NCBI GenBank assembly: GCA_017456285.1
Contig: JAFTJQ010000030.1
Coordinates: 1-44,651, forward strand
Length of the DNA: 44,651 nucleotides
Direction: 5' to 3'
Source of the DNA: Lentisphaeria bacterium
GTDB taxonomy: Bacteria > Verrucomicrobiota > Lentisphaeria > Victivallales > Victivallaceae
The notes below the pieces were generated by a model. The model had not been told where the DNA came from. It saw only the letters and a program-made list of their open reading frames with translations, and searched no databases. A program made the translations under genes and the position numbers. Numbering within the stretch: the first letter of the stretch is position 1; each line of letters opens with the position of its first letter. Shown here piece after piece: positions 1-44,651 of this stretch.

Positions 1-462
1 AAAAAAAGGCGGTGGCTGCTAAAAAAAGGCAGCAAGCCTGCTGCCGTCCACCGCCCGTCTGCGTTAGCAGACAGTTGAATTCTCGACTCAAAAACTTTTG
101 CCCAATCAGCCTAATCATCAGCGTGGAGCTGATGCCGTACCGATTTAATCAACAATAGACACGATTATTTTTTTCTGGATTCTTCGCTCCGCTCTGGATG
201 ACGAGTTTGGTATGTCTTTACCTCCGTGGCACAATATATAGCCGTCATGCAGAGGAGCGAAGCGACGAAGCATCCAGTCTACGAGCCTTCAAGGCTCGCT
301 TTTAGTCGTGCCGCAAGCACGACACCTACCGTAATTCATAATTCCCCTGTCCTCCATAGCCTTTGGCGAAGGAGGATAATTCTTAATTCCGCATTCTTAA
401 TTCTGCATTCTTAATTTTTTTGGGTATCTATAAAAAAAATGATTAAATATCTGATTTAGGTC
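1..462. repeat. Hairpin-rich intergenic block, no gene
   Basis: I see no credible gene in this stretch; the one open frame across it has no RBS and is made of repeat DNA. It holds a string of small dyads: 8-15 with 48-55 (8 bp) enclosing 28-34 with 39-45 (7 bp, loop AGCC); 57-62 with 67-72; 116-122 with 128-134; an imperfect long inverted pair, 175-202 with 244-277; a near-perfect palindrome at 282-298; and 305-311 with 317-323. An A-rich run precedes the first stem, so it could end a minus-strand transcript. The style matches the block at the right end of the window. It is probably a cluster of dispersed palindromic elements, which is an inference. Confidence 0.6.
379..416. repeat. 14-bp tandem repeat
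   Basis: The 14-mer ATTCTTAATTCYGC occurs at 379-392 and 393-406, and a partial third copy starts at 407. It lies between the hairpin block and the purA promoter. The function is unknown; it may be slippage DNA. Confidence 0.8.
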
Positions 463-491
463 TTGAATTTTCTCTATTTCAATGCTAAATT
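463..491 (+). promoter_or_regulatory. Putative purA promoter
   Basis: TTGAAT (463-468), a 17-nt spacer and TAAATT (486-491), about 63 nt before the purA start. TATAAT at 491-496 is an alternative -10 without a good -35. Confidence 0.5.
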
Positions 492-523
492 ATAATGTTG
501 TTTGTGTTTTGATTAATTTTTAA

Positions 524-1822
<1,299 letters not shown>

Positions 1823-1835
1823 ATAATTTTTATCA

Positions 1836-1881
1836 AAGGCAGTAAATGCGGTGTATTCAAGCATTTATTGCCTTATTTTTT
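1836..1881 (+). terminator. Rho-independent terminator after purA
   Basis: A 14-bp stem (1836-1849 with 1861-1874, one G-T pair) is followed by a run of T. It ends just before the RBS of the next gene, so some read-through could feed that gene. Confidence 0.85.
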
Positions 1882-1894
1882 CGAGGGGATAGAT

Positions 1895-3061
1895 ATGAGG
1901 AGAACTCCGATTGCTACAATCAAAAGAGCACCGTCAAAGTTGAAAGAATATATTTTCAAGTTTGATTTTCTGCTGTTTTTTTCTATGCTTTTTCTCCTCG
2001 GGGTCGGGTTGATTTTTATATACAGCACGGGATTTCAAAACGAAGTAGTTGTGGATAGTTCTTTTTTTTACAAGCAACTATTTTGGATTACAATCAGTCT
2101 GCCGCTCTATTTAGTTTTAAGCAATTTTGACTATCGATACCTAAAAAGTTTAGCAGTGCCGCTCTATTTATTAAGCCTGCTTCTATTGATTGCAGTATTA
2201 TTTATCGGGGTAAAAATCTATGGGGCGAAACGTTGGCTGGACTTGGGTTTTTCCAATTTTCAGCCCTCGGAATTAATGAAATTGAGTTTAATTCTGATTT
2301 TAAGCACCTTTTTTTGCCGCAGAAATTTTGATATTAACCGTTTTGAAAACTTATTCGTCATTGGATTATTGACACTGATTCCATTTATTTTAATTTTCGT
2401 TGAACCTGATTTCGGAAGTGCTTTAATACTGCTGCCACTCGCATTCGGCATGATTTTTGCCGCCGGAATCAAAAAAAAATACATCTTAATCGGCGTAGGA
2501 ATTTTTGCATTTTTCGCAACTTTGCTGACATTGAATGAGGTTTTTGAAATTAAACCGCTATTAAAAAATTACCACCGCAACCGCATTATGGCATTTATCG
2601 ATGCCGACAAAGCTCCAAAAGACTTAACCCATCAATCCCGGCAGGCGGCAATCGCAGTTGCAACCGGCGGATTGAGCGGCAAAGGTTTGGGCAACGGCAC
2701 GCAGCACACCCTCGGTTTTTTACCGAGAACGGCGGCAAATAATGACTTTATTTTTTCCGTAATCGCCGAAGAGGGCGGCTTTTTATTGGCGATGGGGACA
2801 GTTTTGGTCTTTTTGATACTGAGTTGCCGATTATTCTATATTGCTTACATTTGCGACGATCCATTCGGCAGATTTTTGAGTGTGGGCATAGGGATATTCT
2901 TTTTCGTCCATGTTTTCATAAATATTTGTGTAAATATCGGTTTGGCACCGGTTACAGGTTTGCCCTTGCCCTTTATCAGCTACGGGGGGTCATTTATTTT
3001 GAGCTGCATGTGTGCTTTAGGAATCGGGCAATCGGTAAGTTATTTTAATTGTAAAGAGTAA
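1895..3061 (+). CDS. rodA: SEDS-family peptidoglycan glycosyltransferase (RodA/FtsW)
   Basis: A polytopic inner-membrane protein of 388 residues with about ten hydrophobic segments. SEDS proteins polymerise lipid II into glycan strands, RodA for the side wall and FtsW for the septum. Family motifs are visible: the FxPxxxxDFIFSVIAEE-type block (here FLPRTAANNDFIF followed by EEGG) and GLPLPFISYGGS near the C-terminus. I chose the ATG at 1895 because GAGGGG lies 5 nt upstream; the TTG at 1868 would lie within the upstream terminator. No partner class B PBP is adjacent, so RodA rather than FtsW is a preference based on the N-terminal region, not proof. Confidence 0.85.
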   Translation: MRRTPIATIKRAPSKLKEYIFKFDFLLFFSMLFLLGVGLIFIYSTGFQNEVVVDSSFFYKQLFWITISLPLYLVLSNFDYRYLKSLAVPLYLLSLLLLIAVLFIGVKIYGAKRWLDLGFSNFQPSELMKLSLILILSTFFCRRNFDINRFENLFVIGLLTLIPFILIFVEPDFGSALILLPLAFGMIFAAGIKKKYILIGVGIFAFFATLLTLNEVFEIKPLLKNYHRNRIMAFIDADKAPKDLTHQSRQAAIAVATGGLSGKGLGNGTQHTLGFLPRTAANNDFIFSVIAEEGGFLLAMGTVLVFLILSCRLFYIAYICDDPFGRFLSVGIGIFFFVHVFINICVNIGLAPVTGLPLPFISYGGSFILSCMCALGIGQSVSYFNCKE

Positions 3062-3086
3062 AATCATCAACAAAGAGGAGAAAAAT

Positions 3087-4196
3087 ATGATGAAAAAACT
3101 AATGACAATTATTTGCATAGCAGTTATCGCAAGTTACTGTGAATTACCACTTTACGCATTAACTGTCGGCGATAAAGCCAAAGAAATCAATAGCCGCTGG
3201 CGTAATACGGAACACTTCCAAGTATGCTACAATACCATTGACAAGAGAAACGAGAAATTATTAAAAATTCTAATTTTCTGCTATCCGAATGATGATAACT
3301 TCAGCAACCTTTTGCCGATACTTTACTCATTGAAAGAGTATGACAATGTCAAAATTGCTCTGGTCGCCGATAATGAAAAAGATGTTACCCTGTTTCTTGA
3401 GAATAACCCGAACTTCGAATTCCCGATTACCGCCGACCGTCGAAGCAGTGCCTTGTACATGGCAAACTCTTTAATTTTTCCCAAAGCATTTATTATTAAT
3501 TACCAAAATAAAATTATCTGGGACGGCGAGTTACTGGACATTATCGATGCAGTAAAAAAAATCAATAGCGGCAATTTTGATCAGGCGAAAGCAATAAAAA
3601 TCGCCAAAGCATTAGATCAACTCCAAAGTGCAATGCGAAGCGGTGATGAATTTAAATCCGTTGCTGTTGTCGATGAAATTTTGAAATTAGACCCGATTAA
3701 TTCCCCGGCATTGCGAATGAGATTATTCATGCTTGAGGAGCAAGGGCGTTTCCGAGACGCGTATGAGTTACTGCTTCGTCAAAAAAACAAAGCGGATGAG
3801 ACCGGCAAACTTTACCTTTTAATGCTTGATTTGATGACGAGATACGAGGATTTGGTCAATAATCTCCCGATTTTAAGTAAAGAACTTGCTGCTGCAAATA
3901 ATGCGGTAACTACTGATAAATTAAGTTTCGCTTGGGTGCTTTTAAATAGTTTTAACTATAATGTTGACGCCGTAAATGGCTGCAATCAAGTTTTGAAGTC
4001 CATCAATATCAACAAGTTAGATAAAGTCGAATTGCCATTTTACTATACCGTTTACGCAGGGTATTATTATAAACTCGGCAAGTTGAATCAAGCCATTGAA
4101 TACCAGAAAAAATCTCTGGAGTTAATCAAAAATCCGCAGGCGGAAAAAATTCTCAATTATTATTTGCAAGTGCTTAATATGAATGTACATGAATAA
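3087..4196 (+). CDS. Exported thioredoxin-fold protein with TPR-like C-terminus
   Basis: A 369-residue protein with an N-terminal signal peptide that probably ends after LYA (about residue 24). Residues 30-160 look like a TlpA/redoxin fold, with FPKAFIINYQNKIIWDGE resembling the usual cis-Pro and strand region. I see no CxxC pair at the expected place, so a redox role is doubtful. Residues 165-369 are helical with TPR-like repeats (for example YAGYYYKLGKLNQAIEYQKK). AAAGAGGAG precedes the ATG. It follows the SEDS gene by 25 nt, so the two may be cotranscribed. It is probably a periplasmic scaffold or a degenerate thioredoxin; exact function unknown. Confidence 0.65.
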   Translation: MMKKLMTIICIAVIASYCELPLYALTVGDKAKEINSRWRNTEHFQVCYNTIDKRNEKLLKILIFCYPNDDNFSNLLPILYSLKEYDNVKIALVADNEKDVTLFLENNPNFEFPITADRRSSALYMANSLIFPKAFIINYQNKIIWDGELLDIIDAVKKINSGNFDQAKAIKIAKALDQLQSAMRSGDEFKSVAVVDEILKLDPINSPALRMRLFMLEEQGRFRDAYELLLRQKNKADETGKLYLLMLDLMTRYEDLVNNLPILSKELAAANNAVTTDKLSFAWVLLNSFNYNVDAVNGCNQVLKSININKLDKVELPFYYTVYAGYYYKLGKLNQAIEYQKKSLELIKNPQAEKILNYYLQVLNMNVHE

Positions 4197-4266
4197 ACAC
4201 ATCGAGCAAAAAATTTATAATTACATTGATTTGTCTAAAATTTAATCATTTCTAACAAAAAGACTC

Positions 4267-4294
4267 TTGACAAAATTAAAAATTGTGCTATAAT
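4267..4294 (+). promoter_or_regulatory. Consensus sigma-70 promoter of the sialidase gene
   Basis: Perfect TTGACA (4267-4272), a 16-nt spacer and perfect TATAAT (4289-4294). It overlaps a possible GTG start at 4283, which rules that start out and supports the ATG at 4331. Confidence 0.9.
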
Positions 4295-4330
4295 AGATTT
4301 CATCTAACCAATAAAAAAGAAAGGACATTT

Positions 4331-6031
4331 ATGAAATTAAAGTCAATTTTGGCACTGGGACTTGCAAGTTTCTGTGTCATCGTCGGGGCTAAACAGCCGT
4401 TTGGTACTGTAATTTTGGATGGTGGTAAATTGGAACCTGTTTCATTGAACATGGTCGGAGCAACCAATGAACACATGAACTTCTGTTTTGCCAATAACTT
4501 TGAAGACGGGTCAATCTATATCAACCACTCCGAGGGTATTCATACTGTTACAGAATATGCGATGTGGCGTCGTTCTCTCGATGGCGGCAAAACTTGGGAG
4601 AAAACTCCTTTCCAGTTCGGCGGTTTCAACTCTTTCGTAAATAAAGAAGGCAAAAAATGCCAAGTTGAATCATGGGAAACCAAAAATTATACCAAAGAAC
4701 ACACTATCAGATTAAAGGTTTTGAAAGACGACCACAGCGGTTTGGAATCAGTTACTACTTCAAAAATTATCATGCCTTTTGAAAGTAACTTCCTCCTCCA
4801 CCGTGAAGTTATCCGCACTCAAGATGACCGCTTGCTCCTCAATGCGTACTGCCGCAAAAAAGGCGAAGCGAAATTCACCTCTTTCATCATCGAATCAAAA
4901 GATGACGGCAAAACTTGGCAGTATCTTTCAACTATTCTGGAAGCCACAGATAAACGCTATACCGAGGGTCCGAATGAAACTACTATCATTCAGTTGGCTA
5001 ATGGCGATATTTTGGCATATATCCGTACCGGCGGGCCTTTAACTCAAATGAGAAGTAAAGACGGCGGCAAAACTTGGGGCGACAAAGTCGAACTCGACAA
5101 ATACGGTGTTGCACCTGCTGCCAGAGTCCTTAAAGACGGCACAATCGTCGTTATCAGCGGTCGTCCTGCAACTAACTTGTACATCGACTTTACCGGAGAG
5201 GGCAAAAACTACCAGTGCGTAGAAATTTACGGCGGATCCGGTTGTTCATACGCTTCAGTTTTGGAAATTGCTCCGAATAAGATTATGTGCATCTATGACG
5301 AGAGCGATTTCGGTTCATGGAAAAACCTCTCTCACTTCAGCAGAATTATGGCGGCTACCTACAATGTAATCAAAGATGACTCTCTCAAACTTGCTAAAGT
5401 TGATCATCCGAAAGCAAAAGAATATAAGCACTTCTATTTTCCCGGCTGCATGCAGGGAATGGACTTCAGAAATGCTTACACTAACTACTCTATGCTGACC
5501 AAAGCACAAGGCGAATCTAAAGGCACTTGGGCTGAAGTTCAGAAAATCGCTGAACGTCCGCACCCAATTTTGCACATGGAATTCAAAGGGAAAGCACACC
5601 CGTTTGCATTCAGTCACTACTATGCAAATTGGAGTACCAATGCAGAATACTCAAAAGTTAAAATCGGTTTTGAAGTCCGTTTGGCTGACTTAAGTTTAAA
5701 AAACGGTCAATTCATGGTGCTTTGCAAACTCAAAAAAGCAGGCGGTTTTGCATTAGTCAGATGTGCCGCAGAAAATATTGAATACCGTGAAAACGGTGTA
5801 GAGAAAAAAGTTCCTTATGACATGCGTAGCGGTTTCCATGCTTTCCGTTTGGAAGTCGATGCAAACGGCAGAACTTTCAGTTTGTACAACGACAGCAATA
5901 ATCAGTGCTTGATCAAAAATGCTAAACTCTCCAATGCTTCAGGCGGAAACTTCCTCCAAGTCGGAGATGGTTCAAGTCAGGTATTTGGTGCAGTTGACCT
6001 CTCTTACTTTGGTTACACCGTAGAGAGATAA
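4331..6031 (+). CDS. Secreted BNR/Asp-box sialidase-like protein
   Basis: The 566-residue product has a signal peptide (about residues 1-20) and three Asp-box repeats: SLDGGKTW (82-89), SKDDGKTW (189-196) and SKDGGKTW (242-249). These mark a six-bladed sialidase propeller. Candidate catalytic arginines lie in HREVIRTQ, YIRTGG and SGRPATN, with an acid in TEGPNET. Residues about 420-566 look like a LamG/concanavalin-type beta sandwich. The family removes terminal sialic acids or related sugars from host glycans, but many PVC members have untested substrates. The start is set by AAAGGAC upstream of the ATG and by the promoter. Transcription seems strong and monocistronic. Confidence 0.82.
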   Translation: MKLKSILALGLASFCVIVGAKQPFGTVILDGGKLEPVSLNMVGATNEHMNFCFANNFEDGSIYINHSEGIHTVTEYAMWRRSLDGGKTWEKTPFQFGGFNSFVNKEGKKCQVESWETKNYTKEHTIRLKVLKDDHSGLESVTTSKIIMPFESNFLLHREVIRTQDDRLLLNAYCRKKGEAKFTSFIIESKDDGKTWQYLSTILEATDKRYTEGPNETTIIQLANGDILAYIRTGGPLTQMRSKDGGKTWGDKVELDKYGVAPAARVLKDGTIVVISGRPATNLYIDFTGEGKNYQCVEIYGGSGCSYASVLEIAPNKIMCIYDESDFGSWKNLSHFSRIMAATYNVIKDDSLKLAKVDHPKAKEYKHFYFPGCMQGMDFRNAYTNYSMLTKAQGESKGTWAEVQKIAERPHPILHMEFKGKAHPFAFSHYYANWSTNAEYSKVKIGFEVRLADLSLKNGQFMVLCKLKKAGGFALVRCAAENIEYRENGVEKKVPYDMRSGFHAFRLEVDANGRTFSLYNDSNNQCLIKNAKLSNASGGNFLQVGDGSSQVFGAVDLSYFGYTVER

Positions 6032-6049
6032 ATCATCTGCCGATAAAAA

Positions 6050-6077
6050 GAGAACTTGAGAAAAATCTCAAGTTCTC
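6050..6077 (-). terminator. Terminator of xerD, overlapping its stop codon
   Basis: A perfect 12-bp stem (6050-6061 with 6066-6077) is followed on the minus strand by TTTTT. The 5' arm includes the last codons and the stop codon of xerD (stop at 6068-6070). On the plus strand no T-run follows. Confidence 0.8.
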
Positions 6078-6970
6078 GGATGAAATTGCTTATGAATTGA
6101 GGCTAAACGGTTTTGCTCAACGTGAGTATAAATTTCCGTAGTGGAAATATCAGAGTGACCGAGCATCTCCTGAATAATTCGCAAATCAGCCCCATTTGAA
6201 AGCAGATGACTTGCAAAGGAGTGCCGCAAGGTATGCGGATGGACATTTTTGTCTATCGAAGCTAATCTTGCGGCTTCTTTTATTATCATCCAAATTCTCT
6301 CCCTATCGAGTTGGCGACCGTGATTTGAGACAAAAAGCAGTGCTTCAGTCTGTTCTTTCAATAAAAGCGGACGAATTTGTAAAATATAGCGGCTGATAAT
6401 TCGCAAAGCAGTATGCCCGACGGGGACAATTCTAACTTTATTGCCCTTGCCGACAATTCTGATAAGTTCATTATCAAAATCAATCGCCCCGATCGGCAGA
6501 TTAGTTAATTCAGAAACCCGAAGTCCCGAAGCATAAAGTAATTCCAAAATCGCCCGATTGCGAAAAAAAAGCGGTTCTTTGACACTCAATGGATACGCCC
6601 GCAAAAGTCGATCTGTTTCTTCAATCGACAAGTGATCCGGCAGCAGTTTCCAGATTTTCGGGGAATCCATAACCTGCGTTATGTCATTGGCAATCAACTT
6701 CTCATCAGCCAAAAATCTGAATATAAGTTTAATCGAAACCAATCTTCTGGCAATCGTGGCAGTTCCCGACCGATTATCGGATTCTTTGCACTCCAGGAGA
6801 TAGTCAATTATGTCATCTCGGGTGATTTTTGAAAAAGTATTGCAATTTTTTTGCTCTAAGCACTTGATAAAATCCAAAATGTCGCTATTGTATGCTTGGA
6901 TAGTATTTGGTGACAGAGCTTTTTCTGCAATTAAGTAATTCAAAAAAAGTTGTAAATTCTGTTTCATCAT
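6068..6970 (-). CDS. xerD: Tyrosine recombinase XerD
   Basis: A site-specific recombinase that, with XerC, resolves chromosome dimers at dif. The 300-residue length is typical. The N-terminal SAM-like core-binding domain covers residues 1-100. The catalytic set is complete: Arg151 (SGLRVSEL), Lys175 (GKGNK), His246 and Arg249 (HPHTLRH), His272 (LGHSD) and nucleophile Tyr281 (TTEIYTH). The ending QFHPRT and the SPKxxxxLPxxLS linker favour XerD over XerC. It lies convergent to the sialidase gene, and no mobile-element partner is seen. It could in principle act on other sites, such as the inverted segment at 43130, but nothing links them here. Confidence 0.88.
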   Translation of the reverse strand: MMKQNLQLFLNYLIAEKALSPNTIQAYNSDILDFIKCLEQKNCNTFSKITRDDIIDYLLECKESDNRSGTATIARRLVSIKLIFRFLADEKLIANDITQVMDSPKIWKLLPDHLSIEETDRLLRAYPLSVKEPLFFRNRAILELLYASGLRVSELTNLPIGAIDFDNELIRIVGKGNKVRIVPVGHTALRIISRYILQIRPLLLKEQTEALLFVSNHGRQLDRERIWMIIKEAARLASIDKNVHPHTLRHSFASHLLSNGADLRIIQEMLGHSDISTTEIYTHVEQNRLASIHKQFHPRT

Positions 6971-7007
6971 AATAAAAGTAATTTAGCATAAATTCGGAGG
7001 ATTTCAA

Positions 7008-7559
7008 ATGAAGAAAAAAATTTTTGCAGTAATTGCCGACGGCTTTGAAGAAATGGAGTTAATCTGCGTGGCGGATGTCGGCAAAAGAATCGGGATTGAT
7101 TTTGTCTTTGCCGCTTTGGGAGATAATTTACAAGTTGTCGGGGCACATCAGATAAAAATTGAGTGCGATACGACCTTGAAAGAGTTGAATTATAACGAAT
7201 TTGACGGAATTTTTCTTCCGGGGGGGATGCCCGGCAGCATGAGTTTATATGAGAGTGATTTTTTGCGAGAGATTCTGCAGCAGATGAATAGTCAGAATAA
7301 ACTTGTTTCAGCAATTTGTGCCGCCCCGATGGTTTTATCCCGTGCAGGCGTGCTTAAAAATCGGGAATTTACCATGTACCCCGGATTGGAGAAGTTCCTG
7401 AACGGCGAAAAAGCATTAGATGATTTGGTGGTAACTTCAAGTAATATTATCACCGGCAAAGGCCCCGGTGCGGCGGTAAAAATGGGCTTTGCAATCGGCG
7501 AATATTTTGGATTGCACAGCGAAGTTGAGAATATGAAAAAGGCAATGTTTACAGAATAA
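7008..7559 (+). CDS. DJ-1/PfpI family protein (YajL/ThiJ-like)
   Basis: A 183-residue cytosolic protein of the DJ-1 superfamily. The nucleophile is Cys104 in SAICAAPMVL and the supporting acid is Glu15 in DGFEEME; FLPGGMPGS forms the oxyanion loop. Members act as protein or nucleotide deglycases, chaperones or oxidative-stress sensors, and the exact role is unsettled. TCGGAGG precedes the ATG. It reads into xseB 12 nt downstream and probably forms a two-gene operon with it. Confidence 0.9.
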   Translation: MKKKIFAVIADGFEEMELICVADVGKRIGIDFVFAALGDNLQVVGAHQIKIECDTTLKELNYNEFDGIFLPGGMPGSMSLYESDFLREILQQMNSQNKLVSAICAAPMVLSRAGVLKNREFTMYPGLEKFLNGEKALDDLVVTSSNIITGKGPGAAVKMGFAIGEYFGLHSEVENMKKAMFTE

Positions 7560-7571
7560 GGAATTACAAAA

Positions 7572-7844
7572 ATGGACGAAAAAGAATTAAAAAACTTAAG
7601 TTATGAGCAATTAACGGAAATTCTCAATAACTTAATCGGTAAAATGGAGAGTAATCAAATCCCGCTTGAGGAATTGCTGGCAAATTATGAAAAAGGTTCT
7701 TTAATACTCGAAGAGTGCCGCAAAAGATTGGCTGATTTTGAGAAAAAAATTGAAGTGCTCACCCGTGATGACGGTCAAAACGGCGAATGGAATAATTTCA
7801 CTCCCGAAACTGACCGCGTGAGAAAAGATAATAACTTATTTTGA
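7572..7844 (+). CDS. xseB: Exodeoxyribonuclease VII small subunit
   Basis: This 90-residue protein matches XseB, a helical-hairpin subunit that binds XseA to form the single-strand exonuclease VII. The core reads LSYEQLTEILN, then a PLEELLANYEKGSLILEECRKR-like segment, which is diagnostic. The family is about 60-90 residues, so length fits. The C-terminal tail from about residue 65 is variable. The large subunit gene is not in the window. It sits 12 nt behind the DJ-1 gene. Confidence 0.92.
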   Translation: MDEKELKNLSYEQLTEILNNLIGKMESNQIPLEELLANYEKGSLILEECRKRLADFEKKIEVLTRDDGQNGEWNNFTPETDRVRKDNNLF

Positions 7845-7887
7845 TAGATTATTCTGCAAGGATTCACAGATGTATGGATGTATGGAG

Positions 7888-7954
7888 GCATCCAACTTGC
7901 TATTCGTCGCACGATTTTATCGTGCGACACCACTCAACTATGCATCCAACTTGC
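7888..7954. repeat. Perfect hairpin between 13-bp direct repeats
   Basis: GCATCCAACTTGC occurs at 7888-7900 and again at 7942-7954. Between them lies a perfect 10-bp stem (7906-7915 with 7919-7928) with a TTT loop. It sits in the 246-nt gap between xseB and the DUF192 gene. There is no gene in the gap. It could be a small palindromic mobile repeat; a T-rich loop without a downstream T-run argues against a terminator. Confidence 0.75.
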
Positions 7955-8090
7955 CATGCATCTAAACCTCCGTATCGTCTGTCTGCAAAATATTTTAACA
8001 ATATTTTGCTTTTTTTATTGGAATTTTAATATTTTTATAGTATATTTATAGATAAGATTTTAACAAAAAAATTTTTACAGAAACTTGCAA

Positions 8091-8444
8091 ATGATTTGTT
8101 TGAAAAAAGATGCAGAAAACTTGGTAATTTCGCAACACACCATAATCGCCCGCAGTTTTATTGACCGTGCTTTCGGTTTGATAATTCGCAACTTCGGAGA
8201 AAATTTGGATGGAATGGTTTTTGAAAATTGCAATTTGATTCACAGTTTTCTCATGCGTTACAAATTTGATTTGGTGTTTATCGAACAATCAGGTGAGGTT
8301 GTGAAATGTTATGAAAATGCCTGCCCGAATAAAATTTTCTCGGGAGGCAGCAGAAAAAAATTGATTGCTATTGAATTACCATGCGGCACAATTTGCAAAT
8401 TCAATATAAAAAACGGTGATTTTTTGACACTTAAAAATAGGTAA
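8091..8444 (+). CDS. DUF192 family protein
   Basis: A 117-residue protein of the DUF192 (ACR, COG1430) family, small beta-barrel proteins of unknown function that are often exported. The family pattern is visible: ARSFIDRAFGLI, then SFLMRYKFDLVFIEQSGEVV, and near the end AIELPCGTI. No signal peptide is seen. I prefer the ATG at 8091 over the TTG at 8085; neither has a good RBS. It precedes the FHA gene by 9 nt and may head that operon. Confidence 0.75.
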   Translation: MICLKKDAENLVISQHTIIARSFIDRAFGLIIRNFGENLDGMVFENCNLIHSFLMRYKFDLVFIEQSGEVVKCYENACPNKIFSGGSRKKLIAIELPCGTICKFNIKNGDFLTLKNR

Positions 8445-8453
8445 TAGAACTTT

Positions 8454-9986
8454 ATGAGAATAGTTGTCTTAAGCGACGGAATGAAAAATTTCAGATTTGA
8501 AACTGACTTGCTGACTATCGGCAGAGCAGATGATAATTTATTGCAGCTTGACGTACCGGGAGTATCTCGCTATCACGGCAAAGTCGAGAAAAGCGGCAAT
8601 GCTTACTTAATTTATGACTTCGGAAGCACCAATGGCATCTATGTCAACGGAGAGAAAATCAGTGAATATGCTACCTTGCACGAGGGGGATATTGTCAGAT
8701 TGCATGAAGTGAAATTGCAATTTTTTGAGTTGCAGGATAATAGCGGCAGCACCGGCGGAATTGTTTTCAGTGAAGTCGTTGAGGAATTACCGCAAGTTGT
8801 TGTTTCTGAAAACAATGAAACTTCGTCAAATTCTCCTGCAAACAAAACCACTTTTTTCGAACCTAAAAATAACGATGATGAGATTGAGGGCAACAAGGAT
8901 GCTGACGTTAAAGACATTGCCGAGTATTTGAAAAACAATCGGATTTTTCAGAAAAACAAGGATTCTCGCAATAAAAGCGACAAGAAAAATCCGTCTCTGA
9001 AAGAAAAAAATAATAATTCCGAAGCCCCTGCCCGCAAAAATTCAAATTGGATGTTTTATGTAATTGTTGTTTGCGTGGTAATTTCGCTTCTGTCGCTTTT
9101 TGTAATTTTCGTTGTCAAAAAAGATGTTAAAAACTTAAACGGAGAAGCCGCAAATAGACCAAGTGCCGCTACAACGGTGAAAGTGCCTGACTTGTATTTG
9201 GATTATGTCAAAGAGATTATTTCTAATGACAATATCTATCGTTACGCCCTGCGAATTGAGAAAAACAAAGCCTTTTTCTCGGTTGATGATGTCAAATCTC
9301 AATTAAGTATCGGCCCGATTCCGTTGCAATTGGATGAAGTCGATTTGTCAAGACTGCGTCAGGGCATCAATGATAGCGGATTTTTCAAAATTGCTGAAAA
9401 TAACTATGAGAAATTTGAAAATATCGGTGAGCGTGACAGCCGTGAATTAATTATCTATCTCGGCAATGAAAACAGACGTATCAAGGTAGTTAATTCGGAA
9501 ATTCCGATTGAATTCAGAGATGTTGAAGAGACTTTAGATCTGTATATCCAAAGTTGCGATTTACCATTTTTAACTCTCTCAACTGAAGAATTGAAAAAAC
9601 GTGCAATTGAGAGTTTCTACCGTGCCGAAGAACTTTTCGCAAATTACGAGGCAAATTACGGCAACTTAAAAGAGGCGATCAAAGAGTACAATTTGGTCAA
9701 AGAATACTTGCGTGGCTTCTCCCCCGAACCGATTGAACGCAAAAAAGCCATTACTAAATTGGAACAAGCTGACAAAATCCGCAAAGACCGCTTCAAAACT
9801 TTGCGGGCGGAATACGATTCATTTATTCATAAAAAAGATTTTGCCGGAGCGAGAAACGTAGTAGTTATGATTTTGGATCTCTACGGAGAAGAGACTAAAG
9901 AATACGAATTTTTCCGTGACCGCTTAATCAAAATTGACGAGCATCTGAGAAGCACCAACCGCAGAGGCAAAAAAAATAGAAAGTAG
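8454..9986 (+). CDS. FHA-domain membrane protein
   Basis: The 510-residue protein has an N-terminal forkhead-associated domain (about residues 1-95), with TIGRADDNLLQL, VSRYHGKV and YDFGSTNGIYVNG, which bind phosphothreonine peptides. A low-complexity charged linker (about 110-195) leads to one transmembrane helix (about 199-221). The remaining 290 residues are helical and rich in charge, probably in the periplasm, and of no family I recognise. It lies between the DUF192 gene (9 nt) and the PEGA lipoprotein (12 nt). FHA plus PEGA proteins suggest an envelope-linked Ser/Thr phosphorylation pathway, but no kinase is in the window. Confidence 0.82.
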   Translation: MRIVVLSDGMKNFRFETDLLTIGRADDNLLQLDVPGVSRYHGKVEKSGNAYLIYDFGSTNGIYVNGEKISEYATLHEGDIVRLHEVKLQFFELQDNSGSTGGIVFSEVVEELPQVVVSENNETSSNSPANKTTFFEPKNNDDEIEGNKDADVKDIAEYLKNNRIFQKNKDSRNKSDKKNPSLKEKNNNSEAPARKNSNWMFYVIVVCVVISLLSLFVIFVVKKDVKNLNGEAANRPSAATTVKVPDLYLDYVKEIISNDNIYRYALRIEKNKAFFSVDDVKSQLSIGPIPLQLDEVDLSRLRQGINDSGFFKIAENNYEKFENIGERDSRELIIYLGNENRRIKVVNSEIPIEFRDVEETLDLYIQSCDLPFLTLSTEELKKRAIESFYRAEELFANYEANYGNLKEAIKEYNLVKEYLRGFSPEPIERKKAITKLEQADKIRKDRFKTLRAEYDSFIHKKDFAGARNVVVMILDLYGEETKEYEFFRDRLIKIDEHLRSTNRRGKKNRK

Positions 9987-9998
9987 AGACGTTTTGAG

Positions 9999-11345
9999 AT
10001 GAAAAAAATATTACAGAATTTTTTAACTTTGCTGATTACATTAAATTGCTTGTGCTTTTTCGCGTCCTGCAAAAAAGAGCAAGTTGTTGAAAATAAGGGT
10101 GTTGCAATATTAAACTCCAATCCGCAGGGGGCAGAAATTTATTATAACGGCAAAAAAATCGGTGTTACCCCGAAAGAGATCAAGGGAGTGCCGAAAAAAT
10201 ATATTTTCAAATTGAGCAAAGAGGGGTATCGAGACAACTTCACTGAACTTGATTTGAAAATCGGCACAAATACAGTACCTGAAATTCAACTGGAGCAACT
10301 AAAATCCTCTTGTCTGATTCTTACTGATCCGATCGGGGTAAGTGTCTATATCAAAGGTCAGAATATCGGCACGACTCCATTGATCGTCCGTGACTTAACA
10401 TTCGGTCAGCATGAAATTGTTTTGAAAAAAAGCGGTTTCTCGGAAAAATATAAAAAAATTGACATTGATGATGCTCGACCGAAAAAAATTTATGAGCAAC
10501 TTATTTCGAACTTGGGCGTTTTGGAATTAACAAGTACCCCGAGCGGAGTTTCAGTTTACCTCGGCGAGAATTTTTTAGGAGAGACCCCGTTTAGAACAGA
10601 ATTGAGCGAGGGCGAGTACAAACTTACATTCAAGAAGCCTGACTACTACGATTTAACTGCCGACTTGGTTGTGGAGAGCGGCAAAACTAAAACATCTGAA
10701 CACACTCTTACCATGTTGCCTGCTTCACTTAAAATTGATTGTCCGATAAAGGGTGCTGAAGTTTATTTGGATGGCAAATTGGCAGGTAAAACTCCTGCTT
10801 TAATTGAGAATTTAGTCGCAGAGAAAGAGTATGAACTGCTAATTAAAGCAACTCACTACATCTCAAATCCGATTAAACTCAAACTCACCCCCGGCACAAC
10901 CAAAGAATTTTTCTATCAGGACTTGAAACGCAATGTCGGAGATTTGGAATTACTGGTCAATCCGCCGGGCGTAACAGTCTATATCGACGGACAGAAAATC
11001 GGCGTAATTCAACCAAGCGAAAGCAAGCATATTGCAGAACTATTTACAGTCAAAAACTTGAGCATCGGTACTCACACGCTTAAACTATCGCACAAATTGG
11101 CAAAACCTGACAGCATTAAAAAAACATTTGAAATTAATGCTGACGAGACTACCCGCATAAGCGGAATCAATCTCTGGATACCTAATACCGAAATTATTAT
11201 GAAGGACGGCTCAAGAGAAATTGGTTTAATTATCAGCGAAAACAAGCGTAACGGCTACATTTTATTTGAGCCGCGACCGGGGTTGCGATACAGTATTCGC
11301 AATAGTGACATTGAGGAAATTATATCGCTTTCCGTAGAGGAATAG
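9999..11345 (+). CDS. PEGA-repeat lipoprotein
   Basis: A 448-residue exported protein. A hydrophobic leader ends in CFFASC, a plausible lipobox with Cys24. About five PEGA domains follow in series from residue 34: each has the (x)PxGAxVYxxGxxxGxTP pattern, seen as PQGAEIYYNGKKIGVTP, IGVSVYIKGQNIGTTP, SGVSVYLGENFLGETP, KGAEVYLDGKLAGKTP and PGVTVYIDGQKIG. The C-terminal 60 residues form a different small domain. PEGA domains are surface or periplasmic beta modules of unclear function. The neighbours are the FHA protein and the helicase gene. Confidence 0.88.
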   Translation: MKKILQNFLTLLITLNCLCFFASCKKEQVVENKGVAILNSNPQGAEIYYNGKKIGVTPKEIKGVPKKYIFKLSKEGYRDNFTELDLKIGTNTVPEIQLEQLKSSCLILTDPIGVSVYIKGQNIGTTPLIVRDLTFGQHEIVLKKSGFSEKYKKIDIDDARPKKIYEQLISNLGVLELTSTPSGVSVYLGENFLGETPFRTELSEGEYKLTFKKPDYYDLTADLVVESGKTKTSEHTLTMLPASLKIDCPIKGAEVYLDGKLAGKTPALIENLVAEKEYELLIKATHYISNPIKLKLTPGTTKEFFYQDLKRNVGDLELLVNPPGVTVYIDGQKIGVIQPSESKHIAELFTVKNLSIGTHTLKLSHKLAKPDSIKKTFEINADETTRISGINLWIPNTEIIMKDGSREIGLIISENKRNGYILFEPRPGLRYSIRNSDIEEIISLSVEE

Positions 11346-11376
11346 CGGGGAAAATCAGAAAGTAGGATGAAATAAA

Positions 11377-12816
11377 GTGTTTGGATTTTTGAAAAAAATT
11401 TTCGGAGGGGGCAAAAAAGAAGAACCTAAAAAAAATACCGCTCCGATTGCACAAAACAGTAATAAAAACAGAAAAAAATCAACTAAAAAAACTTTGCCTG
11501 ACAAGGCAATGGGAAAAAATAATAAAGCAAATCCTAAAAAGACTAAAGCTGCGAAACAAGTCAAAAAATTGGTCAAACCGACCATTTTGGAAGATGTGGA
11601 AATTGTTGAAGGCAAAAAAAGATTTTTTGATTATGATTTGCACCAAGATATACTTTTCGGCTTGCAGAAATTAAATTTCAAGTATTGCACCCCGATTCAG
11701 GAGATGACACTTGACTTGCTTTTGCAGGGCAAAGATATTGCAGGAAAGGCACAAACCGGCACGGGCAAAACCGCGGCTTTTTTGATAAGTACCTTTAATT
11801 ACTTATTGAATAACCCTTTAGAGAATCAACCCAAAGGCACTCCCCGCTGTTTAATTTTAGCCCCGACCAGAGAATTGGCAATGCAGATTCACAAAGATGC
11901 TGAAGCGATCGGAATTTTTACTAATTTAAATAGCATGGTGGTTTTCGGCGGTATGGATCATGCCCGACAGAAAATGCAGCTTGATGAAAATATTGATATT
12001 TTAATCGGCACTCCGGGCAGAATTATTGATTTTTCAAATGGTTCGGCATTGGATTTAAGTCAAGTTGAAATTTTGATTTTAGACGAAGCCGACCGCATGC
12101 TGGATATGGGATTTATCCCTGATGTACGGAGAATTATAGCTCGTACTCCCGGCAAGAAAAAACGGCAGACCATGCTTTTCAGTGCCACACTTGATGACAG
12201 CATTCTGCGATTGGCGGATGATTTCCTGAATGAAGCAATTAAACTTGAGAGTGAACCTGATTCACTGGTGGCAGAGACGATTAAGCAGACCTTTTTTACC
12301 GTTTCTGCGGCGGAAAAGTTGCCGATTCTGCTCTATTTCATTAACCATTACGAATTTGAACGAATGATAATTTTCGGCAATCGCAAAGACATTATTGCGA
12401 CACTGCAACGGAATTTAGCGAAGTACGGAGTTGAAGCATCGCTGTTGTCAGGCGATGTACCGCAGGAAAAACGCATTAAAATCCTCAATCGCTTCCGCAA
12501 CGGTCAGGATAAAGTTTTAATTGCTACTGACGTAGCGGCACGAGGGATTCATGTGGATAATGTTTCAATCGTGGTCAATTATGACTTGCCGGAGCGTCCT
12601 GATGATTATATCCACCGTATCGGCAGGACGGGGAGAGCAGGTCATAGCGGAGAGGCAATAAGTTTCCTCTGTGAATACGGAGCGTACAATCTGGGTGCTA
12701 TCGAGGATATGCTCGGAATTAAATTCCCAAGTATTCTCCCCCCTGAAGAATATTTAATTCTCCCCGAGAGAGTTGTTGCTAAAAAAAATAATAAATCAAA
12801 TAAAAGAGATCAATAG
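11377..12816 (+). CDS. DEAD-box RNA helicase
   Basis: An ATP-dependent RNA helicase of 479 residues. Residues 1-75 are a lysine-rich extension. The core shows the Q motif (YCTPIQ), motif I AQTGTGKT (125-132), PTRELA, LDEADRMLDMG, SAT, and in the second RecA domain TDVAARGIHVDNV and HRIGRTGRAG. RhlE/RhlB-like proteins remodel RNA during ribosome assembly or decay. The start codon is GTG at 11377, with AGGATG upstream. It belongs to the + strand run starting with the DUF192 or FHA gene. The precise subfamily cannot be fixed. Confidence 0.95.
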   Translation: MFGFLKKIFGGGKKEEPKKNTAPIAQNSNKNRKKSTKKTLPDKAMGKNNKANPKKTKAAKQVKKLVKPTILEDVEIVEGKKRFFDYDLHQDILFGLQKLNFKYCTPIQEMTLDLLLQGKDIAGKAQTGTGKTAAFLISTFNYLLNNPLENQPKGTPRCLILAPTRELAMQIHKDAEAIGIFTNLNSMVVFGGMDHARQKMQLDENIDILIGTPGRIIDFSNGSALDLSQVEILILDEADRMLDMGFIPDVRRIIARTPGKKKRQTMLFSATLDDSILRLADDFLNEAIKLESEPDSLVAETIKQTFFTVSAAEKLPILLYFINHYEFERMIIFGNRKDIIATLQRNLAKYGVEASLLSGDVPQEKRIKILNRFRNGQDKVLIATDVAARGIHVDNVSIVVNYDLPERPDDYIHRIGRTGRAGHSGEAISFLCEYGAYNLGAIEDMLGIKFPSILPPEEYLILPERVVAKKNNKSNKRDQ

Positions 12817-12824
12817 GTGATAAA

Positions 12825-13151
12825 ATGAAAAAAATTTTGGTGCTTTTTGCTGTATTATCGGTAATCCTGTCAAGCGGCTGTGTCTCTCGTGACATCAATC
12901 AAAATTTGGCTAATGCACAGAAACTTCGCTGCGGCATGAGCAAGGAACAAGTGCTTGCCGTCATGGGTGAACCCCTGAAAAACCAGAAATTGGCAGATGA
13001 CAATAATTGGTATTACCGTGACCAAATTTGCAGTTTTGACTGGCAGGATACTGCTGATGAATGCATGATTTTGGTATTTGAAAATGATAAACTAATCGGC
13101 TGGGGCAGAGATTTCAATACTCGCAGAAAGTTCACTTCTCCTGTTGATTGA
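12825..13151 (+). CDS. BamE/SmpA-like small lipoprotein
   Basis: A 108-residue lipoprotein: signal peptide with lipobox LSSGC (Cys19). The body carries the SmpA/OmlA pattern, LRCGMSKEQVLAVMGEPL, followed by WYYRD and a final ILVFENDKLIGWG strand. BamE-fold proteins bind outer-membrane assembly machinery or envelope components. It starts 8 nt after the helicase stop and is probably the last gene of that operon. Whether it acts in the BAM complex is an inference. Confidence 0.75.
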   Translation: MKKILVLFAVLSVILSSGCVSRDINQNLANAQKLRCGMSKEQVLAVMGEPLKNQKLADDNNWYYRDQICSFDWQDTADECMILVFENDKLIGWGRDFNTRRKFTSPVD

Positions 13152-13184
13152 GCATAAAAAATGAAAATTTTATCGAAATTTTAT

Positions 13185-13212
13185 TTGCATTTTTGAGAAA
13201 TGATAATATATT
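13185..13212 (+). promoter_or_regulatory. Promoter of the trp leader-trpB unit
   Basis: TTGCAT (13185-13190), a 16-nt spacer and TATATT (13207-13212). The start of transcription would fall near 13219, just before the leader-peptide RBS (AAAGGA). Confidence 0.75.
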
Positions 13213-13238
13213 AAAGGCAAATAAAGGATTTTTTTATT

Positions 13239-13340
13239 ATGAAAGCAAGACAAACTAATTTTGTAAATCGTTGGTGGCGTTGGCGTAGTTCCGATGAAGG
13301 AGTTATGCTCAATTCTGCATGTCTTAATTTCAATAAATAA
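13239..13340 (+). CDS. trpL: trp operon leader peptide
   Basis: A 33-codon open frame with an AAAGGA ribosome site. Residues 11-16 read RWWRWR, so three of its codons are Trp (13272-13277 and 13281-13283), very unlikely by chance. It sits between a promoter and a strong terminator upstream of trpB, exactly as in transcription attenuation. Ribosome stalling at these codons when Trp-tRNA is low would open the hairpin 13283-13308 and allow the antiterminator. The peptide itself probably has no other function. Confidence 0.92.
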   Translation: MKARQTNFVNRWWRWRSSDEGVMLNSACLNFNK

Positions 13341-13402
13341 TCTCACAATAAAGACAGCAATTTAATAAGCCGTATTCCTTCAATCAGGAGTGCGGCTTTT
13401 TT
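13283..13402 (+). promoter_or_regulatory. Tryptophan transcription attenuator (1:2, 2:3 and 3:4 stems)
   Basis: Three mutually exclusive pairings are visible. The 1:2 stem pairs 13283-13292 with 13299-13308 (10 pairs, three wobble) and starts at the last Trp codon. The 2:3 antiterminator pairs 13293-13303 with 13374-13385 (11 pairs, one bulge). The 3:4 terminator pairs 13367-13379 with 13386-13398 (13 pairs, two wobble) and is followed by TTTTTT to 13402. This is the classical layout: high Trp gives termination, low Trp gives trpB expression. Confidence 0.9.
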
Positions 13403-13453
13403 ATTAACAATATAAATTACAAAAAAATAACATATAAAACAAAGGAATAAAAA

Positions 13454-14662
13454 ATGGAAAAATTAGATTTAACTCAAATGCCCGATGAAAATGGTTTCTT
13501 CGGAGAATTCGGCGGTCAATTTGTACCTGATCACCTGAAAAAAATTATGAATGACATCAATGATGCCTACGAAAAAATCATTAAAGATGAGAACTTTCAA
13601 AAAGAACTTGCTTCTCTCTACAAGCACTACGTTGGACGACCTTCGCCGATCTATCATGCTAAAAAACTCTCTGAAGCGGCAGGCGGAGCACAAATTTACC
13701 TCAAGCGTGAGGACTTGAATCACACCGGTTCGCACAAAATTAACCACTGTCTCGGCGAGGCTCTGTTGGCAAAATACATGGGCAAAACCAAAGTAATCGC
13801 CGAAACCGGGGCAGGTTCGCACGGTGCGGCTCTCGCCGCGGCTTGTGCTTTGGTCGGAATCCCCTGCGAAATTCACATGGGTGCAATCGACATTGAGCGT
13901 GAAGCCCCCAATGTTACTCGAATGCACATTTTCGGAGCAAAAGTTGTTTCAGTTACCCGTGGAACTCAAACACTCAAAGATGCAGTTGACAGTGCCTTTG
14001 AAGAACTTTTGCGTGACCCTGATAACTTTTTCTATGCAATCGGTTCGGTAGTTGGGCCGCATCCGTTCCCGAAAATGGTTCGTGACTTCCAAACCATGAT
14101 CGGCAAAGAAGCTCGTGAGCAGATGATTGAACTTACCGGACGGCTTCCTGATTATGCTGTTGCCTGCGTTGGCGGAGGAAGTAATGCTATGGGCTTATTC
14201 AATGCATTTTTGCTTGACGATGAGGTTAAGTTAATCGGAGTTGAACCGGGTGGGAAAGGTCTTGATACCGAATTCCATGCGGCGACGATGAATAAGGGAC
14301 GCAAGGGCATGATTCATGGCTTCAAGTGCTATGTGCTTCAGGATGAACGCGGAGAAGTTCTGCCGGTCTATTCAGTTGCGGCAGGGCTTGATTATCCGGG
14401 AGTAGGCCCGCAACATTGTTTGCTCCGTGACTTGAATCGAGTTCAGTACGAGAGCTGTACCGACCGGGAGGCGATTGATATGTTTATGAATTTGAGTCGC
14501 ATGGAGGGAATTATTCCTGCTATCGAGAGTGCCCACGCAGTTGCTTATGCGGTCAAATTGGCATCAACACTCCCGAAAGACAAAAATATCGTTGTAACTC
14601 TTTCAGGACGAGGGGATAAGGATATTGACGCCATTATCAAGGAACTCAACTTGAAATTCTAA
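13454..14662 (+). CDS. trpB: Tryptophan synthase beta subunit
   Basis: The PLP enzyme condenses indole with L-serine to give L-tryptophan. The 402-residue length fits TrpB1. Lys95 in the [11 protein letters not shown] motif binds PLP and GGGSNAMG (240-247) holds its phosphate; Glu117 in ETGAG is the catalytic acid region. AAAGGAAT precedes the ATG. It follows the attenuator and is closed by a terminator at 14681, so trpB is regulated alone. The partner trpA and the rest of the pathway are not in the window. Confidence 0.97.
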
Positions 14663-14680
14663 CTTTTAAGGTAAAAAATA

Positions 14681-14714
14681 AAGGCTATACGGAAAAATTC
14701 GTATAGCCTTTTTT
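14681..14714. terminator. Bidirectional terminator between trpB and the malic enzyme gene
   Basis: A perfect 11-bp stem (14681-14691 with 14700-14710) is flanked by a T-run on the plus side and an A-rich run on the other, so it can stop both convergent transcripts. Confidence 0.9.
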
Positions 14715-14727
14715 AGTAAATTTTCAA

Positions 14728-16056
14728 TTATTTATTATTTGCCTTTTTAATTCTGTCGGCAACTGCTTTTTCATAAGCATCAAGATCTTTAATCTCAATC
14801 GTTGCAACACCGGTTTTCATTGCGGCTTCGGCAACATAACGGGCAACTCTCGGCACTACTCGGCTGTCAAAAGGTTTCGGAATCACATAATTTTCTGACA
14901 TCGGATTCTCGCCGTCAAAAAGTCCATTTGCGGCATCAGCGGCATAAGCAATTGCCAGTTCGGCTTTGACTTCATCAGAAATTTTTTCACTTGCCAAATC
15001 TGCAAGTGCTTGTGATGCAGCAAGTTTCATCGCCTCATTAATATCAGTAGCCTTCACATCCAAAGCACCACGGAAAATCCCGGGGAAGCCTAAAACATTA
15101 TTAATCTGGTTTGCAAAATCACTTCTACCAGTTCCGACTACCTTTGCCCCTGCCGCTTTGGCAATATCAGGCATAATTTCCGGCACGGGATTTGCCATAG
15201 CGAAAATAATTGCACCGTCATTCATTGACTTAACCATATCGGCAGTAACGCAATTCGGAGCAGAAAATCCGAGGAAAATATCGGCATTTTTCATCGCATC
15301 AGCGAGAGTACGCAACGGGGTATCTTGAGCGAAGCGGAGTTTCTCCGCATTTAAGTCAGTGCGTCCTTTGTGGATAACACCTTTGGAATCGCACATAATA
15401 AAGTTTTCACGTTTAGCCCCTGCAGTAATATAAAATTCACTGCATGAAATTCCTGCCGCTCCCGCACCATTAACCACAAAACGGCACTCGTCAATTTTTT
15501 TGCCGACAATTTTAAGTGCATTGATAATCGCCGCCATAGAGATAATTGCAGTTCCGTGCTGGTCATCGTGAAAAACCGGAATATTCATTCGCTTTTTGAG
15601 AGTAGTTTCAACCTCAAAACAAGCAGGTGCGCCAATATCTTCCAAATTAATTCCGCCGAAAGAGGGTTCAAGTCTTTCAACCGTTTCAATCAATTTCGCC
15701 GCATCGGTACGCCCCTTTTCATTAAAAACCTTGCCCAAGCAAAGCGGAATTGAGTCAATATCTGCAAAACGCTTGAAAAGCACCGCTTTGCCCTCCATTA
15801 CCGGAATCCCCGCTTCAGGACCGATATTGCCCAAACCTAAAACCGCAGTTCCGTCACTGACAACTGCAACCATATTGCCTTTAGCAGTATAATCCCAAAC
15901 CGCCGCAGGATTTTCCTTAATTTCCAAACAAGCGCTTGCTACTCCGGGAGTATAAGCAAGTGCCAAATCCTCTTGAGTACGGCATGGTTTAGTTGATACA
16001 ACTCCGACTTTTCCGGGGGTGGGGTTGCTGTGATACTTCAATGCTTTTTCTTTCAT
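14728..16056 (-). CDS. Malic enzyme (NAD(P)-dependent, short form)
   Basis: The enzyme oxidatively decarboxylates malate to pyruvate. At 442 residues it has the malic core without the phosphotransacetylase-like C-terminal domain of long MaeB. Visible motifs are AYTPGVA near residue 35, the catalytic Lys in EGKAVLFK, LEDIGAPACFEVE and FHDDQHGTA for metal and substrate, and VVNGAGAAGISC for the dinucleotide fold. It is 39 nt downstream of hisF and preceded by AAGGAAG. Cofactor preference cannot be read from the sequence. Confidence 0.95.
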   Translation of the reverse strand: MKEKALKYHSNPTPGKVGVVSTKPCRTQEDLALAYTPGVASACLEIKENPAAVWDYTAKGNMVAVVSDGTAVLGLGNIGPEAGIPVMEGKAVLFKRFADIDSIPLCLGKVFNEKGRTDAAKLIETVERLEPSFGGINLEDIGAPACFEVETTLKKRMNIPVFHDDQHGTAIISMAAIINALKIVGKKIDECRFVVNGAGAAGISCSEFYITAGAKRENFIMCDSKGVIHKGRTDLNAEKLRFAQDTPLRTLADAMKNADIFLGFSAPNCVTADMVKSMNDGAIIFAMANPVPEIMPDIAKAAGAKVVGTGRSDFANQINNVLGFPGIFRGALDVKATDINEAMKLAASQALADLASEKISDEVKAELAIAYAADAANGLFDGENPMSENYVIPKPFDSRVVPRVARYVAEAAMKTGVATIEIKDLDAYEKAVADRIKKANNK

Positions 16057-16095
16057 TTCAAACTTCCTTTATGTTAAAAATTAATAACTTATAAA

Positions 16096-16857
16096 CTACA
16101 ATCTCACGGGAATATTTTTGCTTCTCAAAAACTCTTTCGCCTGACGGACGGTGAATTTGCCGAAGTGAAAAATACTTGCCGCCAGCACCGCATCGGCTTT
16201 GCCCTTTTCAATAACCTCGCTCAAATGCTCAAGTTCCCCTGCTCCGCCTGAAGCAATTACCGGCACATCAACCGCCTCGGAAACAAGTCTGGTCAATTCA
16301 CACTCATATCCCTGATTTGTGCCGTCTGCATCCATGCTGGTAAGAAGAATCTCCCCTGCTCCGAGAGCGACTCCTTTTTTTGCCCATTCGACAGCATCGA
16401 GTTCAGTCGGGGTTCTGCCGCCGTGGGTATAGACGATGTACTTACCGCTTTCGGGATCTTTTTTGGCATCGATTGCGAGAATTATGCACTGGCGTCCGAA
16501 TCGCTCCGCCCCCTGACGCAAAATATCAGGATTATTTACGGCGGTGGTATTTACGGAAATTTTGTCCGCACCGTTTTTGAGCAGCAATTGCATATCATCA
16601 ACCGTCCTGATTCCGCCGCCGACTGTTAAAGGAATAAAAATCTGTTCTGCACAACGGCGAACAACATCCACAATTGTCCCCCTGCCGTCACTGCTTGCAG
16701 TAATATCCAAAAAAACAATCTCATCCGCCCCTGCATCGTTGTAGGTTTTTGCCACTTCGACGGGATCGCCTGCATCGACTAAATCGACGAAATTGACACC
16801 TTTTACCACTCTGCCTTTATTTACATCCAAACATGGAATAATACGTTTTGCCAGCAT
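16096..16857 (-). CDS. hisF: Imidazole glycerol phosphate synthase, cyclase subunit
   Basis: HisF forms imidazole glycerol phosphate and AICAR from PRFAR and the ammonia supplied by HisH, in histidine synthesis. The 253-residue TIM barrel shows Asp11 in [14 protein letters not shown] and Asp130 in AIDAK as catalytic acids, plus the phosphate-binding VGGGIRT and [11 protein letters not shown] loops. No hisH or other his gene is adjacent. It is followed by the malic enzyme gene 39 nt away. Confidence 0.97.
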
Positions 16858-16955
16858 AATAGAATACCTTTGCTAAAAAATTAAACTTACTATTTGGTAA
16901 TATAATACAAATTTCAAAAAATTCACTTTTTTTTCAATATTTTTTCAAAATATTT

Positions 16956-16984
16956 TTGCATTATATTCCGACAAGTGTTATATT
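16956..16984 (+). promoter_or_regulatory. Promoter of the YggL-family gene
   Basis: TTGCAT (16956-16961), a 17-nt spacer and TATATT (16979-16984). It predicts a 5' leader of about 135 nt. Confidence 0.75.
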
Positions 16985-17034
16985 AGACTTGAGTAAGTAA
17001 AAAACTCTGAAAAATAGATTATAAATAATATCAG

Positions 17035-17078
17035 CAACGGTGAATGTGAAAAATTAAAAATTTATACATTCAGCGTTG
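17035..17078 (+). promoter_or_regulatory. Hairpin in the YggL-family 5' leader
   Basis: 13-nt arms at 17035-17047 and 17066-17078 pair with one G-G mismatch, around an 18-nt AT-rich loop. No T-run follows on the plus strand, so it is not a terminator. It may be an mRNA-stability or protein-binding element. Confidence 0.6.
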
Positions 17079-17127
17079 TAAAAAAAATATTAAAATTGGA
17101 ACCTAAAACAAAAAAAGGATTAAAAAA

Positions 17128-17418
17128 ATGAAAAAAAGATTACGCAAAAAATTAGGTGTCGGTGAATTTGAAGAAATGGTATTTGACTTTTTCGCAAAAG
17201 TCAGCGACGCAAGCAACGAAGAAGTTTTCAACAAGTTTTTAACCGCTATCGAAGAGGCTGATTTCTGCTGCGAAGGAACTTGGGACGAGGAAGCAGTTGA
17301 TTTGTATGTCTCAACCGGTCTCAAAAATACCGACAATGAAGCTCGCAAAGCTAAATTTATGGAAGCAGTTGCCGCTATCAGCGAATTGAGTGAAGTTAAG
17401 GCTTCTGATCTCTATTAA
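17128..17418 (+). CDS. YggL (DUF469) family ribosome-associated protein
   Basis: A 96-residue protein whose N-terminus, KKRLRKKLGVGEFEEM, matches the start of E. coli YggL (RRLRKKMHIDEFQE as I recall it), a small protein reported to bind the 50S subunit. The rest is acidic and helical, with a CCEG segment at the position of the family's FDGSG/WEG region. AAAAGGA precedes the ATG. It is monocistronic: own promoter, structured leader and terminator. The family call rests on recalled similarity and was not checked by search. Confidence 0.7.
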   Translation: MKKRLRKKLGVGEFEEMVFDFFAKVSDASNEEVFNKFLTAIEEADFCCEGTWDEEAVDLYVSTGLKNTDNEARKAKFMEAVAAISELSEVKASDLY

Positions 17419-17438
17419 TTTGAATTTTTTTTGAAAAG

Positions 17439-17469
17439 GATGCAAAAATTTATTTTGCATCTTTTTTTT
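17439..17469 (+). terminator. Terminator of the YggL-family gene
   Basis: A 9-bp perfect stem (17439-17447 with 17453-17461) followed by eight T. Confidence 0.88.
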
Positions 17470-17516
17470 ACGCTGCCCCCCATGTCTCCAAATAAATGGC
17501 CGCACTCCTGCGATAC

Positions 17517-17559
17517 AAAAAAAACTGTTACGGCAACTAAAAGTTTACCGTAACAGTTT
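17517..17559 (-). terminator. Terminator of the parvulin lipoprotein gene
   Basis: A perfect 12-bp stem (17522-17533 with 17548-17559); on the minus strand it is followed by a T-run (complement of the A-run at 17517-17524). Confidence 0.88.
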
Positions 17560-17577
17560 AATTTTATTACCAATTAA

Positions 17578-18765
17578 TTACATAGCTTGCTGAGGCATCA
17601 TCATCGGCTTGGACTTAACGAAAATCTCTACCTTATTTTCCTTATTCAATTTATCAATCAAAAGCATAACTTGAGCCTGAAACTCTTGAGCTTTAAGCAT
17701 TTCTGCAATTTGAGTTTTTACCATATCGAAAGGAAGTTCTTTGCCTGCTTCTGATTTATCACGTTTAATAATGTGGAATCCATAATCAGTTTGAACTAAA
17801 TCAGAAATTTCTCCCTCTTTGAGAGCAAATGCTGCTTTTTCAAATTCCGGAACCATCTGTCCCTGACTGAAAGCTCCGAGCGAACCCCCCTGAGATTTTG
17901 AGGGGCAAGCACTCTCTTTGGCAGCAATTTCTGCAAATTTAGTGGGGTCAAGTTTAACTTGTTTCAAAACTTCTTCAGCTTTTGCCTTTGCGGCGGCAAT
18001 ATCTTCAGTTTTTGCGCCCTTTTTAGCCTCAATCAAAATGTGTGAAGCACGGATTGAACCTGCGGGATCGCCATCCTGACGGAAGACCTCTTTATTATCA
18101 TCATAATATTTTTTTACATCAGCTTCGGGAATAACGATTTTATCTTCAATAGTTGAGGTCAAAAACTGTTCGACAGCAATACTTTTCTGGACGTCAACAT
18201 TATTTGCCAACTCATTAGTGTAACTATCAATAGTTTTTCCCTGAGCTTTCAACTCTTCTGCAAACTGTGCTTTTTGCTGTGCAGAAGCTTTTGCCAGTTG
18301 TGCCTCGAATAAATTTTTTACCATTTCGGGAGAGGGTTTAAAACCTGCTTTTTCTGCAGCGGCAACGATCAACGGGGTTTCGATGTATGATTTAATCATA
18401 TTCGGCAGAAGCATTTCAAGCATCTCTTTATTAAACTGCGGCGGCAGTTTACCGTCCGGCAACTGCTTTGCCAAAAAAGCAATAATTTCTTGCTTGGTAA
18501 TATCTTTACCATTTACTTTAGCAACAACTTCAGGGAGGAAAGACCACAAAGCAGGATCATTTATATCCAATCCTTCGGGAGCAGCCACATTTGCACCGGG
18601 CTTATCGACAGCCACCAGTTTAAGTTCATCTTTTTTTACTTCTGTTTTTTCGACGGCGGCTGCGTCTGCTTTCTCGGGAACATCTTTTTCGTCACAACCA
18701 ACTGCACATCCCAAAGTTGTCAATCCCAAAGCAGCCAACAACATAATGTTCAATTTTTTACTCAT
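17578..18765 (-). CDS. Parvulin-type peptidyl-prolyl isomerase lipoprotein (PrsA/SurA-like)
   Basis: An exported foldase of 395 residues. The signal peptide has lipobox TTLGC (Cys20), followed by a short charged linker. A SurA_N-like helical region covers about residues 60-220. A rotamase domain (about 240-340) shows RASHILIEA, FAEIAAKESACPSKSQGG, LGAFSQGQMVPEFEKAAF and YGFHIIKRD. A final helical tail follows. Parvulins isomerise X-Pro bonds in envelope proteins. AGGAGAT precedes the ATG. It has its own terminator and no partner gene next to it. Confidence 0.92.
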   Translation of the reverse strand: MSKKLNIMLLAALGLTTLGCAVGCDEKDVPEKADAAAVEKTEVKKDELKLVAVDKPGANVAAPEGLDINDPALWSFLPEVVAKVNGKDITKQEIIAFLAKQLPDGKLPPQFNKEMLEMLLPNMIKSYIETPLIVAAAEKAGFKPSPEMVKNLFEAQLAKASAQQKAQFAEELKAQGKTIDSYTNELANNVDVQKSIAVEQFLTSTIEDKIVIPEADVKKYYDDNKEVFRQDGDPAGSIRASHILIEAKKGAKTEDIAAAKAKAEEVLKQVKLDPTKFAEIAAKESACPSKSQGGSLGAFSQGQMVPEFEKAAFALKEGEISDLVQTDYGFHIIKRDKSEAGKELPFDMVKTQIAEMLKAQEFQAQVMLLIDKLNKENKVEIFVKSKPMMMPQQAM

Positions 18766-18865
18766 AATTATCTCCTATTGTTAAAATTTTCTCTCTAAAG
18801 ATTAATAAACACCTGCAAATTAATTTTTCAAGTCTTATTATAAAATATAATAAAAATTATTTTTC

Positions 18866-20581
18866 CTATAAAACCTCATGTTCTGCTATGTAAGCAATAT
18901 TCAATTGCGGAGCACCGGCATTGTAATTATAATTAACTTGCGGAGTCGCCAGCACATCAACACAACCGGTCGGGAATTTATCAATCGACATATTGAACAT
19001 GATAAATTCAATTCTGCCGGTTCTATCTCGCATCACACCCCTGACATGGTTACCCTTTATCTGCTTGGCGCTGAGAATAGTCAATTCATTAAAACGGAAA
19101 AGCGGTTTGGGGTTGCTGTGTCCGAATGGTGCGAGTTTGTCCATATACTTAAATATTTCCATATCCAAATCACTAACTTGCATATCCTCATCGTAAGAGA
19201 TGTATTGTACCAAATCTTCCTTGCTGATGACATTTTTGATAGATTCATTGATAATCTCAAAGAAAGCAGTCAATCTATCCGCTCTCAAGCCGATACCGAC
19301 CGCCATCGGATGCCCACCGTAACGCTCAAGCACATGTGCCGCATTGCCAAGGACTTCCACAAAATTCAATGAACCGACACTGCGGCCTGAACCGTAAGCA
19401 TTATCACCCTGAATGGTCAAAACGATTGCAGGACGGTTGTAATCTCTCGCCAAACGGGAAGCCACAATTCCGATAACTCCCTGATGCCAGTCACGACCTG
19501 CGACCAAAATCACATACTCACTGCTCCATGCAAGGTTATTTTCGATCTGCTTTTTAGCTTCACGGTAAATTTCCTGCTCTTTATTCTGGCGGATGCGGTT
19601 AAACTTCTCAAGTTCACCTGCGAAGCGGTAAGCCTCGACAATATTGTCAGACTCAAGGAGTTCCAAAGCGATATTTGCATCTCCGACACGACCTGCGGCA
19701 TTAATTCTCGGAGCTAACTTAAAAGTAATATCCGTCGGCATCAAGTCATGCTTGAGGTTAATACTTTCGGATAAAGCTCTTACCCCCGGACGCAATTGCT
19801 TGCGAAGAATCTCAATACCGTACTTGACCATAATTCGATTTTCGCCCAAAATCGGCACAATATCCGCCACCGTACCCAAAGCAATGTAATCCATTACTTC
19901 CTCAAGTTTAGTGCCGAAACCGCCCAAATTGTGGGCACGACCGTACTTCACAAAGGCGTGAGAGAGTTTGAATGCACTTCCAACACCGGAAAGCAAGTGC
20001 ATATCCTCAAGTTCGGGATAGATTTTCGGATTAATCAAAGCAATTGCTTTCGGCAACTCATTTGATGCTTCATGGTGGTCGGTGATAATCACGTCAATAC
20101 CACGGGAAATTGCAACATCCACCGCATCGCAACTGGTAATACCGCAGTCAACCGTCACGAGGACTTTGCAACCGGGCATGTGAGCGAGTGCTTTCTCCAG
20201 CGATTCCGGGGTAAAACCGTAACCGTCATCGAAGCGGTGCGGAATAAATGAAAAAACTTCCGCGCCGTTTTTTCTCAAAACCAGAGATAATAAAGCACTT
20301 GCAGTGATTCCGTCAGTATCGTAATCGCCATGAATCAGAATCGGTTCCTTATTAATGATAGCATCCCATAATCTCTTCGCAGCAATCTCAATTCCGGGGA
20401 AGCGATAGGGATCGGACAATTTTGCCAGGCGTGGGTCCAAAAAAGCGTCAACATCAGCGGGAGCGATGTTTCTGGCAGCCAGGATAGCGGCGATTGCTCT
20501 TGGGAGACCGCAAGATTCCTGAAGTTCTCTAATTTGATTTTCCTTGCCTCGGCAATTATTTTTCCAATTTAAAACACCCAT
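18866..20581 (-). CDS. recJ: Single-stranded-DNA-specific exonuclease RecJ
   Basis: A 5'-3' single-strand exonuclease of recombination and mismatch repair, in the DHH phosphoesterase family. The 571-residue length is normal. Metal-binding motifs are HGDYDTDG (84-91), VDCG (144-147) and TDHHEAS (167-173). The DHHA1 part shows RINAAGR and RYGGHPMAVG, and the C-terminus is the OB fold. The gene ends 100 nt before the start of the divergent-side parvulin gene and appears to be alone. Confidence 0.95.
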   Translation of the reverse strand: MGVLNWKNNCRGKENQIRELQESCGLPRAIAAILAARNIAPADVDAFLDPRLAKLSDPYRFPGIEIAAKRLWDAIINKEPILIHGDYDTDGITASALLSLVLRKNGAEVFSFIPHRFDDGYGFTPESLEKALAHMPGCKVLVTVDCGITSCDAVDVAISRGIDVIITDHHEASNELPKAIALINPKIYPELEDMHLLSGVGSAFKLSHAFVKYGRAHNLGGFGTKLEEVMDYIALGTVADIVPILGENRIMVKYGIEILRKQLRPGVRALSESINLKHDLMPTDITFKLAPRINAAGRVGDANIALELLESDNIVEAYRFAGELEKFNRIRQNKEQEIYREAKKQIENNLAWSSEYVILVAGRDWHQGVIGIVASRLARDYNRPAIVLTIQGDNAYGSGRSVGSLNFVEVLGNAAHVLERYGGHPMAVGIGLRADRLTAFFEIINESIKNVISKEDLVQYISYDEDMQVSDLDMEIFKYMDKLAPFGHSNPKPLFRFNELTILSAKQIKGNHVRGVMRDRTGRIEFIMFNMSIDKFPTGCVDVLATPQVNYNYNAGAPQLNIAYIAEHEVL

Positions 20582-20731
20582 TTATCCATTATACACTTTC
20601 TATTTTTTTATTCATCACATACAATAGCACACCCCTGTCTAAAAACAAGGGAAAAAAGTTAAAAAAATTGATTTTTTTTGAAAAAAAAGTTAAAAAGGCA
20701 TTTTTTTTCAAAAAAAAAAGCAAAAGCGGTC

Positions 20732-20759
20732 TTGACTTTTTGAAAAAATGTAGTACATT
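20732..20759 (+). promoter_or_regulatory. Promoter of the tRNA operon
   Basis: TTGACT (20732-20737), a 16-nt spacer and TACATT (20754-20759), about 20 nt before tRNA-Leu. The 130 nt before it, up to recJ, is A/T homopolymer runs with nothing else visible. Confidence 0.7.
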
Positions 20760-20779
20760 AAAGGACATAAGCGACAAAC

Positions 20780-20866
20780 GCCGACGTGGCGGAATTGGCA
20801 GACGCGCTAGGTTCAGGTCCTAGTCTCAGCAATGAGATGTGGGTTCAAGTCCCACCGTCGGTACCA
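20780..20866 (+). tRNA. tRNA-Leu (CAG)
   Basis: An 87-nt class II tRNA. Acceptor GCCGACG pairs with CGTCGGT, followed by A and encoded CCA. The anticodon stem CTAGG/CCTAG encloses loop TTCAGGT, with anticodon CAG. The long variable arm and the GGGTTCAAGTCCC T-arm are present. Confidence 0.97.
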
Positions 20867-20971
20867 ACCTTGTGGAAACACGAGGGGCGAGGTTTTTTTG
20901 AGAGAAACCGATGTAGTGGGGGCTGTATGAGAGAGATAAAGGCATTGTCGCAGTTGATAGGAAAAATTTAT

Positions 20972-21045
20972 GCGGGTATGGCATAACGGCTGTGCACCAG
21001 CCTTCCAAGCTGGTCATGGGGGTTCGACTCCCCCTACCCGCTCCA
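20972..21045 (+). tRNA. tRNA-Gly (TCC)
   Basis: A 74-nt tRNA. Acceptor GCGGGTA pairs with TACCCGC, then T and CCA. The anticodon stem CCAGC/GCTGG holds loop CTTCCAA, with anticodon TCC. The 105-nt gap before it contains a GAAA-loop stem (20868-20874 with 20879-20885) and a T-run at 20893. Confidence 0.97.
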
Positions 21046-21048
21046 TGT

Positions 21049-21133
21049 GGTGGAATTCCCGAGCGGCCAAAGGGGGCAGACTGTAAATCTGCTGTCACCG
21101 ACTTCGATGGTTCGAATCCATCTTCCACCACCA
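21049..21133 (+). tRNA. tRNA-Tyr (GTA)
   Basis: An 85-nt class II tRNA. Acceptor GGTGGAA pairs with TTCCACC, then A and CCA. The anticodon stem GCAGA/TCTGC holds loop CTGTAAA, with anticodon GTA; the variable arm is long. It begins 3 nt after tRNA-Gly. Its 3' end is the edge of the defence island. Confidence 0.97.
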
Positions 21134-21147
21134 TTTTTTTGCTAAAT

Positions 21148-21178
21148 AAGAGTGCTGAATATCAGCACTCTTTTTTTT
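21148..21178 (+). terminator. Terminator of the tRNA operon
   Basis: A perfect 11-bp stem (21148-21158 with 21162-21172), loop ATA, and a run of T to 21178. Confidence 0.92.
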
Positions 21179-21250
21179 ATAAATTACAAATAGGTTTAGG
21201 CAGGGCGATGCAGATTTAGGCAGGTCAATTCAGGTCGAATCGAACTTTAA

Positions 21251-21397
21251 TCAAAAGCAAGCAAAAGTGTATCATATATAGTTGATTACTTTACGAAAAA
21301 AGGTGAATTAATTCCGATTGATTCCGAGCATTATCTGTATGAATTAGCGAATTTGAAAAAAATCGATGAAGTGATAGTTATAGGGGGGAATAGATAA
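21251..21397 (+). pseudogene. Orphan 3' coding remnant at the island edge
   Basis: An open frame of 48 codons from just after a stop at 21248-21250 to TAA at 21395. It encodes a protein-like tail that includes YFTKKGELIPIDSEHYLYEL and ends EVIVIGGNR. It has no ATG and no RBS. The composition looks like a real C-terminus, not random AT DNA. I do not recognise the family. It probably is what is left of a gene cut by insertion or deletion of the adjacent island. Just upstream, TTTAGGCAGG occurs twice (near 21195 and 21216). Confidence 0.4.
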
Positions 21398-21409
21398 AAA
21401 ATCCCATGA

Positions 21410-22360
21410 TTACCAATATTTTATACTCTTTGCAATACCTATTTCATCAGGATACATCGTATAAGCAGAAATATTGGCATTATTTAATAATTGTTCTACA
21501 TAACAATGAGTTTTTACTGGAAATTCCAATTTAATTACTGCTGCTTTAACTAATTTCATATTATCTTTTTTTAAGTCTTGCAAAGAATAAGACTTATTCA
21601 TTGCCTCATTAAACTCGTCAAGTTGCATTTTTAATGATTTCAATAAATGATCTTTAAAAGGATTTAAAGTCGTAGGAAATAGGAAACTGCTGTTTTGAGC
21701 AATTAATCTTGGATTATTACCTTCTATTTTTAATGGTATAATTGATAATTGTTGATTATTATTATTTTCATTAACAATACATTTTTCTGTAGCTTCTAAA
21801 ATTTTTTCATAAAGCATTTCTTTATTACTCATTAATTTTGAAAATACATCCCATTCTTCAATTTCTTTATCAAAATCTGTATTAATTACATTTTGAACAA
21901 GTGGAGAATTTTTATAAAAATAACTTTCATTAAATACCCATATTGCTCTATCATTAATGCATGATTCTTCAAACGCAAAAAATAATGCAATTAAAAATGA
22001 AGATGTAACATCTAACAAGCGAGTTGGAGTGCCATAATGTTGCATACGTGCCAAAATTTCAGCATTTGTTATTTCTGAATGTTGAAGTTGTATTAATCTT
22101 TTATAATTTTGAATTGCTGAAAATTCTTCTTTTAAAGTTAATGGATTTGCAAATAATCCACTTCTGAACGAATAATCAGGATTTTTATTTATAAAATCAG
22201 TTTCTTCGACATATTTATTATACTTTCTTTCTAAACTTGTTTCTAATTTCCAAGAAGCATCTCCATGCCCTCTAAAAAGATAACCTTGTGAAAAATATAA
22301 TAAACAATCTGAAATATCTTCCCAAGATTCAATACGAATTTTAAAAACTTTATCACACAT
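21410..22360 (-). CDS. FRG-domain protein
   Basis: A 316-residue soluble protein. The FRG domain is marked by YLFRGHGDASW (about residues 27-37), LARMQHYGTPTRLLDVT and the ALFFAFE helix. FRG domains (named for Phe-Arg-Gly) occur in phage-defence neighbourhoods and have no settled biochemical role. I chose the ATG at 22360, preceded by CAGGAG, over the one at 22381; it overlaps the OLD gene stop by 8 nt, which suggests translational coupling. As the last gene of the operon it may be the effector or regulator of the ATPase, which is an inference. Confidence 0.88.
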   Translation of the reverse strand: MCDKVFKIRIESWEDISDCLLYFSQGYLFRGHGDASWKLETSLERKYNKYVEETDFINKNPDYSFRSGLFANPLTLKEEFSAIQNYKRLIQLQHSEITNAEILARMQHYGTPTRLLDVTSSFLIALFFAFEESCINDRAIWVFNESYFYKNSPLVQNVINTDFDKEIEEWDVFSKLMSNKEMLYEKILEATEKCIVNENNNNQQLSIIPLKIEGNNPRLIAQNSSFLFPTTLNPFKDHLLKSLKMQLDEFNEAMNKSYSLQDLKKDNMKLVKAAVIKLEFPVKTHCYVEQLLNNANISAYTMYPDEIGIAKSIKYW

Positions 22361-24047
22361 CTTGAAAATACTCCTGTCCATTAATAATTCTATTTATTTT
22401 ATCTATCAAAACAGAAAAATTGTCAAAATTCAATTTTGCAGGAGTTTTATCAAAACACTGTTCGATACCAGATTTTACAATATTTTCTAAACTAGAAGGA
22501 ATTGTTTTTAGTGAGCCATCGTATCGTTTAAATTGCTTTTTCAAGATACTTTTTTTTATCGAATTGTGGAAATAATCTTCGATTAAAAATCCATTTTTCC
22601 CATTCTGAGAAGACGGCACCGGAAGCATACAAAAATAAATATTATTCTTTTTATATGTTGTTACATTTTCCCTGTAATTATTAGAAAAGGTTTTGGGCTC
22701 TTTCTCAATACATTCTGCCAACCCTTTGGCTCCAGCCGGATCACGATCAAATAATACGATTACTGGCTTTGAAGAATTGATCAATAGCATCAAATTATTT
22801 ATAAAATCAGATGCATTACCCGTCCCGTTAAAAGGCAATATGTCTATTTTTTGATATAATTCATGGTCTAAAATCTCCATTGCCTTTTTTATATATTTGA
22901 CATCAGATAAGCCTTCTACTAAAAGCAATGGTCTGGTTGAGTTAGAAAAAAAATGTTGTTGCATAATATCCCAAGAACCTGATAATAATTTATTACGGAG
23001 TTCTTGTTTGGTTTTATCTTCAACTTTTACATTCCTTTGTTCATCACGATCAAGCATGACAATATTATTGAGAGAAAGTTGGTCTGCTATCTTTGCAGAA
23101 TGAGTTGTCATTACGATAGCACGCCCTGAAGCAGTATATTCTTGTAACAAATTAATCAAGTCAGTTTTTCTTGATTCATGGATATGTGCATCTGGTTCAT
23201 CCAGCAAAATTAAAGTGTCTTCTTGGGTGGCAAACTCTAAAATTGCTCGTAATAATAATAGTTTTTTTTCTCCTTCACTTAAAAAAGAAGCTTTTAATAT
23301 TGAATCGTTTTCTTTAGTTTTATATGTAATAGTTATTTCTTTTATAAGATTTTCTTTATCGATTTCTATGCAATTAGCTAAGTTATCAAAAAAATCAATT
23401 TCATATCCTACTACTATATCTTTTAACTCCTTTAAAGTTAAAACAATTTCATCATCATTATTTTTATTTAACTCATCATAAAATTGTAAAATTTCATTAC
23501 TTTTCTTCCATTTTGCTCTCAATTTTTTATTACACAAGAAATTAATTTTTTCGATATTATAAATGCCAATAACATTTTGTAAAAAATCTTGATTGCCAGG
23601 CAAGTTGGATATCGCCAATGAAAGCAAAGCAACCTCCCAATAATTTCTATCGTAATAATAAATATTCGGTTTTTTTATCCCATTAGCACGGATATTTTTA
23701 TAACGTGTTTTATATGGGATTTTGAATGACAAATTCCATAACTTTTGATCTTCTCCACTATATACAGCAACCATACGTTCTGGTAGTTTGATTTTTGGAT
23801 TTGCCTTTTTGTAATTCTTATCAAGAATATAATTTTTACCATCAATTTCATATTCCAAAAAATCACTAGTATTATGTGATTTTTTATATGTTGCTTGGAC
23901 GATTAGTTGAGCAATTAATTCCAAAATACTGCTTTTCCCTGAACCGTTATTACCAATCAAGACTGCAAAATTATTGCATTGCGTAAAATCAATATCAACA
24001 TCGCTTATATGTCTAAAGTGATCTATATGCAATTTTTTTAATTTCAT
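22353..24047 (-). CDS. OLD-family ATPase with TOPRIM nuclease domain
   Basis: A 564-residue protein. The ABC-type ATPase part has Walker A GNNGSGKS (32-39), signature LSEGEK (256-261), Walker B LILLDEPDAHIH (279-290) and the His switch THS (315-317). A TOPRIM domain follows, with LLVEGLSD (375-382, Glu378) and LFDRDPAG (432-439, DxD at 434-436). This is the architecture of P2 OLD and Gabija GajA, ATP-controlled DNA nucleases of anti-phage defence. No GajB-like helicase is present; instead an FRG-domain gene follows with an 8-nt overlap. It begins 40 nt after the specificity gene. Confidence 0.92.
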   Translation of the reverse strand: MKLKKLHIDHFRHISDVDIDFTQCNNFAVLIGNNGSGKSSILELIAQLIVQATYKKSHNTSDFLEYEIDGKNYILDKNYKKANPKIKLPERMVAVYSGEDQKLWNLSFKIPYKTRYKNIRANGIKKPNIYYYDRNYWEVALLSLAISNLPGNQDFLQNVIGIYNIEKINFLCNKKLRAKWKKSNEILQFYDELNKNNDDEIVLTLKELKDIVVGYEIDFFDNLANCIEIDKENLIKEITITYKTKENDSILKASFLSEGEKKLLLLRAILEFATQEDTLILLDEPDAHIHESRKTDLINLLQEYTASGRAIVMTTHSAKIADQLSLNNIVMLDRDEQRNVKVEDKTKQELRNKLLSGSWDIMQQHFFSNSTRPLLLVEGLSDVKYIKKAMEILDHELYQKIDILPFNGTGNASDFINNLMLLINSSKPVIVLFDRDPAGAKGLAECIEKEPKTFSNNYRENVTTYKKNNIYFCMLPVPSSQNGKNGFLIEDYFHNSIKKSILKKQFKRYDGSLKTIPSSLENIVKSGIEQCFDKTPAKLNFDNFSVLIDKINRIINGQEYFQDV

Positions 24048-24087
24048 TTAATTCATCATCAAATTATTTCCGCAAGTACAAAATCCA

Positions 24088-25440
24088 TTATTCAAACAAC
24101 TCCTTTTCAAATTGCTGTTGAGCTTCTATTTTGATTATATCAGCTTTTGATTTCAAATTTTGTATTTTTTGCATAACCTTATCTATTTGTGCCATGATAT
24201 TCTGTTGTTCTGGCAGAGGAGGAACAACAACAGGAATTTTAAGGAAAGCATCAACATCAATACTTTCCACCGTAACACCAGTTTTCATCGCAGATTCCAA
24301 TACTAATTTTTGCATAAAGTAAAAGTAAAAAAGAAAATATTTATCTAAAATTAAGTCATTATTCAGCTTTATTGCTTTTAAATCCTGATTTATCGTAGTA
24401 GGCACGGTGCTTATAGCTATAGGAAAAGAATGACGCAGTATTCCGCTACGGAAAACGGCAAGAATTGTCCCTGGCTGATGTATTGTCAACGAATTTTCAT
24501 GTACTGCAGCTTTCGTGATGTGATCTTCGGTCGCTTTCAAAAATAAATCTTTCATATCCTTGGCTGAAGTCCAACAAACATCTCCCTCCTGCCAATATGC
24601 AGAATTTCCGGTAGAGGGAGTTTTTCCACCGCTCATTTGAGAAATCAAATCCTTAACATTTCGGCATTCAAATTTTGATTTACCAAACAAATATGTTTGA
24701 GATTTTGATAATTTTGCGATGGACCATTTTGTTATTTTGGAAAAAGGGATGGTTCTAAATCCAACTTTTGATGCATCATTTGCGTTGGTTTGAATTCCCA
24801 ATTTCAATCTAAATAGAGAAGAAATTTTTTCAAGAATATCTACGGCTTGTTTTTTTAAATTTACCGCAGTTTGACACATTTCATTATATTTGTCAATAAT
24901 CTCTCTTTGTTTTTCTATGGATGGCAACGGTATTTCTATGTTACCCATCGAAGAAAATGAAAGCGTTTGGCGAACCGACCCGGTTGTACTTTCTCGGATC
25001 AATGCGTTAAATTTAGAAGTTCTGAATAAGATATATAAAAATTCAGGTAATAATCCTTGACGGCAACTGAAAACGACATACGCAGGACTGATATAATTAT
25101 ATTTTTGTTCTGCGGTCTTCAAGCCTATTGACCCCACATTGACCCGATATGGATTATACGCCAAGAAGCCGTCCTTTACAACTTTATAAGGCTGATTGAT
25201 GTTACTGCCTTTTTCTATGTAGGCATCAAACAAACCAGTTTTATTATTAACTCCTAATATTGGAAAATCCTTATCAGGGAAATCAAATGGCTTGACCTTT
25301 GTATTTTCCTCTTGTATGTAATCACCTAATTTTACAATGGGATAACTCGATGCAAATTTCTGCGCGGCATACCTTTTGAAGTCCCATAACGAAACATCGG
25401 TGAAATTAATGAAATTCAGATAGAGAAAATTGTTATTCAT
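24088..25440 (-). CDS. hsdS: Type I-like restriction specificity subunit (HsdS)
   Basis: A 450-residue DNA-recognition subunit with two target-recognition domains. The first half covers about residues 20-210 and ends in the IPLPSIEKQREIIDKY conserved helix entry. The second covers about 225-440, with GGKTPSTGNSAYW and IPVVVPPLPEQQNIMAQIDK. The two half-site layout predicts a bipartite DNA target. The start at 25440 has AAGGAG 10 nt upstream and overlaps the preceding stop as an ATGAATAA unit; the ATG at 25461 lacks an RBS. It would guide both activities of the upstream fusion enzyme. Confidence 0.92.
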   Translation of the reverse strand: MNNNFLYLNFINFTDVSLWDFKRYAAQKFASSYPIVKLGDYIQEENTKVKPFDFPDKDFPILGVNNKTGLFDAYIEKGSNINQPYKVVKDGFLAYNPYRVNVGSIGLKTAEQKYNYISPAYVVFSCRQGLLPEFLYILFRTSKFNALIRESTTGSVRQTLSFSSMGNIEIPLPSIEKQREIIDKYNEMCQTAVNLKKQAVDILEKISSLFRLKLGIQTNANDASKVGFRTIPFSKITKWSIAKLSKSQTYLFGKSKFECRNVKDLISQMSGGKTPSTGNSAYWQEGDVCWTSAKDMKDLFLKATEDHITKAAVHENSLTIHQPGTILAVFRSGILRHSFPIAISTVPTTINQDLKAIKLNNDLILDKYFLFYFYFMQKLVLESAMKTGVTVESIDVDAFLKIPVVVPPLPEQQNIMAQIDKVMQKIQNLKSKADIIKIEAQQQFEKELFE

Positions 25441-27784
25441 TGATAATCTGCTCCTTACCATCGGTTATCCGGATCAAATTATCATTTTCTATTTTGTACG
25501 AAATAGAAACTTTATTTTCCTTCCACAGTACAGTCGATTTTTTATATTCGTTAAACTCTTTAACGACATCTACTAACTGATTTTCACATTTTGCCCCAGT
25601 GGTAGTGATACCAGCTTTTTCTACCTCCACAATCGGGATTTCGTAATCAAAAAGCTCTTTAATTTTATCTTTTCCAGCTGTTTCAAACTCTTTCTCTATC
25701 TTCTTGGAGATTTCTTTCAGAGCTTTTGTTAATTCACGCTTATTTTCTGCGTGTTGCTCTTTGGCTTCAGCAATTTCATCAGAGTATTTTTCTTCAATTT
25801 CTTTTTGGACTTTGGCTCTGATTTCAGCATATTGCTTTTCTTCTTCCTCTGTAAATCTCTTGAAAAACAACAAACTTGGTTTGATTGTCGCTCCCGAAGC
25901 AATAAATACATCAGAAGGAATTGAGGTAATCAAAAGAATTTTGGCTTTTGTCTCAAAGTAGTCTCGGACTTTCTGAAGATTGGAATTATTCAAGACTCCC
26001 TCGGGCAGAACAATGCCCATTCTTCCACCTTTTTTGAGAAGCTTCAGGCACCTTTCCATAAACAAAACCTCTGTAAGACTGCTGGATTTTCCTAAATCGA
26101 ATCTGGACAATACAGTTTTTTTATCTTCAATATCCCGATTCAGCTCGTTTAATCTTTGCAGATATTCAACACCATATCGCTCGTAATAGTGCATCAGTCT
26201 TTCTTGAGCATATTGATCTTCAATAGCATTGATTTGACGCTCTATTGACTTTTTATCAGTTTGAGACAAGTCCAATATCACATCAATATCTTTGTCTGTT
26301 TCGCTCAATTTATAGTCCTTTTCAATTCTTGAGCCAAACGGGGGATTAGTCAAAATGACATCAAATCTTTCTTCAAAAATTCCATTAACATTAACAAGTC
26401 CGTCATGATGATGAACTCCACCATGACCATCTCCGTGCATTATCATATTCATTTTTGAAGTTCTTGCCATACGAGGATTCGCATCTGAGCCATAAATACA
26501 GCTTGAAGATAATTTTGAAATTCTTCTAGACTTTTCTGCATCAGTTTGTTTTGAATAAGATTTATTCGGTACGTTAATATCGGAATTTAATTTTCTTAAG
26601 ATTTCACTATATTTTTCATTAACTTCAATTTGTTCTTTTTCAGAAAGTTTTTCGTAATCTTCATTGAAAAATTGTGCTTTTAGTTCTTTTTTGTAGTTTT
26701 CAACATCTTTTTCTATTTTATCTCTTATGTATTCAAAAGATTTGATTAAAAAGCCCCCTGAGCCACAAGTTGGGTCACAAACTGTTTCACCCTCTTGAGG
26801 ATCAAGTATTTCAACCATAAAATCTACAATTGTACGAGGTGTAAAGAACTGGCCTAATTCACCTCTAAATGTAGTTCCCAAAAATTGTTCAAAAGCGATA
26901 CCTTTAACATCATCAGATGTTGCAGATAGATTATATTTTTCCAATTCTTTTACAATTTGTTCGAAACTATACTGTTTGATTTTTATTGTTTCATAAGAAT
27001 CAAAAAGTTTGTCTTCTGCAAATTCATCTTTAGTTGCTTTAAATAAATATTGCATATAAGGGATTTGAGCTTCTATTGGAAGATGTTTTTTTATATTCTT
27101 TTCAAAATGTTTTTCATCACGTCGGAATTTCTCAAGAGAAAATAAAACATCCTCATCCGGATTGCGTTCGTATCTTATTTTCATAAATAAGATTTTACTT
27201 ATTTCGTCAAAAGCTGCTTCAGGTGATAATTTGTCATTATTTCTAATAATGCAATGGCATTTAAATAGTAGTTTAGCAAATTCATCTCTGGAGAAAGCTT
27301 TAGTTTGAGCAAGCAATTTATTGATTTTCTTTTCATCATTAATAATTGAAGCATTCGGAATATCAATAATTTCGTCTAAATCTTTTGGCATTGAATCTTT
27401 ATCGACACGGAAAAATTTGGTTTCTTTTTCGTTTGTAGTAACAAAAAAACTTGCTCCTGACCAAGCAGCGTAATTAGCACCTTGGTAATAATCTTCTTGA
27501 CGAATTTTTACGGTTTCAGCTTTGCATTCAACAACAATAAATGCTGCTTTTGCTTTTTGTTTGTCCTCTTTTGATTTCCATACAACAATATCAGCTCTTG
27601 CTTTGCCTTGTCCACGATGAGAGTTATTAACTTTCAGTTCTTCGCCAATTTGTTCAAGATCATAGCCATATACATTAACTAAGCGACAAATATAACTTTG
27701 TCTAACTTGTTCTTCCGGTGTCAACACTAACCACTTATTTCTCAATGGTGAATATATTTTATTATTTTCAATTTTTAAATCCAT
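25433..27784 (-). CDS. Restriction nuclease-N6-adenine methyltransferase fusion
   Basis: A 783-residue protein. The N-terminus (about 1-135) is an HsdR_N-like PD-(D/E)xK nuclease: ARADIVVW with Asp65 and IVVECKAE with Glu86 and Lys88. Then comes an N6_N/N6_Mtase core: FEQFLGTTFRGELGQFFTPR, motif I VCDPTCGSGG (335-344) and motif IV NPPF (480-483). A long coiled-coil tail follows. With the adjacent S subunit and no HsdR motor, this resembles BcgI-like type IIB/IIG enzymes, which methylate and cut from one polypeptide. The ATG at 27784 has GGAG 12 nt upstream; the longer frame from 27910 crosses the promoter. Confidence 0.9.
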   Translation of the reverse strand: MDLKIENNKIYSPLRNKWLVLTPEEQVRQSYICRLVNVYGYDLEQIGEELKVNNSHRGQGKARADIVVWKSKEDKQKAKAAFIVVECKAETVKIRQEDYYQGANYAAWSGASFFVTTNEKETKFFRVDKDSMPKDLDEIIDIPNASIINDEKKINKLLAQTKAFSRDEFAKLLFKCHCIIRNNDKLSPEAAFDEISKILFMKIRYERNPDEDVLFSLEKFRRDEKHFEKNIKKHLPIEAQIPYMQYLFKATKDEFAEDKLFDSYETIKIKQYSFEQIVKELEKYNLSATSDDVKGIAFEQFLGTTFRGELGQFFTPRTIVDFMVEILDPQEGETVCDPTCGSGGFLIKSFEYIRDKIEKDVENYKKELKAQFFNEDYEKLSEKEQIEVNEKYSEILRKLNSDINVPNKSYSKQTDAEKSRRISKLSSSCIYGSDANPRMARTSKMNMIMHGDGHGGVHHHDGLVNVNGIFEERFDVILTNPPFGSRIEKDYKLSETDKDIDVILDLSQTDKKSIERQINAIEDQYAQERLMHYYERYGVEYLQRLNELNRDIEDKKTVLSRFDLGKSSSLTEVLFMERCLKLLKKGGRMGIVLPEGVLNNSNLQKVRDYFETKAKILLITSIPSDVFIASGATIKPSLLFFKRFTEEEEKQYAEIRAKVQKEIEEKYSDEIAEAKEQHAENKRELTKALKEISKKIEKEFETAGKDKIKELFDYEIPIVEVEKAGITTTGAKCENQLVDVVKEFNEYKKSTVLWKENKVSISYKIENDNLIRITDGKEQIINE

Positions 27785-27830
27785 TGCAGTAAAAATCTCC
27801 AATTTTCTAATAAATAATTTATATATGGTA

Positions 27831-27858
27831 AATATAGCATTTATTTTTTTATTTGCAA
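27831..27858 (-). promoter_or_regulatory. Promoter of the defence operon
   Basis: On the minus strand TTGCAA (27858-27853), a 16-nt spacer and TATATT (27836-27831), about 47 nt before the ATG at 27784. The remaining intergenic DNA to 28038 is AT-rich and has a run of nine C (27969-27977); I see no gene in it. Confidence 0.7.
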
Positions 27859-28038
27859 ATAGGGGAATAGATTTTCTGGATAAAATAATTATTTTTGTAA
27901 AGTTATGCAAAACAGCATATAAAAATATTTTTCAAATCAATACAGACAAAAAAGAGCAAACCAATTCTCCCCCCCCCGCGACAAATCCTTGATACAATAT
28001 AACTTTCGCTGATTTTTTATAAAAAACAGAAAAAAAAT

Positions 28039-28067
28039 TTGAAAAATTACTTCAAAAATGTTATATT
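28039..28067 (+). promoter_or_regulatory. Promoter of the small membrane protein gene
   Basis: TTGAAA (28039-28044), a 17-nt spacer and TATATT (28062-28067). Confidence 0.8.
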
Positions 28068-28117
28068 ATTCTCCATAGATTCAAAGCTTTACAATCAAAT
28101 AAACCTTGGAGGTATTT

Positions 28118-28495
28118 ATGAACAAAAACTTAATAACCGTAATTAGTGTCGCTGTCGTACTGTTATTTGCTTTACTTTACGGTGTCCCCAAATATCAAGT
28201 CTGGCAGCAAGGATTGAAGGGACAGGCTGAATTGGCACGAGCAGAACAAAATCGCAAAATCGCCGTTCAGGAAGCAGAAGCAAAAAAAGATTCCGCCAAA
28301 GCATTAGCAGAGGCAGAAGTTATTCGTGCAGAGGGTATTGCCAAAGCAAATAGAATTATCGGCGACAGTTTGAAAGAAAATGAAGCTTATCTTCGTTATT
28401 TATGGATTCAAGCATTAACCGAAAATCAGCAGGATGTAATTTATGTGCCGACTGAAGCAGGGTTACCCATTCTTGAGGCTGGGCATCGTAAATAA
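28118..28495 (+). CDS. Small membrane-anchored SPFH-like protein
   Basis: A 125-residue protein with one N-terminal transmembrane helix (about 5-23). An Ala/Glu/Lys-rich helix follows (about 35-90), with the repeat-like ARAEQNRKIAVQEAEAKK and AEAEVIRAEGIAKANRIIG. The tail ends in VIYVPTEAGLPILEAG. The helix resembles the C-terminal coiled region of stomatin/prohibitin (band 7) proteins without the SPFH domain itself. Similar short proteins occur in phages and bacteria with unknown function. The start at 28118 has TTGGAGG upstream. Runs of nine and eight C flank the gene in both intergenic regions. Confidence 0.65.
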   Translation: MNKNLITVISVAVVLLFALLYGVPKYQVWQQGLKGQAELARAEQNRKIAVQEAEAKKDSAKALAEAEVIRAEGIAKANRIIGDSLKENEAYLRYLWIQALTENQQDVIYVPTEAGLPILEAGHRK

Positions 28496-28552
28496 ATTAT
28501 TTTCCCCCCCCAAAAAAAATTTAATTAGCGATATTTCACCGCAATTTATTAC

Positions 28553-29701
28553 CTAAATTTCCGAAGCAATTCGACGGGCGGCAGAATCAGATTCAAGGAT
28601 ACTCTCCAGAGTATCTTGCGGTAACTTCGGGGTTTTCGCCATAACCCGATCAACGATTTTCCAAATATCGGGAAAGGCAATCTCTCCCCTCAAAAAGCGT
28701 TTAACTGCCTCTTCATTAGCGGCATTCATGATTGCTCCCATCGTTCCGCCCTCTCGAACTGCCGTTCTCGCAAACTCCAATGATGGAAAGACTGTTTCAT
28801 TCACCTCGGCGAAGCTCAAACTCCCCATTTTTGCCAAATTCAAAGGCGCTACATTGCCTGCACAAATTCTGGGGTAAGTCAATGCGTACTGTATCGGCAA
28901 TTCCATTGACGGATTAGATAGCAATGCCAAATTGGAATTATCGTTAAACTCCACCATAGAGTGAATTATTGCCTCCTTGTGGACAAGCACCTGAATTTTC
29001 TCCGCCGCCAAGTTAAATAAGTAATGAGCCTCAACAACCTCCAATGCCTTATTCATCATGCTGGCAGAATCGATTGTAATTTTAGTCCCCATTGACCAAA
29101 CCGGATGTTTTAATGCCATTTCAGGCGTTACCTGTGCCATTTCTGACAGCGTAAAATTGCTGAAAGGCCCGCCTGATGAGGTCAAAATCAAATTTTTTAC
29201 GCAATCAATTTCTCGTCCTTGCAGACATTGAAACAATGCAGAGTGTTCGCTGTCAACAGGAATAATCATGCTTGCAGGATGCTTAAGCAACTCCCGATTA
29301 ATAAATTCACCTGCCATGACCATGACCTCTTTGCTGGCGAGGGCGATTCTTTTATTATGCTTAATCGCATTCAAAACCGGGATAAATCCGCCAGTACCGA
29401 TTATGGCACACAGAACAATATCGATATTTTCATTGATAATAAGTTCACTTGCAGAGTTTTCACTTGAATAAATTTGAGTATCATCAGAAACAAGAGAACG
29501 CAACTCCCCGGCAGCAGATTTATCCGCCATGACCAATTTTTTCACCTTAAATTCATTAGCCTGCTCGGCAAGGACTTCAAAATTTCTATTGGCAGTTAAA
29601 ACTGCAATCTCAAAATCATCCTGCAAATTCCGCAAAACTTTAATCGCATTTTTTCCGATTGACCCGGTACTGCCGAGAATTGCTACACGTTTTCTGCTCA
29701 T
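28553..29701 (-). CDS. dxr: 1-deoxy-D-xylulose 5-phosphate reductoisomerase
   Basis: Dxr converts DXP to MEP with NADPH, the second step of the non-mevalonate isoprenoid route. The 382-residue length is normal. The NADPH loop GSTGSIGKNAIKVL is at residue 10; the metal and substrate site shows PVDSEHSALFQCLQG, TSSGGPF and the flexible loop HPVWSMGTKITIDSASMMNK. The start overlaps the dtd stop by 4 nt (29698-29701), so it is translationally coupled and last in a five-gene minus operon. Confidence 0.97.
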   Translation of the reverse strand: MSRKRVAILGSTGSIGKNAIKVLRNLQDDFEIAVLTANRNFEVLAEQANEFKVKKLVMADKSAAGELRSLVSDDTQIYSSENSASELIINENIDIVLCAIIGTGGFIPVLNAIKHNKRIALASKEVMVMAGEFINRELLKHPASMIIPVDSEHSALFQCLQGREIDCVKNLILTSSGGPFSNFTLSEMAQVTPEMALKHPVWSMGTKITIDSASMMNKALEVVEAHYLFNLAAEKIQVLVHKEAIIHSMVEFNDNSNLALLSNPSMELPIQYALTYPRICAGNVAPLNLAKMGSLSFAEVNETVFPSLEFARTAVREGGTMGAIMNAANEEAVKRFLRGEIAFPDIWKIVDRVMAKTPKLPQDTLESILESDSAARRIASEI

Positions 29702-30141
29702 TTTTTAGACTCCAGCAAAATTGTTACAGGCCCCTGATTGCAAAACTCCACATCCATATCAGCTCCGAAAACGCCGCAACCGTACTCGATGTTTTTCTCG
29801 GCAATTTTCGCAATAAATTTCTCGTACAAATCATTAGCCAACTCAGGATTTGCCGCATCGCTGTACCCGGGACGATTACCTTTGCGAGTATCGGCATAGA
29901 GGGTAAATTGAGAAATAATCAACATTCCGCCACCGACATCTAAAAGCGACTTATTCATTTTGCCTTCTTCATCATTAAATATTCTCAACTTCACACAACG
30001 CTCCGATAAATACTCCACATCGGCAATTGTATCACTATGGGTAACTCCGACTAAAACCAGTAACCCCTCACCGATTTTACCGGTAACTTGCCCATCAACA
30101 CTCACTTGGGCGTGAGAAACACGCTGAACTAAAAGACGCAT
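29698..30141 (-). CDS. dtd: D-aminoacyl-tRNA deacylase
   Basis: DTD hydrolyses D-amino acids and glycine from mischarged tRNA. The 147-residue length is standard. Diagnostic motifs are MRLLVQRVSHAQVSVDG at the start, SQFTLYADTRKGNRP with the active-site Ser/Gln/Thr, and NQGPVTILLES at the C-terminus (the cross-subunit GP motif, here GPV). It sits 6 nt after folE and overlaps dxr. Confidence 0.97.
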   Translation of the reverse strand: MRLLVQRVSHAQVSVDGQVTGKIGEGLLVLVGVTHSDTIADVEYLSERCVKLRIFNDEEGKMNKSLLDVGGGMLIISQFTLYADTRKGNRPGYSDAANPELANDLYEKFIAKIAEKNIEYGCGVFGADMDVEFCNQGPVTILLESKK

Positions 30142-30147
30142 AGTAAT

Positions 30148-30690
30148 TTACCCTTTGATAAGTCGCAAAAACTCCTGACGTGTTGATGCTTCTCGACGAA
30201 ATGAACCAAGCATGGAACTTGTAGTCATAACTGAATTTTGCTTCTCCACTCCACGCATTCTCATACACAAATGCTGTGCCTCACAAACAACTCCAACCCC
30301 CTCTGCACCAATGGTTTCCATAATTGTTTCCGCAATTTGGGTGGTTAAACGCTCCTGTATTTGCAATCTGCGGGCAAACATATCGACGATTCTTGCAAGT
30401 TTACTTACTCCGAAAATTTTTCCCTGCGGAATATAACCGATGTGGCATTTCCCAAAAAACGGCAGCATGTGATGCTCACACAAACTGTAAAATTCAATAT
30501 CACGAACGATAATCATTTCATCTGATTCGCTTTCAAAAATCGCTCCGTTAATCACCTCTTCCAATTTCTGGTGATAGCCGCGAGTCAAGTACTGATATGC
30601 TTTTTCCACTCTTTTCGGAGTATCAATTAATCCCTCTCGATTCGGATCCTCTCCGATAAACTGCAAAATTTTCACAACTTGTTCCTGCAT
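30148..30690 (-). CDS. folE: GTP cyclohydrolase I
   Basis: FolE converts GTP to dihydroneopterin triphosphate, the first step of folate synthesis. The 180-residue protein has the zinc and active-site block [18 protein letters not shown], the second zinc ligand in [14 protein letters not shown], and the QERLT and TSSMLGSFR motifs. It lies 2 nt after the lipoprotein gene and 6 nt before dtd. Confidence 0.97.
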
Positions 30691-30692
30691 AA

Positions 30693-31232
30693 TTACTTAA
30701 CAACCTCCCCGTCAATATCTTTCTGATTCTTTTTATTCACAAATTCGCCATTGTCATCAAGCGTAAACTTGATAAACTCCGCCTGAATAATGCGGTCGTA
30801 ATTAGGAATTGTTCCGATATTTCTATTGCGAATACTTCCGTAACCGCCGTCGAAATCTTTATTGATTTCCTCCCAATCTAAATTATTGCCGCCCTCGGTT
30901 GCTCCGATGATATTCAAGGTCGGATTAAACTCTACCGATCTGCCGTGCGGAATAACCCTGATTGATTTAATCAAAATCGCATCAGCCCCATGCTTCTCGC
31001 CCTCAATCAATGCCTTGCGGTAGAGGTCATCAAGTGAATAATCCTGATAATTTCCCTCAACTGAACAAACTCCGAAAACCGTATATTCATACGGCACTTC
31101 AGAAGCCTTGTTATATTTAGGAATATCCACCGTCGGCTCATATTCAGCAGTTGTCTGAATATCCACACTCAAGCATCCTGCAATTAACAACATTGCAAAT
31201 AATGCAACAAACATTTTTACAATTTTTTTCAT
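30693..31232 (-). CDS. Lipoprotein of unknown function
   Basis: About 179 residues. A lysine-rich start, hydrophobic core and LLIAGC lipobox mark a lipoprotein. After a short linker a compact domain contains [12 protein letters not shown] and [21 protein letters not shown], reminiscent of YbjQ or DUF-type small alpha/beta folds in which a helix ends in GADA. I cannot place it firmly. I prefer the ATG at 31232, which has AGGATGAG upstream, over 31244; both overlap or touch the end of the preceding gene, so it is cotranscribed with it. Confidence 0.65.
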
Positions 31233-31233
31233 T

Positions 31234-32781
31234 TTACTGCTCATCCTGCATTATCAAATTCAACATTTTTTCAGTAGCGATAATCGCCGCCACCATCTGG
31301 TCGCTGTCAACTCCGACGGTACTCAAAAAACTATGCCCCTTTATCACATCCCAAGTAATTGTAGTTTCAACCAAAGCATCAGTTTTACCGCCGGGGGGGA
31401 TACGCACTTCGTAATCAAGCAATGCGGGCATCGTCATTCCGAGCTGCTTCAAATTTTTCCGCATTGCTTTGACGAAAGCATCGTAACCGCCGTCACCGGT
31501 TGCCTTATTCTCAACAATTTGGTCATTGTACTTAATTTTGACCACAGCGTTAGGAATCTTATTAAAGCCGTTTTCCACACGGTAATCAATAACTTTGAGT
31601 TTGCTGTGGAAAGGAGTTTTAAGTGCATTGGCAATCAAAAACGGCAAATCAGAGGCAGAAACGCTCTTCTTTTTGTCACCGAAGCGGATAATCTCCTGAA
31701 GCACCTTAACTTTGATCTCTGCATCCAGTTCAATACCAAGCTCTTCCAAGTTTTTGTCCAAAGATGCTTTGCCGCTCAATTTGCCCAAAGCGTAGTTGCG
31801 ATGACGCCCGAATCGCTCGGGAAGAAGTTTATTGACATAGAGGTTACCCTTTTTATCCCCGTCAGCATGTACTCCGCAGGTCTGGGTAAAAACATCCGCT
31901 CCGACAATCGGTACATTCCAACCGCATCGCTTACCAGAAATATTCTGCACCATACTGGTTGCGGCAAAAAGTTCACTCTCCACCACATTGCAGCAGCGAT
32001 CAGTCATATCATTGATAATAACCACCAACTGCGACAAAGGCTGATTACCTGTCCGCTCTCCTAACCCGTTGATAGTAGTATGGATACCATTAATTCCGCA
32101 CTTGATTGCCGCCAGAGAATTAGCACTTACCAGACCGTAATCGTTGTGTCCGTGGAAGTCCAATCGAACACTCGGAAAATTCTGATACATCCAAGTTAAA
32201 TACTCTGTCAAACTGTCAGGATTTGCCACTCCGAGGGTGTCGGGCAGCATAATCCGCTCAATCGGAAGTTCAGCAAGTGCGGTCATAAAATCAAAAACAT
32301 AATCTCTGGAGTTCTGCATTCCATTAGTCCAGTCCTCCAAATACAAATTGACTTTAAGTCCGTTCTCAACGGCATATTCAATCTCTTTTTTAACATCTGC
32401 AAAGTGGTCTTGCGGCTTCTTTTTGAGCTGAATTTCACAGTGAGCTTTTGAACCTTTGGTCAGCAAATTAATCACTTTGCCGTCAACGGATTTGACCCAA
32501 TCAATCGATTTACCGCCGTCAACGAAACTTAAAATCTCCATTGCTTCATGCTTGCCGACTGACTTTGCCCAGTCAATGATATTTTTGACCCCAACTTTTT
32601 CGCCGTCAGATACTCGTGCTGAACCGATTTCCAAACGGTCGATTTTCAATGTTCCTATCAACATTTGGGCGATTGCCAATTTCTCTGCAGGAGCAAAAGC
32701 CACTCCGGGTGTTTGTTCACCGTCACGCAAAGTAGTGTCAAGTATTTCCACACATTTATTAAAATTTGTCTTGTTATTCAT
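31234..32781 (-). CDS. Alpha-isopropylmalate/citramalate synthase family protein
   Basis: A 515-residue DRE-TIM acyl-CoA lyase. The barrel begins EILDTTLRDGEQTPGVAF and has FHGHNDYGLVSANS for metal and substrate, then NGLGERTGNQPL. The C-terminal part (about 360-510) is the LeuA regulatory dimer domain. Families with this DTTLRDGEQTPGVAF start include LeuA, LeuA2 and (R)-citramalate synthase, which make branched-chain precursors. Which of these it is cannot be told without modelling the substrate pocket. It heads a minus operon with a lipoprotein, folE, dtd and dxr. Confidence 0.85.
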   Translation of the reverse strand: MNNKTNFNKCVEILDTTLRDGEQTPGVAFAPAEKLAIAQMLIGTLKIDRLEIGSARVSDGEKVGVKNIIDWAKSVGKHEAMEILSFVDGGKSIDWVKSVDGKVINLLTKGSKAHCEIQLKKKPQDHFADVKKEIEYAVENGLKVNLYLEDWTNGMQNSRDYVFDFMTALAELPIERIMLPDTLGVANPDSLTEYLTWMYQNFPSVRLDFHGHNDYGLVSANSLAAIKCGINGIHTTINGLGERTGNQPLSQLVVIINDMTDRCCNVVESELFAATSMVQNISGKRCGWNVPIVGADVFTQTCGVHADGDKKGNLYVNKLLPERFGRHRNYALGKLSGKASLDKNLEELGIELDAEIKVKVLQEIIRFGDKKKSVSASDLPFLIANALKTPFHSKLKVIDYRVENGFNKIPNAVVKIKYNDQIVENKATGDGGYDAFVKAMRKNLKQLGMTMPALLDYEVRIPPGGKTDALVETTITWDVIKGHSFLSTVGVDSDQMVAAIIATEKMLNLIMQDEQ

Positions 32782-32813
32782 AAAAACCTTTTTTGTTAAA
32801 ATTTATTGATCAG

Positions 32814-32841
32814 ATTATAAAAAATTATTAAGTTATGTAAA
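32814..32841 (-). promoter_or_regulatory. Promoter of the citramalate synthase operon
   Basis: On the minus strand TTTACA (32841-32836), a 16-nt spacer and TATAAT (32819-32814). Next to it, in the divergent region, 8-nt arms CCGGATTC (32868-32875) and GAATCCGG (32897-32904) form an inverted repeat that could be an operator. No gene lies between 32782 and 33089. Confidence 0.7.
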
Positions 32842-33007
32842 TCGGAGAAAAGAAATTAAAAACCTATCCGGATTCCGCCGCTCTCCGAAGACTAACGAAT
32901 CCGGTTACTAATGTCTGTAATGGCAATAAATATTGCCGAAAATTGTTCATATTTGCTTTTCATAGTACTATATTATAATATAAATTACAAAAAATTCAAG
33001 TCAAAAC

Positions 33008-33035
33008 TTGAAAAAAATGGATAATACATTATATT
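33008..33035 (+). promoter_or_regulatory. Promoter of ilvB
   Basis: TTGAAA (33008-33013), a 16-nt spacer and TATATT (33030-33035). A second candidate, TTGCTT (32953) with TATAAT (32974-32979) and a 15-nt spacer, lies upstream. Confidence 0.65.
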
Positions 33036-33089
33036 AAATGATGTTTTAGATGTATTTATTTGAGAAAAATGATAACATTGAGGAAAAAT

Positions 33090-34850
33090 ATGAGTGAAAA
33101 ATTAGAGACTATGAGAGGCAATGAAATTGCTATCCGCTGTTTGGAAAAACTGGGGGTAGAGACTGTTTTTGCCTATCCGGGCGGAACTGCGATTGAATTA
33201 CATCAAGCTTTGTCACGGTCCTCAATTCGAGTTATTTTGCCCCGCCATGAACAAGGCGGTGCATTTGCTGCGGGAGGATACGCACGGGCAACAGGTCGTG
33301 TCGGCGTGGCAATGGCAACCAGCGGTCCGGGTGCAACAAATTTAATTACCGGTATTGCTGATGCTTATTTGGATTCAGTTCCGACAGTATTTATTACCGG
33401 ACAGGTTGCATCGACATTGATTGGGAAAAATGTTTTTCAGGAAACTGACATGATCGGCATGACCCGTCCGATTGTTAAGCACAGTTACTTGGTTATGGAT
33501 GCAGCCGATATGCCGAGAATTTTCAAAGAAGCCTTTTTCTTGGCACAGAGCGGACGTCCGGGACCGGTGGTAATCGACATTCCGAAAAACATTCAGCAGC
33601 AGACTGTCGAAGTGGATTTTGATTCTGCAATGGATTTGGATAATTATATTCTGACTGACGACCCTGCGGATAGTGATATTGAAGCAATCAGAGCAATGAT
33701 TGAAAAAGCAGAGAAACCCTGCATTTACGCAGGCGGCGGTATCATTATGGCGGAAGCGGCTGATGAATTGGTAAAATTTGCTGAATCATACAATATTCCC
33801 GTAACCACAACCTTGATGGGCGTAGGTGCGATTTCTGATGACCACAAATTGAGTTTAAGCTGGCTCGGCATGCACGGAACTTATTACGCAAACTATGCGG
33901 CAAATGAGTGCGATTTACTGCTTTGCCTCGGAGCGAGATTTGATGACCGTGTAACCGGTAATCCGCAGAACTTTGCCAAATATGCGAAAATTGTACACGT
34001 TGATATTGACGATTCTGAAATTAACAAAAATAAGTTTGCCGACTTGGGTGTAGTTGCCGATGTCAAAAAGACTTTGGTTAAACTCAATGAAAAACCGATC
34101 TACAAAGAATACAGCAATTGGTTTAAGCAAATCAACGAGTGGAAAACATCTTTCCCGAAAACTTACAAGAAAAAGTCAGATCGTATTCAGCCGCAATATG
34201 TTATGGAGACACTCGCCCGTTTGACCGACGGTGAAGCAATTATCGTTCCCGGTGTCGGACAGCATCAGATGTGGGCAGCACAGTATTACAAATACAGTTT
34301 TCCCCGTCAATTGCTTACTTCCGGCGGACTCGGTTCAATGGGCTTCGGACTTCCTGCTGCAATGGGAGCAAAAGCCGCCAGACCCGACAAATTGGTTATC
34401 AATATTGACGGCGACGGGTCTTTCCAGATGAATATTCAGGAACTCGGTACGTTGAAAATCGAGGAACTTGATGTAAAAATGATTATTCTCAATAACCAGC
34501 ACTTGGGTATGGTTTGCCAGTGGGAAGACCGCTTCTATAACCACAACCGCGGCAATACCGTACTTGGTAATTGCAAAGGTTCTTGCGGCGTAAAGGGACA
34601 CGATTGCAATAACTGCGATCACGGCGATGTCTGTATCGGCGAAAGAACTTATCCCGATTTCGTAAAAATTGCCGAGGGATACGGAGTTAAAGCACTCTAT
34701 GTCGACAAAATTGAGGATTTGGAAGAGGCAATTAAAACTATGCTTGCAACTCCGGGGCCATTCCTTTTGGATGTCAATACCGGTTATGAAGAGCATGTTT
34801 TGCCGATGATTCCGCCGGGAAAAGATTACAAATCCATCATTTTGGAATAA
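33090..34850 (+). CDS. ilvB: Acetolactate synthase large subunit
   Basis: This ThDP enzyme joins two pyruvates (or pyruvate and 2-oxobutyrate) in branched-chain amino acid synthesis. In the 586-residue product the catalytic Glu is in LPRHEQGG and the ThDP motif starts at GDGSFQMNIQELGT. After QHLGMVCQWEDRFYNHN an unusual Cys-rich loop (C495, C499, C506, C509, C515) replaces the few residues normally between TYLG and PDFVKIAEGYG. The start at 33090 has GAGG upstream; a longer frame from TTG 33060 has no RBS. No small regulatory subunit gene follows. Confidence 0.95.
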   Translation: MSEKLETMRGNEIAIRCLEKLGVETVFAYPGGTAIELHQALSRSSIRVILPRHEQGGAFAAGGYARATGRVGVAMATSGPGATNLITGIADAYLDSVPTVFITGQVASTLIGKNVFQETDMIGMTRPIVKHSYLVMDAADMPRIFKEAFFLAQSGRPGPVVIDIPKNIQQQTVEVDFDSAMDLDNYILTDDPADSDIEAIRAMIEKAEKPCIYAGGGIIMAEAADELVKFAESYNIPVTTTLMGVGAISDDHKLSLSWLGMHGTYYANYAANECDLLLCLGARFDDRVTGNPQNFAKYAKIVHVDIDDSEINKNKFADLGVVADVKKTLVKLNEKPIYKEYSNWFKQINEWKTSFPKTYKKKSDRIQPQYVMETLARLTDGEAIIVPGVGQHQMWAAQYYKYSFPRQLLTSGGLGSMGFGLPAAMGAKAARPDKLVINIDGDGSFQMNIQELGTLKIEELDVKMIILNNQHLGMVCQWEDRFYNHNRGNTVLGNCKGSCGVKGHDCNNCDHGDVCIGERTYPDFVKIAEGYGVKALYVDKIEDLEEAIKTMLATPGPFLLDVNTGYEEHVLPMIPPGKDYKSIILE

Positions 34851-34906
34851 AAATTTGAAAAAATTTACTTTTAGGGGATGAATTTTTTCAAAAGTGTGCT
34901 ACATTA

Positions 34907-34912
34907 TATAAT
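34907..34912 (+). promoter_or_regulatory. -10 element for the COX24-like mini-gene
   Basis: TATAAT (34907-34912) follows a TTTTTC or TTCAAA -35-like stretch. The arms 34854-34865 and 34881-34892 form a perfect 12-bp AT-only inverted repeat just upstream. The leader would be about 55 nt. Confidence 0.45.
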
Positions 34913-34972
34913 GTGCATTTAGAATTAAAAAGTACATAGTATTTAATATACTCTAAAGTAAGGGAATTAATT

Positions 34973-35062
34973 ATGGGTAACTTAAAAAAGAAAAGACGCA
35001 AAAAAATTGCTAAGCACAAACGCAAAAAGCAGTTGAAAGCTATGCGTCATAAGAAAAAATAA
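34973..35062 (+). CDS. COX24/AURKAIP1-domain mini ribosomal protein
   Basis: A 29-residue, very basic protein starting MGNLKKKRRKKIAKHKRKK and ending RHKKK. This composition and spacing match the AURKAIP1/COX24 domain family (for example mycobacterial bS22), tiny proteins that bind rRNA in the small subunit. TAAGGGA precedes the ATG. It is followed by a strong terminator. Its size makes it easy to miss by gene callers. The family call is from recalled pattern. Confidence 0.85.
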   Translation: MGNLKKKRRKKIAKHKRKKQLKAMRHKKK

Positions 35063-35088
35063 GCCGTTAAAAGGCTTATTGAGAGAAA

Positions 35089-35121
35089 ATGCCGAAGAAT
35101 TTTTTCTTCGGTATTTTTTTT
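35089..35121 (+). terminator. Terminator of the COX24-like gene
   Basis: An 8-bp core stem (35092-35099 with 35104-35111), extended by three pairs including one wobble, then eight T. Confidence 0.88.
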
Positions 35122-35178
35122 GCTATTTTTTTATTTCCTGCTCTTTTTTATTGCGAACTATCAATATGGCTTGTTTTT

Positions 35179-35859
35179 CTAAAAATTCGCATAGAGTAAT
35201 GAATTTAATTTAAGCAGCTTACGAAAAACCCGATAATTCGGACACATCCGCTCAACTTCACGCCAAAACTCCGCAGAGTGATTCATCTGCAAGCGATGTG
35301 CAAGTTCGTGGCAAACCACATAATCAACTAACTCCTCGGGACACATTATCAAATTCCACGGAAAATTAATGTTACCTTTGGAAGTGCATGAACCCCAACG
35401 AGTTGAAGCACTTGTAATTCGCATTTGATTATAACTTATTTTGAATTTATTTGCCGTAAATTTTAAGTGACACCCCAAATAATTTCTTGCTAATTCCCGA
35501 TAAATTCGCTCCAATTCCAACTTAACTTGAGCCGTATCCTGCAAATTCGTTACTTCAAATGCCACTCCGCTGAATATCGCTCGCTCCCCCTCAATCAGTG
35601 GATAACTTCGCCCCAAATACATAAAATTATCTCCGAGAGTAAATGTGTGCTTATATTCGGCAGAGCGATTGATTTTCGCCATTTTTTTCCGCAACCAGTC
35701 ACGATGCCGTGTAATTAAATCGACAACTTCTGACTTGGTAAGTTTAATACCACTTTTAATTACAACTTGTGAACTATCAACTTTAATTCCGATTGAAATG
35801 CTCTTTCGGCGGCTGAAAATAACTTCAACTTCTCCGAATTCTTGGTCATAATAGATCAT
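35179..35859 (-). CDS. YgjP-like (DUF45) metallopeptidase
   Basis: A 226-residue soluble protein of the YgjP/WLM-like zincin family. The zinc motif is VVCHELAHRLQMNHSAEFW, with HExxH and a third His six residues further. RWGSCTSKGNINFPWNLIMCP, the other family hallmark, precedes it. Substrates are unknown; some homologues sit with restriction systems as an HsdR-associated hydrolase, but here the neighbours are recO and argH. It begins 68 nt after recO ends. Confidence 0.9.
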   Translation of the reverse strand: MIYYDQEFGEVEVIFSRRKSISIGIKVDSSQVVIKSGIKLTKSEVVDLITRHRDWLRKKMAKINRSAEYKHTFTLGDNFMYLGRSYPLIEGERAIFSGVAFEVTNLQDTAQVKLELERIYRELARNYLGCHLKFTANKFKISYNQMRITSASTRWGSCTSKGNINFPWNLIMCPEELVDYVVCHELAHRLQMNHSAEFWREVERMCPNYRVFRKLLKLNSLLYANF

Positions 35860-35927
35860 TTTAGGTTATTTTCTTTCTGAATTATCGCATTTTTAACTTG
35901 AAATTGCAGAGCATAAGTCAACAAATG

Positions 35928-36548
35928 CTATTTTTGAATTTTATGGTAATCAAAAAGCGCGTCAAGCCACTGATTCAAACTTGTGTAGTATTGTTGAGGC
36001 AATTCAGGGAGCAAAGTCCCCTCAATCGCACTACTGATGATATTCTCGATAATCTCCTGCTGTTCAGGTGTCCCCTCACTCGGCAAAAGTCCATTTTCAT
36101 AGAGAAAAACCATTTTAATTGCCACCGCACACTGCACTAATGACCACTTTCCATCGGTCTCATCCCCGATAATCAATTGAATCATCACGTTTCTCAAAGT
36201 ATCATACAGAAACGGGGCAGGTAAACTCTCCTGAACATTTTTCATTAAAAAACTGCCGATTTTGCCGATGAACTTAAAATTTTTAGCATTTTCGGCAATT
36301 GAACTGAAATCCGTAGCTAATTCAAACTCCGTCGGCTTAAAAATATTGGAATTCCCTGCCCGATCATCAAACATGATGTCAAATTCCTGAAAAATATCAC
36401 AGGATGGGAATTTTTTTTCAGCAATCTTCAAGCCTCTATGCAGCAGCAATGAAATTCTGCCGTAATCAGGAGTAATCCCATTTACAATTAAGTCCGACTC
36501 CTGATACGGTTTTTTGCTGAAAATAATTATCGATGTTTGACTTATCAT
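35928..36548 (-). CDS. recO: DNA repair protein RecO (divergent)
   Basis: RecO helps RecR and RecF load RecA on SSB-coated DNA. The N-terminal OB fold is recognisable: SQTSIIIFSKKPYQESDLIVNGITPDYGRISLLLHRGLK-like text carries the usual pattern of a tail 'switch to open state' start, an ES/D-I block and a GRxxxxxRG region. The rest is helical. At 206 residues it is shorter than the typical 240 and I see no CxxC zinc cluster. It starts within the stop of argH (4-nt overlap). The call is moderate because similarity is weak outside the N-terminus. Confidence 0.65.
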   Translation of the reverse strand: MISQTSIIIFSKKPYQESDLIVNGITPDYGRISLLLHRGLKIAEKKFPSCDIFQEFDIMFDDRAGNSNIFKPTEFELATDFSSIAENAKNFKFIGKIGSFLMKNVQESLPAPFLYDTLRNVMIQLIIGDETDGKWSLVQCAVAIKMVFLYENGLLPSEGTPEQQEIIENIISSAIEGTLLPELPQQYYTSLNQWLDALFDYHKIQK

Positions 36549-37915
36549 TTAAGTTTATCTTGCCAGAATTTTACTTGTTTTGCCACCTGTTCAAAACCTG
36601 TTGCTCCGACAATATTGCGTTTGGCAACGCTCTTTCGCGGGTCAAAGAGGGTGAGAAATTCGGCAGTTGCTTCAGGAATAGTAATCTGCATTTCTTCCAA
36701 TGTACACTCGTCAAGGTTTTTGCCATTATCCTTGCAATACTTAACGTATGAGCCTACTCTATGGTGGGCATTACGGAAAGGCACTCCGAGTTTGACCAAT
36801 TCCTCTGCAATGTCAGTCGCCATCAAAGCAGGATCATTTGCAGCTTTTTCCATATTCGCCTTTTTGGGAGTCAGAGTTCCGAGCATCGGCGGATAGACGC
36901 TTAAAATTTTCTTAACAGTATCAATTGCATCGAAAATCGCCTCTTTATCCTCCTGCAAATCACGGTTATAGGTCAAAGGTAAGCCTTTGCACATGGTCAA
37001 AAGTGCCATTAAATCCCCGTAAACTCTGGCAGTTTTGCCTCTGGTAATTTCCGCCACATCGGGGTTTTTCTTCTGCGGCATCAAACTTGAACCGGTACAG
37101 AAAGCGTCCCCGAGTTCAATGAAGTTAAATTCCTGCGAACACCAGAGAATAATATCCTCTGACAATCTTGAACAATGCATGGTAAAAATCGCCAACGCAT
37201 TAACCAATTCAATTGCAAAATCTCTATCAGCCACCGCATCCATACTGTTTCGGCTTACCCGCTCAAAATTCAAGAGTTTGCAGACCATTTCACGGTCAAT
37301 CGGGAGGGTAGTACCCGCAATCGCACCTGAACCAAGCACCAGAACATTAATTCGCTTCGCACAATCTTCCAATCGCTCAATATCCCGTGAAAACATCTCA
37401 ACATAAGCTAAAAGGTGATGGGCAAATGATACCACTTGTGCATGCTGCAAATGGGTAAATCCCGGCATAATAGTATCAATATTCTGTTCTGCTTGGAAAA
37501 CCAATGCTTTTTGAAACTCTTTCAGCAATTCGACAATGTTTTTTATCTCATCACGCAGATAAAGTCTGATGTCCAGAGCAACTTGGTCATTGCGTGAACG
37601 TGCGGAATGCACTCTCGCACCCTCGTTGCCGAGTTTATCAATCAAGGCACTCTCGATATTCATGTGAATATCCTCAAGTGACTGCTTAAACTCAAAATCA
37701 CCCTTTTCGATTCGTTCCAGAATTTTATCCAGTTCCTCGATAATCGCCTTGCTTGTTGCTTCAGGGATAATTCCGCTTGCTCCGAGCATTGCCGCATGAG
37801 CCTTGCTCCCCTGAATATCAAATTTATATAATCTCTGATCATAAGAGATTGATTCCGAAAAATCCGCCACACTCTGCGATGTAGTTTCACTGAATCTGCC
37901 ACCCCACATTGCCAT
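36545..37915 (-). CDS. argH: Argininosuccinate lyase
   Basis: The last enzyme of arginine synthesis splits argininosuccinate into arginine and fumarate. The 456-residue length is normal. It starts MAMWGGRFSE and has SRNDQVALDIRLYLRD, the catalytic TGFTHLQHAQ His region, and the fumarase-family signature GSSLMPQKKNPDVAE. It overlaps the recO start by 4 nt. The remaining arg genes are not in the window. Confidence 0.97.
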   Translation of the reverse strand: MAMWGGRFSETTSQSVADFSESISYDQRLYKFDIQGSKAHAAMLGASGIIPEATSKAIIEELDKILERIEKGDFEFKQSLEDIHMNIESALIDKLGNEGARVHSARSRNDQVALDIRLYLRDEIKNIVELLKEFQKALVFQAEQNIDTIMPGFTHLQHAQVVSFAHHLLAYVEMFSRDIERLEDCAKRINVLVLGSGAIAGTTLPIDREMVCKLLNFERVSRNSMDAVADRDFAIELVNALAIFTMHCSRLSEDIILWCSQEFNFIELGDAFCTGSSLMPQKKNPDVAEITRGKTARVYGDLMALLTMCKGLPLTYNRDLQEDKEAIFDAIDTVKKILSVYPPMLGTLTPKKANMEKAANDPALMATDIAEELVKLGVPFRNAHHRVGSYVKYCKDNGKNLDECTLEEMQITIPEATAEFLTLFDPRKSVAKRNIVGATGFEQVAKQVKFWQDKLK

Positions 37916-38026
37916 AATAAAAAAATCCTTTTATTTTAAGTTGTTCAAAAATTATTTGTATCACTATAAATTTAGTTCAATTATTAAAAAAATCAATATT
38001 TTTTTCAAAAAAAATCAAAATCTTAT

Positions 38027-38054
38027 TTGCAAAATTCAAAAAATGCAGTATTTT
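38027..38054 (+). promoter_or_regulatory. Promoter of the decarboxylase gene
   Basis: TTGCAA (38027-38032), a 16-nt spacer and TATTTT (38049-38054), giving a leader of about 170 nt. Confidence 0.55.
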
Positions 38055-38087
38055 TTGTCCTTACAATAAAAAATTATGTTGTTCCGA

Positions 38088-38231
38088 CGGTAAATTTTTT
38101 TAGAGAAGAACTTGATAAATGGCGTTCTTTGAAGAGTTTAAGTAGTTTACCGAAGGTATTTTGCTTTCAGGCAGAGAATTTTGCCTGTTATACACGAATT
38201 TTTTTGCAACCCTGAAAGGGAAAAGGGCATT
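38088..38231 (+). promoter_or_regulatory. Structured 5' leader of the decarboxylase gene
   Basis: Nested stems are visible: CGGTAAA (38088-38094) with TTTACCG (38146-38152) encloses AAGAAC (38106-38111) with GTTCTT (38124-38129). A second stem follows, CAGGCA (38168-38173) with TGCCTG (38182-38187). A small CCCT/AGGG hairpin lies at the RBS. There is no T-run after the stems except at 38200, so control of translation is more likely than termination. No known riboswitch class is recognised. Confidence 0.5.
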
Positions 38232-39398
38232 ATGCGAATCAACGTGCATGATTACTACAGCGAAGCTGAATGGAAGCTTTTCCGTAGTGAAGCGGACAAA
38301 CTGGAAACTCCGTGTTTGTTAGTTAACTTAAACATTGTAGAAAGAAAATATGCTGAATTAAAGGAGTATTTCCCCTTTGCGAAAATCTATTTCGCAGTAA
38401 AGGCAAATCCGGCAACAGAAATTCTGGAGCTGCTCCGTGCCTTGGGAGCTTGCTTCGATATTGCTTCAATCTATGAATTGGACAAGGTGCTGTCACTTGG
38501 GATTTCTCCTGACCGCTTAAGTTTCGGAAACACTATCAAAAAGGCTAAAGACATTAAGTACGCTTACGATAAGGGAGTGCGGCTTTTTGCAACTGACAGC
38601 GAGGCGGATATTAAAAACTTGGCAAAATACGCTCCTAATTCAAAGGTTTTCTTCCGTATTTTAACCGAGGGCGGAGAGACTGCCGAGTGGCCGTTATCCC
38701 GCAAATTCGGTTGTCACCCCGACATGGCAATTGATTTGGTTATGCTTGCCGCAGAGTTAGGGCTTGAACCGTACGGAATATCATTCCATGTCGGGTCACA
38801 GCAGCGTGACATCGGAGCGTGGGACTCAGCGATTGCCAAAGTACGCTACATTTTTGACTACTTGGAAACTCAAAATATTAAACTCAAAATGATCAATATG
38901 GGCGGTGGTTTCCCGGCAAAATACATCTCCAGAATCAATGAAATGGAGGTCTATTCGGACGAAATTACCCGTTACCTCAATGAGGACTTCGGCGATGAAT
39001 TGCCTGAAATTATCCTCGAACCGGGCAGAAGTTTAGTTGCTGAAGCAGGCGTCCTCGTAACCGAAGTCGTGCTGATTTCAGAAAAATCAAGTGTCGGTTT
39101 GGACAAATGGGTCTACCTCGATGCAGGCAAATTCAATGGCTTTGCCGAAACTTGGGAGGAGAGTATCAAGTATCCGTTGTACTGCGAAGGACGAGGCGAT
39201 TTGACCAATAACTTCATCATCGCGGGTCCAACCTGCGACAGTCAGGACGTCATGTACGAGCAGTATCGCAATCCCCTGCCGAGTTACCTAAAAGCAGGTG
39301 ACAGAGTTTATTGGCTCACCACGGGAGCGTACACTGCAAGTTACTGTTCAGTGGAGTTCAATGGTTTTCCGCCGTTGAAAGTAAAAATAATCAAATAA
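38232..39398 (+). CDS. Ornithine/lysine decarboxylase-like PLP enzyme
   Basis: A 388-residue group IV (fold III, alanine-racemase-like) decarboxylase. The PLP lysine is in IYFAVKANP; phosphate binding uses HVGSQ, MGGGFP and LEPGR, and the catalytic Cys/Asp are in GPTCDSQDVMYE, typical of bacterial L/ODC. The likely product is putrescine (or cadaverine) for polyamines; arginine or carboxynorspermidine substrates are less likely given the length. The ATG at 38232 has AAGGG nearby; the longer frame from 38181 overlaps the leader stems. It is monocistronic, with its own terminator. Confidence 0.9.
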   Translation: MRINVHDYYSEAEWKLFRSEADKLETPCLLVNLNIVERKYAELKEYFPFAKIYFAVKANPATEILELLRALGACFDIASIYELDKVLSLGISPDRLSFGNTIKKAKDIKYAYDKGVRLFATDSEADIKNLAKYAPNSKVFFRILTEGGETAEWPLSRKFGCHPDMAIDLVMLAAELGLEPYGISFHVGSQQRDIGAWDSAIAKVRYIFDYLETQNIKLKMINMGGGFPAKYISRINEMEVYSDEITRYLNEDFGDELPEIILEPGRSLVAEAGVLVTEVVLISEKSSVGLDKWVYLDAGKFNGFAETWEESIKYPLYCEGRGDLTNNFIIAGPTCDSQDVMYEQYRNPLPSYLKAGDRVYWLTTGAYTASYCSVEFNGFPPLKVKIIK

Positions 39399-39405
39399 CT
39401 TTTTC

Positions 39406-39437
39406 AGCGAGAGTGTTTTACCGCTCTCGCTTTTTTT
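39406..39437 (+). terminator. Terminator of the decarboxylase gene
   Basis: A perfect 8-bp stem (39406-39413 with 39424-39431) followed by seven T. Confidence 0.9.
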
Positions 39438-39470
39438 GTAAAAAATTTCGATAATTTTTATCTTTTGCTC

Positions 39471-39499
39471 TTGCCATTTTCACTTTTATGTGCTAAACT
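39471..39499 (+). promoter_or_regulatory. Promoter of the PAS-receiver protein gene
   Basis: TTGCCA (39471-39476), a 17-nt spacer and TAAACT (39494-39499). The ATG follows 30 nt downstream with CGGAGG as RBS. Confidence 0.6.
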
Positions 39500-39528
39500 A
39501 TTATACAGTGGTATCGGAGGCATGAAAC

Positions 39529-40950
39529 ATGGCAAAAAAAAATTACAATTTTTTCTATCTGCTATTGATATACTATTTTTTTAATAGTGTAATTTTAATT
39601 GATATACTCTATAAAATGCACCACAATCAAGCGGCAATCCACGAATTAAAGGGCTTAATTTATACGAGTTTTGCACTTAATTTATTATTTATCATCATTA
39701 CTGCGATCTATGCCGCTCAACATCGGATACGCTCAAAACAGCAAAATAACAATCATGATTCAATTTTGCAACACCCTGAATTTCAATTGCTTATGGATAA
39801 AATTCGGTCTGGTATAATCATTACTGACCGCAATGGTATAATCAAATTTGCCAATACACAGGCAAGCAGCATTACCGAGTTTGAACTTCAGGATATGGTA
39901 AAAAAACATTACTCAAAAATTTTTACCCTCACCCACTCCGATAAAGACAAAAACTCCCGTTTCATCATTGACAAAGTGCTGGAGAATGGCTGTGTTATCT
40001 CCAATAAAATCCCCCGAACCATCATCTGTTGCAACAATCAAAAAAAAGAGATTTTAAGTTCGGCAAATCCGATTTTTGCGGAAGATAACAGTGTGAGCGG
40101 AGTTATTCTGTCATTCCTCGATGTAAGCGGAGATTTTGAGAAAATCAAAAGCATCTCCGAAGAAAATAAACTTCTCAATGAGACAATCAATTTGGCAAAT
40201 TTGTGCTATTTTAGAAAAAATTCAGTTAACGGCAAAATTTCCGGCTCCGCTAATTTAAGCCATTTCTGGGCTTTTCACTCTGACCGCACCGCTTATGCCG
40301 ACAATGAATGGATTGCTCCTGATGACTTGGCAAATTATCAAGAATCAGTAAAAAATTTCCTGTCCGGCGATGAGCATAGCATGGAAATTATCTATCGCTC
40401 CAATTACTATTCCGACTTAAGATATTTCCGCCAGATAATTTGCAAAAATGAAAACCCTAATATAATTTCAGGAATAATTCAGGATATTACTAATCTATTT
40501 ACCCAAAAGAACGACACGCATACAGAAATTATTGATAATCAAGCAATTACAGCAATGACAAGCTCTTTTGATTCTCACAATGCAATTATCGGACAGAAAA
40601 AAATGTCGATTTTAATTGTTGATTATGAGATAAATAATTGCAATGTTCTGGCATTGACATTTACCAAACTCAACTACAATGTGCGAGTTACCACCACTCC
40701 GAACAGTGCTTTGGAGTATCTGAAAAACTGCAAAGTCGATATAATTCTGGCAAATCTGGCACTTCCGAATATGAATGCGATTGAATTTGCCAAAGAGGTG
40801 CGAATCCATTACGGATTTGACATTATGATTTATGTAATTTTGAATGACATGTCACTAAAGGACAAGCTCAATCTGCACATTTTTAACGGCGTTTTGGTTA
40901 AACCGATCACGCTTGAGCAGATCAAAAAAACTTTTGAGTCGCACCGATAA
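39529..40950 (+). CDS. Membrane PAS protein with a degenerate receiver domain
   Basis: A 473-residue signalling-type protein. Two transmembrane helices lie at about 8-27 and 46-63. A PAS domain follows at about 82-200 (SGIIITDRNGIIKFANTQA). A second PAS-like segment is at about 215-325, with the closing SGIIQDITNLF. A receiver fold is at about 357-473. The receiver lacks the phospho-acceptor: Asn409 takes its place, and the acidic pair is reduced to Asp365-Tyr366; only Lys458 of VLVKPI is kept. No HisKA or HATPase domain exists between PAS and receiver. It probably acts by protein contact, independent of phosphorylation. Confidence 0.8.
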   Translation: MAKKNYNFFYLLLIYYFFNSVILIDILYKMHHNQAAIHELKGLIYTSFALNLLFIIITAIYAAQHRIRSKQQNNNHDSILQHPEFQLLMDKIRSGIIITDRNGIIKFANTQASSITEFELQDMVKKHYSKIFTLTHSDKDKNSRFIIDKVLENGCVISNKIPRTIICCNNQKKEILSSANPIFAEDNSVSGVILSFLDVSGDFEKIKSISEENKLLNETINLANLCYFRKNSVNGKISGSANLSHFWAFHSDRTAYADNEWIAPDDLANYQESVKNFLSGDEHSMEIIYRSNYYSDLRYFRQIICKNENPNIISGIIQDITNLFTQKNDTHTEIIDNQAITAMTSSFDSHNAIIGQKKMSILIVDYEINNCNVLALTFTKLNYNVRVTTTPNSALEYLKNCKVDIILANLALPNMNAIEFAKEVRIHYGFDIMIYVILNDMSLKDKLNLHIFNGVLVKPITLEQIKKTFESHR

Positions 40951-40962
40951 TAATAATTATTA

Positions 40963-41832
40963 TTACCGCTCTTTTTTGCGATACTGGAGCGGAGTTATCT
41001 GATATTCCCGATGAAAAAGTTTAATAAAGTAATTCGGTGTACAGAATCCGCATTTATCGGCAATATGGGTAATGGACAATTCAGTAGTTGTCAGCAACTC
41101 TTTCGCCTTTGAAAGTCGAATTTTCATCAAATAATCCATCGGTGACATGCCTAATGCCATGCGAAATTTTTTGGTATAAGAAGAGACACTCATGTAACCG
41201 ACTTTAGCCAATTGATTCAAAGTAAACTGCTCGGCATAATTTTCTTCAAGCATAGAGATAGTTTTCAGCAAAATTTTTCGGTCACTTCCGACCTCACGAT
41301 AATTGACCTCTTTTGACCGCATCGCCGTAATCAAAAAATCTATTGCCAGTGCAATCACCAGCGAATCAAAACACGGCAGCTGCAATTGAAATTCCTTAAT
41401 CGCCCGATCCAGCGAAACCGAAATATTTGCCATCAAATTACTCGGCACATGCATAACCGTCCTCGGCAACTCATTACGCTCTCCCAAAAGTAAATTATAC
41501 CCCTCTAATTTTGATAAATTCGGGTATTTCTCAAAAAATTCCGGCAAAATAAAAAGATTGTAAAGCACCAAATTTTTGCAATTCTCGTAACAATGCCGCT
41601 CGTGGGTATGAATCGAAAAAATATCCCCCGGAATCAAATCATTGGTGTACTCCTGATTGGTTCGACTGTCAATGTGTCGGTGATGTGCCGTTCCACTCGC
41701 AACGAAGACAATTTCCAGAAATTCGTGGCTATGCATTTCCACAACTTCCAACTGTTGCATTTTCTCAATCATAAACGGCACATTCTGCGGCATTTGTACC
41801 GATTGTGTCGAAAAATAATCTATTCCATCCAT
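40963..41832 (-). CDS. AraC-family transcriptional regulator
   Basis: A 289-residue regulator. The N-terminal cupin-like ligand domain (about 15-110) has HSHEFLEIVFVASGTAHH and the IPGDIFSIHTHERHCY strand. The C-terminal double helix-turn-helix (about 190-287) shows FTLNQLAKVGYMSVSSYTKKF and the AraC signature ending IADKCGFCTPNYFIKLFHRE, GITPxxYR-like TPLQYRKK. Such proteins often respond to sugars. Target genes cannot be read here; it converges on the PAS protein gene and precedes the pilT-like gene's end. Confidence 0.92.
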   Translation of the reverse strand: MDGIDYFSTQSVQMPQNVPFMIEKMQQLEVVEMHSHEFLEIVFVASGTAHHRHIDSRTNQEYTNDLIPGDIFSIHTHERHCYENCKNLVLYNLFILPEFFEKYPNLSKLEGYNLLLGERNELPRTVMHVPSNLMANISVSLDRAIKEFQLQLPCFDSLVIALAIDFLITAMRSKEVNYREVGSDRKILLKTISMLEENYAEQFTLNQLAKVGYMSVSSYTKKFRMALGMSPMDYLMKIRLSKAKELLTTTELSITHIADKCGFCTPNYFIKLFHREYQITPLQYRKKER

Positions 41833-41879
41833 TTTTAATTTCCCCTAAAAAATGTCTTTGTTATTTATTTGTTTCATAA

Positions 41880-42956
41880 TTAATTTGCGGTTTGACTATG
41901 CATGAGGTGTTCAAAAAGTTTCTTGTCCGAAGCTTTCATATACGCCTCTTCCCCGCTGATTAAACCTTGGTCATAGAGATTCTGCAATGTGCCATCCATT
42001 GACTGCATGCCATTACCCTTATTAGACTCAATAATAGTTCTGATATTATTGATCTGACCCTCGCGAATAGTATTCGGCAAGCCGTCAGTCCAAAGCAATA
42101 CCTCATGGCTGGCGATACGGCCGCCACCGACTTTTTGGCACAAAAGCTGGGAAACAACCCCTTGCAGACAGGCGGCAAGCATGGTGCGAATCTGTGCCTG
42201 CTCATTAGCAGGGAAAGCATCAATGATACGGTCAATTGTTTTCGGAGCATTATTGGTGTGAAGTGTACCGAAAACCAACATTCCCATCGTCGCACAGGTT
42301 AACCCCAATCGGATTGTTTCAAGTTCACGCATCTCACCGATAAGCACAATATCGGGGTCGGAACGCATCGCTCCTCGAAGTGCCTGCGGAAATGAGTGAC
42401 TGTGAATACCGATTTCACGGTGAACAATTGTACATTTTTTATTCTGATGAACAAACTCGACGGGGTCTTCAATGGTGATAATGTGCTTTGAGTAATTGTC
42501 ATTAATGTAATCAATCATCGCCGCCAGAGTAGTTGATTTACCTGAACCTGTCGGGCCGGTAACTAAAATTAAACCGCTTTTGAATGTACAAATCTTTTTC
42601 AAAATATCAGGAAGTTTCAAATCCTCCAAAGTCAAAATTTTACTTGGGATTTGTCGCATAACCGCACCCTGCCCCCAGTAGTTATAGAAGTAATTGCAGC
42701 GAAAACGGGCAAGCCCCGGTATTTCATGGGCAAAGTCCAAATCGTGTGTAGTAATAAATTGCTCCCAACGCCATTCCGGGACACAAATTTCCTTGAGCAT
42801 TCGCTCCATAAAAGGCGCATCGATAATACGATCATCGGCAGGAACAATTTTGCCGCTGATACGGAATTTAGCAGGACAGCCGACGGACAAGTGCAAGTCT
42901 GAGCCTTTCTGCTCAAGCATTTTTCTCAAATAACTATTAATAATCGGTTCCGCCAT
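41880..42956 (-). CDS. pilT: PilT-type twitching/retraction ATPase
   Basis: A 358-residue hexameric ATPase of the type IV pilus/type II secretion family. It has Walker A GPTGSGKST (134-142), an Asp box EDPVEFVH, Walker B RSDPDIVLIGEMRE and the His box THRx-like GTLHTNNAPKTIDRIID. The AIRNLIRE motif of PilT proper is replaced by TIREGQINNIRTIIES. The start at 42956 has AAAGGAG; the longer frame lacks one. It lies next to the pseudopilin locus, head to head, which suggests shared use. Confidence 0.9.
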   Translation of the reverse strand: MAEPIINSYLRKMLEQKGSDLHLSVGCPAKFRISGKIVPADDRIIDAPFMERMLKEICVPEWRWEQFITTHDLDFAHEIPGLARFRCNYFYNYWGQGAVMRQIPSKILTLEDLKLPDILKKICTFKSGLILVTGPTGSGKSTTLAAMIDYINDNYSKHIITIEDPVEFVHQNKKCTIVHREIGIHSHSFPQALRGAMRSDPDIVLIGEMRELETIRLGLTCATMGMLVFGTLHTNNAPKTIDRIIDAFPANEQAQIRTMLAACLQGVVSQLLCQKVGGGRIASHEVLLWTDGLPNTIREGQINNIRTIIESNKGNGMQSMDGTLQNLYDQGLISGEEAYMKASDKKLFEHLMHSQTAN

Positions 42957-42991
42957 AATTTGCTCCTTTCGCCTGAATTTATGTTTCAATT

Positions 42992-43162
42992 CTAATTTAC
43001 AATAGTAATTATAAAAATCAAATCAAAAATATAAAAATTTTTAAACTTTTTTTTATAAAAACACTTGACAAACACAAAACAATCTGCTATACTATTTATA
43101 GTGGTTCCCATTGAAGTAACAACCAACAGTTCAATGAGGGTGAAATTAAAAAGTTTTTTCAT
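42992..43162 (-). pseudogene. Detached prepilin N-terminus (inverted 5' end of a pseudopilin gene)
   Basis: A 56-codon minus-strand frame with AAGGAG (43169-43174) six nt before the ATG at 43162. It starts MKKLFNFTLIELLVV, an unmistakable class III signal with the Phe1 and Glu5 of prepilins, and then turns into unrelated sequence that reads back through the plus-strand promoter. It cannot be a complete pilin. Its codons 1-11 (43130-43162) fit exactly in front of the plus-strand body at 43272 when the segment between is flipped. Confidence 0.88.
43065..43093 (+). promoter_or_regulatory. Strong promoter facing the invertible segment
   Basis: Perfect TTGACA (43065-43070), a 17-nt spacer and TATACT (43088-43093). 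It points into 43130-43271 and lies outside it. In the present orientation it transcribes the prepilin start codon region in antisense; after inversion it would drive the gene with a leader of about 139 nt. Confidence 0.88.
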
Positions 43163-43271
43163 TTTTGTCTCCTTACGTTTAAGACGGTTTTCTAATTAAT
43201 ACCAGTATAAAAATCACCAATTTTATATTGATATTTGATAAAAAAATATTTATTGGTTGACCAACATTGAA
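43130..43271. repeat. Candidate invertible DNA segment (142 bp)
   Basis: Bounded by TTCAATG (43130-43136) and its inverse CATTGAA (43265-43271); extended by ACC-NN the inverted match is 10 of 12. Flipping it joins GAA of Glu11 to GCG at 43272 in frame and gives FTLIEAIVVIAIIAI. The new left junction would carry ACCAAC, an 8-nt gap and GTTGGT as a dyad. A third CATTGAA at 43109 makes a hairpin with 43130-43136 in the current orientation. Confidence 0.7.
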
Positions 43272-43985
43272 GCGATAGTGGTCATTGCAATCATTGCGAT
43301 TCTTGCAGGAATGTTGCTTCCCGCCCTCAACAAAGCTCGTGCTTCCGCTCGTTCTGCAAGTTGTCAGAGTAACCTCAAACAGTGTGCTCAATATGTTATG
43401 CTCTATGCAAATGACGACAATGGTATGTTGCTCCCGAATGACTTGGACAAGACTAAGTACACCAATGGCGGTGCTTGGCCGAAAATTCTTGCTCGTGCGG
43501 GTTATATTCAAAATAACGCCACTGACCGTGCAGATTATGTTGTTCCGCAAGGCTGGCTGGCTTGCCCGGCATGGCATTCAGGTGCTAAATATGCCGGTGA
43601 TTCAACTCTTTTCCTTATCAGCGGTGCTTACGGTTCATTCAATAGACCAGATCCTATGCTTATCGAAAAATTCGTTGACAATTCAGGACTTTACGGTGCC
43701 GCAAACTGGCCGAAATCTGCCACCTCTACTATTCTTTTTATCGATTCAGTAGGTACCGGTTATAATCAAATGCAGTGGTCTGACGGTGTAGGAACAAATT
43801 CTAAACGAGCAGTTCACTGCCGCCACAATAATAGAGCGAATGCCGCTATGATTGACGGACACGTCGAAGCACTCACCAAGAAACAACTCCAAGGCGGCGA
43901 AAATACCAAGTGGGATTTCGGCGGTCATAGAGCTCACCCCGCTGTAAACGGTGTTGTTTTTGAAGAAGGCGATGCTATTCAATAA
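43257..43985 (+). pseudogene. Pseudopilin body (H-x9-DG type) without its start
   Basis: A 242-residue frame of the prepilin-like, PVC-type DUF1559 relatives. The hydrophobic helix AIVVIAIIAILAGMLLPALN and NKARASARSASCQSNLKQC are intact, and the H-x9-DG motif reads HNNRANAAMIDG near the C-terminus. The N-terminus is wrong: only a TTG without RBS at 43257 is available, giving LTNIEA in place of FTLIEL and no leader peptide. Upstream in frame is a stop at 43239. With the inverted segment turned round it would be a 248-residue prepilin. The body has no frameshift, so it is recently or reversibly silenced. Confidence 0.88.
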
Positions 43986-44020
43986 AAACTTAAAATAGAT
44001 GAATAAATCTATTCTCCTTG

Positions 44021-44054
44021 GCGTGTTGTTTTGCAAAAAACAACACGCTTTTTT
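44021..44054 (+). terminator. Terminator of the pseudopilin gene
   Basis: A perfect 12-bp stem (44021-44032 with 44037-44048), loop GCAA, then TTTTTT. Confidence 0.93.
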
Positions 44055-44260
44055 GTTGTAGAGACAGCCGAGGATGCCCGGAGTTGCCGTCTAAAGGTCA
44101 TGAGGACGTTGGTCGAAGTTATTGTTTTTTTGTGGGGACTAACGCCGTCCCCACACCCCTACGCAAGGTCAGCGACCTTGACCAAGAAGAGATGCGAAAA
44201 TTAAAAATTTTCACATCTCAAAATTTTTCCTCACATCCGTGAGCGAAGGCAACAACTTTT

Positions 44261-44322
44261 TTTTAGTTTTGGCTCGTTTCACTTCGCCTAATTTTAGTTT
44301 TGGCTCATTTCACTTCGCCTAA
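44261..44322. repeat. 31-bp tandem duplication
   Basis: Two adjacent 31-bp copies (44261-44291 and 44292-44322) differ at a single position (G versus A). Confidence 0.92.
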
Positions 44323-44365
44323 ACAAAAAAGTTTTCGCCTCTCGACACCTGCTTTCAAAAAAAAC

Positions 44366-44428
44366 GTTAACAGGACAAAATTACGTTGATTACTGCTATG
44401 AGGACATTCGTACTTTTGTCCTGTCAAC
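44366..44428. repeat. 15-bp inverted repeat around a 33-bp spacer
   Basis: GTTAACAGGACAAAA (44366-44380) and TTTTGTCCTGTCAAC (44414-44428) match 14 of 15 as an inverted pair. They could be the ends of a small element or a large hairpin; no protein-coding content lies between. Confidence 0.85.
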
Positions 44429-44515
44429 GGCAAGGAAGAGGGGGAATACAAAGGGGGAGAGTAGCTTGGAGCGATTTAGCGACAAGTGGCAATCTCCCCC
44501 GTTGTGTGGCAACTC

Positions 44516-44579
44516 GTGGCAAAAGATTTAAGTTGTCATTCCGCAAAAAAGCGGGAGGACAACTTGAAAATTTTGCCAC
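44516..44579. repeat. Nested three-tier hairpin, 64 nt
   Basis: Three stems nest on one axis: 44516-44524 with 44571-44579 (9 bp), 44530-44537 with 44558-44565 (8 bp), and 44541-44544 with 44551-44554 (4 bp, loop of six A). The concentric layout suggests a folded RNA or a palindromic element, not a terminator. Confidence 0.75.
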
Positions 44580-44651
44580 ATTGAAGCAATCACCAAACCG
44601 CCATATCGCACCCACTCAAATTACAATCGTCCAGCCTGATGGCTGGTTGCT

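Follow-up and report, generated by a model that had tools for sequence, protein, structure and literature searches.

A stand-alone trpB gene in a draft Victivallaceae genome (Lentisphaeria, PVC) is very probably controlled by a ribosome-mediated transcription attenuator that senses charged tRNA-Trp, judging from the sequence of its leader. The gene lies in the window, by which we mean the whole 44,651-nucleotide stretch analysed here (assembly GCA_017456285.1, contig JAFTJQ010000030.1). This reading is favored because all parts of such a switch are present and mutually exclusive, because the two alternative helices arose jointly in none of 2000 shuffles, and because the downstream gene matches the Trp codons of the leader peptide; it is favored further because the same architecture, with covariation, recurs in related leaders. 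Against it stand a covariance model of those related leaders, named R1, which does not match the window leader, the nearest TrpB relatives, which lack the leader, and a second, leaderless trpB copy in the same assembly.

Parts and folding of the trpB leader

Between a BamE-like lipoprotein gene (12825-13151, its NCBIfam match below the cut-off) and trpB (13454-14662) lie 302 bases. The features of the leader and its gene, all on the + strand, are as follows.

13184-13212, +: putative sigma-70-type promoter of the leader transcript, TTTGCA-17-TATATT, predicted by consensus scan (9/12)
13223-13228, +: Shine-Dalgarno-like AAAGGA of the leader ORF, read directly, with the ATG ten bases on
13239-13340, +: leader peptide ORF of 33 codons, MKARQTNFVNRWWRWRSSDEGVMLNSACLNFNK, stop included
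13272-13283, +: regulatory codons W12, W13, R14 and W15, with Trp codons at 13272, 13275 and 13281
13280-13312, +: 1:2 hairpin (anti-antiterminator), arms 13280-13292 TTGGCGTAGTTCC and 13299-13312 GGAGTTATGCTCAA, p 0.001 in shuffles
13296-13308, +: region 2, the antiterminator (2:3) arm, partner 13369-13381
13367-13381, +: region 3, the terminator 5′ arm (13367-13379) and region 2 partner (13369-13381)
13367-13405, +: intrinsic terminator (3:4) of 13 pairs with a 6-base loop and a TTTTATT tail
13441-13446, +: Shine-Dalgarno-like AAAGGA of trpB, read directly
13454-14662, +: trpB, tryptophan synthase beta subunit, 402 aa (NCBIfam TIGR00263, 570 bits, cut-off 392)
14681-14714, +: hairpin with T-run 3′ of trpB, the likely transcript end, read directly

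Transcription is expected to start near 13219, and the promoter-like site by itself says little, with four such sites over both strands against 1.9 expected; related leaders share its TATATT hexamer, but closer to the ATG than in the window leader. The predicted leader ORF carries three Trp codons in four, and its motif TGGTGGCGNTGGCG occurs once in the whole window against 0 expected. The 1:2 stem begins at 13280, one base 5′ of the last Trp codon. A scan of 13100-13500 returned 13367-13398 as the only terminator-like site (0.1 expected), a hairpin of −19.6 kcal/mol. The antiterminator, formed by 13296-13308 with 13369-13381, contains 11-12 pairs and shares 13299-13308 with the 1:2 hairpin and 13369-13379 with the 3:4 hairpin, making the forms mutually exclusive. 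A first-pass annotation had described a 33-codon RWWRWR leader with a 1:2 stem starting at the last Trp codon, which holds up with shifts of one or two bases at most, and its mutually exclusive 11-pair antiterminator and 13-pair terminator with T-run are borne out by folding, pairing and shuffles; its overall proposal of a complete Trp-codon attenuator ahead of a solitary trpB in a likely PVC bacterium is likewise supported.

The whole leader folded with a z of −4.5, equalled by 0 of 200 shuffles, and the 2:3 duplex reached −15.0 kcal/mol against a shuffled mean of −6.6, matched by none of 300 shuffled region-2 sequences. Under dinucleotide-preserving swaps, the 1:2 hairpin recurred with p 0.001 and the 2:3 duplex with p 0.01. 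Masking region 1, to mimic a ribosome on W15, switched the fold from 1:2 to 2:3 once region 3 had been made, with the eight outer antiterminator pairs at probabilities of 0.81-1.0, and the 2:3 form persisted until the terminator 3′ arm was nearly complete. When region 2 was masked, the terminator formed. With no mask, 1:2 and 2:3 each made up roughly half of the ensemble at the point where region 3 was made, suggesting that control may be leaky and that the off state probably needs the 1:2 hairpin to form first. An Rfam family was rejected as an explanation of the leader, the weak caiA and PyrR matches lying under the cut-off.

Taking these folds together, we propose that the leader ORF would be translated while RNA polymerase is still within the leader, after a start near 13219. 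If charged tRNA-Trp is scarce, the ribosome would stop at W12, W13 or W15 and cover region 1 (13280-13292), leaving region 2 to pair with region 3, so that no terminator would form and trpB would be transcribed. If tRNA-Trp is plentiful, the ribosome would pass the Trp codons and run on through region 2, masking it; behind the passing ribosome the 1:2 hairpin would re-close, allowing 3:4 to form at 13367-13398 and transcription to end near 13405. The leader ORF spans region 2 and has its stop codon (13338-13340) well 3′ of it, and as no ORF stop separates regions 1 and 2, the release step would be unlike that of E. coli.

Related Trp leaders in Lentisphaeria

The first-pass annotation had called such an attenuator unexpected in a PVC bacterium, a view that is not supported, as leaders of the same kind are widespread in Lentisphaeria. 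In many members of the class, a Trp leader peptide is encoded ahead of trpE, trpBA, lone trpB or trpB2-like genes, among them the lone trpB genes of loci L052, L056, L060 and L071 and the trpBA pairs of L024, L072, L077 and L080. The leader peptides at lone trpB or trpBA loci, for example MKINANIFGAFSGAWRWRWR and MKNSTGKILNLRSWRWR, each followed by a stop codon, are accompanied by terminators. Searching 78 family genomes with the pattern "TATATT ... ATG ... W-x-W-R" gave forward matches far above the reversed-pattern control, and the in-frame matches sit before trpE, trpBA, trpB or trpB2-like genes, adding leaders before trpE (L202, L206, L208-L211 and L213) and before TrpB2-like genes (L194, L205 and L212); TrpE and TrpB-like proteins at these loci were identified via NCBIfam. 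In most of the Lentisphaeria leaders found here, the ATG lies 6-10 bases past TATATT and the ORF ends directly behind the last W-R, and with this spacing the transcript would be leaderless or nearly so.

At E<=1e-6, the covariance model R1, built from 12 Lentisphaeria leaders, gave 52 matches, which fall in 46 of the 197 class genomes and are spread over three families, and those with readable downstream genes sit before trpE, trpBA or trpB2-like genes. Many pattern-search matches, together with R1 matches at E 0.001-0.01, were judged not to be leaders and were not counted. R1 has no match at the window leader, and its matches in the window lie elsewhere and look like chance. Two assemblies (G067 and G086; loci L202, L208 and L213-L215) hold more than one trpE-type leader each, in nearly identical pairs, which suggests duplicated trpE operons or mixed strains.

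The alignment of the 12 leaders (171 columns) contains a 1:2 hairpin TGGCGG...CCGCC, a first terminator GGCGGAT...ATCCGCT-T(n) and a second terminator CCGCATTCCGG...CCGGAGTGCGG-T(n). Region 2 of this set, CCGCCGGAA, is complementary at CCGCC to GGCGG in the terminator 1 5′ arm and, through overlapping bases, at CCGGAA to TTCCGG in the terminator 2 5′ arm. Tandem terminators whose 5′ arms match one region 2 were present in L208, L213, L209, L077, L024 and other R1 leaders. Across the three helices, the 12-leader alignment held 31 cells with both partners changed, compared with 12 in shuffles; 36 model-aligned leaders gave 24 covarying pairs and 148 double-changed cells against 38 in shuffles, with slid controls dropping to 18-38 cells, the 36-leader alignment being structure-fitted. 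In stepwise folding of the L208 leader with region 1 masked, region 2 took the terminator 1 arm first and the terminator 2 arm later, and with region 2 masked both terminators formed. A stalled ribosome would, by this scheme, leave region 2 free to occupy first the terminator 1 5′ arm and later that of terminator 2, constituting a two-step gate.

The window leader and the R1 set both have a W-R-rich leader peptide, a 1:2 hairpin placed at the last Trp codons and a terminator. R1 leaders, however, mostly carry two tandem terminators sharing the antiterminator strand and are mostly leaderless or nearly leaderless, with a stop right after the Trp codons, whereas the window leader has one terminator only, a Shine-Dalgarno sequence, an ORF extending across region 2 and 26 bases from the −10 hexamer to the leader ATG rather than the 6-10 of most others. 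The window terminator GCCGTATTCC...GGAGTGCGGC resembles terminator 2 of the R1 set, GCCGCATTCCGG...GGAGTGCGGC (L213, L077), and the start of the window leader, ATGAAAGCAA...TGGTGGCGTTGGCG, resembles that of L194. These likenesses in terminator and start are suggestive, though not proof, of shared descent. The window leader is of the same kind as the R1 set, a divergent version not classed as R1. We lean, with some reserve, towards an undescribed Lentisphaeria family of Trp attenuators with a single antiterminator strand that acts on both tandem terminators, first one and then the other. This family would control trpE operons, trpBA, trpB2-like genes and lone trpB, and the window leader would be a reduced offshoot of it, with one terminator and a role in indole salvage alone.

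Host gene content, TrpB relatives and alternative explanations

The host assembly is a draft of 2.42 Mb in 92 contigs, 98% complete. No match was found in it for trpA (PF00290), trpF (PF00697), trpC (PF00218) or trpD (TIGR01245), while each search was positive in 14 of 14 control genomes; trpA does not adjoin trpB and was not found elsewhere in the genome. As the genome is a draft, the missing trp genes could in part be due to gaps. Because trpA, trpC, trpD and trpF were not found, the host TrpB probably makes Trp by condensing salvaged, imported indole with serine, and the switch would therefore tune indole salvage rather than de novo synthesis. A stand-alone TrpB joining indole to serine has been reported in a Chlamydia review (PMC3937554), and use of exogenous indole by TrpB in bifidobacteria (PMC11085991). 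An origin of the window contig from a stray strain was rejected, given a single-copy RecJ and a G+C content like that of contigs C9 and C18.

By kinship and TrpB, the nearest named relatives are a Victivallaceae bacterium (L093) and Lentisphaerae bacterium GWF2_44_16 (L166, genome G030). The TrpB tree of the order has three groups, namely canonical trpBA, lone TrpB including that of two congeners, and a second lone-TrpB group including the window, whose TrpB this quick tree places with lone TrpBs of Victivallales (support 88-91). A recent transfer of trpB from Proteobacteria was considered, as the nearest named matches are proteobacterial, but is rejected by the tree. The two other species of the genus have a different lone trpB, 55-56% identical, without a window-type leader. 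Among the closest TrpB genes (71-74%), L002, L003, L035 and L037 have no leader, and L004 and L036 have an unrelated conserved leader ending TWFWG or TWLWA. This latter leader, MTKY..N.NSA.VS.R.F.VF.R.TW[FL]W[GA] followed by a stop, lies ~90-200 bases 5′ of trpB and has a hairpin on its last Trp codon; an intrinsic terminator was looked for there and none was found, and control may be of another sort. A further conserved mini-ORF, MLYGFFKRWR[TN]AP[EQ]RY and a stop, lies 150-250 bases 5′ of the lone trpB in L038 and L043; it has only one Trp codon, and no terminator is evident.

No close homologue of the window leader was found in the 78 family genomes. The first-pass annotation had also raised the prospect of the same leader at other trp genes of this genome, for which a DNA search yielded only a 51-base low-scoring stretch on contig C76. 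The second trpB copy of the assembly (G000) is spread over contigs C18 (L034:1-306) and C9 (L033:4313-5044), to be compared with window positions 13442-14679. It encodes an identical protein over the 346 codons covered, with 27 synonymous and 0 non-synonymous differences, and is preceded by a purF-like gene and a lipoprotein gene; the similarity of the two copies starts at the Shine-Dalgarno sequence and stops just past the stop codon. This copy may come from assembly or strain mixing. As for conservation of the second trpB site in the genus, the downstream gene turned up in only one of the two relatives, 44% identical and with other neighbours, which says nothing either way.

The hairpin at 13367-13398 might instead terminate the upstream lipoprotein gene, with the trpB promoter behind it and the small ORF arising by chance. 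That gene is co-directional, and no other terminator-like site was found between it and trpB; however, the hairpin stands ~215 bases past its stop, with a promoter-like site, a Shine-Dalgarno sequence and a WWRWR ORF in between, and the joint absence of 1:2 and 2:3 from the 2000 shuffles and the repetition of the arrangement before other trp genes of the class also argue against this origin, which we regard as improbable. About as improbable is a leader that senses something other than charged tRNA-Trp, for example free Trp or indole through TnaC-like nascent-peptide arrest, or slow translation of an Arg/Trp-rich peptide. The gene apparently serves indole salvage, and the leader is unusually long, with 18 codons beyond the last Trp, both of which would suit such sensing. 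Yet the start of the 1:2 stem at the last Trp codon is what stalling on Trp codons predicts, and related leaders keep W-x-W, vary the peptide around it (WRWR, WYWR, WFWR, WHWR, WWCWR) and end right after, indicating that the codons, rather than the peptide sequence, matter. By inspection the window leader is unlike TnaC, and its downstream gene is trpB, not tnaAB.

Least probable of the alternatives is control through trpB translation, a protein or a T-box, with the terminator as a by-product. Swaps of mechanism between bacteria are known for the same genes, but neither the window leader nor any of the 20 related Lentisphaeria loci scanned gave a T-box or other Rfam family at the gathering score, and in the folds the leader was not seen to pair with the start of trpB.

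Comparison with known attenuators

Ribosome-mediated attenuation is best documented for amino acid genes of Proteobacteria and Actinobacteria; PMC2965389 stated that, at its time of writing, no case beyond them had been demonstrated apart from the Firmicutes case it reported. The class-wide, covarying Lentisphaeria set would extend it to another bacterial branch. In the open-access literature, we found no article describing Trp attenuation in Lentisphaerae or Verrucomicrobia and none on tandem terminators with leader peptides, and only doubtful Chlamydia cases as PVC precedents. The predicted class-wide design, in which tandem terminators share one strand, would be new.

In Chlamydia, trpRBA uses trpB(A) for indole salvage, with Trp-sensitive attenuation proposed and a putative C. 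felis trpL containing WW (PMC3937554), while the putative C. trachomatis trpL was judged a poor attenuator, with Trp control exerted via the repressor YtgR (PMC7755916). Both systems belong to PVC bacteria, but the window leader is complete and the proposed model involves no repressor. The Sinorhizobium meliloti trpLE(G) attenuator follows the same logic, and its transcript begins at the leader ATG (PMC7298713), as the promoter spacing of most Lentisphaeria leaders found here suggests for them too; by contrast, the window leader has ~20 bases and a Shine-Dalgarno sequence before its ATG, and differs in gene and sequence.

With E. coli trpL, the window leader shares a short ORF with clustered Trp codons, exclusive 1:2, 2:3 and 3:4 helices and a terminator before a trp gene, although it scores only 17.5 bits (E 0.56) against Rfam RF00513 Trp_leader, below the gathering score of 41. 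It has W-W-R-W in 33 codons instead of the WW of E. coli trpL, and its stop codon lies beyond region 2 rather than between regions 1 and 2. Whereas E. coli trpL regulates an operon, the window leader would regulate one salvage gene, and it is a member of a known attenuator kind with an unusual target: a switch kept on a single salvage gene after apparent pathway loss, which would therefore sense Trp supply while the substrate is indole from neighbours.
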